From NCBI RefSeq assembly GCF_004193175.1, contig NZ_SAUH01000001.1, positions 5,303,501 to 5,367,500 of the forward strand: a DNA stretch of 64,000 bases, written 5' to 3'. This DNA comes from Streptomyces sp. RFCAC02. Its GTDB lineage: Bacteria; Actinomycetota; Actinomycetes; Streptomycetales; Streptomycetaceae. A program made the position numbers and the translations under genes. Below are positions 1-64,000 of the stretch, in pieces; position 1 is the stretch's first letter, and each line of letters opens with the position of its first letter. Below the pieces are notes generated by a model. It was given only the letters and a program-made list of their open reading frames with translations, searched no databases and was not told the origin of the DNA.

Positions 1-300
1 GAGACGCGCGCCGTCGATCGCCAGCCAGTGCCAGAGGTGGGGCGGCACGTTGGCGCGGACGGTGTGGACCTCGGCGGTGAGGCCGAGACGGAGGGCGTGC
101 CGGAGGAGCGGGACCAGGTCGGGGGAGTGGGCTGGATCGTCGCCGCCGAACCGGACTTCGGGGATGCCGAGCACCGTCATGTCGTCCACGGCGGCCGTCC
201 AGTCGGCGAGCGTCATGAGACCGGAACGGGCGTCACGGCCGGAGGCGAAGCACGGACGGCCCGTCAGCAGGAGTTCGACGCGGGGGATGCCGGGGGTCAT
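1..300 (-). CDS. Degenerate radical-SAM-like protein, C-terminus beyond the window edge
   Basis: An open frame runs leftwards from an ATG at 300 to the edge, giving at least 100 residues with no stop. The order of elements matches the N-terminal half of a common actinobacterial radical SAM family: an ELLLTGR strand, then the cluster loop, then a helix, then GIPEVRFGGDDPAHSPDL (the usual form is ...QFIGGEPTLHPDL) and RHALRLGLTAEVHT. The loop that should carry the CX3CX2C iron-sulphur motif reads GRPCFASGRDARSG and has only one cysteine, so a normal 4Fe-4S radical SAM centre looks impossible. It lies 70 bp downstream of a 50-residue peptide gene on the same strand and probably shares its transcript. 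Family assignment is inferred from pattern resemblance; the missing cysteines are seen directly. Confidence 0.6.
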   Translation of the reverse strand, partial: MTPGIPRVELLLTGRPCFASGRDARSGLMTLADWTAAVDDMTVLGIPEVRFGGDDPAHSPDLVPLLRHALRLGLTAEVHTVRANVPPHLWHWLAIDGARL

Positions 301-370
301 GACGCTCGTCTCCGGGGGGCGGGGGCGGCCCCGGACCTGCCGGGGCCGACGGGGTGGGAACGCGGGGGTG

Positions 371-523
371 TCACAGGTCGTACCGGTCCCCGAGGTGGGC
401 GCGGATCTCCGCGTCGAGCCGCTCCCACTCCTCGAAAAGTTTCGCGAGGGCCGACGATTCGGCCTCCGGGGGCGGATCGGTGGGGAGTTCCGGCTCGGAC
501 TGCGGTCCGTCGGTGACGGTCAT
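371..523 (-). CDS. Small acidic protein, 50 residues, unknown function
   Basis: The ATG at 523 is preceded by AGAAGG about 10 bases upstream, and the frame closes at 371. The product has a proline- and acid-rich N-terminal half (PQSEPELPTDPPPEAE) and a predicted amphipathic C-terminal helix (LFEEWERLDAEIRAHLGDRY) ending in DL. It has no signal peptide and no cysteine. It sits directly upstream of the radical-SAM-like gene and divergently from the XRE regulator. That arrangement is seen when a small peptide is made together with a maturase, but nothing in the sequence proves it is a precursor peptide. An accessory or regulatory protein is equally possible. Confidence 0.6.
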   Translation of the reverse strand: MTVTDGPQSEPELPTDPPPEAESSALAKLFEEWERLDAEIRAHLGDRYDL

Positions 524-617
524 GGGCACCTGCCTTCTGTGCAGCACTGATGGCCACGTCGCGTAGTGCCTGCGGCGCTGCGCGTCATGTGCCGATAGTG
601 GGGCGTGACGGGTCGCT

Positions 618-670
618 TAGGCAAGTGTGCCTAGGCGATCGGTGTCGCAGGTTGACGTTTGGCATATGCC
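618..670. promoter_or_regulatory. Candidate operators between the divergent peptide and XRE genes
   Basis: Two inverted repeats lie in the divergent promoter region. One is TAGGCA-agtg-TGCCTA at 618-633 and the other is the perfect palindrome GGCATATGCC at 661-670. Both are built from GGCA/TGCC half-sites. A TTGACG hexamer at 652-657 could be the -35 of the XRE gene, and the second palindrome would then lie in the spacer, where a bound repressor would block RNA polymerase. Autoregulation by the adjacent XRE protein is inference. Confidence 0.4.
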
Positions 671-702
671 GCCGTTGTGACGGGTGTTGGCGGAGCGGCA
701 TC

Positions 703-1557
703 ATGACGCACATGGCTCAAGCGGACATGCCCACCATGCGCAGCCGGCGGCTGGGCGGCGAACTGCGCCGTCTCCGGCTGGAGGCGGGGCTGAAGGTTCA
801 GGACGCCGCGATCGCACTCGAATGCGGCCACCCGAAGATCTCGCAGATCGAGACCGGGAAACGCGGCATAAGGCAACTCGATCTGACGACGCTGCTCAAG
901 CTGTACGGCGTCGAGGACGAGACACTGCGGCTCAGCCTCAAGAAACTGGCACGGGAGATCCACCGAGTGGACTGGTGGACCAAGGCCGGCCCGCTGCTGC
1001 ACGACGAGCTGAAGGATTACCTGACGCTCGAGACGGACTCCGAACTGGTCCGTACCTACGAGACCATGGTCGTGCCAGGTCTCCTGCAGACGGAGGCGTA
1101 CGCGCGGCAGATCATCGCGCCCGTTTCACCCGCCAGTGCGGACGCTCTCGTGGACACCAGGATGAAACGGAAGGTCCTACTGGATAACCGATCCCTCATC
1201 CTGCGCGCAGTGATCGATGTGCCAGCGCTGCACCGGATTCCAGGGGGCGATGCCACGGCGAGAGATCAGCTTAGGCATCTGTGCGACATGGCAGCGCGTC
1301 CTAACGTGACGGTCCAGGTCCTCCCGCTGGCCGCATCACTGCCGATTGACGAACTTCCACCGTTCACTGTGTTCTCACTGCGAGGTGAACCGAAGGCGTC
1401 GGTCGTGTGGTTGGAGCACCTGAGCGGAGCTACGCTGTTGGAACAGCAGCCGGACGTGTCACGCTACGGCCAGGCGTGGGACGAGCTGACCGCCTCCGCT
1501 CTGTCCCCGGCTGATTCGGTGAAGTACGTCCGCGATTTGCTCGACAAGGAACGATGA
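703..1557 (+). CDS. XRE-family helix-turn-helix regulator (DUF5753 type)
   Basis: A 284-residue protein with an N-terminal helix-turn-helix of about 60 residues (LGGELRRLRLEAGLKVQDAA ... HPKISQIETGKRGI). It is followed by the long C-terminal domain typical of Streptomyces regulators paired with DUF397, recognised by VPGLLQTEAYAR and the later FTVFSL and VVWLEH stretches. The ATG at 703 is preferred because GGAG lies 7 bases upstream. The stop is followed after one base by the DUF397 gene. Such pairs control development or adjacent specialised functions in Streptomyces; here the likely targets are its own promoter and the divergent peptide gene. Codon use is less GC-rich than in neighbouring housekeeping-type genes. 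Confidence 0.9.
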   Translation: MTHMAQADMPTMRSRRLGGELRRLRLEAGLKVQDAAIALECGHPKISQIETGKRGIRQLDLTTLLKLYGVEDETLRLSLKKLAREIHRVDWWTKAGPLLHDELKDYLTLETDSELVRTYETMVVPGLLQTEAYARQIIAPVSPASADALVDTRMKRKVLLDNRSLILRAVIDVPALHRIPGGDATARDQLRHLCDMAARPNVTVQVLPLAASLPIDELPPFTVFSLRGEPKASVVWLEHLSGATLLEQQPDVSRYGQAWDELTASALSPADSVKYVRDLLDKER

Positions 1558-1558
1558 C

Positions 1559-1771
1559 ATGACTCCCACCGCCCGTGACTCCAAGGGCGCCGTTTGGCAT
1601 ACGAGCACGTACAGCAACAACGGCAGCGGTTGCATCGAGCGGGGTCGGCTCGGCGGTGGGCGTCAGGGTGTGCGGGACACGAAGGACCGGGCTCGGGGTG
1701 TGCTGACCTTCGAAGCCCCGGCGTGGGCGAGCTTCGTCGCCGCCGCGCAGCGCGGAGATCTCACGCGCTGA
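1559..1771 (+). CDS. DUF397 domain protein
   Basis: A 70-residue protein with the DUF397 pattern: an N-terminal W, the S-[TS]-YSNNGSGCIE motif, GVRDTKDRARGVLTF and a C-terminal W-x-x-F. The ATG begins one base after the stop of the XRE gene, so the two are almost certainly co-transcribed and possibly translationally coupled. DUF397 proteins usually sit beside XRE regulators in actinobacteria and are thought to modulate them; the mechanism in this case is not visible from sequence. The product ends just before a strong bidirectional hairpin. Confidence 0.9.
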   Translation: MTPTARDSKGAVWHTSTYSNNGSGCIERGRLGGGRQGVRDTKDRARGVLTFEAPAWASFVAAAQRGDLTR

Positions 1772-1793
1772 CCGACGCCGCCGGCGACCGACA

Positions 1794-1833
1794 CGGCCGC
1801 GCCGCCGCATCGACCGATGCGGCGGCGCGGCCG
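1794..1833. terminator. Bidirectional terminator hairpin
   Basis: Perfect inverted repeat with 19-base arms (CGGCCGCGCCGCCGCATCG and its complement) separated by two bases. It lies between the convergent DUF397 and secreted-protein genes. There is no T-tract, which is usual for Streptomyces terminators. Confidence 0.8.
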
Positions 1834-1840
1834 GACAGGA

Positions 1841-2251
1841 TCAGGCCGTCCAGGTGGCGACGTCGTGGTAGGCCCGGCCGCCGTCCTTCGCCAGGAAGAC
1901 CGTGAACTCGTACTGGTGGCCCTCCGTCATGTCGAACGGGTAGCCCTGGGAGGCCCGGCGCTCGGCGCAGTTGCCGTTGCCACCGACCTGGAACGTGTAG
2001 GAGTTGTCCCAGGCCACCTTGCGGATGATCTGGACCCCCACGGCCCAGCCGTCCGCCTCGATGTCGCAGATCCGGACGATGTCGCCGTACGCCTCGAACT
2101 GGAGCCTGCCGCCCGGGTCCCCGTCATCCGTGTGCAGCGTGTGGTCCCAGGTGATCGCCTGCGCGGACGGCGAGGCGAGGACCGGGGTCACGGCCGCCAC
2201 AAGGGCGACGACCCCAGCGCGGAGGGCCGTCTTGCGCGAGAACTTCCACAT
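1841..2251 (-). CDS. Small secreted protein of unknown function
   Basis: A 136-residue protein starting MWKFSRKTALRAGVVALVAA, with a positively charged N-terminus, a hydrophobic core and an ASPSAQA cleavage site, which is a clear Sec signal peptide. The mature part is about 105 residues, has two cysteines (one in DIVRICDIEAD and one in GNGNCAERR) that could form a disulphide, and is rich in beta-type sequence. The ATG at 2251 is chosen because GGAGAAG lies about 7 bases upstream; longer upstream frames would bury the signal peptide. I do not recognise a family. The fold looks like a small extracellular beta-sandwich, but that is only an impression. Confidence 0.8.
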   Translation of the reverse strand: MWKFSRKTALRAGVVALVAAVTPVLASPSAQAITWDHTLHTDDGDPGGRLQFEAYGDIVRICDIEADGWAVGVQIIRKVAWDNSYTFQVGGNGNCAERRASQGYPFDMTEGHQYEFTVFLAKDGGRAYHDVATWTA

Positions 2252-2385
2252 GTGTTCGCTTCTCCAGCTTCTGGTCGGCAGACGCGACCCGGCGGATCGC
2301 GTGGGACGGGAGCCTAGAGAGATCGTTCGCACGAAGGAACGGTTCGCGCACGCCGTCGGCAAAATTTGAGGTACATCAAGAATTC

Positions 2386-2404
2386 ACCTGCTGTTCAAGC
2401 AGGT
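2386..2404 (-). terminator. Weak hairpin downstream of the IMPase-like gene
   Basis: ACCTGCT-gttca-AGCAGGT, 7-bp perfect arms and a 5-base loop, lying 40 bases past the stop of the leftward inositol-phosphatase-like gene. A second short inverted repeat (GTTGAG-tt-CTCAAC) overlaps its right edge. It may act as a terminator; strength is uncertain. Confidence 0.4.
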
Positions 2405-2444
2405 TGAGTTCTCAACCACGGCGAATCGCGAAGGCGCGCGGCGG

Positions 2445-3269
2445 TCAGGCGTCGTTGCCGGCCAGGAGCAGGGAACGCACCCGCCGCAGCGTCCCCTCGT
2501 CGCGGGCGACGGCGAACGGCAGGGCGTTCCCACCCGACGGGCGGAACGTCCCGCCGTCCAGCGTGCGGTGCGTGCCGCCGGCCTCCGACACCAGCAGCAG
2601 ACCGGCCGTGTGGTCCCACGCGAACTGCCAGTCGAACGCCAGGGCGTCCACCCGCCCGGCCGCCACGGCGAGGTACTCGAGCCCGGCCGCCCCGCACGCG
2701 CGCTGCGCCAGGCCGTCCGTCCACAGCGCCGACAGCGCCCGCTTCTGCTCGTCGGTGGTGAAGTCCGGGTGCGAACACGCCACCTCCAGGACCTTGCCCG
2801 GCTCGGGCGAACCCGCCCGCAGCGGCTCACCGTCCAGCCACGCGCCCTCACCGCGCCGCGCGTGGGCGAGCTGCCCGGTCACCGGGGCCAGCGTCCACGA
2901 CGCGATCACCTCGTCCCGCACGACCAGGGAGACGAGCGTCGCGAAGCCGGCCTCGCCCCGTACGAACTGGCGCGTGCCGTCCACGGGATCGACGACCCAC
3001 ACGGGCGCGTCCCCGCCCAGCGCGGCGTACCGCCTCGGGTCGTCGGACACGGCCTCCTCGCCGACGACGACCGAGCCGGGCAGCAGCGCCGTCAGGTCGC
3101 GGGTGAGCCGCCGCTCCGCGTCCCGGTCGGCGACCGTCACGGGATCGTGCGGCCCGCTCTTGGTCGCCACCTCGTCGTCGGCCAGCCGCCGCCAGCGCGG
3201 CATGATCTCCGCCTCGGCAGCCGTGCGCACGGCCTCCTCGACTCGTTCCAGCAGCTTGTCATCGACCAT
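2445..3269 (-). CDS. Inositol monophosphatase family protein
   Basis: A 274-residue protein of the usual length for the Mg-dependent IMPase/SuhB/CysQ family. The metal-binding signatures are visible: GEEAV at residues 70-74, WVVDPVDGTRQF at 91-102, and a late WDHTAG motif. Members hydrolyse inositol phosphates, histidinol phosphate or 3'-phosphoadenosine phosphates in the cytosol, and sequence alone does not separate these. The gene is monocistronic, with an ATG start and no close neighbour on its strand. Histidinol-phosphatase or inositol-monophosphatase activity is the usual annotation in Streptomyces. Confidence 0.88.
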   Translation of the reverse strand: MVDDKLLERVEEAVRTAAEAEIMPRWRRLADDEVATKSGPHDPVTVADRDAERRLTRDLTALLPGSVVVGEEAVSDDPRRYAALGGDAPVWVVDPVDGTRQFVRGEAGFATLVSLVVRDEVIASWTLAPVTGQLAHARRGEGAWLDGEPLRAGSPEPGKVLEVACSHPDFTTDEQKRALSALWTDGLAQRACGAAGLEYLAVAAGRVDALAFDWQFAWDHTAGLLLVSEAGGTHRTLDGGTFRPSGGNALPFAVARDEGTLRRVRSLLLAGNDA

Positions 3270-3538
3270 GCCTCTATCGAAACACGCTGCTCAGCGCCAC
3301 AACCGCCACCCCCACCCACGGGATGCCGGCGCCGGCCTGCGCCCGGTGGGATAGGCTCGCGGTCATGAAAACCGGGACGGCATCGCGCCACACACGGATC
3401 GGTGACCCGGTGCTCTTCTGAGCGCCGTACGGGCCGCTGACGGTCCGCTGTCCGATCGGGAAGTCCGCGCCGCCGCGCGTGCCCCGCCCCCGTCGTGTTG
3501 AACACAAGCTCGACACATCGACCACGACGGGAGAGCCC

Positions 3539-4276
3539 ATGCTCACCAAGACCTTGCACATCCCCACCGCAGACGGCCAGGCCGACGCGTTCGCCGTCGT
3601 CCCCGACCGAGGCGGGCGGCACCCGGGCGTGCTGATGTACGCGGACGGTTTCGGTATCCGGCCCGTGCTGCGGGAGATGGCCCGCGAACTGGCCGGGCAC
3701 GGGTACTACGTGCTCGTCCCCAACCTCTTCCACCGGCACGGTCCGGTGCCGGTGCTCGAACTTCCCGAGCACATCGGAGAAGACGTCAGGCCCGCGCTCA
3801 TGGCCCAGGTGATGCCCCTGATCGAGGCGCACACCACCGAACGGGTCCTGAGCGACGCCGACGCCTACCTCGAATTCCTCACCACTCGGCCCGAGGTCGC
3901 CACCGGACCGGTCGCGGTGACCGGATACTGCATAGGCGGCCTTTACGCGATGCGGACCGCCGCGGCCCACCCCGGCAAGGTGGCCGCCCTCGCCGCTTTC
4001 CACGCCCCCGTGAGCGCGGACGGCCCGGACGCCTTCGCCGCGATCACCGCCCAGGTCCACTTCGGCCACGCCGAGAGCGACCTCACACCCGAAGCCTTCG
4101 GCCAACTCAACCGGGCCTTGGCCGCCGCGAAGATCGACCACACGTCCGAGATTTACCCCGGCACCGTCCACGGGTTCACCATGGCGGACACCGACGCCTT
4201 CGACCCCGCCGGCCTGCGGCGCCACTGGGAGCGACTGCTTCCCCTTCTCGACCGCACACTGATCGGGAACAACTGA
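3539..4276 (+). CDS. Dienelactone hydrolase family protein
   Basis: A 245-residue alpha/beta hydrolase of the dienelactone hydrolase class. The nucleophile elbow is G-Y-C-I-G-G with Cys131 as the nucleophile, which is the hallmark of this family. A downstream histidine lies in the VHGF motif and an acidic residue near HAESD would complete the triad. It starts with the conserved fold LHIPTADGQADAF and GVLMYADGFG. Family members cleave dienelactones in aromatic degradation, but many Streptomyces copies act on unknown esters. There are no pathway genes beside it, so the substrate is open. The ATG at 3539 has GGGAGA about 9 bases upstream. Confidence 0.88.
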   Translation: MLTKTLHIPTADGQADAFAVVPDRGGRHPGVLMYADGFGIRPVLREMARELAGHGYYVLVPNLFHRHGPVPVLELPEHIGEDVRPALMAQVMPLIEAHTTERVLSDADAYLEFLTTRPEVATGPVAVTGYCIGGLYAMRTAAAHPGKVAALAAFHAPVSADGPDAFAAITAQVHFGHAESDLTPEAFGQLNRALAAAKIDHTSEIYPGTVHGFTMADTDAFDPAGLRRHWERLLPLLDRTLIGNN

Positions 4277-4299
4277 CCGAGCGGGCGGATCGGGCTTGC

Positions 4300-4345
4300 C
4301 CGACCGGCGGTGGAGCGGTGGCCGCCCCGCTCCACCGCCGGTCGG
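4300..4345. terminator. Strong bidirectional terminator
   Basis: Perfect inverted repeat with 19-base arms (4300-4318 and 4327-4345; core GACCGGCGGTGGAGCGG) and an 8-base loop, placed between the convergent dienelactone hydrolase and NTF2-like genes. Confidence 0.85.
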
Positions 4346-4360
4346 ACCCCGGGCGCGTCG

Positions 4361-4786
4361 TCAGCCGTCGATCACCTCGGTGTTCTGGCAGGCGACCAGA
4401 CGCCACCGGCCGTTCTCCTTAGCCATCACGTACATGGGCGTCCCCGGGTTGCCGTCCGGCTCGCCGGACGAGGTCCAGTACTGTGCCCGGACCTTGACGG
4501 CGGCGACGTCCGGGCGGATGAACAGGACGTACTCGACCTCGTACGTCACCGTGCCGTCCGTCATCGCCCCCGGCAGCACCCGGTGCGTGAACTCCGAGAT
4601 CGCCGCGCGGCCGAACAGGCGCTTGCCGTGCCCCGTCGTCCAGATCGCGTCGTCACGGAACAGGCCGACGAACTCGTCCGGCAGCTCGTGCCGCTGCGAA
4701 TGCTCCAGTGTCGCCACGACCTGCCCGATCGCCTCGATCTCGGCGGCCTCGTCCGTCTCTCGCGTCGTGTCCATGCGGTCGATCAT
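4361..4786 (-). CDS. SgcJ/EcaC-type NTF2-like (SnoaL fold) protein
   Basis: A 141-residue protein with the cone-shaped NTF2-like pattern of the SgcJ/EcaC family: an N-terminal helix with EIEAIGQVVATLEHSQRH, then FVGLFRDDAIWTTGHGKRLFGRAAI, and a C-terminal GRWRLVACQNTEV strand. Members bind small hydrophobic ligands and include cyclases, isomerases and proteins of antibiotic clusters; most are single-domain enzymes of unknown substrate. The ATG at 4786 is favoured because GAGG lies about 4 bases upstream; an internal ATG at 4774 lacks a ribosome-binding site. There is no biosynthetic cluster around it. Confidence 0.8.
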   Translation of the reverse strand: MIDRMDTTRETDEAAEIEAIGQVVATLEHSQRHELPDEFVGLFRDDAIWTTGHGKRLFGRAAISEFTHRVLPGAMTDGTVTYEVEYVLFIRPDVAAVKVRAQYWTSSGEPDGNPGTPMYVMAKENGRWRLVACQNTEVIDG

Positions 4787-4848
4787 GGAACCTCAAGGGT
4801 CCTTGAAGTCAAGTGGCCGGGACGGCGGTCCGGCCCGGAACGCCCCGG

Positions 4849-5257
4849 TCAGCAGATGGTCACCCGACGCAGGTAGGGCCACGTCCTCGGCCCGACGATG
4901 CCGTCGGTCTCCAGGACCTGCCTGCCGCAGAGCTTGTTGACCGTGGCCTGGAACAGCCGCGCGGCGGCCTGCGAGTTGCTGCCGAAGATCCCGTCGACCG
5001 TCCCCGTGTTGAACCCCCTGTGGCGCAGCAGGCACTGCGCCTCAAGGTCCGCGTCCGTCACCGACGACGAACCTCGGCGTGACGCTCTCGCCGCTGTAGT
5101 ACCCGGCGTAGTACTTGCCTGTGCCGGCGCGGGTCTTGACGTAACACGCGTACGCCTGCGCGCTCGCGTCGGTGGCCGCCGACGACGTCGCCGTCAGGCC
5201 GGACAGGAGCAGGACGCACACACCCGCCGCCACACCGAACTTCGTTCCCCACCGCAT
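4849..5257 (-). pseudogene. Secreted peptidoglycan-binding-like protein, frameshifted
   Basis: The ATG at 5257 (GGAGG 8 bases upstream) opens a frame with a signal peptide (MRWGTKFGVAAGVCVLLLSG ... ATSSAAT) and then YACYVKTRAGTGKYYAGYYS, but it stops about 70 residues on. A second frame, +1 shifted, continues with SSSVTDADLEAQCLLRHRGF and a PG_binding_1-like repeat (GTVDGIFGSNSQAAARLFQ ... DGIVGPRTWPYL). In related Streptomyces secreted proteins these two parts form one polypeptide. Removing one T around 5070-5071 restores a continuous reading frame. This is either a genuine inactivation or a sequencing/assembly error. The second part also begins with a possible GTG at 5061, so separate translation cannot be excluded, but that product would lack a signal peptide. 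Confidence 0.75.
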
Positions 5258-5432
5258 GGGACGACCTCCACGGTCGTGGCCGGGTCCGGGCATCGAGGCC
5301 GTCCCCCGCCGCGTCCCCGCCCCGAGTCCCGCGCCGGTACCGGAACCCCCACGCGCCACCCCGGGCGGGCTGTCGGGACCATCCTGGCGAAGGCCGCTTC
5401 CACGGCGCTTTCCTCACCTGCCCCGCCGGCGG

Positions 5433-7223
5433 TCACCGGCCGACGGCGTACCCCTGCATGCCGCGCGGGTTCGCCGCCGCCGACAGGCGGCCCGTCTCCG
5501 GGTCACGCGCCACCGCGCACAGCCGGCCCTCCGACCACGGATCGCCGACGGTCACGAGGTGCCCGCGCCGCCGCAGCTCCGCGACGGTGTCCTCGCCGAC
5601 GCGCGACTCCACCGTCACGCTGCCCGGCACCGTGGCGCGCGGGTAGAACGAGCTGGGGAAGGAGTCCTGGTGCCAGTTCGGCGCGTCGATCGCGCCCTGC
5701 AGGTCGAGACCGCCGCGCACCTCCGGGCGCAGCGTCACCGCCAGGAAGAAATGCGTCTGCCACTGGTCCTGCTGGTCCCCGCCCGGCGTGCCGAACGCCA
5801 GCACCGGCTCCCCGCCGCGCAGCGCCAGCGACGGGCTGAGCGTGGTGCGGGGGCGCCGCCCCGGCGTCAGCGACGACGGCAGGCCCTCCTCCAGCCACGT
5901 CATCTGCAGCCGCGACCCGAGGGGGAACCCGAGACCGGGCACCACCGGGCTGGACTGGAGCCAGCCGCCGCTGGGCGTGGCGGACACCATGTTCCCCCAG
6001 CGGTCCACCACGTCCACATGGCACGTGTCGCCGCGCGTCTCGCCCGTGCGCGCCACGGTCGGCTCGCCGGAACCCGGCGCCGCCGGAACGCCCGGCACGC
6101 CGTCCCGCACGTACGCGGCCAGCCGGGGCGTACGGCCGCCGGGGCTGCCGGGACGCAGCTCGAACGAGGCCCGCTCGCCGATCAGCGCGCGCCGCGCGTC
6201 GTTGTACGCGGGTGACAGCAGGTCGTCCAGCGGCACGTCCGCCGCGTCCCCGTACCACGCCTCCCGGTCCGCCATGGCGAGCTTGCTGCCCTCGACCAGG
6301 GTGTGCACGTAGTCGGGGGAGCCGTACGACGCGGCGTCGATCCCGTCGTCGAGCAGCGCCAACTGCTGCGGCAGCGCCGGGCCCTGCGTCCACGGCCCGG
6401 CCTTCGCGATCGTCCAGCCCCGCCACTCGTACAGCAGCGGGTCCTCGTAGGCGGCGGACCAGCCCGCCAGGTCGTCGCCGGTCAGGACGCCCGCGTGCCG
6501 CCGCCCGGAGGAGTCCATCGCGGGCCGCGCCGCGTGCGCCGCCAGCGCCTCGCCGATGAACCCCTCGCGCCACACGCGCCGCGCCGCGTCGATCACGGCC
6601 TCCCGCGACCCGCCGCCGGCGGCCGACGCCTCCGCGAGGAGCCGCCGCCAGGTCGCGGCCAGGTCCGGGTTGCGGAACAGCTCGCCCGGCGCGGGCGACC
6701 TGCCGCCCGGCAGGTACACCTCGGCGGACGACGTCCACTCCTCGGTGAACAGTTCCCGCACGCTCTCCACGGTCGCCCCGACGCGCTCCACGACGGGGTG
6801 GCCGCCCTCGGCGTAACCGATGGCGTGGTCCAGCACGTCGGCGAGGCCGCGCGTGCCGTGGTCCCGCAGCAGCACGAGCCACGCGTCGAACGCCCCGGGG
6901 ACGACGGCGGCGAGCGGCCCGGTGCCGGGCACCAGGTCGAGGCCGAGGCCCCGGTAGTGCGCGATGGTCGCGCCCGCCGGGGCGGGACCCTGCCCGCACA
7001 GCACCCGGACCGGGCCGCCGGCGGGCGCGAGGATGATCGGCGCGTCGCCCGCCGGGCCGTTGAGGTGCGGCTCGACGACATGCAGCACGAACGCGGCGGC
7101 CACAGCGGCGTCGAAGGCGTTGCCGCCCCGCTCCAGCTCCGCCATGGCGGACTGGGACGCCAGCCAGTGCGTGCTGGAGACCATGCCGAACGTGCCCTGG
7201 AGCGTGGGACGGGTGGTGAACAT
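5433..7223 (-). CDS. Gamma-glutamyltransferase family protein
   Basis: A 596-residue N-terminal-nucleophile hydrolase. The pattern of the gamma-glutamyltranspeptidase family is clear: GGNAFDAAVAAAF near residue 34, HLNGPAGD at 53, and the autocleavage nucleophile Thr400 in RGDTCHVDVVDRWGN. Later come GFPLGSR and PRTTLSPSLALRGGEP, which form the glutamate pocket region. There is no signal peptide at the chosen start, so it is likely cytosolic, as in the acylase-like branch common in Streptomyces. It would cleave gamma-glutamyl or related amide bonds. The start is uncertain between 7223 and an in-frame ATG at 7235; MFTTRPTLQGTFGM is the start I recall for relatives. Confidence 0.88.
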   Translation of the reverse strand: MFTTRPTLQGTFGMVSSTHWLASQSAMAELERGGNAFDAAVAAAFVLHVVEPHLNGPAGDAPIILAPAGGPVRVLCGQGPAPAGATIAHYRGLGLDLVPGTGPLAAVVPGAFDAWLVLLRDHGTRGLADVLDHAIGYAEGGHPVVERVGATVESVRELFTEEWTSSAEVYLPGGRSPAPGELFRNPDLAATWRRLLAEASAAGGGSREAVIDAARRVWREGFIGEALAAHAARPAMDSSGRRHAGVLTGDDLAGWSAAYEDPLLYEWRGWTIAKAGPWTQGPALPQQLALLDDGIDAASYGSPDYVHTLVEGSKLAMADREAWYGDAADVPLDDLLSPAYNDARRALIGERASFELRPGSPGGRTPRLAAYVRDGVPGVPAAPGSGEPTVARTGETRGDTCHVDVVDRWGNMVSATPSGGWLQSSPVVPGLGFPLGSRLQMTWLEEGLPSSLTPGRRPRTTLSPSLALRGGEPVLAFGTPGGDQQDQWQTHFFLAVTLRPEVRGGLDLQGAIDAPNWHQDSFPSSFYPRATVPGSVTVESRVGEDTVAELRRRGHLVTVGDPWSEGRLCAVARDPETGRLSAAANPRGMQGYAVGR

Positions 7224-7272
7224 GCGCCGGATCATACGTCTTTCGTACGAGCTGGGCGATGGGCGGCGCAGG

Positions 7273-7758
7273 TCAGGCCGGTTCCCAGGCGCAGCCGCTC
7301 GTCTCGAAGTACGCACCCTCGGCGACGGTGACGCGGGCCGGGCCGTCCGGCATGCCGTTGGCGAGGACCGCGTCGAAGCCGCCGCCGGGATCGCTCGTGA
7401 GGGTCCACCGGCACAGGGGCGCGAGAACGCCGGCGGCCGGGCCTGCGGTCCGGTACTCGCCGGGGGCGATGTCCTCGCCGACGAGGTAGACGCCGGGGCC
7501 GAACGACGCGCCCGAGTCCGCCGGTTCGCCGGCCGGCTCCGGCGTCTCCTCGGCCGCCGCGGGGGCCGGGGCCGTCCACGCCCCCGCGGTGAGCGACTGT
7601 TCGGCGGCGCCCCCGCCGTCCTCCGTCCCGCCGGGCACGCCGATGGCCGCGCCGACGGCGAGGCAGAGGACCCCGACCGCGCCGTGCGTCAGGATGCTCC
7701 TCCGCAGGCCCGGCCGGGCGGGGCGTGCCGCGGGTGCGGTCGGCTCGGAACTCGGCAT
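7273..7758 (-). CDS. Membrane-anchored extracellular protein of unknown function
   Basis: A 161-residue protein with a short cytosolic N-terminus, one hydrophobic segment (SILTHGAVGVLCLAVGAAIG) and a Pro/Ala/Glu-rich linker. An extracellular domain with GVYLVGEDIAPGEYRTAGP, CRWTLTS and VTVAEGAYFETSGCAW follows. The two cysteines in this domain probably pair. This small domain recurs in actinobacterial surface proteins; I know no function for it. The ATG at 7758 is preceded by GAGGGG at 5 bases. The gene follows the same direction as the gamma-glutamyltransferase gene but with a separate start region. Confidence 0.75.
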   Translation of the reverse strand: MPSSEPTAPAARPARPGLRRSILTHGAVGVLCLAVGAAIGVPGGTEDGGGAAEQSLTAGAWTAPAPAAAEETPEPAGEPADSGASFGPGVYLVGEDIAPGEYRTAGPAAGVLAPLCRWTLTSDPGGGFDAVLANGMPDGPARVTVAEGAYFETSGCAWEPA

Positions 7759-7950
7759 GCGATCCCCTCACATGACGCGCTGCGGATGGTCGGACGGTGT
7801 GGGGGAAAACGATCCTGCCGCATCCGTGCGCCGATGACGAGGGACGTGCGGGTGTCGGGTGGCAGACGGGCGGGCGTACGCCGCCGTGGCGTGTGACATG
7901 TACGCGCGGCGGTCTGGCCGTCGTGGCGGAGGGAGGTCTAGCCTCCTGTG

Positions 7951-7964
7951 TGGGAGCGCTCCCA
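7951..7964. promoter_or_regulatory. CebR-type operator
   Basis: TGGGAGCGCTCCCA is a perfect 14-bp palindrome identical to the CebR binding site I recall from Streptomyces cellulose/cellobiose genes. It lies 55 bp upstream of the start codon of the Cip1-like secreted protein, inside its probable promoter. CebR is a LacI-family repressor released by cello-oligosaccharides, so the gene should be induced during cellulose growth. Confidence 0.88.
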
Positions 7965-8018
7965 TGGTCGGCTGGGAGAGCCACCGAGGCCCCCACACCC
8001 AAGCTGGAGGAAACCCCC

Positions 8019-8819
8019 ATGCATCCTTCCCGCGCACTGCCCCGCTCCTGGCGCGTCCCCGCCGCGCTCACCGCCGCGCTCGCGCTCGTCGCCGCCGGGG
8101 CCGCCGCCTCGGCGTCCGCCGCCCCGACGGCCGCCTGCACGGCCGACGGCTTCTGCGAGGACTTCGAGTCCCAGACCGGCACCCAGCCGGCCGGCCGCTG
8201 GGCCACGGAGTTCCCCGACTGCTCCGGCACCGGCACGGCGGCCATCGACAGCGCGGTGGCCCACGACGGAACCCGGTCCGTCCGCGTCGACGGCGGACTC
8301 GGCTACTGCAACCACGTCTTCGTCGGCACCGACCTCGACGACGTGCCCGCGGCTTCCGACCTGTACGTGCGGTTCTGGGTCCGGCACACCACCGACCTGC
8401 CGACGCAGCACGTCACGTTCCTCGCCATGGAGGACGCCGCCGACCAGTCCCGCGACCTGCGCATGGGCGGCCAGAACGGCATGCTCCAGTGGAACCGCGA
8501 GTCCGACGACGCGACCCTGCCCGAACAGAGCCCGGCAGGCGTCGCGCTCAGCGTGCCGCTGCCCACGGACACGTGGTCGTGCGTCGAGTTCCACGTCGAC
8601 GCGTCGGCCGGGCTCCTCGACACCTGGGTCGACGGAACGGCCGTCACCGGCCTCACCGTCGACGGCACGCCCACCCACGACATCGACGGCCAGTGGCTGA
8701 ACCGCACCTGGCGCCCCGACCTCACCGACCTGCGCCTCGGCTGGGAGAGCTACGGCCAGGGCACCGACACCCTCTGGTACGACGACATCGCCGTCGGCAC
8801 CACCCGCACCGGCTGCTGA
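8019..8819 (+). CDS. Secreted Cip1-like protein (polysaccharide-associated)
   Basis: A 266-residue protein with a signal peptide (SWRVPAALTAALALVAAGAA ... ASAAPTAA) and a beta-jelly-roll domain that begins GFCEDFE. It contains DLYVRFWVRHT, QHVTFLAM, the MGGQNGMLQWN segment and ends in LRLGWESYGQG and LWYDDIAVGTTRTGC. The pattern resembles the bacterial homologues of fungal Cip1, a protein co-induced with cellulases and structurally like polysaccharide lyases. Catalytic activity of that group is not established. GGAGGAA precedes the ATG. The CebR box upstream supports a role in plant-polymer use. A strong hairpin ends the gene. Confidence 0.75.
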   Translation: MHPSRALPRSWRVPAALTAALALVAAGAAASASAAPTAACTADGFCEDFESQTGTQPAGRWATEFPDCSGTGTAAIDSAVAHDGTRSVRVDGGLGYCNHVFVGTDLDDVPAASDLYVRFWVRHTTDLPTQHVTFLAMEDAADQSRDLRMGGQNGMLQWNRESDDATLPEQSPAGVALSVPLPTDTWSCVEFHVDASAGLLDTWVDGTAVTGLTVDGTPTHDIDGQWLNRTWRPDLTDLRLGWESYGQGTDTLWYDDIAVGTTRTGC

Positions 8820-8841
8820 GCCGCGCGTCCGCGCGCGCAAC

Positions 8842-8877
8842 GGCCCCGGGACGTCCGTCGTGGAACGTCCCGGGGCC
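8842..8877. terminator. Bidirectional terminator
   Basis: Perfect 13-base arms GGCCCCGGGACGT / ACGTCCCGGGGCC around a 10-base loop, between the convergent Cip1-like and gluconate permease genes. Confidence 0.8.
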
Positions 8878-8890
8878 ACGGGGCGGCGCG

Positions 8891-10291
8891 TCAGATGATC
8901 AGCGACAGCAGCAGCACCAGGACCAGGCCGGTCACGGAGATGATCGTCTCCATCACGGACCACGACTTCACGGTCTGGCCCACCGACATGCCGAAGTACT
9001 CCTTCACCAGCCAGAAGCCGGCGTCGTTCACATGGCTGAAGAAGATCGAGCCGGCGCCGATCGCGAGGACCAACAGCGACACGTGCGCGGTCGACATGTC
9101 GGCCGCCAGCGGTGCCGCGAGGCCCGCCGCCGAGATCGTCGCCACGGTGGCCGAGCCGGTCGCCAGCCGGATGCCGACCGCGATGAGCCAGGCCAGCAGC
9201 AGCGCCGAGATGTTCCAGTCCTCGGAGATGTCGAGGATCATGTCGCCGACACCGGCATCGATGAGGACCTGTTTGAAGCCGCCGCCCGCGCCGACGATCA
9301 GCAGGATGCCGGCGATCGGCCCGAGCGCGCTCTCCACGGCCCCGGACAGCCGCTCGCGCCGGAACCCGGCGGCCCGCCCGAGCGTGAACAGCCCGACGAT
9401 CACCGCCGCGAGCAGCGCGATCAGCGGATCGCCGATCACGTCCGCCACGCGCTGCACCCCGCTGTCGGGGTCGTCCACGACGATGTCCACCAGCGACTTG
9501 ATCAGCATGAGGACGACGGGCAGCAGGACGGTCGCCACGGTCGGCCCGAACGCGGGGCGCCGCTCCGGCGCGACGGCGGTCCGCTCGTCGGCGCGGTCGG
9601 CGGGCGGCGCGACATCCACCCAGCGGGCCGCGTAACGGGCGAACAGCGGCCCGGCGACGATCGCGGTCGGGATGGCGACGAGCACACCGAGCGCCAGCGT
9701 GATGCCCAGGTCCGCGTCCACGGCGTCGATCGCCGCGAGCGGCCCGGGGTGCGGCGGCACGAGGCCGTGCATCACGGACAGGCCCGCCAGGGCCGGCACA
9801 CCGATCAGCACCGGCGACTGGCCGCCGCGCCGCGCGACCAGCAGGACGACCGGGATGAGCAGGACGATCCCGATCTCGAAGAACAGGGGGAGCCCGATCA
9901 CGCCCGCGATCAGCACCATCGCCCACGGCATGGTGCGGGCGGTGGCGCGGGCGAGGATCGTGTCGACGATGCGGTCGGCGCCGCCCGAGTCGGCCAGCAG
10001 CTTCCCCAGGATGGCGCCCAGGGCGATGAGCACGCCGACGCCCGCGACGGTGCTGCCGAGCCCGCCGCTGAAGCTGTCGATGACCTTGTCCAGGGGCGCC
10101 CCCGCCGCCGCGCCCAGCACGAGCGAGCCGATCGTCAGCGCGAGGAACGCGTGGAGCTTGAAGCGGGTGATGAGCAGGACGAGCACGGCTATGCCGACGA
10201 GCACGGCTATGGCGAGCTGACCGTGCCCGGCGGACGTGATCGGCTCGGCGGCCAGGGCGACCGCCGGCACCTCGTCATCGAGGAGCGGCAT
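8891..10291 (-). CDS. gntP: Gluconate:H+ symporter, GntP family
   Basis: A 466-residue polytopic membrane protein with about 12 to 14 hydrophobic segments. Family-typical stretches are HAFLALTIGSLVLG near the start, GLPLFFEIGIVLLIPVV, the VPPHPGP loop (conserved in GntP permeases), LATGSATVATISAAGL and FSHVNDAGFWLVKEYF. It imports gluconate or a related hexonate with protons. The ATG at 10291 has GGAG 8 bases upstream. It lies 38 bases downstream of the gluconate kinase gene, so the two form an operon, with a GntR regulator divergent on the other side. Confidence 0.92.
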   Translation of the reverse strand: MPLLDDEVPAVALAAEPITSAGHGQLAIAVLVGIAVLVLLITRFKLHAFLALTIGSLVLGAAAGAPLDKVIDSFSGGLGSTVAGVGVLIALGAILGKLLADSGGADRIVDTILARATARTMPWAMVLIAGVIGLPLFFEIGIVLLIPVVLLVARRGGQSPVLIGVPALAGLSVMHGLVPPHPGPLAAIDAVDADLGITLALGVLVAIPTAIVAGPLFARYAARWVDVAPPADRADERTAVAPERRPAFGPTVATVLLPVVLMLIKSLVDIVVDDPDSGVQRVADVIGDPLIALLAAVIVGLFTLGRAAGFRRERLSGAVESALGPIAGILLIVGAGGGFKQVLIDAGVGDMILDISEDWNISALLLAWLIAVGIRLATGSATVATISAAGLAAPLAADMSTAHVSLLVLAIGAGSIFFSHVNDAGFWLVKEYFGMSVGQTVKSWSVMETIISVTGLVLVLLLSLII

Positions 10292-10329
10292 GGGGGGACT
10301 CCAGGTGGGGGGTGTGGGGGAGGAGGGGA

Positions 10330-10851
10330 TCAGGAAGCCAGGCGGTGCACGGCGTCGGCCGCCCGGTCGGCGATCCGTGGCGCGTCGGTGTCGATGGCGA
10401 CCCGCGTGCCCCGCTCGGACGCGTCGAGGGGTTCGAGCGCGGCGAGCTGCGAGTCGAGGAGGGTGGTGGGCATGAAGTGGTCGGTGCGGCGGGCCATCCG
10501 GGAGGCGATCAGCTCGCGGCTGCCGTCGAGGTGGATGAACAGCAGCTCGGGCGCGGCGGCCCGCAGCCGGTCGCGGTAGGCCCGCTTCAGGGCGGAACAG
10601 CTCACGACGCCGCCGCCGTGTCCGGTGCGCTCGGCGGCCCAGGCGCCGATGGCGTCGAGCCAGGGGGCGCGGTCCTCGTCGGTCAGCGGAGTGCCGGCCG
10701 ACATCTTGGCGATGTTCCCGGGGGAATGGAAGTCGTCCGCCTCGGCGTAGGGGACGCCCAGCCGTTCCGCGAGCAGCGCGCCCACGGTCGACTTGCCCGA
10801 ACCGGACACTCCCATGACGACGACCACCGGCGCGTCGTGCTCCTTTGCCAC
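10330..10851 (-). CDS. gntK: Gluconokinase
   Basis: A 173-residue kinase of the GntK/thermoresistant type, which phosphorylates gluconate to 6-phosphogluconate for the pentose phosphate pathway. The Walker A loop GVSGSGKST starts near residue 14, followed by ADDFHSPGNIAKMSAGTPL (substrate lid) and DEDRAPWLDAI. SCSALKRAYRDRLR and the HFMPTTLLDSQLAALE signature come later. I chose the GTG at 10851 because AAAGGAG lies 8 bases upstream; longer frames start with TTG and lack a ribosome-binding site. It is the first gene of a two-gene operon with the permease. Confidence 0.92.
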   Translation of the reverse strand: MAKEHDAPVVVVMGVSGSGKSTVGALLAERLGVPYAEADDFHSPGNIAKMSAGTPLTDEDRAPWLDAIGAWAAERTGHGGGVVSCSALKRAYRDRLRAAAPELLFIHLDGSRELIASRMARRTDHFMPTTLLDSQLAALEPLDASERGTRVAIDTDAPRIADRAADAVHRLAS

Positions 10852-10944
10852 CGCGCTCACTCCTTTGTCCGGTTCTCCGGCCGCCCGGGGGTGGGCGGAC
10901 GGCGACAAGCCACACTCAACGACATGAGTACGACGTAATCAAGA

Positions 10945-10966
10945 GTATGTGGCCGAATCGTCATAC
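10945..10966. promoter_or_regulatory. Possible GntR operator
   Basis: GTATG-N12-CATAC inverted repeat in the 126-bp region between the gntK start and the gntR start. It lies just upstream of the regulator start codon. FadR-type regulators bind short inverted repeats in such positions. The half-sites are short, so this is a suggestion only. Confidence 0.3.
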
Positions 10967-10977
10967 ATAATGCTCCC

Positions 10978-11700
10978 ATGGTGAACGACACGGACGACGG
11001 CGGAGACGGCCCGGCCGGCCTGCACGCCCGCCTGCTCGACGCGCTCGGCCCGGCGATCGCCGCCGGCGAACACCCGCCGGGCAGTGTCCTGCGCACGGAC
11101 GAGCTGGCGGAGCGGTTCGGTGTCTCGCGCACGGTCGTCCGGGAGGCCGTCCGCGTCCTGGAGTCCCTGCACCTGGTGCGTTCCCGGCGGCGGGTCGGCG
11201 TGACGGTGCTGCCCAGGGAGGAGTGGGACGTCTTCGCGCCGCGGGTGATCAGGTGGCGCATGGCGGGTGCCGACCGGCCGAGGCAACTGCGCTCCCTCAC
11301 GACACTCCGGTCGGCGATCGAGCCGGTGGCCGCCGGCCTGGCGGCGTCCGTGGCGACGCCCGAGGAGTGCGCCGCGGTGACGCGGCACGCGATGGACATG
11401 GTGGCGGCGGCGCGCGGCGGCGACCTGGAGGAGTACCTGGTGCACGACGTGGCGTTCCACCGCGCCGTGCTGCGGGCGTCGGGGAACGAGATGTTCGCCC
11501 GCCTCGACGGCGTGGTCCGCGAGGTGCTCACGGCGCGCACGCGGCACCACGTGATGTTCGACGCCCCCGACCCGGCGGCGGTCACCCTCCACGTCCGCCT
11601 CGCCGAAGCGATCCGCACGGGCGACCCGACGGCGGCCGAACGCCTCACCCGCGACATCACCGAGGGAGCACTGCGCGAACTGGACATCCTCACCCCCTGA
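10978..11700 (+). CDS. gntR: GntR/FadR-family regulator of the gluconate genes
   Basis: A 240-residue regulator with an N-terminal winged helix (residues 20-80: LLDALGPAIAAGEHPPGSVL, ERFGVSRTVVREAVRVLES). The C-terminal all-helical FCD domain carries the metal/ligand pattern DVAFHRAVLRASGN and a late HVRLAEAI. It is divergent from gntK-gntP, so it very likely represses that operon and responds to gluconate or 6-phosphogluconate. That assignment rests on position and family; ligand binding is not shown by the sequence. The ATG at 10978 immediately follows the divergent promoter region. Confidence 0.88.
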   Translation: MVNDTDDGGDGPAGLHARLLDALGPAIAAGEHPPGSVLRTDELAERFGVSRTVVREAVRVLESLHLVRSRRRVGVTVLPREEWDVFAPRVIRWRMAGADRPRQLRSLTTLRSAIEPVAAGLAASVATPEECAAVTRHAMDMVAAARGGDLEEYLVHDVAFHRAVLRASGNEMFARLDGVVREVLTARTRHHVMFDAPDPAAVTLHVRLAEAIRTGDPTAAERLTRDITEGALRELDILTP

Positions 11701-12124
11701 CGCCCGCCGCCGACGCCGTTCGGATTCGACCGTGGGTCGTATGGGCGTTCTATGAGCGGAAGTATTCGGCCTTCCCGGTCGGCTGCGGCGTGCGGGGTGT
11801 TCTCCCGCCGCCCTGTTGTTCCACCGATAAGGGCGACATTCCATTAACGGTGCACGCGCAGCGTGGGCGCGCCTCGCATCGGCCTCCCGGCGCCGACCCG
11901 ACCTGCAGGTATATGCCAGTGGCTACCGACATCCGGCGCATGTGTTCACCCGACGGGATCTTGCCGCTCATGGAAATCGAGTTGAGCGACAACCGAGGAG
12001 TGTTAATTCGGCATATCATCGGACCGACACTTTCTCAGGGAATTCACAGAATTCCCTTCTAGCGTGTGCCGCGTTTGTCACCGTTCCGCGACGACCGCCG
12101 CCCATGGCGGGCGAAAGGCATGCC
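11701..12124 (+). other. 424-bp intergenic region upstream of the synthetase
   Basis: No convincing gene is present; the few open frames lack ribosome-binding sites and codon bias. The region is clearly less GC-rich than its surroundings (for example GGAAGTATTCGG, GTTAATTCGGCATATCATC), as expected for a long regulated promoter. It contains one perfect palindrome, listed separately. A TTGAGC hexamer at 11982 and TTAATT at 12003 have a 15-base spacing, which is short for a standard promoter. Confidence 0.5.
12037..12057. promoter_or_regulatory. Perfect palindrome upstream of the synthetase
   Basis: AGGGAATTC-aca-GAATTCCCT, two perfect 9-base arms with a 3-base centre, ending 67 bp before the start codon of the Pls-like gene. 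It is AT-rich compared with normal Streptomyces terminators and lies in the probable promoter or 5' leader, so it is more likely an operator for a dimeric regulator than a terminator. The cognate regulator is unknown. Confidence 0.55.
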
Positions 12125-15100
12125 GTGTCAGTCGATCTCTCCGCCGGTGTCCCCCTCGGGCGCCCGGCCGCGCCGCAGTACGTCTCAGGACCCGCGGCGC
12201 CGCCCCGTACCCTCCTCGACGTCTTCCGTCACTCCCTGCTGCACAGTCCCGACGCGCCCGCCCTCGACGACGGCGGTCCCGGCGGGCCGCTCACCTACCG
12301 CGCGCTCGACACCGCCGCCCGCCGCCTCGCCGGCCGGCTGCGCGCCGCCGGGATCGGGCCGGGGGACCGCGTCGGTGTCCGCGTCGCCTCCGGCACGGCC
12401 GGTCTGTACACCGCGATCCTCGGCGTCCTCGCCTCCGGCGCCGCCTACGTCCCGGTGGACGCCGACGATCCGGCCGAACGCGCCCGGCTCGTCTGGACGG
12501 AGGCCCGCGTCCACGCCGTCGTCCACGACGAGGACGGGCACCCCGGCGAGCACCTGATCCGCACGACCCCCGGCGGCACGCCCGCCCGGCGCCAGGGGCC
12601 GCCCACGCCCGCCGACGACGCGTGGATCATCTTCACGTCCGGGTCGACCGGCAGGCCGAAGGGCGTGGCCGTCACCCACCGCGCCGCCGCCGCGTTCGCC
12701 GACGCCGAGGCCCGCCTCTTCCTGCCCGACGCGCCCCTCGGCCCCGGTGACCGGGTGCTCGCCGGACTCTCGGTGGCGTTCGACGCGTCCTGCGAGGAGA
12801 TGTGGCTCGCCTGGCGCCACGGCGCGTGCCTCGTCCCCGCGCCCCGCTCCCTCGTGCGCGGCGGCGCCGACCTCGGCCCCTGGCTCGCCGAGCGCGGCAT
12901 CACCGTCGTCTCGACCGTCCCGACGCTCGCCCTGCTGTGGCCGCGGGAGGCCCTGGCGGGCGTCAGGCTGCTCATCCTCGGCGGCGAGCCGTGCCCGCCC
13001 GAGGTCGTCCACCGCTTCGCCCGCGACGGCCGCGAGGTGTGGAACACCTACGGCCCCACCGAGGCCACCGTCGTCGCCTGCGCCGCGCGCCTGCGCCCCG
13101 GCCGACCCGTCCTCATCGGCCTGCCGCTCGACGGCTGGGAGCTGGCCGTCCTCGACCCGCAGGGCCGGCCGGTCGCCCCGGGCGGCACCGGCGAACTCGT
13201 CATCGGCGGCGTCGGCCTCGGCCGCTACCTCGACGCACGCCTGGACGCCGAACGCTTCGCGCCGCTGCCCGCCCTCGGCCGGCCCCGCGCCTACCGCACC
13301 GGCGACCTCGTCCGCGCCCGGCCCGAAGGCCTGGAGTTCGCCGGCCGCGCCGACGACCAGGTGAAGATCGGCGGCCGCCGCGTCGAACTCGGCGAACTCG
13401 ACGCGGCCCTGCGCGGCCTGCCCGGCGTGGCCGCCGCCCTCGCCGCCGTCCGCCGCACCCCCGCGGGCGTCGACATCCTCGTCGGATACGTCGTCCCCGA
13501 CCCCGGCCGCGGGTCCTTCGACCGGGCCGCCGCCCTCGCGCTGCTGCGCGAACGGCTCCCCGCCGCGCTGGTGCCCCGCCTCGCCGTCCTGCCGGAACTC
13601 CCCGTCCGCACCTCCGGCAAGGCCGACCGCGCCGCCCTGCCCTGGCCGCTCCCGGCCGACGACGCGCACGACCCCGCCCCCGACCCCGCGGACGCCTGGC
13701 TGCTCGACCGCTGGACGGACGTCCTCGGCACCCGCCCGGGACCCGACGACAACTTCTTCGACCTCGGCGGCACGAGCGTCGCCGCCGCCCGCCTCGTGTC
13801 CGCCCTCCGCGAGCGCTTCCCCCGCCTCTCCGTCGCCGACCTGTACCGCAACTCCACCCCGGCCGCCCTGCGCACGCTGCTCACCACCCCGCAGGCCCCG
13901 CCCGCCGCACCGCCCCCGCCGCAACGCCCCCGTACGACCGGCCGGGGCACCCGTCTCCTCCAGTGCGCCGCACAGCCCTTGCTGCACACCCCCACCGGCG
14001 TCCGCTGGCTCCTGACGCTCGTCCTCGCGGGGAACGTCCTGGCCGCCGCCGGCCACCCCGGCATCCTGCCCACCCTCGACTGGTGGGCACTCGCCCCCGC
14101 CTGGCTGCTGCTGTCCTCCCTCCCCGGACGCGTCCTCCTGGCCGCCGGTGCCGCGCGCGTCCTGTGCCACGGCATCACCCCGGGCGCCCACCCCCGCGCC
14201 GGGCACCGGCACCTCCGGCTCTGGGCGGCCGAACGCCTCACCGACACCCTCGCGCTCACGCCCGTCACCGGTACGCCCCTCGCCATCTGGTACGCCCGTC
14301 TCCTCGGCTGCCGGGTCGGCGCCCGCGTCGCCCTGCACGCGCTGCCGCCCGTCACCGGCCTCGCCACGTTCGGCGACGACTGCGTGATCGAACCCGAGGC
14401 CGACCTCGCGGGCCACCGCCTCGACACCGACGCCCTCCACGTCGGCCCCCTGCGCATCGGACGCGGCGCGAGGATCGGTGCCCGCGCCGTCCTCCAGCCC
14501 GGTGCCCGGGTCGGCGCCCACGCCGATGTCCCGCCGGGCACCTGCGTCACGGGCCGCGTTCCCGCCCGTCACGCGCCGACCGCCACCCCACGGCCGTACG
14601 CCCGCCGCTGGACGCTGGTCCGCCTCCTCAGCCCCGCCCTGCTGACGCTCCTCACCTGGACCGCCGCCGCCCCGGCCGTCCTCCTGGTCCTCACCGTCCC
14701 CATCGGCGGCCCTGCCGCCCTGCCGCTGCGCGCCACCCTCCTGGTCGCCCTCGGCGTCACGGCACACGCCCTGGCGCTCGCGCTGACCGTCCGTCTCCTC
14801 GGCCGCCTCGTACGCCCGGGCGTCCACCCCGCCGACAGCGCGGCCGGCTGGGCGGCCTGGCTCACGCACGCGCTGCTGGACATCTCCCGCAGGACGCTCT
14901 TCCCCCTCTACGCCTCCCTGCTCACCCCCCTCTGGTTCAGGCTCCTGGGCGCCCGCATCGGCCACGACACGGAACTGTCCACCGTGCACGCCCTCCCGTC
15001 CCTGCTGCGCGTCGGCGACCGGGCGTTCCTGGCGGACAACGTCCTCGCGGCCCCCTACGCCCTGCGTCCCGGCGGCCGGGTCCACCTCGGTACCGCGCGG

Positions 15101-15973
15101 GTCGGCGACGGCGCGTTCGTCGGCAACTCCGGCATCGTCGGCCCGGACCGCGGCGTCGCGCCCCGCGCCCTGATCGGCGTCCTCGCCACCACCCCGCCCG
15201 CCGTACCCGCCAGCTCGTCCTGGCTGGGCAACCCCCCGCTCCCGCTCCAGCGGACCCCCGAACCCACCGACCCGTCCCGCACCTACGCCCCCACCACCCG
15301 CCTCCGGGCCGCCCGCGCCGCCGTCGAACTCTGCCGCACCGTCCCGGTCGTCCTCGACGCGGCCATCCGCCTCACCGTCACCTACGCCCTGCTCCTCGCC
15401 TGGGAGCACGGCGGCCCGGCACTCGCCGCCGCCCTGTGCGGCCCGGTCCTGACGGCCGCCGGACTCGCCGCCGCCACCGTGACCACCGCCGCCAAATGGC
15501 TCCTGACCGGCCGTTTCGAGCCCGGCAGGCACCCCCTGTGGAGCGCGTTCGTGTGGCGCGACGAGCTGTACGACACGTTCGTCGAGACGCTGGCCGTCCC
15601 CTGGTTCGTACGCCCCGCCCTCGGCACGCCCCTGCTCACCGCGTGGCTGCGCACCCTCGGGGCGCGCGTCGGCCGCCGCGTCTGGTGCGAGACTCACTGG
15701 CTCCCGGAACCCGACCTCGTCCGCCTCGGCGACGACACCGCCGTCGGACGCGGCTGCGTCCTGCAGACCCACCTCTTCCACGACCGCGTGATGCGCCTGG
15801 ACACCGTCACCGTCGACACGGGCGGCGCCCTCGGCCCGCACGGCATCGTCCTGCCCGGCGGCCGGATCGGCGCGGGCGCGTCCGCCGGGCCCGCGTCCCT
15901 CGTCATGGCCGCCGAGCACCTCCCCGCCGGCACCCGCTGGCAGGGCAACCCCGTGCACCCTGACGCCCGCTGA
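12125..15973 (+). CDS. Pls/PosA-family nonribosomal peptide synthetase (poly-epsilon-lysine synthetase-like)
   Basis: A 1282-residue membrane synthetase. Residues 30-505 form an adenylation domain: A3 FTSGSTGRPKG at 170, A5 NTYGPTEAT at 307, A7 YRTGDL at 390, A8 GRADDQVKIGGRRVELGELD near 407 and A10 RTSGKADRA at 495. A carrier domain follows, with DNFFDLGGTSVAAARL (Ser551). After a Pro-rich linker there are no thioesterase or classical condensation domains. Instead there are several membrane segments alternating with three transferase-like repeats containing left-handed beta-helix hexapeptides (IGRGARIGARAVLQPGARVG; two similar units later). This is the architecture of Pls, which polymerises lysine through isopeptide bonds at the membrane. 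By eye the specificity code reads D-A-E-S-I-G-T-V-V-K, close to lysine-type codes. The GTG at 12125 has GAAAGG 7 bases upstream; an ATG at 12104 lacks one. Length and layout fit Pls. The substrate is inferred. Confidence 0.9.
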   Translation: MSVDLSAGVPLGRPAAPQYVSGPAAPPRTLLDVFRHSLLHSPDAPALDDGGPGGPLTYRALDTAARRLAGRLRAAGIGPGDRVGVRVASGTAGLYTAILGVLASGAAYVPVDADDPAERARLVWTEARVHAVVHDEDGHPGEHLIRTTPGGTPARRQGPPTPADDAWIIFTSGSTGRPKGVAVTHRAAAAFADAEARLFLPDAPLGPGDRVLAGLSVAFDASCEEMWLAWRHGACLVPAPRSLVRGGADLGPWLAERGITVVSTVPTLALLWPREALAGVRLLILGGEPCPPEVVHRFARDGREVWNTYGPTEATVVACAARLRPGRPVLIGLPLDGWELAVLDPQGRPVAPGGTGELVIGGVGLGRYLDARLDAERFAPLPALGRPRAYRTGDLVRARPEGLEFAGRADDQVKIGGRRVELGELDAALRGLPGVAAALAAVRRTPAGVDILVGYVVPDPGRGSFDRAAALALLRERLPAALVPRLAVLPELPVRTSGKADRAALPWPLPADDAHDPAPDPADAWLLDRWTDVLGTRPGPDDNFFDLGGTSVAAARLVSALRERFPRLSVADLYRNSTPAALRTLLTTPQAPPAAPPPPQRPRTTGRGTRLLQCAAQPLLHTPTGVRWLLTLVLAGNVLAAAGHPGILPTLDWWALAPAWLLLSSLPGRVLLAAGAARVLCHGITPGAHPRAGHRHLRLWAAERLTDTLALTPVTGTPLAIWYARLLGCRVGARVALHALPPVTGLATFGDDCVIEPEADLAGHRLDTDALHVGPLRIGRGARIGARAVLQPGARVGAHADVPPGTCVTGRVPARHAPTATPRPYARRWTLVRLLSPALLTLLTWTAAAPAVLLVLTVPIGGPAALPLRATLLVALGVTAHALALALTVRLLGRLVRPGVHPADSAAGWAAWLTHALLDISRRTLFPLYASLLTPLWFRLLGARIGHDTELSTVHALPSLLRVGDRAFLADNVLAAPYALRPGGRVHLGTARVGDGAFVGNSGIVGPDRGVAPRALIGVLATTPPAVPASSSWLGNPPLPLQRTPEPTDPSRTYAPTTRLRAARAAVELCRTVPVVLDAAIRLTVTYALLLAWEHGGPALAAALCGPVLTAAGLAAATVTTAAKWLLTGRFEPGRHPLWSAFVWRDELYDTFVETLAVPWFVRPALGTPLLTAWLRTLGARVGRRVWCETHWLPEPDLVRLGDDTAVGRGCVLQTHLFHDRVMRLDTVTVDTGGALGPHGIVLPGGRIGAGASAGPASLVMAAEHLPAGTRWQGNPVHPDAR

Positions 15974-15996
15974 GGCCCTGCCACATACGGAACGCG

Positions 15997-16034
15997 GCGC
16001 GCCCCGGACCCCACCGCGGGGGTCCGGGGCGCGC
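15997..16034. terminator. Bidirectional terminator
   Basis: Perfect 16-base arms (GCGCGCCCCGGACCCC and its complement) with a 6-base loop between the synthetase and the convergent sugar isomerase gene. Confidence 0.85.
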
Positions 16035-16045
16035 CCGCAGCGGGG

Positions 16046-16987
16046 TCAGCCGCGCGGCGGCAGGTCCGCCGGGCCGATGTGCGGCCGCAGCGTCGCGTGC
16101 GCGATGCGCAGGCCCTCCGTGATCCGCGCGTCGTCACCGCCCCACAGCGGGTCCTCGTGCTCCACGGACAGCACCCCGCCGAAGCCGGCCTCGTGCAGCC
16201 GGTCCACGACCCGCGTCCAGTCCACCTGGCCACGGCCCGGGATGCGGTAGCGCCACCAGCCGGTGCGCCACGGGTCACCCTCCTTGTCGACCGTGCCGAA
16301 GAAGCCGAAACGGTTCCTCGCGCGCGGGTCGAGCTCCACGTCCTTCGCCTGCGCGTGCACGATGCGGTCGGCGTACGGGAGGATCGTCTCCACCGGGTCG
16401 ATCCCGAGCCACATCAGGTGCGACGGGTCCCAGTTCAGGTACAGGCCGAGGGAGAACATCCACTCCCACAGCTCCGGCGAGTACGCGATGTTGCCCGGGT
16501 AGCCGTCCGGGTGCCAGCCCTCCATCACGCAGTTCTCGATGATGATGCCGACACCGCGCTCGCCCGCGTACTCCACCAGCGGCGGCAGGACGCGCTCCGC
16601 CTCGCGCTGGTTCTCGGCCACCGACTTCGACGGGTCACGGCCGATGAACGTCCCCACCCACGGGACGTCCAGCGCCGCCGCCGCGTCGATCGCGTGCCGC
16701 AGGTGCGCGGCGATCTCGCCCCGCCGCGCCGGGTCGGGGTGCAGGTTGTTCTCGTAGTAGGCGAACGCGCTCAGTTCGAGACCGTGCCGGTCGAACAGCG
16801 CGCGCGCCGCGTCGGCGTCGGCCTCCGTGAACGTCGCGACGGGCAGGTGCCCGGCCTCGAAGGCCCGGCCCCCGACCGTCGGCCACACGGCGACCTCCAG
16901 CGCCTGATAGCCCGTCGCCGCCGCGAACTCCGCGATGCGCTCCAGCGGCCACGCAGGCAGGCACGCGGTGAGGAATCCCAGCTTCAT
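16046..16987 (-). CDS. Sugar phosphate isomerase/epimerase (xylose isomerase-like TIM barrel)
   Basis: A 313-residue AP-endonuclease-2/xylose-isomerase-like TIM barrel. Typical features are the start MKLGFLTACLPAWPLERIAE, the IIIENCVMEGWHPDG metal-ligand strand, LNWDPSHLMWLGIDP, RIVHAQAKD and GVLSVEHEDPLW, which supply the Glu, Asp and His metal ligands. These enzymes epimerise or isomerise sugars and inositol derivatives. It starts 4 bases after the stop of the Gfo/Idh gene, with GGAGGT 8 bases upstream of the ATG, so the two form an operon. Such pairs usually oxidise and rearrange an inositol or a sugar; the actual substrate is not visible. Confidence 0.88.
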   Translation of the reverse strand: MKLGFLTACLPAWPLERIAEFAAATGYQALEVAVWPTVGGRAFEAGHLPVATFTEADADAARALFDRHGLELSAFAYYENNLHPDPARRGEIAAHLRHAIDAAAALDVPWVGTFIGRDPSKSVAENQREAERVLPPLVEYAGERGVGIIIENCVMEGWHPDGYPGNIAYSPELWEWMFSLGLYLNWDPSHLMWLGIDPVETILPYADRIVHAQAKDVELDPRARNRFGFFGTVDKEGDPWRTGWWRYRIPGRGQVDWTRVVDRLHEAGFGGVLSVEHEDPLWGGDDARITEGLRIAHATLRPHIGPADLPPRG

Positions 16988-16991
16988 GTCG

Positions 16992-18125
16992 TCAGACCTC
17001 CGTCCAGTTGCGTTCCACGGCCGACCGCAGCACCGCCTCGGTGAGACGGGCGGCGCGCAGGCCGTCCTCGAAGGTGGGCAGCCCCTCGCGCTCCTCGCCC
17101 CGGACCACGGCGTACGTGTCCGCGACGAAGGACTCGAAGCACTGCGCATAGCCCTGCGCGTGACCGGGCGGCAGGGTCGCGAGACGCCGCTGCTCGGCCG
17201 CGCCCGCGCCCGGGTCGCGCAGGAAGATCTCGGCACCGGTGGCCGTGCCGAACCAGGCGGACTCCGGGTTCTCCTGGTCGAAGACGGCGCTGCCGCCCGA
17301 CCCGTCCAGCTCGAACCACAGCCGGTTCTTGCGGCCCGCGGCGACCTGCGAGATCGTCGCCGACACGGGGACGCCGTTCGCGGTGCGGCCCATGACGAGC
17401 GCCATGTCCTCCGTCGTGACGGCCACCCGCCCCGCGTCCGCCGGCGCGTCGCCCGAGAACGACGCCACCGACCCGGCCGGCCGCTCGGGCACCGCGATCC
17501 GCGTGTCGGCCACCAGCGAGGCGACCCGCTCGCCGCTCACCCACTCCACCAGGTCGAACCAGTGCGACCCGATGTCGGCGAACGCGCGCGACGCGCCGCC
17601 GGCCGCCGGGTCGACGCGCCAGCTCGTCGCGCCGGGCGACAGCAGCCAGTCCTGCAGGTAGCTGCCGTGCAGCGCGTACGGCGTCCCCAGGTCGCCGGCG
17701 AGGCGCCGCGCCCTGATCTCCCGCACCACCGGGTGGTAGCGGTAGACGAACGGGACGGCCGTCACCACGCCCGTGCCGCGCGCCGCCTCCGCCATGGCCT
17801 CCGCCTCGGCGACGGTCGTGCCGAGCGGCTTCTCGCACACGACGTGCTTGCCGCCGGCGGCGAGGAGGGCGAGGGCGTACGGGGCGTGGGTGGCGTTCGG
17901 GGTGCAGACGTGCACGATGTCGGCGTCGCCGGCGGCGACCTCCTCCACGCTGCGGTAGACCGTGGGCACGCCCCAGGCGTCGGCGGTGGCGCGGGTCCGT
18001 CCGGGATCGCGGCCCAGCACGCCGGTCACCTCGGCGCCGGCCAGCAGCGCCGCGCGCCGGTGGACCTCGCCGATCATGCCGAGGCCGAGGATCGCGACGC
18101 GGGGCCGTGCGGAACGGGTCGTCAC
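16992..18125 (-). CDS. Gfo/Idh/MocA-family oxidoreductase
   Basis: A 377-residue NAD(P)-dependent dehydrogenase. The N-terminal Rossmann fold has VAILGLGMIGEVHRRAAL, then the catalytic-site motif VVCEKPLGTT, which contains the conserved EKP lysine. A C-terminal substrate domain contains ADIGSHWFDLVEW, with the conserved His/Asp region. It is expected to oxidise or reduce a sugar or inositol at C2 or C3 in the cytosol. The GTG at 18125 is chosen for the AAAGGAG 9 bases upstream. It heads an operon with the sugar isomerase and is divergent from the UbiA-methyltransferase pair across 237 bp. Confidence 0.88.
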   Translation of the reverse strand: MTTRSARPRVAILGLGMIGEVHRRAALLAGAEVTGVLGRDPGRTRATADAWGVPTVYRSVEEVAAGDADIVHVCTPNATHAPYALALLAAGGKHVVCEKPLGTTVAEAEAMAEAARGTGVVTAVPFVYRYHPVVREIRARRLAGDLGTPYALHGSYLQDWLLSPGATSWRVDPAAGGASRAFADIGSHWFDLVEWVSGERVASLVADTRIAVPERPAGSVASFSGDAPADAGRVAVTTEDMALVMGRTANGVPVSATISQVAAGRKNRLWFELDGSGGSAVFDQENPESAWFGTATGAEIFLRDPGAGAAEQRRLATLPPGHAQGYAQCFESFVADTYAVVRGEEREGLPTFEDGLRAARLTEAVLRSAVERNWTEV

Positions 18126-18362
18126 GTTCGGTGTCTCCTTTCTCTCGGGGCACACCCGTCCCGCGCACGCCGGGCGCGCGCCGGGGCGGCGGGTGTCCCC
18201 GCGCGAGCGTACGTGCCGCACTGCGCGGAGCTGCGGGCGGAGCCGCCCAACCCGTCCCGCGGCCGAACCACCCGGACGGCCCAGCCCGTTCCCCGGCGCC
18301 CGACCGCGCCGCCCCGCTACGGTGTCGGCGATCACGAACGGCAACCGCCACCGGGAGTACGC

Positions 18363-19334
18363 GTGACCGCACCCGCCCTGACCTTCCGGGCACTCTACGG
18401 ACTCTCGCGCGGCACTCAGGCCGCCCTCAGCGTCGCGCAGCCCCTCCTCGCCATGGTCGCCGCGGCCGCCGCGGCGGGGCCGCCCCCGGCCGGCCGGCTG
18501 CTGGCCGCGCTGCTCGCCGCGTTCGCCGGCTACGCGGCCGTCTTCGCCGCCAACGACCTGATCGACGCCCGTGTGGACCGCGCCGACGCCGAACGCCGCC
18601 GCGCCGCCGCCCCGGCACCGGCGGCCACCGCGCCGCCCGCCGCCGGCGGCTTCGACATCGACGGCGCCGGCACCCGCCACCCCATCGCGACGGGACGGCT
18701 CCCGTACGGCGTCGCCGTCGCCTGGGTCGTCCTGCTCAGCGGCACGGCCCTCACCCTCGCCGCCCGCATCGACGCCGTGTGCGCCGTCCTGTTCCTCGCC
18801 GCCGCCCTCCTGGAGGCCGGCTACTGCGCCCTGGCCCGCGTCACCCCGTACAAGACGCTGCTCAGCGGCCTCATGGTGGCCGTCGGCGCCGCGGCCGGCT
18901 GGTTCGTCGTCACGCGGCAGCCGGACTGGCCGCTGCTCGTCCTGTTCTGCGTGTGGATGGCGGCCTGGGAGATCGGCGGGCGGAACGTGCCCAACGACTG
19001 GGCCGACGTGGACGACGACCGGCCCCTCGGCATCCGGACGGTGCCCGTCGTGCACGGTCCGCGCGCCGCCGGCGCGGTCGTCGTGGTCTGCCTGACCGTC
19101 ACCAGCGGGGCCGGGGTCGCCCTGTTCGCCGCCTGCGCGCCCGCGATCGGCCCCGCCGCACCGGCCGGCGCCGCCGTCGCCGGGGCCTGGGCGCTGCTGT
19201 GGCCGGCCACGCGCCTGCTGCGCGCGCCGGGACCCGACACCGCGCTCGCCCTGTTCAACCGGGCCAGCCTCTACCCGGCGCTCGTCCTGTTCTGCGCGCT
19301 CGTGGGCGCGCTCACCGGCGGCCGGGCCGCATGA
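18363..19334 (+). CDS. UbiA-family prenyltransferase
   Basis: A 323-residue polytopic membrane protein of the UbiA superfamily, with about eight or nine membrane helices. The first aspartate-rich motif is NDLIDARVDRAD and the second is NDWADVDDDRPLGIRTVPV. Both are needed for Mg-prenyl diphosphate binding and both look intact. Between the first motif and the next helix lies an unusual Ala/Pro-rich insert of about 25 residues (RAAAPAPAATAPPAAGG). The GTG at 18363 has GGGAG 5 bases upstream. Its stop overlaps the start of the methyltransferase gene (ATGA). Together they suggest prenylation then methylation of a quinone, lipid or aromatic acceptor; which one is not evident. Confidence 0.85.
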   Translation: MTAPALTFRALYGLSRGTQAALSVAQPLLAMVAAAAAAGPPPAGRLLAALLAAFAGYAAVFAANDLIDARVDRADAERRRAAAPAPAATAPPAAGGFDIDGAGTRHPIATGRLPYGVAVAWVVLLSGTALTLAARIDAVCAVLFLAAALLEAGYCALARVTPYKTLLSGLMVAVGAAAGWFVVTRQPDWPLLVLFCVWMAAWEIGGRNVPNDWADVDDDRPLGIRTVPVVHGPRAAGAVVVVCLTVTSGAGVALFAACAPAIGPAAPAGAAVAGAWALLWPATRLLRAPGPDTALALFNRASLYPALVLFCALVGALTGGRAA

Positions 19335-20104
19335 CGGACCGCAGCACGGACCATGCGACGGAGGAACCGTTCGCCGCCCTGCCACGCGGCGGCCCCCGTG
19401 CCTCCCGCCTCGACCGCCGCTACGAGACCGACCGGCCGGAACACCTCGACGGCACCGAACGCCCCGACCGCTCCGCCCGCGTCCTGCGCGGCCTCGACCG
19501 CATGCACCGCCTGACGGGCGGGCACCGCGTCTTCACCCGCCGCACGCTCGCCCTCGCCCGCGCGGACGGCGCCCCGGCCCCGCGCGTCCTCGAACTCGGC
19601 GCGGGACACGGCGGCCTCGCACGCCGGCTGCTCGCCGCCGACCCGGCCGTACGGCTGACCGTCAGCGACATCGACCCCGCGACCGTCCGCGCGCTGCGCG
19701 AGGGACCCCTCGGACGGCATCCGCGGGCCGACGTCCTGCGCCTCGACGCCACGGCCATGGACGCGCCCGACGGCGGCTTCGACCTCGCCGTCTTCGCGCT
19801 GTCGCTCCACCACCTGCCGCCGCCCGCCGTCGTCCGGGTGCTGCGGGAGGGCACACGCGTCGCACGCCGCCTCCTGCTGATCGACGGCTGGCGCCACCCG
19901 GCGTACCTGGCCGCGGTGCCCCTGCTGTTCCTCACGGGCGGCCCGGCGCACGTCCACGACGGCGTCATCAGCTTCCGCAAGATGTACAGCCCGGCCGCGC
20001 TGCGGGAGATGGCAGGCCCGCGCGGCGCGGACGTACGACTGACGACGCGGTTCGTGCCGCCGGGCTACCTGGAGGCCGTCGCGACCGCCCGCCCGCGCGC
20101 CTGA
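19331..20104 (+). CDS. SAM-dependent methyltransferase
   Basis: A 257-residue class I methyltransferase. Motif I is VLELGAGHGGLARRLL, motif II is LTVSDIDPATVRAL, and the motif IV region is FDLAVFALSLHHLPPP. The last is typical of small-molecule C- or O-methyltransferases of the UbiE-like type. A C-terminal hydrophobic stretch (YLAAVPLLFLTGG) suggests membrane contact, fitting a lipophilic substrate made by the UbiA protein. The ATG overlaps the stop of the UbiA gene by four bases, so translation is coupled. It probably methylates the product of its partner. This is inference from coupling. Confidence 0.85.
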   Translation: MTDRSTDHATEEPFAALPRGGPRASRLDRRYETDRPEHLDGTERPDRSARVLRGLDRMHRLTGGHRVFTRRTLALARADGAPAPRVLELGAGHGGLARRLLAADPAVRLTVSDIDPATVRALREGPLGRHPRADVLRLDATAMDAPDGGFDLAVFALSLHHLPPPAVVRVLREGTRVARRLLLIDGWRHPAYLAAVPLLFLTGGPAHVHDGVISFRKMYSPAALREMAGPRGADVRLTTRFVPPGYLEAVATARPRA

Positions 20105-20121
20105 CCGCCGCCCAGCCCCCG

Positions 20122-20982
20122 TCAGTCCCCGGCGGGGGCGGCGCCCTCCTGCTCCTCCTCGATGCGCTGGTTCCACTCGCGCTTGGACGACTGCCAGCCG
20201 TCCTCGTCCTTCCCGAGCCGCCAGTAGCCCGAGATGGAGAGCTGCTCGCGCGTCAGACCGCGGTCGATCCGCAGCAGCCTCCGCAGCTCCTTCACGGCGT
20301 GCGCCTCACCGTGCACGAACACATGGGCGCGCCCCTCGGGGAACTCCAGCGCCGTCACGGCCTCCACCAGCGCCTCGCCGACGGGCCGCCCGCCCCGGTG
20401 CAGCCACACGATCCGCGCGTCGCCCGGCGAGTGCAGCTTCTGTTCCTCGTCGGGTCCCTCGACCTCGACGAGGACGTGCGCGGGCGCCTCGTCCGGCAGG
20501 GCCTCGAGGGCCGCCGCGATCGCCGGCAGGGCGCTCTCGTCACCGGCCAGCAGGTGCCAGTCGGCCTCGGGGTCGGGCCGGTACGCGCCGCCGGGACCCA
20601 TGAACAGCAGCTCGTCGCCGGGCCGCGCCGCGTCGGCCCAGGGGCCGGCGATGCCGGACGTGCCGTGGTGCACGAAGTCGATCGTCAGCTCGCGCGCGGC
20701 CGCGTCCCAGGCGCGGACGGTGTAGGTGCGGGTGCGCGGCCACTGGTCGCGCGGCAGGGTCTCCCGGATCGCCGCCATGTCGAACGGCTCGGGGTAGACG
20801 GCCCCGGGGGCCGGGAACAGCAGCTTCACGTAGTGGTCGGTCCACTCGTCCGCGCGGAACTCGGCGAGGCCGTCGCCGCCCAGCACGACGCGGATCATGT
20901 GCGGCGTGAGGCGTTCGGTGCGCAGGACGCGCCCCCGGTGCGTGACCCTGCGGCGGGCGGGCGGTGCCGGACGGTCGTTCAT
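20122..20982 (-). CDS. Siderophore-interacting protein (FAD-dependent ferric-siderophore reductase)
   Basis: A 286-residue protein of the SIP/ViuB family. It has the FAD-binding barrel with RVVLGGDGL, the isoalloxazine-contact motif TRTYTVRAWD (RxYTxR), and DFVHHGTSGIAGPWADAARPGDEL. The C-terminal SIP domain has HLLAGDESALPAIAAALEAL and FVHGEAHAVKELRR. It reduces ferric siderophores in the cytosol to release iron. The ATG at 20982 has GGAGGA 5 bases upstream, and an iron box about 70 bp upstream indicates repression by a DtxR/IdeR-type regulator such as DmdR. Confidence 0.92.
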   Translation of the reverse strand: MNDRPAPPARRRVTHRGRVLRTERLTPHMIRVVLGGDGLAEFRADEWTDHYVKLLFPAPGAVYPEPFDMAAIRETLPRDQWPRTRTYTVRAWDAAARELTIDFVHHGTSGIAGPWADAARPGDELLFMGPGGAYRPDPEADWHLLAGDESALPAIAAALEALPDEAPAHVLVEVEGPDEEQKLHSPGDARIVWLHRGGRPVGEALVEAVTALEFPEGRAHVFVHGEAHAVKELRRLLRIDRGLTREQLSISGYWRLGKDEDGWQSSKREWNQRIEEEQEGAAPAGD

Positions 20983-21051
20983 GTGGTCCTCCGTACAGGC
21001 ATGCGGCGGGCGCGGGGCGCGTCCCGGAGACGGGGGGCGTCCCCCACCTCA

Positions 21052-21070
21052 TGTTAGGTATACCTTACTT
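21052..21070. promoter_or_regulatory. Iron box (DmdR/IdeR operator)
   Basis: GTTAGGTATACCTTACTT matches the TTAGGTNAGNCTAACCTAA-type consensus of actinobacterial iron boxes. It lies between the MFS gene and the siderophore-interacting protein gene, in the promoter of the latter. Confidence 0.8.
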
Positions 21071-21095
21071 GGCCGGTTCCGGCTGTTCCCGCTGC

Positions 21096-22442
21096 TCAGG
21101 CACGGGCCGGCGCGTCCCCGGCGGCCCGCACCGGCTCCGCACCGCCGCCCGACGCCACGACCCGTTCCTCGGCCAGGACGCGCCGCGCCTTCCGCCGCGT
21201 CACGAGGACCCCCGTCACCGCCAGCGCCCAGAACGGGTACTGCACGAGCCACGCCAGCCGGAACGCGTCGAACGTGTACCCGCCCGCCGCGTCCAGGACC
21301 ACGCCCACCAGGAACAGCACCGCGAGCGACGCGCTGAACCCGCCGATGTTCACCATGCTCTGCGCCACCGCGAACGACCGCGGCGGGTTCGACGTCCGCG
21401 CGATGTCGAACCCGACCACCGAGCCGGGACCGCCAGCCGACAGCACGACCACGAGCACCACGAGCAGCCACAGCGGCGCGGGACCCGGCAGCGCCAGCAC
21501 CGCCGTCCACGCGCTCGCCGCCGCGCCCGCCACCCCGAGCAGCAGCCACGACCGCCGCCGGGGACACCGCGTCGTCAGCACGCCGAGCACCGGCCCTATC
21601 CCCATCGCGCACACCACGAACAGCGTGAGCAGCGCGCTCGCCGCCCCGGACGAGAGGCCCTGCGCCGACACCAGGTACGGCACGCCCCACAGCAGCGAGA
21701 ACACCGTCATCGGGAACTGCGTCACCATGTGCCCGAAGAAGCCGAGCCGTGTCCCCGGCCGCCGCCAGATGACCCGGAGCTGCCGCAGGATCTCCCGCGC
21801 GGAGACGGGGTCGCGCGCGGGCACCCGCGCGCCGGCCGGCGCGTCCCGCACCACCGCGACCGCCAGCACGCCGCCCAGCAGGCTCAGGGCCGCCGCCGAC
21901 CCGAACGCCCCCGGCCAGCCCACGCCGTGCAGCAGCGCGAGGAACGGCATCGCCGACAGGATCTGCCCGGACTGCCCCAGGATCATCGTGATCTGCGTGA
22001 TCAGCGGGACCCGCCGCGCCGGGAACCAGCGCGGCAGCAGCGCGAGCACCGCGACGAACGTCAGCGCGTCGCCCGCCCCGACGACCACCCGCCCCAGCAC
22101 GGCCACCGGCACGCCCGGCGCCAGCGCCATCAGGAGCTGGCCGCACGCCGTGACGGTGCCGCTCACCGCCACGGTCCGCCGCGTCCCCCACCGGTCCACG
22201 ATCAGCCCGGCCGGTATCTGCATCGTCAGGTAGACGATGACCTGCACGAACACGAAGACCGACAGGGCCGTGGGGGAGACGCCGAAGTGCTCGGACGCGT
22301 CGAGTCCCGTCGCGCCGAGCGACGTCCGCTGCATCACCGACAGCCCGTACGCCAGCACCCCGACCGCCCAGACGGCCCAGGCCCGCCGGCCTCCCGCCGG
22401 TGCGCCGCTGTCGGGGACGGCCGTGGGCGACGGCGAGGACAT
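21096..22442 (-). CDS. MFS transporter
   Basis: A 448-residue protein with 12 predicted membrane segments. It has the family loop motifs GLIVDRWGTRR between helices 2 and 3 and a long central loop (VRDAPAGARVPARDPVSARE). GHMVTQFPMTVFSLLWGVPY and a final CPRRRSWLL loop are further MFS features. No substrate can be assigned. It lies on the same strand and just downstream of the siderophore-interacting gene, but the iron box and spacing show a separate unit is possible. If co-transcribed it could be iron-regulated, perhaps exporting a siderophore. GAGGAG lies 6 bases before the ATG. Confidence 0.85.
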   Translation of the reverse strand: MSSPSPTAVPDSGAPAGGRRAWAVWAVGVLAYGLSVMQRTSLGATGLDASEHFGVSPTALSVFVFVQVIVYLTMQIPAGLIVDRWGTRRTVAVSGTVTACGQLLMALAPGVPVAVLGRVVVGAGDALTFVAVLALLPRWFPARRVPLITQITMILGQSGQILSAMPFLALLHGVGWPGAFGSAAALSLLGGVLAVAVVRDAPAGARVPARDPVSAREILRQLRVIWRRPGTRLGFFGHMVTQFPMTVFSLLWGVPYLVSAQGLSSGAASALLTLFVVCAMGIGPVLGVLTTRCPRRRSWLLLGVAGAAASAWTAVLALPGPAPLWLLVVLVVVLSAGGPGSVVGFDIARTSNPPRSFAVAQSMVNIGGFSASLAVLFLVGVVLDAAGGYTFDAFRLAWLVQYPFWALAVTGVLVTRRKARRVLAEERVVASGGGAEPVRAAGDAPARA

Positions 22443-22597
22443 GCCACTCCTCGGGAGGATCGGGCGGATGCGGTACGACCATCGTAGAACCGTGCGGTCC
22501 GTCGGGGACGAGCGGGTTCAAGTCGCCGAAACCACCGCCAACGGGGTCGGACCGGGGCTCTTCTCTCCCGCGGAGTGGCGCCTGCCACAATGCCCCC

Positions 22598-23581
22598 GTG
22601 GAGCAGCGAGCATTCAGCAGATCGGGACAGCAGGTGTCCGTCGTCGGCCTCGGCACCTGGCAGCTCGGCGCCGACTGGGGACAGGTGGACGAGGACGACG
22701 CGCTCGCCGTCCTCGACGCGGCCGTCGCCTCGGGCGTCGCCTTCCTCGACACGGCCGACGTCTACGGCGACGGCCGCAGCGAGCGCCTCATCGCCCGCTA
22801 CCGGGCCGCGCACCCCGACGCGCCCCTGCTGGTGGCCACCAAGATGGGCCGCCGCGTGGCGCAGGACCCGGCCAACTACCACCTCGACGCGTTCCGCGCC
22901 TGGACCGACCGCTCCCGCGCCAACCTGGCCGTGGACACCCTGGACCTGGTGCAGCTCCACTGCCCGCCCGGCGAGGTCATCGCCTCCGACGCGGTCTTCG
23001 ACGCCCTCGACACGCTGGTCGCCGAGGGCCGCGTCGCCCGCTACGGCGTCAGCGTCGAGACCTGCGACCAGGCGCTCGCCGCGATCGCGCGCCCCGGCAC
23101 CACCAGCATCCAGATCATCCTCAACCCGTTCCGCCTCAAGCCCGTCGAACGGGTGCTGCCCGCGGCCCGCGAGGCCGGCGTCGGCATCATCGCCCGCGTC
23201 CCCCTCGCCTCTGGCCTGCTCTCCGGCCGCTACACCGCCGACACCGTGTTCGCCGCCGACGACCACCGCACGTTCAACCGCCACGGTGAGGCGTTCGACC
23301 AGGGCGAGACGTTCTCCGGTGTCGACTGGGCGACCGGCATCGAGGCCGCGGCCGAGTTCGCCGCCCTCGCGCCGGCCGGTGCCACGCCCGCGCAGACGGC
23401 GCTGCGGTGGATCATCCAGCAGCCCGGCGTCACCACCGTCATCCCCGGCGCCCGTTCGCCCGAGCAGGCCCGGGCGAACGCGGCCGCCGCCGACCTGCCG
23501 CCCCTGCCCGCCGCCACGCTCGACGCCGTCACCGGTCTGTACGACCGGCGCATCCGCGAGCAGGTCCACCACCGCTGGTGA
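22598..23581 (+). CDS. Aldo/keto reductase
   Basis: A 327-residue NADPH-dependent reductase with a TIM barrel. The catalytic tetrad is visible: Asp and Tyr in FLDTADVYGDGRSE, Lys in VATKMGRR and His in LVQLHCPP. NADPH-binding elements include NPFRLKP, VPLASGLLSGRY and VIPGARSPEQ. The sequence is of the YhdN/AKR11 type often annotated as a general aldo/keto reductase. It starts with GTG at 22598, divergent from the MFS gene. The substrate is unknown. Confidence 0.88.
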   Translation: MEQRAFSRSGQQVSVVGLGTWQLGADWGQVDEDDALAVLDAAVASGVAFLDTADVYGDGRSERLIARYRAAHPDAPLLVATKMGRRVAQDPANYHLDAFRAWTDRSRANLAVDTLDLVQLHCPPGEVIASDAVFDALDTLVAEGRVARYGVSVETCDQALAAIARPGTTSIQIILNPFRLKPVERVLPAAREAGVGIIARVPLASGLLSGRYTADTVFAADDHRTFNRHGEAFDQGETFSGVDWATGIEAAAEFAALAPAGATPAQTALRWIIQQPGVTTVIPGARSPEQARANAAAADLPPLPAATLDAVTGLYDRRIREQVHHRW

Positions 23582-23711
23582 CACCGCGCGTGCCCCGGCG
23601 GGCACGGCATGGCGGGATTCGCCCGCATGGCTATACGGTTTCCGTAGGTATGAGCGCATTGGCGGCGCGAGGCGTCCCGCGCCCCCGGGCGCGGTGAGAG
23701 GGAAGCACACG

Positions 23712-26177
23712 ATGGACCGACCCGAAGGCGACATCGTCCCCGGGGCCGACACGGCCTCGGCGGTGGTGGACGCCCACGGCGTCGTCCGGGCCTGGAGCCC
23801 GGGCGCCGAGCGGCTCATCGGCCGGCCGGCCCGCGAGGTCGTCGACCGGCCCGCCGCGCCGCTGCTCGCCCAGGACGTGTCCGCGCTCGCCCGCCGCTGC
23901 CTCGCCGAACGGGCCGCCTGGCACGGCCGGGTCGCCCTGCGTCACGCGGACGGCCGTGCCGTCACCGCCCGACTGGTCGCCGCCCCCTCCGTCGACGGCG
24001 CCGGCGAGACGCGCTGGCTGCTGACCGCCTCGCCATGGCAGCGCGTCGAGGAGCACCTCCGCCTCCTCGAATGGGCCTTCGACCAGTCGGGCAACGCCCT
24101 CAGCGTCTACGACACCCAGGGCCGCATCCGCTGGACCAACGCCGTCTCCCTCGAACGCATGGGCGTGGACCGCGACGTGGCGATCGGGCGCGAGACCGAG
24201 GACCTGCTGAGCACGGGAGGGTCGGGTGTCGCGCCCGACGCCCCCTTCCTCACCAGCAGCCCGCACATCGCCGAGGCCATCCGCCGCGTGGCCGAGGTCG
24301 CCCGCGACGCCGGCCGGCGAGGCCGCCGCCAGCGGCTCGAGTTCAGCACCGCCGACGACCCCGCCACCCCCGAGAACATCACCTGGGCCGTCGACATCTC
24401 CCCGGTCCGCGCCCCGGACGGCGAGGTCCGCGGTGTCTTCGCCGCCTCATCGGACATCAGCGACCAGGTCGCAGCCCGCCGCCGCCTCGCCCTCCTCAAG
24501 GAGGCCGGCGACCGCCTCGGCAGCACCCTGGAGGTCACCCGCACGGCCCAGGAGCTCACCGACATCGTCGTGCCCGACCTCGCCGACTTCGCGAGCGTCG
24601 AACTGCTCCCGCAGGTCACCGGCGGCGGCGAGCCGCCACCGTCCCTCTCCCGCGGCGAGATCCGGCTGCGCCGCGTCGCCCACCAGTCCCTCACCGAGGG
24701 CATCCCCGAGGCCGTCGTCGCCCGCGGCGACACCTACGTCCACCGGGCCGACTCGACGACCGTCCGCTGCCTCACCGAGGGCCGCGCCATCATGGCCGAC
24801 AGCAGCGACCCCGACTTCGACCGCTGGTCCGGCGAGGACCCCGAGCGCGACGCGATCACCGAACGGTTCGGCTTCCACTCCGCGATGATCGTGCCGCTGC
24901 GCGCCCGCGGCACGGTCCTCGGCACCGCCCTCTTCCTGCGCAACCGCGCCGCTCCCTTCGTGCGCGACGACCTCCTGCTGGCCGAGGAGCTGTGCGCCCG
25001 CGCCGCCGTCAGCATCGACAACGCCCGCCGGTACGCCCGCGAGCGCGGCACGGCCCTCGCCCTCCAGCGCAGCCTGCTGCCCCAGCGGCTCCAGGGCCAC
25101 GCCGCCGTCCGCGTCGCGTCCCGCTACCGGCCGGCCGGCAGCCGCGCCGGCGGGGTCGGCGGCGACTGGTTCGACGTCGTCCCGCTGTCCGGCACCCGGG
25201 TCGCCCTCGTCATCGGCGACGTCGTCGGCCACGGGCTGCACGCCTCCGCCACCATGGGCCGGCTGCGCACCGCCGTCCGCACCCTCGCCGACGTGGACCT
25301 GCCGCCCGACGAGCTGCTCACCCACCTCGACGACCTCGTCTCCCACCTCGCCGAACAGGCCGGCGCCATCGACCCGGCCGCGAGCTCGGTCGGCGAGATC
25401 GGCGCGACCTGCCTGTACGCCATCTACGACCCGGTCTCCCGGCGCTGCGTCGTCGCCAGCGCGGGCCATCCGCCGCCCGTGATCGTCGCCCCGGACGGCA
25501 CCCCCGTGCGCATCGACGTCACGCCCGGCCCGCCGCTCGGCGTCGGCGGCCTGCCGTTCGAGGCCAGCGAGGTCGAACTGCCCGAGGGCAGCCTCGTCGC
25601 CCTCGCCACCAACGGCCTCCTCACCCCCCGCGACCGCGCCTTCGACACCGGGCAGCACCTGCTGGAGGAGGTGCTCGCGGGGCCTTCCGAATCCCTGGAG
25701 GACGTCTGCGACGCGGTGATGAGCGCCCTGCTCCCCGACAAGCAGACCGACGACGCCGCCCTCCTGGTGGCCCGCACCCGCGCCCTCGACGCGGAACACG
25801 TCGCCACCCTCGATCTGGCCGCCGACCCGTCCGTCGTCGCCCGCGCCCGCAAGGCCGCCGCCGACCAGCTCGTCGCGTGGAACCTGCCCGACGCCGCGTT
25901 CATCACCGAACTCGTCGTCAGCGAACTCGTCACCAACGCCATCCGGCACGCCGCGCCCCCCATCCAGCTCCGCCTGATCCGCGGCGAGTCGTCCCTCATC
26001 TGCGAGGTCTCCGACAGCAGCAGCACCGCCCCCCACCTGCGGCGCGCCCGCACCTACGACGAGGGCGGCCGGGGTCTGCTGCTCGTCGCCCAGCTCACGC
26101 AGCAGTGGGGCACGCGCCAGACGGCCACGGGCAAGACGATCTGGGCGGAGCAGCAGCTCGGCGGCCCGGTCGGCTGA
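23712..26177 (+). CDS. PAS-GAF-SpoIIE phosphatase with C-terminal anti-sigma-type kinase domain
   Basis: An 821-residue cytosolic signalling protein. There are two PAS-like domains (about 15-105 and 115-245), the second with GNALSVYDTQGRIRWTN. A GAF domain follows (about 265-440). The PP2C/SpoIIE phosphatase domain (about 470-680) has GGVGGDWFDVVPL, VIGDVVGHGLHASATMGRL, ASAGHPPPV and DDAALLVARTR. A C-terminal HATPase domain (about 700-815) has ELVVSELVTNAIRHA and GGRGLLLVAQLTQQWG, as in RsbW/SpoIIAB. It should dephosphorylate an anti-anti-sigma partner and may phosphorylate it too. No partner is adjacent, so the target sigma factor is elsewhere. AGAGGGAAG precedes the ATG. It is typical of the multidomain Rsb-like family expanded in Streptomyces. 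Confidence 0.93.
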   Translation: MDRPEGDIVPGADTASAVVDAHGVVRAWSPGAERLIGRPAREVVDRPAAPLLAQDVSALARRCLAERAAWHGRVALRHADGRAVTARLVAAPSVDGAGETRWLLTASPWQRVEEHLRLLEWAFDQSGNALSVYDTQGRIRWTNAVSLERMGVDRDVAIGRETEDLLSTGGSGVAPDAPFLTSSPHIAEAIRRVAEVARDAGRRGRRQRLEFSTADDPATPENITWAVDISPVRAPDGEVRGVFAASSDISDQVAARRRLALLKEAGDRLGSTLEVTRTAQELTDIVVPDLADFASVELLPQVTGGGEPPPSLSRGEIRLRRVAHQSLTEGIPEAVVARGDTYVHRADSTTVRCLTEGRAIMADSSDPDFDRWSGEDPERDAITERFGFHSAMIVPLRARGTVLGTALFLRNRAAPFVRDDLLLAEELCARAAVSIDNARRYARERGTALALQRSLLPQRLQGHAAVRVASRYRPAGSRAGGVGGDWFDVVPLSGTRVALVIGDVVGHGLHASATMGRLRTAVRTLADVDLPPDELLTHLDDLVSHLAEQAGAIDPAASSVGEIGATCLYAIYDPVSRRCVVASAGHPPPVIVAPDGTPVRIDVTPGPPLGVGGLPFEASEVELPEGSLVALATNGLLTPRDRAFDTGQHLLEEVLAGPSESLEDVCDAVMSALLPDKQTDDAALLVARTRALDAEHVATLDLAADPSVVARARKAAADQLVAWNLPDAAFITELVVSELVTNAIRHAAPPIQLRLIRGESSLICEVSDSSSTAPHLRRARTYDEGGRGLLLVAQLTQQWGTRQTATGKTIWAEQQLGGPVG

Positions 26178-26321
26178 CGCGCCCCGCGCGCACCCCGGCC
26201 CGCCACCGGACAGAACTTATGATGAGCGGCATGGCTGCCCGGCGATGTCCACGACTCCGGTGCATAGCGGCGTACCGCCCCCCGTACGCCCCGCACGCGC
26301 CGTCCCAGGAGTCGCACCCGC

Positions 26322-26900
26322 ATGACCGCACACCGCTCCCCCCAACGCCGTGCCGCCCGGTTCGCGGCCGGTGCCGCCCTCGTCCTGCTCACGGCCTGCG
26401 GCGGCGGTGACGGCGCCCCCGCAGCCGACGCCACCCTCGACGCCGCCGGCGGCCCCGAGCCCCGGCACAACGCGGCCGACGCCGCGTTCCTCCGCGCGAT
26501 GATCCCGCTGCACCGGGAGGCCGTGGAGCTGGCCGGGCTGGCCCCCGGCCGCGCCGCCACCACCGACGTGGACGACCTGGCGGGCAGGGTCGTCGCCACC
26601 CAGGAACCCGAGATCGCCACGATGACCGACTGGCTCGCCGACTGGGACGAACCCGCCCCCGACCCCGGCGCACCGGGCGACGACGCGGTCGACGAACTGA
26701 GCGCCACGGACGGCGAGGCGTTCGACGCCGCCTTCCTCACCCTCATGATCGACCGGCACGAGACGGCCGTGGACCTCGCCGGCACCGAACTGTCCGGGGG
26801 CGTCCACGAACCCGCCCGCGAGCTGGCCGAGGCCGTCATCACCACCAGGACCGCCGAGATCGGCGCGATGACCGCGCTGCTGAACGACATCACGGGCTGA
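26322..26900 (+). CDS. DUF305 lipoprotein
   Basis: A 192-residue lipoprotein with a lipobox LLTAC (Cys26) after a short charged N-terminus. The mature part has two copies of the DUF305 ferritin-like motif: DAAFLRAMIPLHREAVELA and DAAFLTLMIDRHETAVDLA. Both contain the metal-binding His. DUF305 proteins are associated with metal, especially copper, handling outside the membrane. Here it stands alone, 145 bp after the SpoIIE-type gene. A role in metal tolerance is possible, but there is no neighbouring metal transporter. Confidence 0.88.
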   Translation: MTAHRSPQRRAARFAAGAALVLLTACGGGDGAPAADATLDAAGGPEPRHNAADAAFLRAMIPLHREAVELAGLAPGRAATTDVDDLAGRVVATQEPEIATMTDWLADWDEPAPDPGAPGDDAVDELSATDGEAFDAAFLTLMIDRHETAVDLAGTELSGGVHEPARELAEAVITTRTAEIGAMTALLNDITG

Positions 26901-26932
26901 CGCCCGGCAGGCCGCGCGCGGCGGCGGCCCGG

Positions 26933-27421
26933 TCAGGCGCCAGGGAGGTCGCCCCGCGCCGCCTCGTCCTCGTACGTCTGCATCGTCCGCACGAACAGGG
27001 CGCGCTCCGCGGGCGTCAGCGGCTCGAACGCCTTGCGCCAGGCCGCGGAGCCGTTCGCGAGCCACCGCTCGATGGCCTCCCGCGTCGCCGGCTCCTCCGT
27101 GAGCGCGACGATGGCCCGCCGCCGGTCCGCCGGGTCGGCGCGCCGGTCCAGGACGCCCTGCCGGCTGAGGTCGCTCACCATGAGGCTCACCGTCGTCGGC
27201 GCGACCTCGAGGCGCTCCGCCAGCTCCCCGACCCCCATCGGCCCGTCGAACAGCAGATACGCCAGCAGCGACAGGTGGCGCGGCGCGAGCCGGGCCGACC
27301 GCAGCCGCTCCGGCAGCGGCGTCCGCTTCAGCCGCCCGATCACCCGCGGCATGTGCAGCAGCATCGCCCGCACCGCCTCGTCGGTGCCGAGACCCGCCCG
27401 CTCCCCGCCGTCCGCCGCCAT
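26933..27421 (-). CDS. MarR-family regulator
   Basis: A 162-residue winged-helix regulator. The family elements are LSLLAYLLFDGPMGVGELAE, the recognition helix APTTVSLMVSDLSRQGVLDR and the wing ADPADRRRAIVAL. It has no cysteine. It is divergent from a membrane-anchored unknown protein across 130 bp, which is its likeliest target besides itself. Confidence 0.9.
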   Translation of the reverse strand: MAADGGERAGLGTDEAVRAMLLHMPRVIGRLKRTPLPERLRSARLAPRHLSLLAYLLFDGPMGVGELAERLEVAPTTVSLMVSDLSRQGVLDRRADPADRRRAIVALTEEPATREAIERWLANGSAAWRKAFEPLTPAERALFVRTMQTYEDEAARGDLPGA

Positions 27422-27551
27422 TCCGTCACCTCTGCTCCGCGGGCGCGCCGCCCGCGCCCACCCGTCCGGTCACCGTACCCGAGGACCCGGTCCGTACCGG
27501 TTTCGCGGGCGGGGTCGTCCACCCGGGCGCGCACCGGTAGAGTCCCCGGCC

Positions 27552-28295
27552 ATGGACGAGGACGCGCGCACCCTCCTGACAGCCGTGGTCATCGCCGCAC
27601 TGGCCGCGCTGGCCGTGGGCTGGTTCCTGCGGGCACACCTGGCGGACCGGTCCCGCCGCCGCCTCCAGCGGTTCTTCGGCCTGCCCGACAACTCCGAGTG
27701 CCTGCTCGTCGTCGGCAGGGACACCGGCACGGACGGCTCGGTGGCGCGCGACGACGTCTTCGCCCTCATCGAACTCGCCGCCGTCATCAAGAACTGCGGG
27801 GCCAAGGCGCAACTGCTCTCCGGCGAGAGCGCGCGCCAGGGCTTCGGCGAACGCACCGAATTCTGCATCGGCGGCCCCATGACCAACCGCCGCATGGCCG
27901 CCCACCTCCACAGCCTGCTGCCCGGCGTCATGGTCAACACCGACAGTGAACCCGGCCCGGACCGCGGCGCGTTCCTGATAGGCAGTGAGCGGTACCGGCT
28001 GGAGAACGGCTCGGTCGAACACGTGCTGCTCGCCCGGCTGACGGCGGGCCAGGAGGGCCGCCCCGTGTTCCTCGCGTGCGGCCAGAAGTCGATCACGAGC
28101 CAGGCCGCCGCCCGCTACCTCGCGAAACACCACACCCGCCTGGCGCGCAAGCACGGCTCGGGCGGCAACTTCTGCCTTCTCCTGCGCGTCGTCAACTCAC
28201 AGGCGTACGGCCCCGACGTGGTCGAACTCGTCGCCGACGTGACGCGCAGCGCGACCACCCCGGGCCCCAAACTCGCCAAATCCGCGGGAAACTGA
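27552..28295 (+). CDS. Membrane-anchored protein of unknown function
   Basis: A 247-residue protein with one N-terminal membrane helix (TLLTAVVIAALAALAVGWFL). A cytosolic alpha/beta domain follows, with LLVVGRDTGTD, FALIELAAVIKNCGAKAQLL, EFCIGGPMTNRRMAAHLHS and PVFLACGQKSITSQAAARYL. The motif CIGGPMTNRR suggests a conserved ligand-binding loop of a Rossmann-like fold, and I recall similar proteins only as Streptomyces hypotheticals. It ends 28 bases before the convergent KGGVGR-ATPase gene. A role linked to that unit is possible but not shown, because orientation is opposite and MarR is divergent. The ATG at 27552 follows a weak ribosome-binding site. Confidence 0.7.
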   Translation: MDEDARTLLTAVVIAALAALAVGWFLRAHLADRSRRRLQRFFGLPDNSECLLVVGRDTGTDGSVARDDVFALIELAAVIKNCGAKAQLLSGESARQGFGERTEFCIGGPMTNRRMAAHLHSLLPGVMVNTDSEPGPDRGAFLIGSERYRLENGSVEHVLLARLTAGQEGRPVFLACGQKSITSQAAARYLAKHHTRLARKHGSGGNFCLLLRVVNSQAYGPDVVELVADVTRSATTPGPKLAKSAGN

Positions 28296-28323
28296 CCGAG
28301 CCGGAGCTGTGGCGGCAAGGATC

Positions 28324-31017
28324 TCAGAGGCGTACTACACGTGCCCTGCCCTGGGTGCGGAAGCCCAGCGCGTGCCGATAGATCTCAGGCATGCGATAGC
28401 GGCCGTCTGTGTCCCTGCTCAGGGCTCCCCATTGCCGGAGAGCATCCACATCGTCGGTCCCCAGCCCCAGATCAGCCGTCTCGAACGGCATCTTCACGGA
28501 GTCGGCGTAGGTCGCCATGTGCCGCAGCAGTCGTCCGAGACGGGGATTCTCCTGGCGGATCTCGTCCACCTTCGCCCGACTGCACTCACCCAGCGCCCGC
28601 CGCATGGCGGATGGGGTCAGCAATCTGTCCGACCAACGGCCGTCTCCGATCGATGCCGCGGCTGCCTCGCAGATGAACCGGACGACGTCACGGGCCTGGA
28701 TCTGTCCGTTGAAGTCCGCGAGCGCCGCGGGAACCCAACGCTCCGTCCATGCCTCGCGTGACCGATCCGTACCCAGCTTCGCGCCCCATAGCGGGGTGAG
28801 CGCCTCGACGATCTCGTCATAGACCATGTCCGCGATCGGGGTTCTTGGTTCCGGCACCGCCTCGGAACCCGCCGCGACCCACAGGGCGAGACGCAGTGCG
28901 TCCTCGGTCTCCCAGCGCAGCTCGTAGGGGGAGTAGCGATCGAGGAACTGGCCGAGATTCTGCTTGATGGCCGCGCGCACCAGGTCCTGTCGAACGAAGA
29001 CCACGAGACCGAAGCGGCGGTTCCGGAGCCGTCGCAGCCATGCCGGGACATCGATGAGCAGGGTCCGCAGGCAGACGCGCTTGGGTTCCGTATCCAGTGA
29101 CTCCAGCCAATCCTCAAGGCCGTCCAGGACGAAGAGGCGCGCTGGGAGGTCCGAAGGGCCGTCCAGGCCCTTTCGCACGAGGAACTCCGTGGCCGGCTCA
29201 CCCTTTTCGGCGCCCGCTGCCCAGGCGAGGGACTCCAGCCAGCGGGATCGCCAGAACTCCGGATCGTCGGCCCGTGCGTCACGGAGGGCGGCACTGAGGA
29301 GGTCCTTGATTCCCTCCGCCGTGGCTCCCCGTCCGTCGTGCGCCGCGCGATCGCGCAGATCCTGGGGGGACAGGGTGCCAGTCCTGGGTTCGGCGATATT
29401 GGCCGGGTCGAGCACCGGAACGATCGTGGCGGACCGCTCGACGTCCTGACCGTTCTCCCGTGCGAAAGTCTCCCAGGAACCGGCCGCGCACATCCGCATG
29501 AAGGAGAACGTTTTGCCGGAGCCTTTCGCGCCGGTGACGATCACCACGGGAAGATCGGTGCTGTGATCGGCGATGAGCCGACGCACCGGCTCGGTGGTGA
29601 GGAAGCCGAGCCCCTCGTCCATCCCGCGTCGCTCGGCAAAGACCAGACGGCCCGCCGCCTCCTGCAGCTGCCGTCGCCGCGCGTCCAGGGAGGACGGTTC
29701 TTCCGCGAGTGCCCCGGTGTCGAACTCGCGGCTCGGCGCGAACTCGGCCACCGTCTGCGGCAGGCCGCAGCGCCGGATCACGTCCACCACTGCGTCCCAG
29801 CCCTGCGGGAGCGCCAGCAGTTCCTCACGGAATGGACTCAGCGAGGGCTCCGTCAGTACCTGCTCATCGACCGCCAGATCGTCGGGAGCGGAGTCGTCGG
29901 CTTCGGCCAGGGCGATAGTGGAGGAGAGCGCTGCGGACAGGCTTCGCCGCGCCGCGTCCGCATGACCGTCATGGACGTCGAGCCGGTACTGGGTGATGAT
30001 CGCACCGGGGGTAGGATCGGCTCCGGCGACAGCCGGGGACTGGGCACCCAACTGCCGGATCATCGCCTCGGTGCCCTGGAGGGACTGACTGCTGACCGTG
30101 GTGACGAAAACTCTCGTCACTCGTGGGTCGAGCAGCACGGGCGCCGCCAGTTCGGAGGCCCCGGCCCGCAGATCCATGACGACGGTGTCGGCATCGGCGG
30201 CGACGGCGAGCGCTGTGATGGCCTCGGTGAGGAAGTACGGGGACCGGTCCTCGGTCAGCAGATCGGCCGGACTGATGCGGGGCGGCCCGAGAGCCGTCCG
30301 CCGGCTCGCCGGCAGTACCGTCACGCGGCCTGTCCCCGGGTAGTGCGACACCCGTTGGTTGGGCAGGTAACCGGCGGCGATCTCGACCGCCTGCGTCGGA
30401 TCACCATCCTGCGACGCATGCAGCAGAGCCAGCACATCCTCGTACGCGATGTCGCAGCGTCCACCCTGCGCCTGATACATCCACGTGATCCCGGGCGCCT
30501 CCAGATCGGCGTCGATCAGCAGCACGCGCTGCCCCTGGGAGGCGAGGAGATCGGCCAGTGCGACGGCATGCAGGGTCCGGCCCACGCCGCCCTTGAAGGA
30601 ATGGAAGGCGATCAGTTGAGTGTTGTCCGCGAACTGCGCCGGTGCCGGGCGGGGGAGGACATCGGCGAGTGCGGAGGTGACACGCCGTGCACTGAGCCTC
30701 GGCCGGCGCGCAGCCACATCGATGGACTCCGCTTCGACGAGACGGATGGGCAGTCCATGGGGAAGGAGAGATGGTGGGCGGTCCAACGCCAGTTCGGGTT
30801 CCTCCGGGGAACCAGTGGTCGATCCGAGGCCGAACTGACCGTCGAGCCAGTCGCGCACCGTGTCGCTCCCGGTACCCGGCAGGACGGTGAGCTCCAGGCC
30901 GTCCCACCACGCGTCGGCTTCAAGCAGCCACCGGGGCCATTGGCCGTCGACGGCCGCGCCTGCCAGCCGGTCGTCCACGTCCACCCAGGTGAAGAGCTTG
31001 TCGGACATGGCGTTCAT
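28324..31017 (-). CDS. KGGVGR-motif SIMIBI NTPase fused to a second P-loop NTPase
   Basis: An 897-residue cytosolic protein in two halves. After about 130 N-terminal residues comes a ParA/MinD-like domain with the deviant loop FKGGVGRT (142-148; Arg where ParA has Lys) and VLLIDADLEAPG (165-176). VVMDLRAG near 279 fits its next strand. A second domain carries a classic Walker A GAKGSGKT (496-503), Walker B RLFVLDGLEDWL (627-638) and FVRQDL near 674, as in AAA+/STAND-like ATPases. A helical C-terminal region of about 200 residues ends with a winged-helix-like segment. The family is known as KGGVGR-variant AAA ATPase and is tied to actinobacterial conflict systems. Its ATG overlaps the HEPN-like gene by ATGA, so the two proteins are probably made together. 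The GC content and codon use are visibly lower than in the surroundings. Confidence 0.88.
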   Translation of the reverse strand: MNAMSDKLFTWVDVDDRLAGAAVDGQWPRWLLEADAWWDGLELTVLPGTGSDTVRDWLDGQFGLGSTTGSPEEPELALDRPPSLLPHGLPIRLVEAESIDVAARRPRLSARRVTSALADVLPRPAPAQFADNTQLIAFHSFKGGVGRTLHAVALADLLASQGQRVLLIDADLEAPGITWMYQAQGGRCDIAYEDVLALLHASQDGDPTQAVEIAAGYLPNQRVSHYPGTGRVTVLPASRRTALGPPRISPADLLTEDRSPYFLTEAITALAVAADADTVVMDLRAGASELAAPVLLDPRVTRVFVTTVSSQSLQGTEAMIRQLGAQSPAVAGADPTPGAIITQYRLDVHDGHADAARRSLSAALSSTIALAEADDSAPDDLAVDEQVLTEPSLSPFREELLALPQGWDAVVDVIRRCGLPQTVAEFAPSREFDTGALAEEPSSLDARRRQLQEAAGRLVFAERRGMDEGLGFLTTEPVRRLIADHSTDLPVVIVTGAKGSGKTFSFMRMCAAGSWETFARENGQDVERSATIVPVLDPANIAEPRTGTLSPQDLRDRAAHDGRGATAEGIKDLLSAALRDARADDPEFWRSRWLESLAWAAGAEKGEPATEFLVRKGLDGPSDLPARLFVLDGLEDWLESLDTEPKRVCLRTLLIDVPAWLRRLRNRRFGLVVFVRQDLVRAAIKQNLGQFLDRYSPYELRWETEDALRLALWVAAGSEAVPEPRTPIADMVYDEIVEALTPLWGAKLGTDRSREAWTERWVPAALADFNGQIQARDVVRFICEAAAASIGDGRWSDRLLTPSAMRRALGECSRAKVDEIRQENPRLGRLLRHMATYADSVKMPFETADLGLGTDDVDALRQWGALSRDTDGRYRMPEIYRHALGFRTQGRARVVRL

Positions 31018-31430
31018 GCTCCCTTCCGGACGTTCCGAAGCAGCGACTTCAAGGCTTCCACCGCAGCCTTCTCATCTTCGGCGCGCAACTCCGCACCGTA
31101 ACGCCATGCCTCGTGCAGTTGATGACCCTCGACGAGGGTGCCTGCCCTGTGCCGATGACAGCGCAGCGGGTCCCCATCCGGTGACGGAGCACGGAGGTTG
31201 AGTGCCTTGGCGAGGCGACGCAGATCATGCGTACGCAAATACGCGGGCAGCCCGGATGTGTCTCTGCGTTGCAGGATGCTGTGCAGTACCTCGGCCTTCA
31301 GGCCGCACTCCGCGGCGTAGAAGAACAGCAACCCACTGATCGCGCTCTCCCCTGCCTCCTCGGCCGCCCGGCCTTGCCTGGCGAGCCGTTCACGGCTCCG
31401 TCGCAGCTCGCTGACCCCCACGTCCACCAC
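31014..31430 (-). CDS. HEPN-like small helical protein
   Basis: A 138-residue, all-alpha-looking protein. The segment ISGLLFFYAAECGLKAEVLH followed by YLRTHDLRRLAKALNL has the layout of HEPN domains (a helix with AAE.GLK, then a HDL helix). A late LHEAWRYGAEL helix completes it. The canonical nuclease motif R-x4-6-H is not obvious, so it may be a regulatory HEPN, or the motif is displaced. It is the first gene of the two-gene unit: its stop overlaps the ATG of the NTPase gene (ATGA). The start is uncertain, GTG at 31430 or 31427, with no good ribosome-binding site. In toxin-antitoxin and defence loci HEPN proteins often pair with NTPases; that role is inference. Confidence 0.7.
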   Translation of the reverse strand: MVDVGVSELRRSRERLARQGRAAEEAGESAISGLLFFYAAECGLKAEVLHSILQRRDTSGLPAYLRTHDLRRLAKALNLRAPSPDGDPLRCHRHRAGTLVEGHQLHEAWRYGAELRAEDEKAAVEALKSLLRNVRKGA

Positions 31431-31492
31431 CGGACCAGGCTACTGGCTCGAGACTGGGGATCCGACCGGACGACGATGCTGTGCGGGCGGGG

Positions 31493-31921
31493 TCAGTCGC
31501 CGGCGATCTCCGCGTAAACCTGCGAGAGTTCGGGCGAGCCCGTGTCGGCCCAGTCCTGGCCGGCCGACACGACGTCGATCTCGCGGCCCGACGCCATCAC
31601 CACGACCGGTCTGCCGTCAGGACCCGGCTCCCAGCGGGCGCCCGGCACCGTGCGCACCAGCACCGTGCCCAGGTAGAGCCCCGCGTCGTTGCCGAGCCAG
31701 GGGAGTTCCTCCGGGTCGTCGCGCCAGCGCGGCAGCAACTGGTCGAGCGCCTCCAGGGACACCGGCGTGTCCCCGAGGACCACGCCCTCGCGCTGCGCGC
31801 GGTCGCGCAGCAGCTCGCACTCGGAGAGCAGCTGAGCAACCCCTTCGGGGTCCGGCCAGGAAGCACGCACGGCCGTGGTGGTGGAGTGCTTGCGCCAGTT
31901 GTCCAGGAAAGGGATGTTCAT
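31493..31921 (-). CDS. DUF6278-like protein
   Basis: A 142-residue protein beginning MNIPFLDNWRKHS, which I recall as the start of a Streptomyces DUF6278 family. The rest is soluble, acidic and without known motifs (VAQLLSECELLRDRAQREG, LPWLGNDAGLYLGTVLVRTV). The ATG at 31921 was chosen over a longer upstream frame because the family begins there; there is no strong ribosome-binding site. It lies upstream of the HEPN-like gene on the same strand, 62 bp away, so it could be transcribed with it, but DUF6278 is found alone in other genomes. Function unknown. Confidence 0.7.
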   Translation of the reverse strand: MNIPFLDNWRKHSTTTAVRASWPDPEGVAQLLSECELLRDRAQREGVVLGDTPVSLEALDQLLPRWRDDPEELPWLGNDAGLYLGTVLVRTVPGARWEPGPDGRPVVVMASGREIDVVSAGQDWADTGSPELSQVYAEIAGD

Positions 31922-31996
31922 GCCCCCAAGAATCCCATTCCCGCGCCCGCCCGCACCACAGGCACGCGTCACTACTTGTTCACAGTTCCGGTCATC

Positions 31997-32776
31997 TCAC
32001 ACGTCCAGATCGACGACGACCGGCGCGTGATCGGATGCGCCCTTCCCCTTCCGCTCCTCGCGGTCCACGTAGGCGTCGCTCACGGCCCCGGCGAACGCGG
32101 CGTTGCCGTAGACGAGATCGATGCGCATGCCCCGGTTCTTCGGGAAGCCGAGCTGCCGGTAGTCCCAGTAGGTGAACGGCCGGTCGTACTTCAGCGGGCG
32201 CGGCATCACGTCGGTCAGACCGGTGCCGCGCAGCGCCGCGAGGGCGGCGCGCTCCTCGGCCGTCACATGCGTGGCGCCCTCGAAGAGGGAGATGTCCCAC
32301 ACGTCGGCGTCCTCCGGGGCCACGTTGAAGTCGCCGAGGACCGCGAACGGCGCGCTCCCCGCCGCGTCAGCCTCCACCGTGTCCCGCAGCGCGGCGAGCC
32401 ACCGCAGCTTGTACGCGAAGTGCGGGTGGCCGACCTCCCGGCCGTTCGGCACGTACACGGACCACACGCGCACCCCGCCGCAGGTGGCGGCGACCGCGCG
32501 GCGCTCCGCCACCCCGTCGTACTCGGGGCAGCCGGGGAAGCCGTGGGTCACCCCGTCGAGGCCGACGCGGGAGACGACGGCCACGCCGTTCCAGCGGCCG
32601 TCGGCGTGGACCGCCGCCTCGTACCCGGCGGCGCGGAGCGTGTCGGCGGGAAAGGCGTCCGTGTCGCACTTGAGCTCCTGCAGGCACAGCACGTCCGTGC
32701 CGGTGCGCTCAAGCCAGGACAGCAGCCGCTCGCGGCGGACGGTGATCGAGTTGACGTTCCAGGTGGCGATACGCAT
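31997..32776 (-). CDS. xthA: Exodeoxyribonuclease III
   Basis: A 259-residue Mg-dependent AP endonuclease/3'-exonuclease of base excision repair. The start MRIATWNVNSITVRRERLL, the Glu in CLQELKCD, VLGDFNVAPEDADVW and the C-terminal GMRIDLVYGN plus GASDHAPVVVDLDV are the catalytic and metal-binding motifs of the ExoIII/APE1 family. Length is normal. It is a single gene in a series of leftward housekeeping genes, upstream of the DUF6278 gene. Confidence 0.93.
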   Translation of the reverse strand: MRIATWNVNSITVRRERLLSWLERTGTDVLCLQELKCDTDAFPADTLRAAGYEAAVHADGRWNGVAVVSRVGLDGVTHGFPGCPEYDGVAERRAVAATCGGVRVWSVYVPNGREVGHPHFAYKLRWLAALRDTVEADAAGSAPFAVLGDFNVAPEDADVWDISLFEGATHVTAEERAALAALRGTGLTDVMPRPLKYDRPFTYWDYRQLGFPKNRGMRIDLVYGNAAFAGAVSDAYVDREERKGKGASDHAPVVVDLDV

Positions 32777-32818
32777 GGGGACACTTCCGGACGGGCGCGG
32801 CGGTGCGCGGCGGGGGAG

Positions 32819-33475
32819 TCAGACGGTGACGGACGTGCCGGGGGCGATCCGGTCGTAGACGGTGGGGGCGACGCCGACCCCGTCGGGGCCGAGCATCCTC
32901 GTGAAGAGACCGAGGCCCGTGTCGTTGAGGAGGCCGTCGTGCACGGCGTAGGCGTGGTCGGCGCCGACGGCGCGCACGTAGTCCACGACCTCGGAGAGCT
33001 TGTTCCACGGGGCGTGGACGGGCAGCAGCAGCGTCCGCACGGGCCGCTCGGGGACGGTCAGCGCGTCCCCGGGGTGGAAGAGGGCGCCGTCGTCGATGAC
33101 GTATCCGACGTTGGTGATGCGGGGGATGTCGGGGTGGATGACGGCGTGCAGCTCGCCGTGGACCTCCACGGAGAAGCCGGCGGCCTCGAAGGTGTCACCG
33201 TGACCCACGGTGTGGACCCGGCCGGGGAAGGCGGCGGAGAGCTGGTCGGCGACGCTGCGCAGCGTCCACAGCTCGGTGGCGGGCGACCCGTCGAGGACGG
33301 CCCGCAGCCTGCCCTCGTCGAAGTGGTCCGGGTGCTCGTGCGTGATCAGTACGGCGTCGGCGCCGGCGGCGGCGTCCGGCTCGCTGAACGCCCCGGGGTC
33401 GATGACGAGGGTGCGCCCCGCCCGCGTGAGGCGTACGCAGGCGTGTCCCTTCTTGGTGAGCTCCATGCGCGCCAT
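32819..33475 (-). CDS. MBL-fold metal-dependent hydrolase
   Basis: A 218-residue short metallo-beta-lactamase-fold protein. The metal motif is LITHEHPDHFDEGRL (HxHxDH), followed by VGHGDTFEAAGFSVEVHG, a LFHPGD segment and a final LLPVHAPWNKLSE with the last histidine. It resembles the L-ascorbate-6-phosphate lactonase/UlaG-like group, which acts on small cyclic or phosphoester substrates. The substrate is unknown. The ATG at 33475 is kept; a second ATG at 33466 is possible. Confidence 0.85.
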   Translation of the reverse strand: MARMELTKKGHACVRLTRAGRTLVIDPGAFSEPDAAAGADAVLITHEHPDHFDEGRLRAVLDGSPATELWTLRSVADQLSAAFPGRVHTVGHGDTFEAAGFSVEVHGELHAVIHPDIPRITNVGYVIDDGALFHPGDALTVPERPVRTLLLPVHAPWNKLSEVVDYVRAVGADHAYAVHDGLLNDTGLGLFTRMLGPDGVGVAPTVYDRIAPGTSVTV

Positions 33476-33575
33476 TCTGCTACGGGCGACTGACAGCCGC
33501 CCGCAGGGCCTGTCCGGCGGCCCCGCGCGCCCTCAGGACGCGGGCGGGACGGCCGGACGGGCCCCGGCGCCCGCG

Positions 33576-34433
33576 TCACGGCTCGATGCCGGCCCGCGCC
33601 TCGCGCCGGTGGTCGCGGAACGCGTACACGCGCCGCGCCATCGCGAACAGGGGGATGACCGCCCCGAGCACGAGCTGCAGCGAGCAGCCGGTCTGCAGCA
33701 TCAGCAGGCCGCCCGGCGCGTCGAACGCCCAGGCCGTGAGCAGGGCCATGCTCAGCACGATCCACGCCAGCATGCCCACGGCGAGCGTGCCGCGCGGCTT
33801 GGGGTACTCGACGCGGCTCACCATCAGCCACGCGACGCCGACGATCGCGAGCAGCGTCGGCGTGAACGGCAGCTCCAGCAGCACGATCGACACGACCGTG
33901 AGCGCCCCGAAGGGGCTCGGCATGCCCTGGAAGACGCCGTTCGGCATGGTCACGATGCTGAAGCGCGCGAGTCTGAGGACGACCGCGAGCAGGACGACCG
34001 TGGCGGCCAGCGCGGACAGCGGCTCGTGCACGTCCCCGACGACCATGCCCCACACCAGCACGAAATAGGCCGGCGCGAGACCGAAACTGATCAGGTCGGA
34101 CAGGTTGTCCAGCTCGGCGCCCATGGGGGAGGCGCGGAGTTTGCGCGCGACGAGGCCGTCGCACAGGTCGAAGACCGACGCGAGCAGCATCAGCAGGACG
34201 GCGGTCGCGGCGTTGTTCCGCACGACGCCGGCGTCGCCGCTGTTGGTGAGGTGCGGGATCAGCACACCGGTGGTCGTGAAGTAGACCGCGAGGAAGCCGC
34301 AGGTGGCGTTCGAGAGGGTGAGGGTGTCCGCTATCGACAGCCGCATCGACAGCGGCATGGCGTCCTCGGGTTCCTCCCCCTCGTCCGCGTCGGCGACCCA
34401 GGCCGCCGACGCGTTCCGGTCAGTCACGGTCAA
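33576..34433 (-). CDS. pssA: CDP-diacylglycerol-serine O-phosphatidyltransferase
   Basis: A 285-residue membrane enzyme that makes phosphatidylserine from CDP-diacylglycerol and serine. The CDP-alcohol phosphotransferase motif is DGLVARKLRASPMGAELDNLSD (broken here: DG-x2-AR-x8-G-x3-D-x3-D), with all acidic residues present. About eight membrane helices follow an acidic N-terminus. Its start overlaps the end of psd by 14 bases, so the two genes form a phosphatidylethanolamine synthesis operon, transcribed from a promoter in front of psd. Confidence 0.93.
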   Translation of the reverse strand: MTVTDRNASAAWVADADEGEEPEDAMPLSMRLSIADTLTLSNATCGFLAVYFTTTGVLIPHLTNSGDAGVVRNNAATAVLLMLLASVFDLCDGLVARKLRASPMGAELDNLSDLISFGLAPAYFVLVWGMVVGDVHEPLSALAATVVLLAVVLRLARFSIVTMPNGVFQGMPSPFGALTVVSIVLLELPFTPTLLAIVGVAWLMVSRVEYPKPRGTLAVGMLAWIVLSMALLTAWAFDAPGGLLMLQTGCSLQLVLGAVIPLFAMARRVYAFRDHRREARAGIEP

Positions 34434-35067
34434 GGCGTGTCACTCCCGCCGTGGTGTGCTGTCCGACCTCGACGGCGGGCTCGATCCCCTCCGGCAGGTA
34501 CACGTCCACCCGGGACCCGAAGCGGATGAGACCCACGCGGTCGCCCTGCTCGACCTTGCAGCCCTGCGGCACGTACGGCACGATCCGCCGCGCGACGGCA
34601 CCGGCGATCTGGATCATCTCCAGGTCGCCCAGCTCGCTGTCGAACCGCCAGACGACGCGCTCGTTGTTCTCGCTCTCCTTGTCGAACGCCGGGACGTAGC
34701 CGCCCGGGATGTGCTCGACGGAGGCGACGGTGCCGGCGACCGGCGCGCGGTTCACGTGCACGTTGAGCGGGCTCATGAAGATCGCGACCCGGGTCCTGCC
34801 GTCCGGCCACGGCATGATGCTCTGCACGACGCCGTCGGCGGGGCTGATGACCCGGCCCTGGCCGATCTCCCGTTCCGGGTCGCGGAAGAACCACAGCATG
34901 CCCGCGGCCAGCGCGGTCGCGGGGACGGCGACGGCGGCCCAGCGGCCGGACCGGCGGGACTTCACCAGGCTGACACCGGCGGCCGCCACGGTCGGCAGCA
35001 GCCAGGGGGACGCGCCGCGCGCCAGACGCACCCGGCGGCCCGGACGGGGAGAGGAGCGGTAAGGCAT
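34420..35067 (-). CDS. psd: Phosphatidylserine decarboxylase, short form
   Basis: A 215-residue proenzyme. It has an N-terminal hydrophobic segment (WLLPTVAAAGVSL), the MSPLNVHVNRAPVAG motif that is typical of Psd, and a cleavage site RFGSRVDVYLP near the C-terminus. The GS bond there is cut to form the pyruvoyl group. The short size is that of the archaetidylserine-decarboxylase-like branch used by Streptomyces. It converts phosphatidylserine to phosphatidylethanolamine at the membrane. The ATG at 35067 has GAAGG 6 bases upstream. It is the first gene of the psd-pssA operon. Confidence 0.93.
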   Translation of the reverse strand: MPYRSSPRPGRRVRLARGASPWLLPTVAAAGVSLVKSRRSGRWAAVAVPATALAAGMLWFFRDPEREIGQGRVISPADGVVQSIMPWPDGRTRVAIFMSPLNVHVNRAPVAGTVASVEHIPGGYVPAFDKESENNERVVWRFDSELGDLEMIQIAGAVARRIVPYVPQGCKVEQGDRVGLIRFGSRVDVYLPEGIEPAVEVGQHTTAGVTRLDRD

Positions 35068-35124
35068 GGAAGACCTTCGTAGCGGGGAAACCACGCCTTT
35101 CCGAAGCGGCGCGGCTGAGACGAT

Positions 35125-35153
35125 GCTATAGGTTTCAGGCGGCAACTCGGCAA
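35125..35153 (-). promoter_or_regulatory. Vegetative-type promoter of psd-pssA
   Basis: On the minus strand TTGCCG (-35) is followed after exactly 17 bases by TATAGC (-10), ending about 58 bp upstream of the psd start codon. This is a good match to HrdB-type Streptomyces promoters. No operator is obvious. Confidence 0.65.
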
Positions 35154-35522
35154 GCCAGCGGGCCGGTAGGGGCGCCGGGCATCGCGGAACGCGGCGTGCA
35201 AAGAGGACATTCGCCCCGGCGCGCGGTGCCGGCCCGTCAGGCCGCGCCGCGCGGCCGTCAGGCGTGCGAGCAGGGCTTTTGCCCCCGGCGGCCGGTCCGG
35301 GCCGCCCGGTGTGACGAATACCGCGGACGGGGTGCAATTCCGAGTCGCCCCGCCGGGCTTCCCAATGTTTGGCAAAGAGATCGGCGAAGGGTTTCGCGAA
35401 GTATTCCGGCCATCGGAAGTCGCTGTTCCGGACGGGGGGATTGCGCGGCACTCACCCGAATGCCCCCGCCGCCGGCGGCACGGCCGCCCGCCGTGGAAAT
35501 CCGCCGGTCCCGGCCGCCCGGA
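35154..35522. other. 369-bp gap without a recognisable gene
   Basis: The stretch between the psd promoter and the lyase gene has no frame with codon bias or a start plus ribosome-binding site that I can defend. In S. coelicolor, as I recall it, this position holds acyl-CoA dehydrogenase and MaoC-type genes of the ethylmalonyl-CoA pathway. I could not recognise a remnant of either here. Confidence 0.5.
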
Positions 35523-36512
35523 TCAGCCCGCGGCCGGCGGCTCGAACACCGCGGTGCGCCGCAGCCCGGCGGCCCGCCCCTTGCCCGCGATGACGAGGGC
35601 CATCTTCCGGCTCGCCTCGTCGATCATCTCGTCGCCCAGCATGGCGGCGCCGCGCGCCCCGCCCTCGCCCGACGTGGCGTACGCGTAGGCGTCGAGGATC
35701 AGTTCGGCGTGGTCGTAGTCCTCCTGGGCGGGCGAGAAGATCTCGTTGGCCGCCTCGACCTGCGCCGGGTGCAGGACCCACTTGCCGTCGAACCCCAGCG
35801 CGGCCGAGCGGCCCGCGACCTCGCGGAAGCCGTCGGTGTCGCGAACTCGCAGGTACGGTCCGTCGATGGCCTGCAGCCCGTGCGCCCGGGCGGCGAACAG
35901 CAGCCGCATCAGGATGTAGTGGTACGCGTCGGCCGGGTACCCCGGCGGCTGCTCGCCGACCGCGAGGGACTTCATGTTGATCGACGCCATGAGGTCGGCC
36001 GGGCCGAACACCAGCGTCTCCAGGCGCGGGGACGCGGCGGCGATCGCCTCCGCGTTCACCAGGCCCTCGGCGCTCTCGATCTGCGCCTCGATCCCGATCC
36101 TGCCGACCGGCAGCCCGCTCGCCCGCTCCACCTGCGTGAGCAGCAGGTCGAGCGCCCGCACCTGCGCGGCGTCGGCGACCTTCGGCAGCATGAGGCAGTC
36201 CAGGTGCGCGCCGGCCCCCTCGACCACCGTGATCACGTCGCGGTACGTCCACGGGGACGTCCAGTCGTTGACCCGTACGACGCGCGTCCTGCCGCCCCAG
36301 CCGCCCTCGGTGAGCGCCGCGACGATCCGGTGCCGCGCGTCCTCCTTCGCGAGCGGCGCGCACGCGTCCTCCAGGTCGAGGAAGACGAGGTCGACGGGCA
36401 GGGTGCGGGCCTTCTCGATGAAGCGCGGGTTGCTGCCCGGGACCGCGAGGCAGGAGCGCCGCGCCCGCTGCGGACGCGACGGCGCGGTGGCGGACGGGGC
36501 GGGCACGGTCAT
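35523..36512 (-). CDS. HpcH/HpaI (CitE-like) aldolase/citrate lyase family protein
   Basis: A 329-residue CoA-ester lyase of the CitE/Mcl group. Motifs are RRSCLAVPGSNPRFIEKA, FLDLEDACAPLAKE, VVRVNDWTSPW, LPKVADAAQVRAL, IGIEAQIESAEG and FGPADLMAS, which supply the Glu and Asp that bind Mg. Related Streptomyces enzymes split L-malyl-CoA and beta-methylmalyl-CoA in the ethylmalonyl-CoA pathway. In S. coelicolor the orthologous gene lies in that cluster beside psd-pssA; here it is next to psd without its partners. GGAAGG lies 9 bases before the ATG at 36512. It is probably transcribed with the TetR gene 50 bp upstream. Confidence 0.85.
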   Translation of the reverse strand: MTVPAPSATAPSRPQRARRSCLAVPGSNPRFIEKARTLPVDLVFLDLEDACAPLAKEDARHRIVAALTEGGWGGRTRVVRVNDWTSPWTYRDVITVVEGAGAHLDCLMLPKVADAAQVRALDLLLTQVERASGLPVGRIGIEAQIESAEGLVNAEAIAAASPRLETLVFGPADLMASINMKSLAVGEQPPGYPADAYHYILMRLLFAARAHGLQAIDGPYLRVRDTDGFREVAGRSAALGFDGKWVLHPAQVEAANEIFSPAQEDYDHAELILDAYAYATSGEGGARGAAMLGDEMIDEASRKMALVIAGKGRAAGLRRTAVFEPPAAG

Positions 36513-36562
36513 GGGCGTGGCCTTCCGGGAGCGGCGTGCGGGCGGAGGGTGCGGTGCGCGGG

Positions 36563-37327
36563 TCAGCCGGCCGGCCCGGCGAGCGCCCGCTCGATGGTGC
36601 GCATGACCTCGTCGAGGGGGGCGTTCGTCCTGGCCACGGCGACGACGACCTCGCCGCTCCCCGCGACGGCTGCGGTGGCGGCACCGCCGGACGACGCGGC
36701 GATCACCGGCAGCGCGCCGAAGGTCCGCCGGACGATCGCGAACGCGTGGTCCAGCTCGGCCTCCACGTCGCCCTCGCCGCCGCGGCGCAGCCAGCGCCGC
36801 AGGACGTGGTTGTGCGCGGTGACGACGGCCCCGGCGGCGACCTCGGCGAGGAGGGGCTCGTCCCCGTTGTGGGACTGCTCGTCGAACTGCCCCAGCAGGT
36901 AGCGGGTGAACAGCCGCTCGTACCGGGAGACGGAGGCGATCTCGCGTTCGCGCAGCGTCGGCACCTCGCGGGTGAGGCGGTAGCGCTGCACGGAGACCGC
37001 GGGGGACGCCGCGTACATCCGCATGACCTGCTTGATGCCCCGGCACACCGTGTCGATGGGGTGCTCGCGGGCGGGCGCCGCCGCGAGGACGGCCTCGACC
37101 CGCACCAGCGTGTCGTCGTGGTCCGGGAAGATCGCCTCCTCCTTGGACCGGAAGTGGCGGAAGAACGTGCGCCGCGCGACGCCCGCGGTGGCCGCGATCT
37201 CGTCCACCGTGGTCGCCTCGTAGCCCTTGCTCGCGAACAGTTCCATCGCCGCGGCGGCGAGCCGGCGGCGTACCTGGAGGCGCTGCGGCGAACTGGGCTG
37301 TCGGGCGGACTTCAGCGGAAGGGCCAT
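36563..37327 (-). CDS. TetR-family regulator of the ethylmalonyl-CoA type
   Basis: A 254-residue regulator with an N-terminal TetR helix-turn-helix (RRRLAAAAMELFASKGYEAT, TVDEIAATAGVARRTFFRHF). The ligand domain has HPIDTVCRGIKQVM, EVPTLREREIASVSRYERLF and VVTAHNHVLRRWLRRG. I recall nearly the same sequence beside ccr in Streptomyces. The likely effector is a CoA thioester. It now lies directly upstream of the CitE-like lyase, with ccr, meaA and other genes missing. Two ATG starts are possible (37327 and 37345). Confidence 0.8.
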   Translation of the reverse strand: MALPLKSARQPSSPQRLQVRRRLAAAAMELFASKGYEATTVDEIAATAGVARRTFFRHFRSKEEAIFPDHDDTLVRVEAVLAAAPAREHPIDTVCRGIKQVMRMYAASPAVSVQRYRLTREVPTLREREIASVSRYERLFTRYLLGQFDEQSHNGDEPLLAEVAAGAVVTAHNHVLRRWLRRGGEGDVEAELDHAFAIVRRTFGALPVIAASSGGAATAAVAGSGEVVVAVARTNAPLDEVMRTIERALAGPAG

Positions 37328-37391
37328 GAGGCGAACGTACTCCATGCCCCCGGCGGGGTGCGCGGGCGTTCCGCGCGGCCGGGGTCGCCCG

Positions 37392-37958
37392 TCAGGGGCG
37401 GGAGCAGCGGATCTCCTCGACGGGTTCACCGGCGACGGTGAAGGTGCGGGTGGCGGCGGGGTCGGGGGTGAATCCGGCGCGGGCGTAGAAGCGGCGGGCG
37501 CGGGCGTTGCCGGTGAGGACCCACAGGCGGACGCGGTGGTGGCCGCGCGTCTCCAGGCCGTGGAGCGCGGTCGCGCACAGGGCGCGGCCGAGTCCCGTGC
37601 CGATGAGGGAGGGGCGGATGTAGAGGGCGCGGAGTTCGCCCCAGCCGCCGCCGTCGGGGTCGGGCGCCGGGCCGTCGAGCGCCGGGTCGGGCCGGTAGGG
37701 GCCGAAGGACGCCCAGCCGGCGACGCCGCCGTCCGGTCCCGGGCCGGCGTCGGCGACGAGGTGCGCCGGGGCGCCGCCCCGCGCGAAGCTGTCGCGCATG
37801 CCGTCCGCCCAGGCGGCGGGGTCCATGGCGTCGAGGTAGGAGCGGGGGACGAGTTCGGCGTAGGCGTGGCGCCAGCCGGCCGCCCTGACGCGGGCCACGC
37901 CTTCGGCGTCGGACGCGGTGGCCGCGCGGATGACGTACTTCACCTTCCCTGGGCGCAT
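37392..37958 (-). CDS. GNAT-family N-acetyltransferase
   Basis: A 188-residue acetyltransferase. The N-terminal strand VIRAATASDAEGVARVRAAG is followed by the acetyl-CoA pyrophosphate loop LRALYIRPSLIGTGLGRALC and the late ARARRFYARAGFTPD, both typical of the RimI/GNAT fold. The substrate is unknown. The start is uncertain: ATG at 37958 or GTG at 37967, neither with a good ribosome-binding site. Confidence 0.85.
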   Translation of the reverse strand: MRPGKVKYVIRAATASDAEGVARVRAAGWRHAYAELVPRSYLDAMDPAAWADGMRDSFARGGAPAHLVADAGPGPDGGVAGWASFGPYRPDPALDGPAPDPDGGGWGELRALYIRPSLIGTGLGRALCATALHGLETRGHHRVRLWVLTGNARARRFYARAGFTPDPAATRTFTVAGEPVEEIRCSRP

Positions 37959-38101
37959 ACGGTGCACGGTAGTTGGGGTCAGGGCGCGGTGTCCCGCGGT
38001 TTGCCGCGGGGAGGCGCGGAACGATGCTCCGCCCCTACGATGGGCGGCGGTCCCGCCGGCCGGGACCGGGGAGAGTTGGGCTGCGGGAAGGGGAACTGTC
38101 C

Positions 38102-38953
38102 GTGTCCGTCGATGTGTCCGGCCGAGGGGCGCTGCCCCCGGCGTTCCTGGCCCCCGGGTCGTCCTCGTTCCTCGATTTCCTCGCGCGGCACGCGCCCGGG
38201 GCGCTGCCCGGCGGGCGGCCCGTGCCGCGGGTGCGGGACGCCTCCGCGCTCCCGCACGGCACGACGATCGTGGCCGTCGCGTACGAGGGCGGCGTGCTGC
38301 TCGCGGGCGACCGCCGGGTCACGGCGGGCGGCCGGATCGCGCACCGCGGGACGCGGAAGGTGTTTCCGGCGGACGAGTTCTCGGCGGTCGCGATCTCCGG
38401 CACGGTCGGTCCCGCCGTCGAGATGGTCCGCCTGCTGCAGCTAGAACTCGAGCACTACGAGAAGGTCGAGGGCGTGTCCCTGTCCCTGGCGGGCAAGGCG
38501 AACCGGCTCAGCGCCATGGTCCGGGGCAACTTCGGCGCCGCGATGGAGGGGCTCGCCGTCATCCCGCTGTTCGCCGGGTACGACACGGCGGCCGGCCGGG
38601 GGCGGATCTTCTCGTTCGACGTGATCGGCGGGGTCTCGGAGGAGCACGGCTTCGCCGGCACCGGCTCGGGTTCGGTCTTCGCGCTGGGCGCGCTGAAGAA
38701 GCTGCACCGGCCGGGGATGGACGAGGAGGCGGCCGTCACGGCGGCGCTCCAGGCGCTGTGGGACGCGGCCGACGAGGACTCGGCGACGGGCGGCCCGGAC
38801 ACGGCGCGGGGGCTGTACCCGATCGTCGCGCTCGTGACGGACGACGGGTACCGGGAGGTGCCCGAGGCGGCCGTCGAGGAGTGGTCCCGCGCGGTCGGCG
38901 CCCAGCGCGCCACCGACCCGGACGGCCCGAAGGCGGCCGTGCCGTTCGCCTGA
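38102..38953 (+). CDS. Orphan proteasome beta subunit paralogue
   Basis: A 283-residue proteasome beta-type precursor. A 53-residue propeptide with LPPAFLAPGSSSFLDFL (very close to the PrcB propeptide) ends in HG|TTIVAVAYEGGVLLAGDRR. Counting from this threonine, Thr1, Asp17 and Lys33 are present, so the active site looks intact. Normal PrcB is encoded next to prcA, pup and dop. Here there is no such partner, so this is probably a second, orphan beta subunit. It could pair with the main alpha subunit under special conditions or form another particle. The GTG at 38102 has AAGGGGA 9 bases upstream. Confidence 0.88.
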   Translation: MSVDVSGRGALPPAFLAPGSSSFLDFLARHAPGALPGGRPVPRVRDASALPHGTTIVAVAYEGGVLLAGDRRVTAGGRIAHRGTRKVFPADEFSAVAISGTVGPAVEMVRLLQLELEHYEKVEGVSLSLAGKANRLSAMVRGNFGAAMEGLAVIPLFAGYDTAAGRGRIFSFDVIGGVSEEHGFAGTGSGSVFALGALKKLHRPGMDEEAAVTAALQALWDAADEDSATGGPDTARGLYPIVALVTDDGYREVPEAAVEEWSRAVGAQRATDPDGPKAAVPFA

Positions 38954-39171
38954 CGGCGGGGGCCGTGCCCCCGAGGGCGCACGGCCTGTCGGCAACGGCC
39001 GTGTTCGTCCGGGCTCCGGGCGGGGGCGCCGGGGCAGCCCGAAGGCCGCTGTCCCGCACGCCCGATGGCGGGAGCCGTGCTGCTTCGGGGCGCGCGGGGT
39101 GGACGGTCGGAGGGCCGCCGGTCCGGCGTCCGCCGCACGGGACCCGGTGGCTGTGCCTCCCGTGCCCGGGC

Positions 39172-39975
39172 TCAGTCGTCCAGATCCGCCACGATCGCCG
39201 CGTGGTCCGACGGCCACACCCCGCCCAGCGGCCGGTCCCCGGTGCGCCATACGTCCCGCACCCGGCCCGTGCCCGGCGCGCCCACGAGGACGTGGTCGAT
39301 CCTCGACTCGTCCGGGGACCCGGCGCCCGGCGGGCGGTACGCGTTGTGCCCCGGACGCCGCGTCGCGTCGGGCCGGCCGGCCGGCGCGCACCGCCACACG
39401 TCCTCGACCCCCGCACCCGCCCGGAACAGCCGCACCTCCTCGGCGTCCGGCGGCGCGTTGAAGTCCCCCGTCACCACCGGGGGGACGCCGTCCGGCACCC
39501 CCGTGCCGCGCTCCCGCACGAAGTCCGCGAGCGCGGCGGCCTGCGCACACCGCACCTCCGTCGCGCCGGCAGTCGAGTGCAGGTGCGTCGTGAAGAACGG
39601 GACCGTACGGCGCCCCGCGGCGATCCGGGCGAACAGCGCGACGCGGGTCTCGTTCCGTGGGCCGCCGCTCGGCAGCCGGCGCACCGCCGTCTCCGTGATC
39701 GGCCACCGGCTGAGCACCGCCACCCCCACACCGGCGCGCAGCGCGACGCCCGGGGCGCGCGCCCGCCAGGCGGACGGCATGCCCATGGGCGCGAACGCAC
39801 GGTGCAGCCCCAGCTCGTCCGCCAGCAGCGCCGCGAAGTCCGTGCCGTCCGCCGCCCACACCTCCTGCAGGCCGCACACGTCGGGCCGCTCGCGGCGCAG
39901 CCAGCCGAGGATCGCCTCGCGGCGCCGCTCCCACGGGCCGAAGCGCCACCACAGGTTCCACGTCAGGACGCGCAC
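39172..39975 (-). CDS. Endonuclease/exonuclease/phosphatase family protein
   Basis: A 267-residue protein of the DNase I-like EEP fold. Motifs are MRVLTWNLWWRFG, VCGLQEVW (metal-binding Glu), THLHSTAGA, PPVVTGDFNAPPDAEEVRL and DESRIDHVLV, with a final SDHAAIVADL. The family cleaves phosphodiester bonds in nucleic acids, inositol phosphates or lipids, and the substrate cannot be told here. It has no signal peptide. It is leftward and convergent with the proteasome gene, 218 bp of unremarkable sequence away. Confidence 0.85.
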   Translation of the reverse strand: MRVLTWNLWWRFGPWERRREAILGWLRRERPDVCGLQEVWAADGTDFAALLADELGLHRAFAPMGMPSAWRARAPGVALRAGVGVAVLSRWPITETAVRRLPSGGPRNETRVALFARIAAGRRTVPFFTTHLHSTAGATEVRCAQAAALADFVRERGTGVPDGVPPVVTGDFNAPPDAEEVRLFRAGAGVEDVWRCAPAGRPDATRRPGHNAYRPPGAGSPDESRIDHVLVGAPGTGRVRDVWRTGDRPLGGVWPSDHAAIVADLDD

Positions 39976-40020
39976 GCGCCGATGCTACGCCGCTCCCGCG
40001 CGGCGGGTAGCGTCGTCCGC

Positions 40021-40731
40021 ATGGCGCTGCGGGCAGTCGTGTGGGACATCGACGACACGATCTTCGACTACACGGGGACCGAACGGCTCGGCGTCCTGCG
40101 GCACCTGGCCGCGGAGGGCGTGCTCGGGCGGCACGCCTCACCGGCCGCCGCCGCGGAGCGCTGGCACGCCGTGATGGAGACGCAGTACGCGCGCTTCGAG
40201 GCGGGCGAGCTGACCTTCGACGAGCAACGGCGGGAGCGCGTACGCCACTTCCTCGGCGAGGAGCTGGACGACGCCGCCGCCGACGCGTGGTTCGGCCGGT
40301 ACCGGGCCTGCTGCGACGCGGTGGCGCGGCTCCACCCCGACGTCCTGCCGGCGCTCGACGCCCTGACGCCCGGCTACCGGCACGGCCTGCTGTCGAACTC
40401 CAGCGCCGCCACCCAGCACGCGAAACTCTCCGCCCTCGGTGTGCGCGACCGTTTCGAAGCCCTCGTGTGCTCGGCGGAGCTGGGGTACGCCAAGCCGGCT
40501 CCCGAGGCGTTCCACGGCGCGTGCGCCGCGCTGGGGCTGACCCCGGGCGAGGTGGCGTACGTCGGGGACCGGCCCGACCGGGACGCGGCGGCGGCCGACG
40601 CGGCCGGGCTGTTCGGCGTCTGGCTCCACCGGCCCGGCGCGCCGGGCCTGCCGGCCGGCGTGCCGCCGCCCGCGCGCCGTATCACCGGTCTCGGTCAACT
40701 CCCGTCACTGCTGGCGCGGTCGGCCGCCTGA
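40021..40731 (+). CDS. HAD-superfamily hydrolase
   Basis: A 236-residue HAD phosphatase. Motif I is VVWDIDDTIFDYTG (nucleophile Asp and acid/base Asp), motif II LLSNSSA, motif III the Lys in GYAKPAPEAF and motif IV VGDRPDRDA. The helical cap lies between motifs I and II (subfamily I). Such enzymes remove phosphate from small metabolites; the substrate is unknown. The ATG at 40021 lies 45 bp from the divergent nuclease gene. Confidence 0.88.
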   Translation: MALRAVVWDIDDTIFDYTGTERLGVLRHLAAEGVLGRHASPAAAAERWHAVMETQYARFEAGELTFDEQRRERVRHFLGEELDDAAADAWFGRYRACCDAVARLHPDVLPALDALTPGYRHGLLSNSSAATQHAKLSALGVRDRFEALVCSAELGYAKPAPEAFHGACAALGLTPGEVAYVGDRPDRDAAAADAAGLFGVWLHRPGAPGLPAGVPPPARRITGLGQLPSLLARSAA

Positions 40732-40842
40732 GGGCGGGGGTGCGGCCAAGCTCCGCGCAGCCGGGGACGTTTGTCCTGCGGAGCGGGGGTAACCGGAGGG
40801 TCACGACAACCTCGCCGAGAGGATCTCTGCGAAAGGGAAGTC

Positions 40843-41511
40843 ATGTCCACTCTAGTGATCATCATCCTGGCCGTGGTCGTCCTCGCCGTACTGGCGCTGG
40901 TCCTGGCGCCGTCCACGCGGACCGCCGGCGCCGGGAGACTGCGGCACCGGTTCGGCCCCGAGTACGACCGGACGGTCGCGCGGCACGGCGGCGACACCAG
41001 GGCCGCCAGGAAGGAACTGGCCGCGCGCCTGCGGGAGCACGGCCGGCTGCGGATGCGCCCGCTGTCCGCCGAGGACCGCGAGCGCTACCGGATGCGCTGG
41101 GCGCGCGTCCAGGAGAAGTTCGTGGAGTCCCCGGGCGGGGCGGTCGCCGAGGCCGACCACCTGCTGACCCAGCTCATCCACGAGCGGGGCTACCCGTCGC
41201 ACGCCTACGACGACCAGGTGTCCGCGCTGTCGGTGCACCACCCGCGGCACGTCGAGGGCTACCGCACGGTCCACGCCCTCGCCGGCCGGGAGCCGGCCGA
41301 CGGCGCGGTGACCGAGGAGCTGCGGGAGGCCGTCGTCCGGGCGCGCGACCTGTTCAACGACCTGCTGAGCGCCCAGCCCGAGGACGAGCAGCACCACAAG
41401 GGCGGCCGGATGTCCGTCCTGCTGCGCAACCGGTCGGACCGGACGCCGACGCACAGCCGTACCGCCGGCACCACACCCGGCGGGACGGCACCGACGAAGG
41501 GCGGTGTGTGA
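40843..41511 (+). CDS. Membrane-anchored protein of unknown function
   Basis: A 222-residue protein with an N-terminal hydrophobic segment (STLVIIILAVVVLAVLALVL). A charged helical domain follows, with RLRHRFGPEYDRTVARHGGD, YRMRWARVQEKFVESPGGAV and EADHLLTQLIHERGYP. A basic low-complexity tail closes it. The family is a recurrent Streptomyces hypothetical. GAAAGGGAAG precedes the ATG. The stop overlaps the start of the next gene, so the two products are coupled. Confidence 0.75.
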   Translation: MSTLVIIILAVVVLAVLALVLAPSTRTAGAGRLRHRFGPEYDRTVARHGGDTRAARKELAARLREHGRLRMRPLSAEDRERYRMRWARVQEKFVESPGGAVAEADHLLTQLIHERGYPSHAYDDQVSALSVHHPRHVEGYRTVHALAGREPADGAVTEELREAVVRARDLFNDLLSAQPEDEQHHKGGRMSVLLRNRSDRTPTHSRTAGTTPGGTAPTKGGV

Positions 41512-41996
41512 TGGAGGAGCAGCGCGACACGATGCGGGACGGCACCAGGACCGCGGAACGGCCCGTCCCCCCGGCGCCCCAGGACCCGCCGACGGCCCCC
41601 GCCCCGGCGTACGGGACCGGGCCCGCAGCGTACGAGCAGCCGGTGCCGGGGGCGGTCGACCCGGTGGGCGCCGTCGATCCGGTCGCCCCGGCGGGCGCCG
41701 GCGGCCTCGGTGACGGGCTGATCCCGGCGAGCGACGCGGCCGAGCTGCGCGAACGCCTGCAGCACGCGGTCGGCTCGTTCGTCGACGGACCCCGCGAGTC
41801 GGTCGCCGAGGTCGACACGGTGTTCGAGGCGGCCGTGGCGCACATCACCGAGACGCTCACCGCGCGGCGGCGGGCGATGCGGACGCACTGGGACGGCGGC
41901 GACGGGGACGGCCGCGGCGCCGGCCTCGACACCGAGCAGTGGCGCACGATCATGCTGGACTACCGCGACACCATGGAGCGGCTGCTCAGCGCCTGA
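41511..41996 (+). CDS. Unknown protein coupled to the membrane-anchored one
   Basis: A 161-residue protein with a Pro/Ala-rich disordered N-terminal half (residues 1-70, with repeats such as VDPVGAVDPVAPAG). A predicted C-terminal helical part (ELRERLQHAVGSFVDGPRES, FEAAVAHITETLTARRRAM) follows. Its ATG overlaps the TGA of the upstream gene (TGATG). It has no membrane segment. Coupling suggests it works with the membrane-anchored partner, but I do not recognise the family. Confidence 0.7.
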   Translation: MEEQRDTMRDGTRTAERPVPPAPQDPPTAPAPAYGTGPAAYEQPVPGAVDPVGAVDPVAPAGAGGLGDGLIPASDAAELRERLQHAVGSFVDGPRESVAEVDTVFEAAVAHITETLTARRRAMRTHWDGGDGDGRGAGLDTEQWRTIMLDYRDTMERLLSA

Positions 41997-42086
41997 CCCA
42001 CGGGCGCGACGGCGTCCGCGACGACCGGCGGCCCCGGGTACCCCACGCCTCGGGGCCGCCACACCGTGCCGGCGGCCGGCGCGCGC

Positions 42087-43121
42087 TCACAGCAGGGTGA
42101 GCTGCGTGCCGGCCGCTTCGCCGTCCGCGCCGGGCGCGGACCCGGGCGCGCGCAGGCCGCGCGGCGCGCCCCTGCGGGCCGGGCCGATCCCGTACTCGGC
42201 GGCCAGTTCGTGCACCTGGCGGGTGACGCGCCGCTGGTACCACTTCGGGGCGTACGCGCCCCCGGCGTACATGACCTCGTAGCGCCGCACCAGGTCCGAG
42301 CGGTGCCGGGCGAGCCACGCCATGTACCACTCGCGGGCGCCCGGCCGCAGGTGCAGCGTCAGCGGCGTGACGGACACGGCGCCGGCGGCGGCGACGGCGC
42401 GCACCGTCTCGCGGAGCTGGGCGGGGGAGTCCGACAGGTACGGCAGGATCGGCGCCATCAGCACCGAACAGGGGATGCCGACGTCGGCGAGGGCGCGGAT
42501 CACGCCGAGCCGCCGTTCGGGGGCGGGCGTGCCGGGCTCGACCGTGCGCCACAGCTCGCGGTCGGTGAAGCCGACGGACACCGAGATGCCGACGTCGGTG
42601 ACGTCGGCCGCCCGGCGCAGCAGCTCCAGGTCGCGGAGGATCAGCGTGCCCTTGGTGAGGATGGAGAACGGGTTCGCGCGGTCGAGCAGCGCCTCGATGA
42701 TGCCGGGCATGAGCCGGTAGCGGCCCTCCGCGCGCTGGTACGGGTCGACGTTCGTGCCCATGGCGATGTGCTCACCGCGCCATCGGCGGCCGGCCAGTTC
42801 GTGGCGCAGGAGCTGCGGGGCGTTCACCTTGACGACGATCTGCGAATCGAAATCGGCGCCCGTGTCCAGATCGAGGTATGTGTGCGTGTTCCTGGCGAAG
42901 CAGTAGACGCACGCGTGGGAGCAGCCCCGGTACGGGTTCACGGTCCAGACGAACGGCATCCGTGAGGTGCCCGGCACCCGGTTGATGATCGACCGGGCCC
43001 TGACCTCGTGGAACGTGATGCCGCGGAACTCGGGGGTGTCGATCGTCCGGGTCACCGCGTCCGTGCCGAACAGGGCGGGGGCCGCGCCGGGGGTGTCGTC
43101 GCTCAGGTGGTTCCAGCGCAT
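42087..43121 (-). CDS. Rv2578c-type radical SAM protein
   Basis: A 344-residue radical SAM enzyme with the cluster motif CSHACVYC (Cys67, Cys71, Cys74), preceded by PFVWTVNPYRG. GTNVDPYQRAEGRYRLMPGI and DVGISVSVGFTDRELW follow. This is the Rv2578c/SplB-related branch, sometimes compared with spore photoproduct lyase, whose function is unsettled. The ATG at 43121 is the likely start. A LexA-like box lies about 40 bp upstream, suggesting DNA-damage induction. In mycobacteria, as I recall, Rv2578c is also in the LexA regulon. Confidence 0.88.
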   Translation of the reverse strand: MRWNHLSDDTPGAAPALFGTDAVTRTIDTPEFRGITFHEVRARSIINRVPGTSRMPFVWTVNPYRGCSHACVYCFARNTHTYLDLDTGADFDSQIVVKVNAPQLLRHELAGRRWRGEHIAMGTNVDPYQRAEGRYRLMPGIIEALLDRANPFSILTKGTLILRDLELLRRAADVTDVGISVSVGFTDRELWRTVEPGTPAPERRLGVIRALADVGIPCSVLMAPILPYLSDSPAQLRETVRAVAAAGAVSVTPLTLHLRPGAREWYMAWLARHRSDLVRRYEVMYAGGAYAPKWYQRRVTRQVHELAAEYGIGPARRGAPRGLRAPGSAPGADGEAAGTQLTLL

Positions 43122-43161
43122 GGGGGGCCGCCTCCTCGGGTCCTGGGCTCGTGCCGCTGAT

Positions 43162-43177
43162 TCGAACACGTATTCGC
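43162..43177. promoter_or_regulatory. LexA-like SOS box
   Basis: TCGAAC-acgt-ATTCGC resembles the actinobacterial SOS box TCGAAC-N4-GTTCGA, matching 10 of 12 consensus positions in the two half-sites. It lies in the promoter of the Rv2578c-type gene. A half-site GTTCGAA occurs about 35 bp further upstream. Confidence 0.6.
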
Positions 43178-43307
43178 TTGTGGCCTTCTTAGGACACCTG
43201 TTCGAATCGATGCTGTCAAGCCGGACCTGAGCCCGCCCGGACGGCCCTCCGGCGCGGGGGTGCGGCGGAGGGCCGTGCGCGTGCGGGAGCCGGGCCCGCT
43301 GCGCGGG

Positions 43308-43652
43308 TCACTCGCCGGTGCGCCGCAGCGCGGCGGCCATCTCCGACGAGTCGTGGTCGGGGTCGACACCCTCGACGATGATCAGCTCGCCCTCCAGGTG
43401 CCTGGTGCGCAGCGGCTTGATCTCCTGGTAGGCGGGCGAGGCGTAGAACCGCCGGGCGTGGTCCATCGAGGGGAACGCGACCAGGATGACGTCGCCGGGC
43501 CACGAGCCCTCCTTCACGTCCACGGTGCCGCCGTGGATGAGGAAGCGCCCGGAGAACGGGTCGAGGGTCGACTGGATCCTCGCCAGGTACTCCAGCACCT
43601 CGGGGTGGGTCTCCTCGGTCCTGCGCAGGTGGGCGAGTATGTAAGCGGTCAT
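43308..43652 (-). CDS. DUF1330 protein
   Basis: A 114-residue dimeric ferredoxin-like alpha/beta protein of the DUF1330 family, recognised by FSGRFLIHGGTVDVKEGSWP, VILVAFPSMDHARRFYASPA and YQEIKPLR. Function unknown; some relatives are monooxygenase-like. It lies 60 bases downstream of the SnoaL-like gene and is probably co-transcribed with it, opposite a LuxR-LAL regulator. Confidence 0.88.
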   Translation of the reverse strand: MTAYILAHLRRTEETHPEVLEYLARIQSTLDPFSGRFLIHGGTVDVKEGSWPGDVILVAFPSMDHARRFYASPAYQEIKPLRTRHLEGELIIVEGVDPDHDSSEMAAALRRTGE

Positions 43653-43712
43653 CGTCGTACCTCTCGGAGTTCGTTGCCGTGCGTGTGTGCGTTCGCGGGG
43701 GGGCGAGGGACG

Positions 43713-44081
43713 TCAGGCGCCGGCGGGCACCTTGTCCAGGAAGCCGAGGACCTGGCGGATGCGGCCGTCCTCGCCGAGCACCGCCACGTCGAAGCCGATG
43801 ACGACCGGTTCGCCCCCCTCGGGTCCCAGGTGCCAGGTGAACCGGGCGATGCCGTGGTGGGCGTCGACGGGGCCGCCCGGGCCGAACACCAGACCGGCGA
43901 ACTGCCCCCGCACGGCGGCGATGGTGGCGTCGAGCGCCGCGTGGCCCCGGACGGTGACCAGCGGGTCGGTGTACTCGGCGTCCTCGGTGAAGACCTCGGC
44001 GATCAGGCGCCGGCGGGCCTCGGTGTCGGTCTCGTTCCAAGCGGCGAGGTAGCGCTCGACCAGCTCGTTGATGTCACTCAT
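43713..44081 (-). CDS. SnoaL/NTF2-like protein
   Basis: A 122-residue cone-shaped NTF2-like protein: MSDINELVERYLAAWNETDT, then LIAEVFTEDAEYTDPLVTVRG, HHGIARFTWHLGPEGG and a C-terminal GRIRQVLGFLD. It could be a small isomerase, cyclase or ligand-binding protein. GAGAGG lies 7 bases before the ATG at 44081. It is divergent from the LuxR-LAL regulator (159 bp apart), so it is a likely target of it. I see no biosynthetic cluster to reveal a substrate. Confidence 0.85.
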   Translation of the reverse strand: MSDINELVERYLAAWNETDTEARRRLIAEVFTEDAEYTDPLVTVRGHAALDATIAAVRGQFAGLVFGPGGPVDAHHGIARFTWHLGPEGGEPVVIGFDVAVLGEDGRIRQVLGFLDKVPAGA

Positions 44082-44240
44082 GGATCTGCCTCTCTGTGAT
44101 CGCCCTGCGGCGACGACCACAAAGCTAGGCAGCACGGCGCGGCACGGAATCCGTCGTGCTTAAGTACTTCCGTACCGGCCGCCCCTCACCGGAGTCGGCG
44201 GTTGCCGCGCGGTCCCCCCGGCAGCGATGATGCGTGCGAC

Positions 44241-47003
44241 ATGGACGATCGGCGAGTGGCGCGGCAACCCGGTGAGCTGTACGGCAGGCAGGCCGAGCGG
44301 CAGGCGCTCGCCGCTCTGCTCGACGGCGCCCGTGCCGGTCGGAGCGGCGCGCTGGTGCTGCGGGGGGAGCCGGGGATCGGGAAGACGGCGCTGCTCGACG
44401 ACGCCGCGTCGGCCGCGCAGGACATGCGGCTGCTGCGCGGCACCGGAGTGGAGGGCGAGGCCGAACTGCCGTTCGCCGGCCTGCATCTCCTGCTGCGCCC
44501 CGTGCTCGACCGCCTGGCGGCGCTGCCAGGACCGCAGCGCGCCGCGCTGGAGTCGGCGCTGGGCCTCGCCCCGTCCCCGGGCCACGACCCCCTGCTCGTC
44601 GGGCTCGCGGTGCTGTCGCTGCTGGCCGAGTACGCGGCCGGAGCGGGGCTGTTGTGCGCCGTCGACGACGCGCAGTGGCTCGACGGCGCGTCCCGGGACG
44701 CGCTGGTCTTCGCCGCCCGCAGACTCCACGCCGAGGGCGTCGTGATCGTCTTCGCCGCCCGGGACGGCGAGGGCACCTTCCCGGGGACCGGCCTGCCCGA
44801 GCGGCGCCTGACCGGGCTGACACCCGAGGCGGCGGCGGCGCTGCTGGACCGCCGCCCGCTCCCCCCGGCCGTCCGCTACCGCGCGCTCGCCGAAGCGCAG
44901 GGCAACCCCCTCGCGCTGACCGAGCTGCCCGTGGCTCTCGCCGCCGAGCGGCACAGCGGGTTCAGCCCCGGCGCGCTGCCGCTGACCGACCGGCTGTGCC
45001 TGGCCTTCCACGGCCGGGTCAGCCGCCTGCCCGCGACCACGCAGCACCTCCTGCTGCTCGCCGCGGCGAACGGAGGGGGCGAGGTCGCCGTGCTGCTGCG
45101 CGCGGCCGAGGCGGCCGGGGCGGGCACCGAGGACCTGGCCCGCGCCGAGGAAGCCGGGCTGCTCCGCCGCGGCGACGCCGACGGCACCACCGTCGTCTTC
45201 CGCCATCCGCTGATACGCGCCGCCGTCCACCAGCGTGCTGCGCTCGGCCACCGGCTGGCGGCGCACCGCGCCCTGGCCGCCGCGCTCGACGCACCGCAGT
45301 ACGCCGACCGCCGGGCCTGGCACCTGGCGGCGGCCGCGACCGGCCCCGACGACGAGGCCGCCACCGCGCTGGAGAGCACCGCCGCACGGGCACGCGGACG
45401 CGGCGGTCACCGGGCGGCCGCCGCGGCGTACGAGCGAGCTGCCCGCCTCACGGTCGCGCCGGCCGGCCGAGCCCGCCGCGAACTGCTCGCGGCGGAGGCC
45501 GCTCTCGAAGCGGGGGAGCTCGACCGCGCCGAGGAACTGGCACGGCGCGCCGCCGACCGCGCCGGCGACAGCGCAGCGCTGGGGGCCGGGCCCCGGCACG
45601 TGCGGGCACTCGCCGCGTTCTGGCGGGGCGCGTACCCCGCCGCCCAGGAACTGCTCATCGACGGAGCCGCGCTCGTCCGCGACACCGATCCGCCCCTGGC
45701 CGCGAGAATGCTCATCCAGGCCGTGCACACCGCCTGGTACCTCGGCGAACGGCACCTCGCACAGACGCTGGAACGGCTGGCGGGGGTGCCGCTGCGGGAC
45801 AGCGACCCTCTCGCCCCCGTGGCCGGTTTCCTCGGTCGCCTGCTGGACCGGGGACGCCCGGGTCCGCCGCCCTCCCTGGACGACACCCTGGACGCGGTCC
45901 GCAGTCGCGGCCGGGTGCCCGACCAGTCGCTCGTCCTTCTCTGCGGCGCGGCGATGGGACGCGGCCAGGACGCCGACGCCTACCGGCTGGCCAGGACCCT
46001 CGCGGCGGACCTCCGGTCGGCCGGTGCGGCCGGGCGCCTGCCCACCGTGCTGTTCCTCGTCGCCGAGGGCGAGGTCTTCACCGGCCGGCACCGGGACGCC
46101 CGCACCACCGCGGCCGAGGCGCTGGCGCTGGCCCGCGACACCGGTCAGCGCCAGTGGGTCGGCCAGTTCGGCAGCGTGCTCGCCTACCTGGACGCCGCCG
46201 AGGGCGACGAGGAGGCGTGCCGACGGCACGCCGACGCGGGGATGTCGGGGGCCACCGCGAGCTCCATCGCCCCCGGCGCGCCGTGGGCACACTGGTCGCT
46301 CGGCCTGCTCGCCCTCGGCCACGGCCGTGCCGAGGACGCCCTCTCCCGTTTCGAACGGCTCACCCGCGAACCGATGCGCCACCACTTCTGCGCCGTGCGC
46401 TCGGTCCCCGACCTGGTGGAGGCCGCGGTACGGGTGGGCGCCCCCGAACGCGCCGGCGAGGCGGTCGAGCGCTTCGCCCGGTGGGCGGAGGCCGTCCGGC
46501 AGCCGTGGGCCGACGCCCTCCTGCTGCGCTGCCGCGCCCTGCTCGGTCCCGACAGCGACGCCGAGCGGCACTACCCGGCGGCGCTGCGCGCCCACGACAG
46601 GGAGGCCCGCCCCCTGGAGTACGCCAGGACCGCCCTGCTCCACGGCGAGTGGCTGCGCCGGGCACAGCGCAAGGCCGAGGCCCGCCCCCACCTCAACGAC
46701 GCCCTGGAGACGTTCGGGCGACTCGGCATGCGGCCCTGGGCCGAGCGGGCCCGCGGCGAACTCACCGCGACCGGCACGAAGGACACCGCGTCCCGTCCCG
46801 TACGCGGCCCGGCGGCCGGCCTGACGCCGCAGGAACGCCAGATCGCCCGCCTCGCCGCCCGGGGACTGTCCAACCGCGACATCGCCGCGCAACTGTTCCT
46901 CAGCCACCGTACGGTCGGCTACCACCTCTACAAGGCCTACCCGAAACTCGGCATCGCCTCCCGCGGCGAGCTGAGGGACCTGGCCGCCCGCGACGAACTC
47001 TGA
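44241..47003 (+). CDS. LuxR-family regulator of the LAL type
   Basis: A 920-residue regulator. The N-terminal STAND-type ATPase has Walker A GEPGIGKT (42-49) and Walker B LLCAVDDAQWLD. A long TPR-like helical region follows (for example RRELLAAEAALEAGELDRAE, RARGELTATG). The C-terminal LuxR helix-turn-helix is LTPQERQIARLAARGLSNRD ... SHRTVGYHLYKAYPKLGI. LAL regulators control antibiotic or carbohydrate genes. This one is divergent from the SnoaL-DUF1330 pair and 13 bases upstream of a cupin gene, which are its probable targets. The ATG at 44241 is preferred. Confidence 0.9.
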   Translation: MDDRRVARQPGELYGRQAERQALAALLDGARAGRSGALVLRGEPGIGKTALLDDAASAAQDMRLLRGTGVEGEAELPFAGLHLLLRPVLDRLAALPGPQRAALESALGLAPSPGHDPLLVGLAVLSLLAEYAAGAGLLCAVDDAQWLDGASRDALVFAARRLHAEGVVIVFAARDGEGTFPGTGLPERRLTGLTPEAAAALLDRRPLPPAVRYRALAEAQGNPLALTELPVALAAERHSGFSPGALPLTDRLCLAFHGRVSRLPATTQHLLLLAAANGGGEVAVLLRAAEAAGAGTEDLARAEEAGLLRRGDADGTTVVFRHPLIRAAVHQRAALGHRLAAHRALAAALDAPQYADRRAWHLAAAATGPDDEAATALESTAARARGRGGHRAAAAAYERAARLTVAPAGRARRELLAAEAALEAGELDRAEELARRAADRAGDSAALGAGPRHVRALAAFWRGAYPAAQELLIDGAALVRDTDPPLAARMLIQAVHTAWYLGERHLAQTLERLAGVPLRDSDPLAPVAGFLGRLLDRGRPGPPPSLDDTLDAVRSRGRVPDQSLVLLCGAAMGRGQDADAYRLARTLAADLRSAGAAGRLPTVLFLVAEGEVFTGRHRDARTTAAEALALARDTGQRQWVGQFGSVLAYLDAAEGDEEACRRHADAGMSGATASSIAPGAPWAHWSLGLLALGHGRAEDALSRFERLTREPMRHHFCAVRSVPDLVEAAVRVGAPERAGEAVERFARWAEAVRQPWADALLLRCRALLGPDSDAERHYPAALRAHDREARPLEYARTALLHGEWLRRAQRKAEARPHLNDALETFGRLGMRPWAERARGELTATGTKDTASRPVRGPAAGLTPQERQIARLAARGLSNRDIAAQLFLSHRTVGYHLYKAYPKLGIASRGELRDLAARDEL

Positions 47004-47016
47004 GAGAGCACCGAGG

Positions 47017-47352
47017 ATGACGACACCCCGCACGGTACGGACCGGAGAGATCCTCTCCGTCGCCGTCGACGACCTGCCCGCCGAGGACCTCGCCCCCGGC
47101 ATCCGCGTACGGGCGCTCCCCGGCATGCCCGGCATCAGGACGTGGGTCATCGACCTGGACCCCGGCGCCGAGTGGCCCGAGCCGGACGTCCACGCGGCGT
47201 ACGGCGAGGCGTACTTCGTCGTCGCCGGCGAGATCATCGAGGGCGAACACACCCACGGCCCCGGCACCTACGTGGCCTTCGGGGCGGGGACCGGCCACCG
47301 CCCGCGCACCGAGACGGGCGTCCGCGCCTTCGGCTTCAACTACGACGTGTGA
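47017..47352 (+). CDS. Cupin-domain protein
   Basis: A 111-residue single-domain cupin. WVIDLDPGAEWPEPDVHAAY and AYFVVAGEIIEGEHTHGPGT are the two conserved cupin motifs, with His and Glu positions for a metal, ending YVAFGAGTGHRPRTETG. Function unknown; it may act as a small dioxygenase or sugar-binding protein. It starts 13 bases after the LAL gene and is probably in the same operon. Confidence 0.85.
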   Translation: MTTPRTVRTGEILSVAVDDLPAEDLAPGIRVRALPGMPGIRTWVIDLDPGAEWPEPDVHAAYGEAYFVVAGEIIEGEHTHGPGTYVAFGAGTGHRPRTETGVRAFGFNYDV

Positions 47353-47406
47353 CCGCGGCCCGGTGATCAGGTGCGCCGGCCGGCCCAGCCGGTAACGTGG
47401 CGCGCC

Positions 47407-48243
47407 ATGACGAAGATCCTCATCTCGGCGGACATGGAGGGCGCCACGGGCGTCACCTGGCCCGCCGACTGCCTCCCGGGCACCCCCGAGTGGCAGCGGT
47501 GCCGGCCGATGTTCACCTCCGACGTGAACGCGGCGATCGCCGGCTTCCTCGACGGCGGCGCCGACGAGGTGATCGTCAACGAGGCGCACATGACCATGCG
47601 CAACCTCCTCCTCGAACAGCTCGACGACCGCGCCACCCTCCTCACCGGCCGGCACAAGGCGCTCAGCATGGTCGAGGGCGTCCAGCACGGCGACATCGAC
47701 GGCATCGCCTTCGTCGGCTACCACACCGGCGCGGGCGACGAGGGCGTCCTCGCCCACACCTACCTCGGCAACTCCCTCACCGGAGTCTTCGTGGACGGCG
47801 TGCGCGCGAGCGAGGGACTGCTCAACTCGCTCGTCGCCGCCGAGTACGGCACCCCCGTCGTCCTCGTCACCGGGGACGACCGCACCGTGGCCGACGCCGC
47901 CCGGTGGGCGCCCGACGCGGTCGGCGCCGCCGTCAAGGACTACGTCTCCCGCTACGCCGCCGTCTGCCGCACGCCCGCCCGTACGGCCGCCGACATCCGC
48001 GCCGCCGCGGCCCGGGCGGCGGCGCTCGCCGTGCGCCACGCGCCCGCCCCGCCGCGCGAGCGCCGGGTGGAGATCGAGTTCGACGCCGAGCACCTCGCCG
48101 GCGCGGCGACCGTCGTGCCCGGCGTCGAGCAGACCGGCCCCTGCCGCGTGGCGTACCGCGCGCCGAGCATGTACGAGGGAATCAGGTGTTTCAAGGCGGT
48201 CACGACCGTTGTGTCCGCCGCAGTGGAGGAATGGTATGGCTGA
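47407..48243 (+). CDS. M55-family D-aminopeptidase
   Basis: A 278-residue zinc peptidase of the DppA group. The start KILISADMEGATGVTW carries the Asp and Glu metal ligands, and NEAHMTMRNLL and FVGYHTGAGDEGVLAHTY supply His residues. These peptidases remove D-amino acids such as D-Ala from the N-terminus of peptides, including cell-wall peptides. The next gene starts within its last eight bases, so they are coupled. It heads a three-gene peptidase operon (M55, M20, S9). Confidence 0.9.
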   Translation: MTKILISADMEGATGVTWPADCLPGTPEWQRCRPMFTSDVNAAIAGFLDGGADEVIVNEAHMTMRNLLLEQLDDRATLLTGRHKALSMVEGVQHGDIDGIAFVGYHTGAGDEGVLAHTYLGNSLTGVFVDGVRASEGLLNSLVAAEYGTPVVLVTGDDRTVADAARWAPDAVGAAVKDYVSRYAAVCRTPARTAADIRAAAARAAALAVRHAPAPPRERRVEIEFDAEHLAGAATVVPGVEQTGPCRVAYRAPSMYEGIRCFKAVTTVVSAAVEEWYG

Positions 48244-49582
48244 GCACCACATCGACGCGGAAGCGCTGGACGAGGCGGTGCGCTGCACGGCCGACCTGAT
48301 CCGCTTCGACACGACCAACCGCGGCGGCGGCGACGGCGCCGAGCGGCCCGCCGCCGAGTACGTCGCCGCCCGCCTCGCCGAGGCCGGTGCCGAACCGCGC
48401 CTGCTGGAGAAGGAGGCGGGCCGCACCAACGTCGTCGCCCGCGTCCCCGGCACCGACCCGGCGGCCCCCGCGCTCCTGGTCCACGGCCACCTCGACGTCG
48501 TCCCGGCCGACGCCGCCGAGTGGAGCGTGCCGCCGTTCTCCGGCGAGATCCGCGACGGCGTCGTCTGGGGCCGGGGGGCCGTGGACATGAAGGGCTCCAT
48601 CGCCATGGTCCTCGCCGTCGTCCGCGCCTGGGCGCGGGCCGGCGTGCGGCCCCGCAGGGACGTCGTCCTCGCCTTCACCGCCGACGAGGAGGACACCGCG
48701 CAGTACGGCGCCGGCTTCCTCGTCGCCGAGCACGCCGACCTCTTCGACGGCTGCACCGAGGCCATCGGCGAGTCCGGCGCCTACACCTTCCACCCCGGCG
48801 ACGGCCGCCGCCTCTACCCGGTCGGCGGCGGGGAGCGCGGCACCGCCTGGCTCACCCTCACCGCCACCGGGCGCGCGGGCCACGGCTCGAAGATCAACCG
48901 GGAGAACGCCGTCACCCGCCTCGCCGCCGCCGTCGCGCGCATCGGCGAGCACTCCTGGCCGCTGCGCCTCACCGCGACCGTCCGCGCCGCCCTCACGGAC
49001 CTCGCCGTGCTGTACGGCCACCCCGTGCCCGACTTCGACGGCCCCGACCCCGACGCCGTCGCGCGCGCGGTGGACGCCCTCGTCGAAGCCATCGGCCCGG
49101 CTGCGGCCCTCGTCGCCCCCACCCTCCGCAACAGCGCCAACCCCACGATGTTCGACGCCGGTTACAAGGTGAACGTCATCCCCGGCCGCGCCACTGCCCA
49201 CGTCGACGGCCGCGTCCTGCCCGGCGGCGACGAGGAGTTCACCGCCACCATGGACCGGCTCACCGGCCCCGGCGTCACCTGGTCGCCGCTGCACCGCGAG
49301 ATCCCCCTCGAAGCCCCGGTGGACGGGCCGGCGTTCGCCGCGCTCAGGGAGTCCCTGCTGCACTTCGACCCCGGCGCGCACGTCATCCCGTACTGCATGT
49401 CCGGCGGCACGGACGCCAAGCAGTTCTCCCGCCTCGGCCTGGCCGCTTACGGGTTCATGCCCCTGCGCATCCCGCCCGACCTCGACTACCAGGCGATGTT
49501 CCACGGCGTCGACGAACGCGTGCCCGTCGACGGCCTGCACTTCGGCACCCGCGTCCTCGACCGCGCCCTGCTCGCCCTCTAG
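48236..49582 (+). CDS. M20-family metallopeptidase
   Basis: A 448-residue zinc peptidase of the M20/ArgE/DapE group. Metal and catalytic motifs are VHGHLDVVPAD, WGRGAVDMKGS, FTADEEDTAQYGAG, ATGRAGHGSKIN and YCMSGGTDAKQFS with the last His region near the C-terminus. It should hydrolyse dipeptides or N-acyl amino acids. Its ATG lies inside the end of the M55 gene, with GGAGG 8 bases upstream. The S9 gene follows after 14 bases. Together the three genes probably degrade short peptides that may contain D-residues. Confidence 0.9.
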   Translation: MAEHHIDAEALDEAVRCTADLIRFDTTNRGGGDGAERPAAEYVAARLAEAGAEPRLLEKEAGRTNVVARVPGTDPAAPALLVHGHLDVVPADAAEWSVPPFSGEIRDGVVWGRGAVDMKGSIAMVLAVVRAWARAGVRPRRDVVLAFTADEEDTAQYGAGFLVAEHADLFDGCTEAIGESGAYTFHPGDGRRLYPVGGGERGTAWLTLTATGRAGHGSKINRENAVTRLAAAVARIGEHSWPLRLTATVRAALTDLAVLYGHPVPDFDGPDPDAVARAVDALVEAIGPAAALVAPTLRNSANPTMFDAGYKVNVIPGRATAHVDGRVLPGGDEEFTATMDRLTGPGVTWSPLHREIPLEAPVDGPAFAALRESLLHFDPGAHVIPYCMSGGTDAKQFSRLGLAAYGFMPLRIPPDLDYQAMFHGVDERVPVDGLHFGTRVLDRALLAL

Positions 49583-49596
49583 AGGAGACCCAGCCC

Positions 49597-51612
49597 ATGG
49601 ACCGCGCACCGTACGGCAGTTGGCCCTCACCGATCGACGCGGCCATGGTCGCCGCCCACGACGGGAAGCCCGAGTACCTCGGCGCCGTCGGCGACGAGCT
49701 GTGGTGGACCGCGCCCCGGCCCGCCGAGGGCGGCCGCCGCGCGCTGCTGCGGCTGCGTGCCGGCGGCGGGCAGGCCGAGTCGGTGCTCCCGCCCCCGTGG
49801 AACGTCCGCAGCCGCCTCATCGAGTACGGCGGCGTCCCGTGGGCCGGCGCGGCGCGCGACCGCGGCGGGCCGCTCGTGGTGTTCGCGCACTTCGCCGACC
49901 AGCGGCTGTACGCGATGGAGCCGGACGCGCCGGGCGGCCCGGCGCCCCGCCCGCTGACCCCGCTGTCGTCCGTCGGCGGCGGCCTGCGCTTCGGCGACCT
50001 GCGGATCGAGGGCGAGGAGGTGTGGGGCGTCCTGGAGGAGTTCACCGGCGAGGGTCCCGGTGACGTGCGGCGGGTGCCCGTCGCCGTACCGCTCGACGGG
50101 TCGGCCGCGGGCGACCGCCGCGCCGTGCGCGAACTCGCCGCCGAGCGGCACCGCTTCGTGACCGGCCCCCGGCTGTCCCCGGACGGCGCCCGCGCCGTGT
50201 GGCTCGCCTGGGACCACCCCGGCATGCCCTGGGACGGCACCGAACTGGTGCTCGCCGACGTGACCGGCGGGGGAGCGGCCCGGCGCCTGACCGGCCCCCG
50301 CACGATCATGGGCGGGCCGGCCGAGGCGATCGCGCAGGCCGAGTGGGCGCCCGACGGCACGCTCCTGGCCGCGACCGACCGCACCGGCTGGTGGAACCTC
50401 CACCGTGTCGACCCCGGCACCGGCGACGCCACCGCCCTGTGCCCGCGCGACGAGGAGTTCGCCGACGCGCTGTGGCGCGTGGGACAGCGCTGGTTCGCGC
50501 CCCTCCCGGACGGCACGGTCGCCGTCCTGCACGGCCGCGGCGAGGCGCGGCTCGGCGTCCTCGACCCCGCGCGCGGCGAGATCGCCGACGCCCCGGGGCC
50601 GTGGACCGAGTGGTCGCCCTCGCTCGCCGTGCGCGGCACCTCGGTCGCCGGCATCGCCGCAGGACCCGACCGCCACCACGAGATCGTCGGCCTCGACACG
50701 GCCGCCGGCCACTGCCGCGTCCTCGCCGAGCCGCACCACGACCCCGTCGACCCCGCGCACTACCCGCTGCCCCGCACCGTCACCGTGCCGGGGCCCGGCG
50801 GCCGCGCCGTCCACGCCCGCGTCCACCCGCCGCGCCACCCGTCGTTCACGGGACCGGACGGCGAGCTGCCGCCGTACGTCGTCTGGGCGCACGGCGGCCC
50901 GACCTCCCGCGCCCCGCTGGTCCTCGACCTGGAGATCGCCTACTTCACCTCGCGCGGCATCGGCGTCGCCGAGGTGGACTACGGCGGCTCCACCGGCTAC
51001 GGCCGGGCGTACCGGGACCGGCTGAAGGGCGCCTGGGGCGTCGTGGACGTGGCGGACTGCGCCGCGGTCGCCGCGGCGCTCGCGGAGGAGGGCGCCGCCG
51101 ACCCCGCCCGCACCGCCATCCGCGGCGGCAGCGCCGGCGGCTGGACGGCGGCCGCCTCCCTCGTCGCGCCCGCCGTGGCCGGCCGCTACGCGTGCGCCGC
51201 CATCAGCTACCCGATCCTCGACCTCACCGCGTGGGCCGCGGACGAGACGCACGACTTCGAGTCCCACTACCTGGAGACGCTGGTCGGCCCGCTCGCCGAG
51301 GTGCCCGACCGCTACCGTGAGCGCTCACCGGTGGGCCACGCCGACCGGGTCACGGCGCCGTTCGTCCTGCTCCAGGGCCTCGACGACGTGATCTGCCCGC
51401 CCGCGCAGGCCGAGCGGTTCCTCGCCGAGGTCGCCGGCCGCGGCGTCCCGCACGCCTACCTCGCGTTCGAGGGGGAGGGGCACGGCTTCCGGGCGGCCGG
51501 CACGATCCGCCGTGCGCTGGAGGCGGAACTCGCCCTGTACGCCCTGGTGTTCGGCGTCAGCAGGCCGGAGCTGCCGCCGCTCGACCTCGCCGCCCCGAAC
51601 CCGGCCGGATGA
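49597..51612 (+). CDS. S9-family peptidase (acyl-peptide hydrolase/DPP-like)
   Basis: A 671-residue serine peptidase with an N-terminal beta-propeller (about 1-400, with repeats such as ADVTGGGAARRLTG). A C-terminal alpha/beta hydrolase domain follows. The nucleophile is in IRGGSAGGWTAAASL, the oxyanion side in YVVWAHGGPTS, the acid in LQGLDDVICPP and the histidine in EGEGHGFRAAG. No signal peptide is present, so it is cytosolic. It is the third gene of the peptidase operon, 14 bases after the M20 gene, with a good AGAGGAGA ribosome-binding site. Confidence 0.92.
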   Translation: MDRAPYGSWPSPIDAAMVAAHDGKPEYLGAVGDELWWTAPRPAEGGRRALLRLRAGGGQAESVLPPPWNVRSRLIEYGGVPWAGAARDRGGPLVVFAHFADQRLYAMEPDAPGGPAPRPLTPLSSVGGGLRFGDLRIEGEEVWGVLEEFTGEGPGDVRRVPVAVPLDGSAAGDRRAVRELAAERHRFVTGPRLSPDGARAVWLAWDHPGMPWDGTELVLADVTGGGAARRLTGPRTIMGGPAEAIAQAEWAPDGTLLAATDRTGWWNLHRVDPGTGDATALCPRDEEFADALWRVGQRWFAPLPDGTVAVLHGRGEARLGVLDPARGEIADAPGPWTEWSPSLAVRGTSVAGIAAGPDRHHEIVGLDTAAGHCRVLAEPHHDPVDPAHYPLPRTVTVPGPGGRAVHARVHPPRHPSFTGPDGELPPYVVWAHGGPTSRAPLVLDLEIAYFTSRGIGVAEVDYGGSTGYGRAYRDRLKGAWGVVDVADCAAVAAALAEEGAADPARTAIRGGSAGGWTAAASLVAPAVAGRYACAAISYPILDLTAWAADETHDFESHYLETLVGPLAEVPDRYRERSPVGHADRVTAPFVLLQGLDDVICPPAQAERFLAEVAGRGVPHAYLAFEGEGHGFRAAGTIRRALEAELALYALVFGVSRPELPPLDLAAPNPAG

Positions 51613-51675
51613 CCTAACTACCCGAGGCCGTACGGCTGTTGACGCCTCGCGGGCACCGCGCGGCATCCTGCTCCC

Positions 51676-52203
51676 ATGACGTCACCCCTGCCCGCCGAGC
51701 CCTCACACGACCTCGGCGACCCCAAGGAGCTCCTGCTCGGCTACCTCGACCACTACCGCACCGTCCTGATCGCCAAGGTCTCCGGGCTGACCGAGGAGGA
51801 GATGGGCCGCTCCCGCCTGCCCTCCGGCTGGACCCCGCTGCAACTCCTGTGGCACCTCCAGCGCGTGGAACGCCGCTGGCTGATCTGGGGCTTCCTCGCC
51901 GAGGACGTCCCCGACCCGTGGGGCGACCACGGCTCGGACGGCCGCTGGGCCGTCCCCGACGGGCTCACCGTCGCCGAGGTCACCCGCCTCTTCCAGGAGC
52001 AGGCCGCGCGCACCCGGTCCATCGTGCTGGCCTCGGACCTGGCCGCGCGGGCGCCCGTCGGCGGCCGGTTCGCGACCGAGGCCGAGGCACCCACCCTCGG
52101 CTGGATCCTGCACCACCTCCTCCAGGAGTACGCGCGGCACGCGGGGCACCTCGACATCGCGCGGGAGCTGGCCGACGGGATGACCGGCGAGACCGGCGTG
52201 TGA
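51676..52203 (+). CDS. DinB-family protein
   Basis: A 175-residue four-helix protein of the DinB/DUF664 type. The helices begin KELLLGYLDHYRTVLIAKVS and include WTPLQLLWHLQRVERRWLIW and a final LGWILHHLLQEYARHAGHLD, with the histidines that bind a metal in the family. Members include bacillithiol and mycothiol transferases; a role in thiol metabolism is possible but unproven. It is a separate gene after the peptidase operon. Confidence 0.88.
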   Translation: MTSPLPAEPSHDLGDPKELLLGYLDHYRTVLIAKVSGLTEEEMGRSRLPSGWTPLQLLWHLQRVERRWLIWGFLAEDVPDPWGDHGSDGRWAVPDGLTVAEVTRLFQEQAARTRSIVLASDLAARAPVGGRFATEAEAPTLGWILHHLLQEYARHAGHLDIARELADGMTGETGV

Positions 52204-52330
52204 GCCCGCCCCGGTGGAAATCCCCCGAATGGCGCAACATGTCCGGCCGGGGGAGGATGGGCGGGAACAGCGGCGCGGCCGGCCCCGGCCGGCCGGCGCC
52301 GACCGCGAAGAGGCGAACAGGAGGCATGCC

Positions 52331-52747
52331 ATGACCACCGCCGCCGACATCATGACGCCGGGCGCCCAGTGGATCACCGCGTCGGAGACCCTCGACCGGG
52401 CCGCCCAGGTCATGCGCGAACTGGACGTCGGCGCGCTCCCCGTGAGCGACGCCGACGAGCGGATGTGCGGCATCCTGACCGACCGCGACATCGTGGTGAA
52501 GTGCGTGGCCGCCGGCCACGACCCGTCCCGCGTCACCGCCGGCGACCTGGCCCAGGGCACCCCGCGCTGGATCGCCGCCGACGCGGAGCTGGACGAGGTG
52601 CTGGACGAGATGGGCGACCACCAGATCCGGCGTCTGCCCGTCATCGACGGGGACAAGCGCCTCGTCGGGATGATCAGCGAGGCCGACCTGGCGCGCGAGC
52701 TGAGCGACGACCGGATCGCCGACTTCGTCACGCGCATCTACGCCTGA
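52331..52747 (+). CDS. CBS-domain pair protein
   Basis: A 138-residue protein of two CBS domains only. The first has TPGAQWITASETLDRAAQVM with GALPVSDADERMCGILTDRD, and the second has DEMGDHQIRRLPVIDGDKRL and GMISEADLARELSDDRIADF. CBS pairs bind adenosine nucleotides and act as energy sensors on partner proteins. The partner is not evident. The ATG at 52331 has AGGAGG 7 bases upstream. Confidence 0.92.
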   Translation: MTTAADIMTPGAQWITASETLDRAAQVMRELDVGALPVSDADERMCGILTDRDIVVKCVAAGHDPSRVTAGDLAQGTPRWIAADAELDEVLDEMGDHQIRRLPVIDGDKRLVGMISEADLARELSDDRIADFVTRIYA

Positions 52748-52818
52748 CACACGCTCCGCGTACGCCCCCCGCGCCCGCCCGCCGGGCGGAACCGGGGGGC
52801 TCCTCGCATCCTGGAGCC

Positions 52819-53052
52819 ATGACCTCCAGCCCGCGCACCAGCAGGACCATGGCGTTCTGGACCCGGGGCCGCGTCATCGTCGCGGTCGTGGCGCTCCTGA
52901 CGCTCGTCTTCATCTTCGAGAACACCCGCAGCGTCAAGATCCGGCTCCTCGTGCCGGAGGTCGCCATGCCGCTGTGGCTCGCGCTCTTCGCGACCGGCGT
53001 CATCGGCGCCGTCTGCGGCATGTACTGGTCGCACCTGCGCGCCCGCGACTGA
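52819..53052 (+). CDS. LapA-like (DUF1049) small membrane protein
   Basis: A 77-residue protein with two membrane segments (VIVAVVALLTLVFIFENT and LWLALFATGVIGAVCGMYW), joined by the ENTRSVKIRLLVPEV loop that is typical of the DUF1049/LapA family. Members organise lipopolysaccharide in proteobacteria; in actinobacteria the role is unknown. Confidence 0.85.
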   Translation: MTSSPRTSRTMAFWTRGRVIVAVVALLTLVFIFENTRSVKIRLLVPEVAMPLWLALFATGVIGAVCGMYWSHLRARD

Positions 53053-53144
53053 ACCGGCCGCACGGGCCGCCGGTGGACGGTCGCGCATCCGGGTGAGCGC
53101 CTCGACGATGGCCGCCGCGCACTGGGTCCCGCTTGAATGGCGGC

Positions 53145-53627
53145 ATGGCGATACTCCTGCTGATCTGCGCGATCCTCACCCTCGTCACCGCCGGCCTGAT
53201 GGCGGGGACGTTCTTCGGCTTCTCCGTCTCGGTGATCCCCGGGCTCGACGCCATTGCACCCGAGGAGGCCGTGCGGGCGATGCAGAGCATGAACGAGAAG
53301 ATCCTGAACCCGCTCTTCCTCGGGGCGTTCGTCGGTGTGCCCGTGGCGGCGGCCGGCGCCGGCGTGCTGCTGCTGCGCGCCGGGCACCGCGCCGCCGCGA
53401 TCGCGTTCCTCGCGGCCGCCGCCGTCTACTTCTTCGGGGCACTGATGCCCACGGGCGCGATCAACGTGCCGATGAACGACGTCCTGGCCGCCGCCACGCC
53501 CTCCGCCGACGCCTGGGCCGACTTCTCGGCCCGCTGGGCGCGCTGGAACGCGGTCCGCACCGCCGCGAGCGTCGTCACCGTCGTCCTGGCCGGCTGGGGC
53601 ATGCACCTGTGGCGGACGGCCCGCTGA
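53145..53627 (+). CDS. DUF1772 membrane protein (anthrone oxygenase-like)
   Basis: A 160-residue protein with four membrane helices. The family signature includes AGTFFGFSVSVIPGL, MNEKILNPLFLGAFVG, GAINVPMND, and DFSARWARWNAVRTAAS. DUF1772 proteins include the fungal anthrone oxygenase, but the bacterial members have no known function. The ATG at 53145 is chosen; an upstream TTG adds four residues and has no ribosome-binding site. Confidence 0.85.
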   Translation: MAILLLICAILTLVTAGLMAGTFFGFSVSVIPGLDAIAPEEAVRAMQSMNEKILNPLFLGAFVGVPVAAAGAGVLLLRAGHRAAAIAFLAAAAVYFFGALMPTGAINVPMNDVLAAATPSADAWADFSARWARWNAVRTAASVVTVVLAGWGMHLWRTAR

Positions 53628-53648
53628 CGCGCCCGCGGCGGCCGTCCG

Positions 53649-54455
53649 TCAGGGGACCCTGGCCAGCAGCTCGCCGTGCGTCGAGGCGAACCAGGCGTCC
53701 TCGTCCGCGCCCCACGCCCGCCACGCCGCCGCGATCGCCGTGAGATCGTCCGGCGTGGCGTGCCCGCCGTCCACGGCCAGCCGGGCGTAGGACGAGGCCA
53801 CCGTGCGGTCGGCCCACAGTCCGCTCCACCAGGCCCGCTCGTCCGGGTCGGCGTGGCACCAGACGGAGGCCGACGCGGTGATGCCGGTGAACCCGGCCGC
53901 GCGCGCCCAGGACAGCAGCCGGCGTCCGGCGTCCGGCTCACCCCCGTTGGCACGCGCCACCCGCCGGTAGAGGTCCAGCCACCCGTCGAGGCCCGGGACC
54001 TCGGGGAACCAGGTCATCGTCGCGTAGTCCACGTCCCGTACGGCCACCACGCCGCCGGGACGGCACACCCGCCGCATCTCGCGCAGCGCCACCACCGGGT
54101 CGGTGACGTGCTGGAGCGTCTGGTGGGCGTGGACCACGTCGAACGAGTCGTCGGGGAAGTCCAGCGCGTGGACGTCGGCCTCGGCGAAGCGGACGTTCGT
54201 GAGCCCCCGCCGCTCGGCCTCCGCGCGGGCGGCCGGCAGGATCTCCGCCGCCCGGTCGACACCGGTGACCAGGCCCGGGGCGACGCGTTCGGCGAGGTCG
54301 GCGGTCAGGGTCCCGGGGCCGCAGCCGATGTCGAGGAGGGCCTGCCCGGGCCGCAGGGCGGGCAGCAGGTAGGCCGCCGAGTTCTCGGCGGTGCGCCAGC
54401 GGTGCGAGCGGAGCACCGACTCGTGATGTCCATGGGTGTACGTGGCTTCCGGCAT
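53649..54455 (-). CDS. SAM-dependent methyltransferase
   Basis: A 268-residue class I methyltransferase of the UbiE/Methyltransf_11 group. Motif I is LLDIGCGPGTLTADLAE, motif II VTGVDRAAEIL, and motif IV FDVVHAHQTLQHVTDPVVAL. A conserved RRVCRPGGVVAVRDVDY follows. A C-terminal helical part completes it. The substrate is unknown. The gene is convergent with the DUF1772 gene and has an ATG start. Confidence 0.9.
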   Translation of the reverse strand: MPEATYTHGHHESVLRSHRWRTAENSAAYLLPALRPGQALLDIGCGPGTLTADLAERVAPGLVTGVDRAAEILPAARAEAERRGLTNVRFAEADVHALDFPDDSFDVVHAHQTLQHVTDPVVALREMRRVCRPGGVVAVRDVDYATMTWFPEVPGLDGWLDLYRRVARANGGEPDAGRRLLSWARAAGFTGITASASVWCHADPDERAWWSGLWADRTVASSYARLAVDGGHATPDDLTAIAAAWRAWGADEDAWFASTHGELLARVP

Positions 54456-54616
54456 GTTCGTACTCTGCCGCCCGTCTCACATTCCGAGCAACTGCATTCC
54501 GGAATACGGACTACCTCACCGCTTCGGCCGATCGTCCCGGCGCCCGGGGTTGCCGCCGCCCCGGTGCTGCCGGTCCATGGAACGGCAGGTGTGAGGGGCC
54601 GGGAAGGGAGGCGCGC

Positions 54617-55651
54617 ATGTCGGACCTGACCGGGTCGCCGGGCCGCCCCGTCCCGCCGGCCGGCGTGGCGCTCCGTCCCCTGTTCGAGAGGCGGTCCTGG
54701 CCGCGCGACTTCGCCGACCGGCTCACCGCGCCGCTGCCGGGGCTGCGCACCCTCGCGCGGGCGGCCCGCCGGGGCGCGCTGCGGCCGCCGGCGGACGTCG
54801 TGCGCGGGGCGGCGGCCGGGCTGCCGTACGCGCCCGCGCCACTGCCGGCGGTGCCGCGCGGCGGTGTGGGCCTGACCTGGGCCGGGCACGCCAGCTTCGT
54901 CGTGCGCCTGGGCGGGCTCACGGTGCTGACGGACCCGGTCTGGTCACGGCGCATCCTCGCCACCCCGGCCCGCATCACCCCGGTCGGCGTGGACTGGGCG
55001 GACCTGCCGCCCGTGGACGCGGTGGTCATCTCGCACAACCACTTCGACCACCTGGACCTGCCGACGCTGCGGCGGCTGCCCAGCGGTACGCCGCTGTTCG
55101 TGCCGGCCGGGCTCGCGGCCTGGTGCCGCAGGCGCGGTTTCACGCACGTCACGGAGCTCGACTGGTGGGAGGCGGCGGAACTGCCGGCGCGCGAGGGGGG
55201 CGCCGTGCGGTTCGACTGCGTGCCCGCCGACCACTGGTCGAAGCGCACCCTGCTGGACACGTGCCGGTCGCTGTGGTGCGGCTGGGTGCTGACCTCGCCC
55301 GGCGGCCGGCGGGTCTACTTCGCCGGGGACACGGGGTACGGCGCGTTCCTCCCCGAGGTGGGCGAACGCTTCGGCGGGGTGGACGCAGCGCTGCTGCCGA
55401 TCGGCGCGTACGACCCGCCGTGGCTGCTGCGGCCGGTCCACCTGAACCCGGAGGAGGCCGTGCGGGCCTTCGCCGACGTGGGGGCGCGCTTCATGCTGCC
55501 CATGCACTGGGCGACGTTCCTGCTGTCGGCGGAGGCGCCCCTCGAACCGCTGGTCAGGCTGCGGGCCGCCTGGCGCGCGGCCGGGCGGCCCTTCGACACG
55601 CTGTGGGACCTGCCGGTGGGCGGCTCACGCGTCCTGGCCGTCGGCGACTGA
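54617..55651 (+). CDS. MBL-fold hydrolase (NAPE-PLD-like)
   Basis: A 344-residue metallo-beta-lactamase-fold protein. The metal motif is VVISHNHFDHLDLPTL (HxHxDH). VGLTWAGHASFVVRLGG precedes it, and DHWSKRTLLD, YFAGDTGYG and MLPMHWATF follow. This layout is that of the NAPE-hydrolysing phospholipase D group, which acts on phospholipid amides; bacterial members are of unknown substrate. GGGAAGGGAGG precedes the ATG at 54617. Confidence 0.88.
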   Translation: MSDLTGSPGRPVPPAGVALRPLFERRSWPRDFADRLTAPLPGLRTLARAARRGALRPPADVVRGAAAGLPYAPAPLPAVPRGGVGLTWAGHASFVVRLGGLTVLTDPVWSRRILATPARITPVGVDWADLPPVDAVVISHNHFDHLDLPTLRRLPSGTPLFVPAGLAAWCRRRGFTHVTELDWWEAAELPAREGGAVRFDCVPADHWSKRTLLDTCRSLWCGWVLTSPGGRRVYFAGDTGYGAFLPEVGERFGGVDAALLPIGAYDPPWLLRPVHLNPEEAVRAFADVGARFMLPMHWATFLLSAEAPLEPLVRLRAAWRAAGRPFDTLWDLPVGGSRVLAVGD

Positions 55652-55858
55652 GCCGGTGGGCCGCCCGGGCGCGTACCACCGGCCCGTGCCGATGGAGCGC
55701 AGCCGCAGCGACGGGCCGAGCGGGTCGGGCGCCTCGCGTACCCCGCCCGCCTCGGGCTCCTGGCGGGGCGGGACGCCGTGGCGTATGCCGTGCGCGGCGT
55801 GGACTCCCTGGGCGAAATCACTGAACAGCCGGGTCAGTGCCCGGAATCCGCCGGTCAT
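55625..55858 (-). CDS. Small protein of unknown function
   Basis: A 77-residue protein beginning MTGGFRALTRLFSDFAQGVH, an amphipathic helix, then AHGIRHG and a basic Pro/Arg-rich tail. GAGGAGAGG lies about 5 bases before the ATG at 55858. It is divergent from the TetR gene, and the two operators in between suggest TetR controls it. Its 3' end overlaps the MBL gene by 27 bases. Short Streptomyces proteins with a similar N-terminus are common, but no function is known to me. Confidence 0.6.
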   Translation of the reverse strand: MTGGFRALTRLFSDFAQGVHAAHGIRHGVPPRQEPEAGGVREAPDPLGPSLRLRSIGTGRWYAPGRPTGSVADGQDA

Positions 55859-55881
55859 CGGACCTCTCCTCATCGCGTTGG

Positions 55882-55930
55882 TTCACTGGTCTGTGAAGTG
55901 ACTCCGATGCTAGGCTTACAGATCTGTGAA
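55882..55930. promoter_or_regulatory. Two TetR operators 33 bp apart
   Basis: The first site is TTCAC-N6-GTGAA (55882-55897). The second, cTTAC-AGATCT-GTGAA (55915-55930), has the same layout with one weaker half. Their centres are 33 bp apart, about three helical turns, in the divergent promoter region of the TetR and small-protein genes. This fits cooperative or simultaneous binding of two TetR dimers. Confidence 0.6.
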
Positions 55931-55948
55931 GCGCAAGGGGGTCCATCC

Positions 55949-56557
55949 ATGAGTTCCACCGGGACGGGCACGGACGGCCGTCTGACGCCGGGCGCCCGGC
56001 GCATCCTCGACGTGGCGTCGGAGCTGTTCTACCGGCGCGGCATCCACGCGGTCGGCGTGGACACCATCGCGGCCGAGTCGGGCGTCACCAAACGCACGCT
56101 CTACGACCGCTTCGGCTCGAAGGACGGGCTGCTGGTCGCCTACCTGGAAGAACGCGACCGGAACTGGCGCGACCGGATCGCCGAGGCCCTCCGCGCGGCC
56201 GACGGCGACGCGCTGCGCCGCGTCCTCGTGCCGTTCGAGGTGCTCCCCGGCTGGCTCGACCGCTCGGAGCGCGGCTGCAGCTTCATCAACGCCTTCGCCG
56301 AACTGCCCGAGCCCGACCACCCCGGGCGGCGCGTCGTCGTCGCCGAGAAGAAGTGGCTGCGCGACCTCTTCCGCACGACCCTGGCCGAGGCGGGCGCGGC
56401 CCGTCCCGACGACCTCGCCGTCCAGTTGCTGAGCCTGCACGAGGGCGCCATCGTCAGCTTCTCCATCGCGGGCGAGACGACGGCGGCCCGGTCCGCCGCG
56501 GCCGCCGCGCACACCCTGGTCGAGGCGGCCCTGCCGCGGGCCGGGGGCGTTCCCTGA
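55949..56557 (+). CDS. TetR-family regulator
   Basis: A 202-residue regulator. The helix-turn-helix is ARRILDVASELFYRRGIHAV ... GVTKRTLYDRFGSKDGLLVA. The C-terminal domain has FEVLPGWLDRSERGCSFINA and DLAVQLLSLHEGAIVSFSIA, as in the group that senses organic solvents or oxidants. AAGGGGG lies upstream of the ATG at 55949. Two matching operators just upstream indicate autoregulation and control of the divergent small protein. Confidence 0.9.
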   Translation: MSSTGTGTDGRLTPGARRILDVASELFYRRGIHAVGVDTIAAESGVTKRTLYDRFGSKDGLLVAYLEERDRNWRDRIAEALRAADGDALRRVLVPFEVLPGWLDRSERGCSFINAFAELPEPDHPGRRVVVAEKKWLRDLFRTTLAEAGAARPDDLAVQLLSLHEGAIVSFSIAGETTAARSAAAAAHTLVEAALPRAGGVP

Positions 56558-56563
56558 CGGTCC

Positions 56564-57259
56564 TCAGCCCGCGTCCGGCGCGGTGCGCTCCTCCGGCCCC
56601 GGCGCGCCCTGCGCCCGGTGCCCGCCGCCGTGGAACCGGCGCCACACCGGCGGCACGGCCGCGACCAGCACCGTCAGCACCAGCGCCGCCACCACGCCCT
56701 GCCACGGGTGCGGGAACAGCGCCCCGCCCAGCATCCCCAGCAGTTGGTAGGTGGCCGCCCACGCCAGCGCGGCGGGCAGGTCCGCCCGCAGGTAGACCCG
56801 CATCGGCATCTTCGCCAGCAGGCACGCCAGCATCACCGGGATACGGCCCGCAGGCACCAGCCGCGAGACGAGCAGCACGGCCGTGCTGCCCTGTGCGAGC
56901 CGCTCCTCGGCCCGCACCAGCCGGTCCGGCGCCACCTGGTCGTGCATGCGGTCGAGCCAGCGCGAGCCGTGCTCGGAACGCACCCCGCGCCGCCCCAGCC
57001 AGTACAGCGCCGCGTCCCCGAGGAACGCCGCCGACGTCGCCAGGCCGAACACGATCAGCGACGACAGCCACGGCGTCGAGTGGTGCAGCGACACGGCCGC
57101 CGCCGAACTCACCACCGCCCCCGTCGGCACCACCGGCACCAGGGCACCCAGCAGCACCAGCAGGAACAGCGACGGGTAGCCCGTCGCCTGCTGCGTCGAC
57201 TCGGGCACCACCGACCCGACCGCCGACGCGTACTCCGCCGTCACCGACAGCGCCGTCAC
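56564..57259 (-). CDS. DedA-family membrane protein
   Basis: A 231-residue VTT/DedA protein with about five membrane segments. Typical parts are GYPSLFLLVLLGALVPVVPT, AAFLGDAALYWLGRRG, AVLLVSRLVPAGRIPVM and YLRADLPAALAWAATYQLLG. DedA proteins move lipids such as undecaprenyl phosphate across the membrane. The GTG at 57259 overlaps the TGA of the upstream MBL gene (GTGA), so translation is coupled. Confidence 0.88.
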   Translation of the reverse strand: MTALSVTAEYASAVGSVVPESTQQATGYPSLFLLVLLGALVPVVPTGAVVSSAAAVSLHHSTPWLSSLIVFGLATSAAFLGDAALYWLGRRGVRSEHGSRWLDRMHDQVAPDRLVRAEERLAQGSTAVLLVSRLVPAGRIPVMLACLLAKMPMRVYLRADLPAALAWAATYQLLGMLGGALFPHPWQGVVAALVLTVLVAAVPPVWRRFHGGGHRAQGAPGPEERTAPDAG

Positions 57260-58032
57260 CCGGCCACCTCCAGCCGGACGCTCTCGCCGTGCCCGAGCCG
57301 GTGCACGGCCACCCCGGGCGCCATCCGCGCCGCGTGCCGCGCGAACTCGTCCCCCGGCGCGTGGAACTCCCAGGGCCGCACCGTCGTCATGCCGACCGGC
57401 CAGTAGGTGCCGTAGTGCACCGGCACGGCGGCGCGCGGGCGCAGCCGGGTCAGCGCCTCGGCGGCCCGCTCCGCGTCGAGGTGGCCGTGCCCGAGCCGGG
57501 GACCCCAGCCGCCGACCGGCAGCAGCGCCAGGTCGACCGGCCCGGCCTCCCGCGCCATCGCCTCGAACAGGTCCGTGTCGCCCGCGTAGTACGTGCGCGC
57601 CTCGCCCTCCACCACGTAACCGAGCGCCCGCACCCGGTCGGGGCCGAACGGCAGCCGCCGCCCGTCGTGCACCGCCGGGACCGCCCGTACGGTCAGCGCG
57701 CCCACCGCCACGCTGTCCCCCTCGGCGACCTCGCGCACGCGAAGCCTCCGGCACAGCCGCCGCAGCCGGGGCACGGCCCGCAGCGCCCCGCGCGGCACCA
57801 GCAGCGTCGTGCCGGGGGCGAGCAGGGCGAGCGACGGGACGTGCAGATGGTCCGCGTGCAGGTGGGAGATCACGGCCGCGTCGGGCCGCCGCGCCTCCGG
57901 GGTGGGCAGCGCGCCGCGCCGCCGCCGCAGATGCGCGCAGCGGCGGGTCAGCAGGGGATCGGTCAGTACGGTCGTACCGGAGTCGCGGAGCGTGACGGTG
58001 GCGTGTCCCCACCAGGTGATGTCCACCGGCAC
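57256..58032 (-). CDS. MBL-fold hydrolase
   Basis: A 258-residue metallo-beta-lactamase-fold enzyme with ITWWGHATVTLRDSGTTVL at the start, the metal motif VISHLHADHLHVPSL, VRAVPAVHDGRR, YYAGDTDLF and VPVHYGTYWP. It is of the UlaG/NAPE-PLD-like type. Its stop overlaps the DedA start (GTGA). Joint work with DedA on a lipid or lipid-linked phosphate is possible, but only inferred. The start is uncertain between GTG at 58032 (AAGGGG 8 bases upstream) and GTG at 58026. Confidence 0.85.
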   Translation of the reverse strand: MPVDITWWGHATVTLRDSGTTVLTDPLLTRRCAHLRRRRGALPTPEARRPDAAVISHLHADHLHVPSLALLAPGTTLLVPRGALRAVPRLRRLCRRLRVREVAEGDSVAVGALTVRAVPAVHDGRRLPFGPDRVRALGYVVEGEARTYYAGDTDLFEAMAREAGPVDLALLPVGGWGPRLGHGHLDAERAAEALTRLRPRAAVPVHYGTYWPVGMTTVRPWEFHAPGDEFARHAARMAPGVAVHRLGHGESVRLEVAG

Positions 58033-58155
58033 CGCACCAGCCCCTTCCGCCCGCCGGCGCCCTCCGGAAGCGCCGCGCACCCGCGTCCGTCTGCCCGGGC
58101 ACACGCTCCAGGATGCCAGGAAGGGGCAGGCGGTCCGGGACAGAGGGGGAGCGAT

Positions 58156-60315
58156 GTGGAGAATTGGTGGAGTGCGGAGGGCGGACAGGTGCGGGTGACG
58201 GCGTGGCGGACCGGCGGTGCGGTCCTGCTGCGCGTCCTCGTCGTGTGGGCGGTCAGCACGGCCACCCTCGCCGCGCTCGCCCTCGTCCTGCCCGACTTCT
58301 CGCTCCAGTCGCGGGACGGTGAGAGCTTCACGCGGGTCGGGCTGACGGCGGCTCTGGTCGCCGGCGTCTTCGGGTTCCTCAACGCCATCGTGTGGCCCTG
58401 GCTCGTCCGCGCGCTGCTCCTCGTGCCCGCGATAGCGCTCGGCCTGCTCGTCTTCCTCCTCAACAGCTGGCTGCTGCTGCTCGCCCTGCGCATCGTGCCG
58501 TCGAGCCACGGCGGGCTCGCCGCGGGGACCGCGGTGCTCGTCGCCGCCGTGGTGTCGACTGCGTCGTCGGCGACCAGCTCGTTCCTCGCCGTCCGCATCA
58601 GGGGGCAGCAGCGCAGGCGGCTGCGGCGCCTCGCCGGCTGGCGCGCCCTGCGCGGCGTCCCGGCCCGCAGCCGCGCCCCCGGCACCGTCTTCCTCCAGCT
58701 CGACGGCGTGGGGTACGACGTGCTGGCCGAGGCGGTGGCGGGACCCGCGCCGCTCATGCCGACCGTCGCCCGGCTGTGCGGCACGACGCACCGCCTCACG
58801 CCCTGGCGCACGGACTGGTCGAGCCAGACGGCCGCGGCCCAGCTCGCGATCCTGCACGGCAGCAACGATGACGTGCCCGCTTTCCGCTGGTACGAGAAGG
58901 AGACGGGCGAGGTCGTCGTCAGCAACCGGCCCTCGTCCGCCGCCGAGCTCCAGCGCCGCGCCGTCGCCCGCAGCGGCGGCCCCGGGCTCCTCCGCCACGA
59001 CGGCGCGAGCCGCGGCAACCTGTTCACCGGCGGCGCGGGGCAGGTCGCCCTCGTCCTGTCGGTCGCGGCGCGGCGCGGCCGGGGGCAGCGCTCCCGTGCC
59101 GGGTACTTCGCGTACTTCTCCGACCCGGCCCACGCCGTGCGGACCGCCGCCTCCTTCCTCGCCGAACTGGTGCGTGAGCCGTGCCAGGCGCTGCGGGCAC
59201 GGCTGCGCGGCGACCGGCCGCGCGTCGGGCGCGGCGGCCTCTATCCGCTGATCAGGGCGTTCGCGACGGTCGTGCAGCGCGACGTGGTGACGGCCGCCGT
59301 CGTCGGCGACGTGCTGAACGGGCGCACCGCCGTCTACGCCGACCTCGTCGCCTACGACGAGGTGGCCCACCACTCGGGGCCGCGCGGCAGCGACACCCGG
59401 CAGGTGCTGCGGCGGCTCGACCGGTGCGTCGGGCACGTCGCCGAGGCCATCGCGCACGCGCCGCGCCCCTACCACCTCGTGCTGCTGTCGGACCACGGGC
59501 AGAGCCGGGGCGCCACGTTCGAGGCCGCCCACGGCTGCTCGCTGGAGGAGCTGGTGCGGACCGGCTGCGGCCGGGCGCCCGCCGCCGGCACCCGTACGGT
59601 CCGGCGTCCCGAGGCCGGCGCGGAGGCGCGCGGCACGGCGCGCGCGGCGCTGCGCCGGCCGGAGAAGCCGCCGCGCGCGCTCGTCGAGGAGGGGGACGGC
59701 GCCGCGGGGACGCCGGTGCCCGCGGCCGGCCGCGGCGCGGCGCCGGTCGTCCTCGGCTCGGGGAACCTCGGGCTCGTCTCCTTCCCCGACCTGCCGGGGC
59801 GCGCGGACCGCGAGACGATCGAGGACCGCCATCCCGGGCTGCTGCGCGTGCTGACCGACCACCCGGGCATCGGCTTCGTCCTGGTGGACAGCGCGCGCCA
59901 CGGTCCCGTGGTGCTGGGGGCGGGGGGATCGGAGTTCCGGCTGGAGAGCGGCGTCGTGGTGGGGGCCGATCCGCTGGCGCCGTTCGGCCCGGGAGCGGCG
60001 GCGGCCGTACGGCGGGCGGCGGCGTTCCCGCACGCCGCCGATCTGATGATCAACTCGTCGGTCGATCCGGACACCGGTGCCGTGCACGCGTTCGAGGAGC
60101 AGCTCGGCTGTCACGGCGGTCTCGGCGGCGAGCAGAACAGGGCGTTCCTGCTGTCGCCGCTCGCGCTGTCGCCGCCGGTGCCCGCGGTGCCGGGCGAGCC
60201 GTCCGGGGAACTCGTCGGCGCCGAGGCGGTCCACCGGGTGCTGCGGCGCTGGCTGCACGAGGCGATGATCCATCCGGCGCTCCCAGCGGAGGCACCGGAG
60301 CCCGCGGCACCGTAG
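58156..60315 (+). CDS. Holin-like membrane domain fused to an alkaline-phosphatase-superfamily domain
   Basis: A 719-residue protein. The N-terminal 150 residues hold four membrane segments of the phage_holin_4-like (DUF360-type) group: LLRVLVVWAVSTATLAALAL, VFGFLNAIVWPWLVRALLLV, ALGLLVFLLNSWLLLLALRI and TAVLVAAVVSTASSATS. The remainder is a phosphatase/sulfatase-fold domain. Metal-binding motifs are FLQLDGVGYDVL, YADLVAYDEVAHHSGP and VLLSDHGQSRGATFE, with a late DLMINSSVDPDTG. It should act at the membrane on phosphate or phosphodiester substrates. GGGGGAG lies upstream of the GTG at 58156. The gene is divergent from the MBL-DedA pair. Confidence 0.88.
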   Translation: MENWWSAEGGQVRVTAWRTGGAVLLRVLVVWAVSTATLAALALVLPDFSLQSRDGESFTRVGLTAALVAGVFGFLNAIVWPWLVRALLLVPAIALGLLVFLLNSWLLLLALRIVPSSHGGLAAGTAVLVAAVVSTASSATSSFLAVRIRGQQRRRLRRLAGWRALRGVPARSRAPGTVFLQLDGVGYDVLAEAVAGPAPLMPTVARLCGTTHRLTPWRTDWSSQTAAAQLAILHGSNDDVPAFRWYEKETGEVVVSNRPSSAAELQRRAVARSGGPGLLRHDGASRGNLFTGGAGQVALVLSVAARRGRGQRSRAGYFAYFSDPAHAVRTAASFLAELVREPCQALRARLRGDRPRVGRGGLYPLIRAFATVVQRDVVTAAVVGDVLNGRTAVYADLVAYDEVAHHSGPRGSDTRQVLRRLDRCVGHVAEAIAHAPRPYHLVLLSDHGQSRGATFEAAHGCSLEELVRTGCGRAPAAGTRTVRRPEAGAEARGTARAALRRPEKPPRALVEEGDGAAGTPVPAAGRGAAPVVLGSGNLGLVSFPDLPGRADRETIEDRHPGLLRVLTDHPGIGFVLVDSARHGPVVLGAGGSEFRLESGVVVGADPLAPFGPGAAAAVRRAAAFPHAADLMINSSVDPDTGAVHAFEEQLGCHGGLGGEQNRAFLLSPLALSPPVPAVPGEPSGELVGAEAVHRVLRRWLHEAMIHPALPAEAPEPAAP

Positions 60316-60364
60316 CGTGGGGACAGCACGGTGCCGCGCGGATCGACGAGGAGTGTGGAGCGCC

Positions 60365-60670
60365 ATGGCAGCGAAGCCGCTGACGGAGCAGGAGATCGAC
60401 CGGGCACTGACGGGCCTGTCCGGCTGGACGGCGGAGGACGGCCGCCTCGTGCGCGGCTACGGCATGCCGAACCACCTGGCGGCCGTCGCGCTGCTGGTGC
60501 ACATCGCGTCGATCCAGGAGGAGCTGAACCACCACGCCGACCTCACGGTCACCTACGACCGGGTCGGTGTCTCCGTGACGACGCACAGCGCCGGCGGCCG
60601 GCTCACCGACCTGGATGTGCGGCTGGCCGGCCGGATCGAGGAGATCGCCCCGGCGCACGGGGCCGTCTAG
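60365..60670 (+). CDS. 4a-hydroxytetrahydrobiopterin dehydratase (pterin-4-alpha-carbinolamine dehydratase)
   Basis: A 101-residue protein of the PCD/DCoH fold. The start has LTEQEIDRALTGLSGWTAED and the active-site motif LNHHADLTVTYDRVGVSVTTHS (split here as LNHHADL and TTHSAGGRLTDLD). The family's HH-x-D pattern is intact. It dehydrates the 4a-hydroxypterin formed by aromatic amino acid hydroxylases. None is nearby. GGAGCG lies upstream of the ATG at 60365. Confidence 0.9.
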   Translation: MAAKPLTEQEIDRALTGLSGWTAEDGRLVRGYGMPNHLAAVALLVHIASIQEELNHHADLTVTYDRVGVSVTTHSAGGRLTDLDVRLAGRIEEIAPAHGAV

Positions 60671-60711
60671 ACACCTGGTCGGGACGGCCCTGTGCGCCGG
60701 GGCGTGGCCGG

Positions 60712-61563
60712 TCACGGCCAGTCGGCCTCGTCGGGGTCGGCGCCGAAGCGGGTGTCGCGGTTCAGCCCCGCGAACGCCGCCATGTCCTCGTCGTCCAGGG
60801 CGAAGCCGAAGACGTCGAGGTTCTCCCTGATGCGGGCGGGCGTGACCGACTTCGGGATGGTGACGAAGCCGGACTGCACGTGCCAGCGCAGCACGGTCTG
60901 CGCCGGAGTCCTGCCGTGCTTGGCGGCGATGCGCGTGATCACCGGGTCGTCGAGGAGGCCCTTGCCGGAGCCGAGGGGGGAGTAGGCCTCGGTGACGATG
61001 CCAAGATCCGCGTGCACGGCCCGGGTCTCCTCCTGCTGGAGGTAGGGGTGCAGCTCGATCTGGTTGATGGTCGGCACGATGCCCGTCTCGTCCTTCAGCC
61101 GCCGCAGGTGGGCCGGCTTGAAGTTGGAGACGCCGATCGCGCGGACCCGGCCGCTGTCCCGCAGCTCGGTGAACGCCCGCAGGATCGTCAGGTAGTCGTC
61201 CCGCATGGGGCGCGGCCAGTGGATGAGGTACAGGTCGAGCCGGTCGAGGCCGAGGCGGGCGAGGGACGCGTCGAACGCGCGCAGGACCTCGTCCCTGGTC
61301 CAGGTGATGGTGCGGCTGTTCCACAGCTTCGTGGTGACGAACAGCTCGTCTCTCGGCAGGCCGCAGGCGGCGAGCGCCCGGCCGGTGCCCTCCTCGTTGC
61401 CGTAGATCTGGGCCGTGTCGATGCTGCGGTACCCGGCCCGCAGCGCCTCGCCGACGGCGGTCTCCGCCTGGTCGTCGGGCACCTGCCACACGCCGAAGCC
61501 GAGCTGCGGCATCGCGACGCCGTCGGCGAGCGTGACGAGGGGGACCGGAGAAGCGGTACTCAC
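60712..61563 (-). CDS. Aldo/keto reductase (2,5-diketo-gluconate reductase type)
   Basis: A 283-residue reductase of the AKR5 group. Catalytic residues lie in SIDTAQIYGNEEGTGRAL (Asp, Tyr), FVTTKLWN (Lys) and LYLIHWPRP (His). NADPH-contact segments are GVSNFKP, NQIELHPYLQQEETRA, YSPLGSGKGLLDDP and IPKSVTPARIRENL. It reduces aldehydes or keto-acids such as diketogluconate. It is convergent with the pterin dehydratase gene. Confidence 0.92.
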   Translation of the reverse strand: MSTASPVPLVTLADGVAMPQLGFGVWQVPDDQAETAVGEALRAGYRSIDTAQIYGNEEGTGRALAACGLPRDELFVTTKLWNSRTITWTRDEVLRAFDASLARLGLDRLDLYLIHWPRPMRDDYLTILRAFTELRDSGRVRAIGVSNFKPAHLRRLKDETGIVPTINQIELHPYLQQEETRAVHADLGIVTEAYSPLGSGKGLLDDPVITRIAAKHGRTPAQTVLRWHVQSGFVTIPKSVTPARIRENLDVFGFALDDEDMAAFAGLNRDTRFGADPDEADWP

Positions 61564-61591
61564 GTGCTGTTCTTTCCTTCTCTGATCGATG

Positions 61592-61650
61592 ATGGTCGCT
61601 GAGCGACCATGGGTGATGGACTTTCGCTCTTCTTCTATCGTTTTCTATCG
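61592..61650. promoter_or_regulatory. Palindrome and direct repeats upstream of the transporter
   Basis: ATGGTCGCT-g-AGCGACCAT is a perfect 19-bp palindrome at 61592-61610. Two direct copies of TTCTATCG occur at 61633 and 61643, exactly 10 bp apart. The region lies between the divergent aldo/keto reductase and transporter genes. No regulator gene is adjacent, so the factor is unknown. Confidence 0.5.
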
Positions 61651-61743
61651 TCCATTCGGTGATGACCGTACCTGTGTCCTCCCCGCCGTTCCCGGTGCCG
61701 CTCCGCCGACCCGCCGGCCCGGCCCAGGAGGGGTGAGGAGAGA

Positions 61744-62781
61744 ATGTCCGCCATGCGCAGACTGGCCCGGTTCGTCGACCCCTTCATCGTGCTGCTGCTC
61801 GGCACGGTCGTCCTGGCCGCGCTGCTGCCGGCGAGCGGCCCGGCGGCCGTCGCCGCCGACCGCACGGCCACCGTCCTCATCGGCCTGCTGTTCTTCCTGT
61901 ACGGCGCGCGGCTCTCCCCGCGGGAGGCCATGGACGGACTGCGGCACTGGCGGCTGCACCTCACGATCATCACCTGCACCTTCGCCGTCTTCCCGCTCCT
62001 CGGGCTCGCGGCACGGGGGCTCGTCCCCTGGCTCCTCCCGGACAACCTCTACGACGGCCTGCTCTTCCTGTGCCTCGTGCCGTCGACGGTGCAGTCGTCC
62101 ATAGCCTTCACCTCCATGGCCGGGGGGAACGTCCCCGCCGCGATAGCCGCCGGCTCGTTCTCCAGCCTCCTCGGCATCCTCGTCACACCGCTGCTGGCCG
62201 CCGCACTCATCGGCGCGAGCGGCGGCTTCTCCGCCGACTCCCTGCTGGCCATCGTCTGCCAGCTCCTGCTGCCCTTCGTCGCCGGGCAGCTCCTGCGCCG
62301 CTGGATCGGCGGCTTCGTGAAACGGCACAAACCGACGCTGTCGCTGGTGGACCGGGGCTCCATCCTCGTGGTCGTCTACGCCGCCTTCAGCGAGGGCATG
62401 ACGGCCGGCGTCTGGAGCGAGGTGAGCTGGCCCCGCCTCGTCGCCCTGCTCGGCGTCCAGGGCGTCCTGCTCACGATCATGCTCACGCTCACCGGGTACG
62501 GGGCGCGGCGCCTCGGGTTCGGCCGCGCCGACCGGCTCGCGATCGTCTTCGCCGGGTCGAAGAAGTCCCTCGCCTCGGGACTCCCCATGGCCGGGGTGAT
62601 CTTCACCGAGCACACCGCGCTCGCCGTGCTGCCGCTGATGATGTTCCACCAGCTCCAGCTCATCGTGTGCGCGGTGCTCGCGCGGCGCTGGGGACGGTCC
62701 GCCGACGCGCCCGCCGCCGCTCCTCAGGACGCCGGGGCCGGAGCCGGGGCGGCGAGCACGAGCCGTTCCGCGCCGGCGTAG
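61744..62781 (+). CDS. Bile acid:sodium symporter-family transporter
   Basis: A 345-residue membrane protein with about ten helices, of the BASS/ArsB-like YfeH type. Typical segments are [60 protein letters not shown] with the conserved sodium-binding Gly/Ser residues, and [14 protein letters not shown]. It probably exports or imports an organic anion. Its end overlaps the convergent fdhD gene by 58 bp. Confidence 0.88.
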
Positions 62782-63581
62782 ACGTTCATCGACGCGCCGC
62801 GCAGGAAACCCACCAGCGTCAGACCCGCCTCCTGCGCCAGGTCGACGGCCAGCGCGGAGGGCGCGGAGACCGCGGCGAGCACCGGCACACCCGCCATCAC
62901 GGCCTTCTGCGCCAGCTCGAACGACGCACGCCCTGACACCAGCAGCACCGCGTCCCGCAGCGGCAGCAGCCCCCGCTCCAGGGCACGCCCCACCAGCTTG
63001 TCCACCGCGTTGTGCCGGCCGACGTCCTCCCGCGCGTCCAGCAGCTCGCCGTCCCCGGAGAACAGCCCCGCCGCGTGCAGCCCGCCCGTCCGCGCGAACA
63101 CGCGCTGCGCCGCCCGCAACCGGTCCGGCAGCGCCGCGAGCGTCTCCGGCGCGAGACGCGGGCCGCCCGCCAGGGGCAGCGGCCAGCGGGCCGTCGTGCG
63201 CACCGCGTCCAGGCTGGCCTTGCCGCACACACCGCACGACGAGGTCGTGTACACGTTGCGCTCCAGGGACGCGGCGGGCGGCGCCACCCCGTCGGCCAGC
63301 CGCACGTCCACGACGTTGTACGTGTTGCGGCCGTCGTCGTCCGCGGCGCCCGCGCAGTAGGTGACCCGCGCGACCTCGGCCCGGCCGGCGATCACCCCCT
63401 CCGACACCAGGAAGCCCGCGGCCAGCGCGAAGTCGTCCCCCGGGGTCCGCATCGTCACGGCGAGCGGACGCCCGTTCACCCGGATCTCCAGCGGTTCCTC
63501 GCCCACCAGGGTGTCGGCGCGCTCTGACACGGCGCCGTTCCTGACCCGGACGGTGCGGCGGCGTTCGGTGACCCTTCCCAT
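62724..63581 (-). CDS. fdhD: Formate dehydrogenase accessory sulfurtransferase FdhD
   Basis: A 285-residue protein. It has [20 protein letters not shown] and [14 protein letters not shown], then the conserved cysteine pair in [40 protein letters not shown] and [20 protein letters not shown] complete the family pattern. FdhD transfers sulfur to the molybdenum cofactor of formate dehydrogenases. No formate dehydrogenase gene is in the window. Confidence 0.93.
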
Positions 63582-63638
63582 GCCGCCATCATGCCCCCGC
63601 GCGGCGCCGGCCGCGCCGCGCGGGGGCGGACGGGGCCG

Positions 63639-64000
63639 TCAGTCCCGCACGCGCAGGCTCTCGGGCGGGCCGAGGTAGCTCGGGCGCAGGCCGCCGGTGT
63701 CCACCACCAGCTTCTGCAGGACGACGGTCGGGTCGACCATCCAGAACTTCAGGGTGTGCCGGCCCGGCCCGTCGATCGTGTGGGTCGTGCGGGTCAGGTT
63801 CACGTTGTCGGACGTGTTCCGCTCCCACTGCCGGTTCATGGTCGTGTCGTCCGCGCCGGTGACCTCGGTGACGTTCACCCGCTGCGGATCGTCGTCGTCG
63901 AACGAGACCGCGTAGGTGAGGCCGTCCGTCGGCAGCACGTTGTTGCGCGGCGACAGGTACGCCAGCACGGTCACCTCGCCCGGCGTGAACAGCGTCAGCT
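63639..64000 (-). CDS. GH115 alpha-glucuronidase, C-terminal part
   Basis: An open frame enters from the right edge and ends at 63639. The 120 visible residues (LTLFTPGEVTVLAYLSPRNN, VLPTDGLTYAVSFDDDDP, NRQWERNTSDNVNLTRTTH and HTLKFWMVDPTVVLQKLVVD, ending PSYLGPPESLRV) match the C-terminal beta domain of glycoside hydrolase family 115 as I recall it. GH115 enzymes remove (4-O-methyl) glucuronic acid from xylan. The catalytic part and the signal peptide lie outside the window. Confidence 0.85.
   Translation of the reverse strand, partial: LTLFTPGEVTVLAYLSPRNNVLPTDGLTYAVSFDDDDPQRVNVTEVTGADDTTMNRQWERNTSDNVNLTRTTHTIDGPGRHTLKFWMVDPTVVLQKLVVDTGGLRPSYLGPPESLRVRD

Follow-up and report, generated by a model that had tools for sequence, protein, structure and literature searches.

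How should a two-gene unit be read in which a small, apparently helical protein accompanies a large protein with two different P-loops, and can it be connected with any named system? Such a unit lies in Streptomyces sp. RFCAC02, within a stretch of 64,000 nucleotides (hereafter, the window). An earlier note, made from the letters alone, had described a HEPN-like protein coupled to a KGGVGR and AAA/STAND-like NTPase, a combination that its author could not name, and had suggested a role in defence or programmed dormancy. We followed this up by comparing the two proteins, their relatives and their genomic surroundings with known families and systems.

The gene pair and its surroundings

Both open reading frames were recovered where the earlier note had placed them (138 and 897 aa; Table 1). 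The proposed ATGA coupling holds if the first ATG is used, but in the database the two proteins of this genome begin at internal codons (P0001 at MSDK, giving 894 aa; P0121, 135 aa), which would leave a short gap between the genes in place of the overlap. Among 82 pairs, a set that includes two apparent duplicates, 45 allow a 4-nt overlap and 2 a 1-nt overlap; the other 35 are spaced differently. The low GC of the unit was confirmed, as its genes had GC contents of 68.3% and 65.7% and GC3 values of 0.805 and 0.734, compared with 0.881–0.975 in eight measured flanking genes. The remark that it has no metabolic neighbours was only partly right, since the flanks consist of chromosomal genes (DUF6278, exonuclease/endonuclease family, MBL-fold, CDP-alcohol phosphatidyltransferase).

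Table 1. Position of the gene pair, its domains and the two anchor genes in the window
Feature	Position	Strand	Description
Left anchor gene, outside the module, marking the insertion site	27546..28295	+	No Pfam match at E <= 0.01; conserved
Large dual-NTPase gene	28324..31017	-	897 aa (894 aa from alternative start); alpha+beta domain at the N-terminus, then the MinD/ParA-fold KGGVGR NTPase, the second NTPase and a helical C-terminus
Second NTPase and C-terminal region, residues about 487-897	28324..29559	-	GAKGSGKT, DGLED, FVRQDL; homologous to PDC-M28C
KGGVGR NTPase core, residues about 134-323	30049..30618	-	KGGVGRT, DADLEAPG, DLRAG; P-loop Lys replaced by Arg
ATGA stop/start overlap of both genes	31014..31017	-	Holds if the first ATG is used
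Small HEPN-fold protein gene	31014..31430	-	138 aa (135 aa from alternative start)
Right anchor gene DUF6278, outside the module	31493..31972	-	Conserved

Two NTPase domains in the large protein

The presence of two distinct NTPase domains stood up to comparison with relatives. Among the 72 with an intact single-ORF large gene, KGGxGRT was found in all 72, each with Arg in place of the P-loop Lys, and GxKGxGK[T/S] in 68. The first domain matched the NCBI family AAA_KGGVGR (NF047398) with 167.9 bits against a curated cut-off of 90, far above chance, while the match to the Sll1717 P-loop ATPase family (NF047389) stayed at 38.1 bits, under its cut-off of 75. A sequence search of solved structures returned seven ParA/MinD/ArsA-type chains, all for this first NTPase. 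PHROGs gave only the ParA-like phrog_164 for the pair, and a structure search of viral proteins gave two hits with E <= 0.001, of which one is called ParA and the other has no name. The second domain is an NTPase as had been proposed, but its STAND likeness comes from matches below the cut-offs (nSTAND5, 17.6 bits with a cut-off of 34; NACHT, 13.6 with a cut-off of 26.7); the VIA list in this check was taken up by the MinD domain. The AF2 model of the large protein had a pLDDT of 87.0, and visual inspection of the secondary structure suggests a winged-helix-like C-terminus. Profile scans recognised no nuclease domain in the protein.

A predicted HEPN fold with a putative non-classical site

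The small protein is predicted to adopt the HEPN fold, in agreement with what the earlier note had supposed. In sequence comparisons, Pfam matched PF05168 HEPN in one of the 79 family members (E 0.00048), solved HEPN chains gave no match at E <= 1, and nothing useful came from searching solved structures with the small-protein, M28A and M28C profiles. The alignment of the 79 sequences contained eight invariant columns, including charged residues that fit an alternative HEPN site. E41, K45, H68 and R110 were each present in 79/79, with the spacing E41-x3-K45; W109-R110-Y111 was likewise conserved, and H106 is replaced by N in the copies from E. coli and from a P2-like contig.

The classical Rx4-6H RNase motif was absent from any conserved position; such a spacing occurred somewhere in 41/79 sequences (some rows being partial), and the commonest column pair was common to 12/79. 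A canonical HEPN RNase was therefore rejected, and RNase activity of the small protein is uncertain because Rx4-6H is not conserved. According to the accessible text of PMC3710099, AbiV and HEPN-T carry an alternative conserved histidine upstream of a conserved basic residue, together with an Ex3[KR] motif. The order of residues in the small protein is consistent with this AbiV/HEPN-T-type pattern, which does not imply that they coincide in space. The partner differs from that of AbiV/HEPN-T (AF0298, PDB 2hsb) in being a dual NTPase.

A fused relative of PDC-M28

The pair turned out to be nameable after all, as a relative of PADLOC's phage-defence candidate PDC-M28, in which three genes (A-B-C) follow the same order; the window pair has two genes, with B and C fused. 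The KGGVGR NTPase matched the M28B model PDLC04559 (E 1.6e-16), and the hhalign match to PDC-M28B covered profile columns 126-332 (probability 98.5, E 2.2e-15); it is a distant relative, since it scored 58.4 bits compared with 466.8 for the M28B of the same genome. The second NTPase region matched PDLC04561 of PDC-M28C (E 8.6e-10; 36 bits vs. 570.5 for the same genome's M28C), and hhalign covered profile columns 594-898 (probability 98.7, E 3.1e-16). The small protein gave a weak match to an M28A model (E 0.0081; best relative 0.0015), two M28A models matched by 9 and 4 of the 79 family members at E <= 0.01, and a short hhalign match of 23 columns (probability 88.9, E 2.4e-6). By eye, M28A shares the E-C-x-L-K, H and W..RY pattern with it. 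They differ at Rx4-6H, a spacing present in 36/36 M28A members and without a common place in the window family. Pfam matched 0/36 M28A members, and no M28A relative was found among 22 pattern stretches in viral contigs.

The same genome holds a three-gene PDC-M28 1.3 Mb away, with a 4-nt overlap between A and B. Where the genes are split, B was adjacent to C in 10 of the 13 strong M28C loci, whereas the window pair has a single B::C reading frame, fused likewise in the 72 intact relatives. Simple membership in PDC-M28 was thus rejected, as the genes are fused and A is divergent; homology makes the window pair a divergent variant in which B and C are fused (B::C).

Other systems resemble the pair in part. 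PARIS and other two-gene systems of the P2/P4 hotspots have effector and NTPase families unlike those of the window pair. They likewise combine an ATPase with a small partner (DUF4435 in PARIS) and sit in the int-psu/gpA-gpQ hotspots, as described in the accessible text of PMC9122126. In the MAE_18760 dyad, a postulated toxin-antitoxin (Anantharaman et al. 2013, PMC3710099), a HEPN gene also adjoins a SIMIBI/ParA-fold (ParA/Soj) NTPase, but that HEPN keeps Rx4-6H, which is not conserved in the family of the window HEPN, and the text of that paper available to us mentions no second NTPase, which the window pair has. BrxC and DUF499 ATPases are ORC/Cdc6-STAND AAA+ proteins with a wHTH (PMC12839542, accessible part); in the large protein, too, a helical C-terminus comes after the second NTPase. 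The BrxC-containing complex 9zll was third among the Foldseek matches of the large protein (E 1.8e-6, prob 1.00), with poor superposition (TMq 0.20, rmsd 17.9), and no methyltransferase, PglZ or helicase was recognised among the scanned flanking proteins.

Pairing, distribution and mobility

In order to see if the pair is conserved as a unit, the small protein alone was used as query. The search confirmed 151 relatives in genome contigs, with one viral contig in addition, and 80 loci were kept from these. The large gene directly followed the small one in 79/80 loci, and the distances of the two partners co-varied (Mantel r 0.925, 72 intact pairs, 0/2000 permutations as high). The pairing that the earlier note had named as a test is therefore well conserved, but a defence-island setting did not emerge convincingly around the actinobacterial loci. 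Near 41 actinobacterial loci five kinds of defence models were found vs. one in the control, among the matches listed (3 of 28 families unlisted), in a comparison of 145 nearby proteins, out of 151 listed neighbours, with 124 random proteins from Streptomyces only (19 of 20 control regions contributing); models matching both sets were excluded, and gene calling was crude, with some wrong-strand ORFs. Clustering of the neighbourhoods gave what we read as HTH-type regulators, ABC transporters and one syntenic group.

The pair was present in 3 of 149 other Streptomyces genomes (six candidates scored per genome, E <= 1e-30), settings that miss weaker matches, for example the G007 protein. A sample of the whole phylum gave 2/396 genomes at E <= 1e-40, the pair's own genome included, and understates the spread because only two candidates per genome were scored. 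The two anchor genes were found together, with the pair absent, in 8/8 such relatives, which carry transporter or peptidase genes in its place, and the anchors were in the flanks of 0/80 pair-bearing relatives. A universal, vertically inherited Streptomyces gene, the outcome that would have counted against the earlier note, was rejected on these grounds; the pair is a sporadic, mobile two-gene module. Its relatives span nine phylum-level groups, and recent transfer between phyla is not evident since the alignment rows group mostly by phylum.

Relatives in P2-like and P4-like elements

One relative lies in a P2-like contig between the portal (phrog_68) and the origin-nicking replication protein (phrog_91). 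In E. coli, 11 of 5,426 genomes carry an intact but distant relative (about 30% identical). In 6/6 records examined it lies in a P4-like satellite, with psu on one side and, on the other, an integrase next to tRNA-Leu. Both positions are antiphage hotspots, which also hold toxin-antitoxin-like pairs, e.g., gop-beta (PMC9122126, accessible text). The P4-borne pair may already be listed in Rousset's Table S1B. Searching 50,697 phage records at E 1e-8 and 72,556 plasmid records at E 1e-20 gave no match to the window protein. The phage records likewise yielded nothing for the E. coli pair; the L084 protein matched one phage record with 24% coverage and no plasmid.

Proposed function and alternatives

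Because its relatives sit in P2 and P4 antiphage hotspots, a defence role, which the earlier note had only surmised, is likely, and the pair is probably an antiviral system, still a candidate. We favour, with a probability of roughly 0.6, a mobile antiviral module of the abortive-infection or dormancy kind, a fused two-gene variant of PDC-M28 with a HEPN effector and an NTPase switch. The small protein would be the effector, probably an RNase with an AbiV/HEPN-T-type site (E41/K45, H68, R110), and the large protein its partner and switch, whose KGGVGR MinD/ParA-fold domain and second NTPase would bind nucleotide and keep the effector off. Once infection is sensed, the assembly state of the NTPase would change, and the effector would be released or activated. 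We infer the antiviral and RNase activities, the trigger and the identity of the sensing domain from the features described above; the literature search found no functional test of any family member. Several observations count against this reading: the lack of a conserved Rx4-6H in the small protein, in contrast to M28A, the N at H106 in the E. coli and P2-like copies, the small excess of defence models near the actinobacterial loci, the scarcity of matches in the phage and plasmid records searched, and the grouping of relatives mostly by phylum.

A toxin-antitoxin pair serving its own maintenance, with a ParA-type NTPase antitoxin, a HEPN toxin and only incidental defence, seems unlikely to us. 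The overlapping, co-varying genes would fit it, as would the published postulate for the HEPN-ParA dyad (PMC3710099, accessible text), but a dual-NTPase partner of 897 aa is larger than we would expect of an antitoxin, and residence in P2/P4 hotspots suggests a cargo that selection has favoured for use against other phages, even though gop-beta-like pairs are found there too. Somewhat less probable again is a catalytically dead HEPN acting as adaptor or nucleotide/RNA sensor, with the dual NTPase as a BREX-like effector on DNA or phage replication through its C-terminal part. This would explain the lack of a conserved place for Rx4-6H and agrees with BrxC as third Foldseek match, but that match superposes poorly, the eight invariant HEPN columns with their alternative-site charged residues argue against a dead domain, and the large protein has no recognised nuclease domain. 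A ParA/MinD role in partition or chromosome biology unrelated to defence is very improbable, and plain ParA partition was rejected, given a HEPN partner instead of ParB (none among eight flanking proteins scanned), Arg in the KGGVGR P-loop of 72/72 relatives, the sporadic distribution, the hotspot locations and the lack of matches in the plasmid records searched.

Returning to the antiviral module, a wider version of it can be put forward tentatively: a deep-branching, cross-domain switch of bacteria and archaea, in which a non-classical HEPN effector would be governed by a KGGVGR MinD-type plus ORC/BrxC-like NTPase protein, forming a two-stage nucleotide checkpoint that P2/P4-type phages and satellites might trade as inter-viral weaponry. 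We know of no characterised counterpart of such a checkpoint.

Significance

KGGVGR NTPases already have a family name at NCBI and a label as a candidate system in PADLOC, and a full-text literature search found no paper on KGGVGR or PDC-M28 by name (most subscription papers and preprints lie outside its scope). The present analysis links the KGGVGR family to a HEPN-fold partner and shows that a single genome can hold both the split and the fused form. As relatives reside in P4-like and P2-like hotspots, E. coli included, the system is testable in E. coli K-12 and therefore beyond actinomycetes. The outcome would bear on the question of whether HEPN proteins that have an AbiV-like site truly act as effectors, as well as on the role of Arg in the P-loop.

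The gene pair and its family matches

The ATGA overlap of the two genes described in the earlier note is present if the outer starts are used; the inner starts of the database copies (135 aa for the small, 894 aa for the large protein) would open a short gap instead. A lower GC than the surroundings was confirmed, with GC3 values of 0.805 and 0.734 for the pair vs. 0.881-0.975 in the eight flanking genes measured. The large protein matched the NCBIfam AAA_KGGVGR model at residues 133-323 (167.9 bits, cut-off 90) and weakly the Sll1717 ATPase model (38.1 bits, cut-off 75, best stretch 629-826), while its two halves matched the PADLOC PDC-M28 models B (E 1.6e-16) and C (E 8.6e-10), and the small protein matched the PDC-M28A model at E 0.0081.

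Coordinates of the window pair and of related Streptomyces genes (L, fetched locus; G, sampled genome, G000 being the window genome)
Feature	Location	Strand	Details
Small protein gene, window pair	31014-31430	minus	138 aa
Large protein gene, window pair	28324-31017	minus	897 aa
Complete PDC-M28 A, B, C	L111 (G000:C1:4026000-4040000), genes 4907-8210	minus	~1.3 Mb from window pair
Fused KGGVGR-like protein, RGGVGRT	L142:5545-8163	minus	872 aa; genome G007

Conserved pairing and phylogenetic spread

Using the small protein alone as query, 214 pattern stretches were obtained from genome contigs and 151 were confirmed, of which the best 80 were kept (79 distinct loci), with one more added by a viral scan. 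The large gene starts directly downstream of the small gene in 79 of these 80 loci, so the pair is indeed conserved together in other genomes; the sole exception, L051, is a remnant. Streptomyces sp. NRRL S-1022 carries, besides an intact pair, a second locus where what is left is a remnant small gene and a fragment of the C-terminal end of the large gene (L051, L006). Some large genes are broken or ended by a contig edge (e.g., L044, L055, L056, L067, L071), and after adding three loci from the genus sample (two seem to be duplicates of L017 and L034) the large gene was one intact ORF in 72 of 82 pairs. Across these 72 pairs the distances of the partner proteins co-vary (r 0.925, reached by 0 of 2000 permutations). 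A quick tree built from 70 large-protein sequences carries labels for nine phylum-level groups (Actinomycetota 46, Pseudomonadota 9, Cyanobacteriota 5, Acidobacteriota 3, and five singles including one archaeon; two rows without a phylum label, several long branches flagged). The grouping was mostly by phylum, and within Actinomycetota the Streptomyces proteins were intermixed with those of Saccharopolyspora, Phytomonospora, Actinomadura, and Nocardia.

Relation to PDC-M28

A second KGGVGR gene of the window genome is part of a three-gene PDC-M28, a PADLOC candidate defence system, whose A protein has 168 residues, B 446 (466.8 bits), and C 486 (570.5 bits); the A and B genes share 4 nt. In profile comparisons the window large protein matched both M28B (prob 98.5, E 2.2e-15) and M28C (prob 98.7, E 3.1e-16), and the small protein matched M28A over 23 columns only (prob 88.9, E 2.4e-6). 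Given these links and the fusion, the window pair is a divergent, fused sister arrangement of PDC-M28; plain membership was rejected, as B and C are fused and the small protein is divergent.

By eye, PDC-M28A keeps E-C-A-L-K, H87, W127, and R132-Y133 in a pattern similar to the window small protein, but some Rx4-6H spacing is found in 36/36 M28A sequences, whereas in the window's small-protein family it occurs in 41 of 79 and at no common place. In the M28A family alignment (example at L111:7707-8210) R32 is invariant and H39 occurs in 90% or more, an Rx6H spacing directly ahead of the ECALK helix that the small protein of the fused variant lacks.

M28C was matched at E ≤ 1e-5 in 16 of 150 genus genomes: 13 matches were strong, one partial (G062), and two were fused proteins, that of G104 belonging to the window large-protein family and the other being the 872-aa protein of G007. 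M28B adjoins M28C in 10 of the 13 strong loci. Three Streptomyces loci (L143:5912-7477, L144:4159-5649, and L138) have M28C-type ATPase genes without an adjoining M28B, and because a different small gene precedes the one in L144, M28C may have other partners. No HEPN-like gene was seen alongside the G007 gene, which has a transposase-like gene (by eye) close by and possibly represents a third, solitary architecture.

Insertion site in Streptomyces

The large protein was found at E ≤ 1e-30 in 4 of 150 genus genomes including its own (3/149 others) and is thus not universal in the genus. DUF6278, one of the genes flanking the insertion site, is present in 16 other same-genus relatives, and the pair was absent from all 11 stretches fetched from them, 8 of which contain both anchors (DUF6278 and the gene at 27546-28295, plus strand). 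Between the anchors the relatives carry, whole or in part, a glutamate-type ABC transporter set and an S15-kind peptidase (named from reading the sequences, without a family search). Since two proteins of this block have best matches in the window genome of only 40-41% and 32% identity, the block seems to be missing there, with the pair occupying its place. The left anchor, found in 8 relatives, is conserved in Streptomyces; its product has a hydrophobic stretch at the N-terminus (by eye), and Pfam gave no match at E ≤ 0.01. The window's anchor genes occur in none of the 80 relatives' loci; L051 and L053 match only the SpoIIE-type protein (29-42% identity). Six Streptomyces loci (L018, L019, L020, L021, L022, and L024) have the pair at one common chromosomal site with long similar flanks, which suggests a single insertion followed by vertical inheritance.

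Genomic neighbourhoods and mobile elements

PADLOC matches (E ≤ 1e-8) were tallied for 145 proteins around 41 actinobacterial loci and for 124 random Streptomyces proteins, giving 28 families around the pair (25 of 28 listed) vs. 6 in the control. Both sets contained mad2 (1/4, pair neighbours/control), mad3 (3/4), mad8 (2/4), AriA (1/2), and one C3a oxidoreductase/desaturase model; the remainder, among the matches listed, were type II methyltransferase and restriction-enzyme models, PDC-M30A, PDC-S07, and ZorB near the pair, and one ATPase-Toprim model in the control. The nearest actinobacterial neighbours are uninformative on defence, and the defence-island setting considered in the earlier note drew no support from them.

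The viral contig L084 encodes terminase, portal (phrog_68), scaffold, major head, endolysin, and origin-nicking (phrog_91) proteins and reads as P2-like, with the pair placed between the portal and replication genes; P2 and P4 sites are described as antiphage hotspots in the available text of Rousset et al. (PMC9122126). With L084 DNA as query, matches were found in 11 of 5,426 E. coli genomes. This E. coli version is at least 99% identical over the 11 records (two share one strain name), its large protein sharing 54.6% identity with the L084 one and about 30% (over 804 residues) with the one in the window. In 6/6 records examined the pair is flanked by an integrase beside tRNA-Leu and by the polarity suppression gene psu (preceded by an IS element in one), a position that is the P4-satellite hotspot as described in that text. 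The large gene is annotated in two pieces in E. coli 2018-01-1CC (L168:11665-14336) and is whole in the other five.

The pair is likely a defence module, most strongly because its relatives occupy an antiphage hotspot in each of two mobile-element types. The counterweight is that the window protein matched neither phage nor plasmid records, and that the L084 and E. coli copies gave one partial phage match only, a 'ParA family protein' of Microcystis phage Mic1 (MN013189.1, 8162-8794) that aligns with the second NTPase of the L084 large protein (29% identity, E 2e-18) and covers 24% of that protein. No description of the fused pair was found in the literature searched (partial full-text coverage), nor any mention of KGGVGR, PDC-M28, or Sll1717 in the full texts covered.

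Proposed mechanism

Less probably, the pair may be a toxin-antitoxin system, a reading that is in print for the MAE_18760 HEPN-ParA dyad (available text of PMC3710099), or a dead HEPN may serve as an adaptor. Most likely is NTPase sensing followed by HEPN release and abortive infection. The predicted fold, the pairing, the invariant residues, and the location are results of the analysis. For the trigger, the order of events, and the effector activity, we infer that the NTPase protein would act as the infection sensor, that a nucleotide-driven change of its state would unleash the HEPN partner, and that the unleashed partner would bring about abortive infection.
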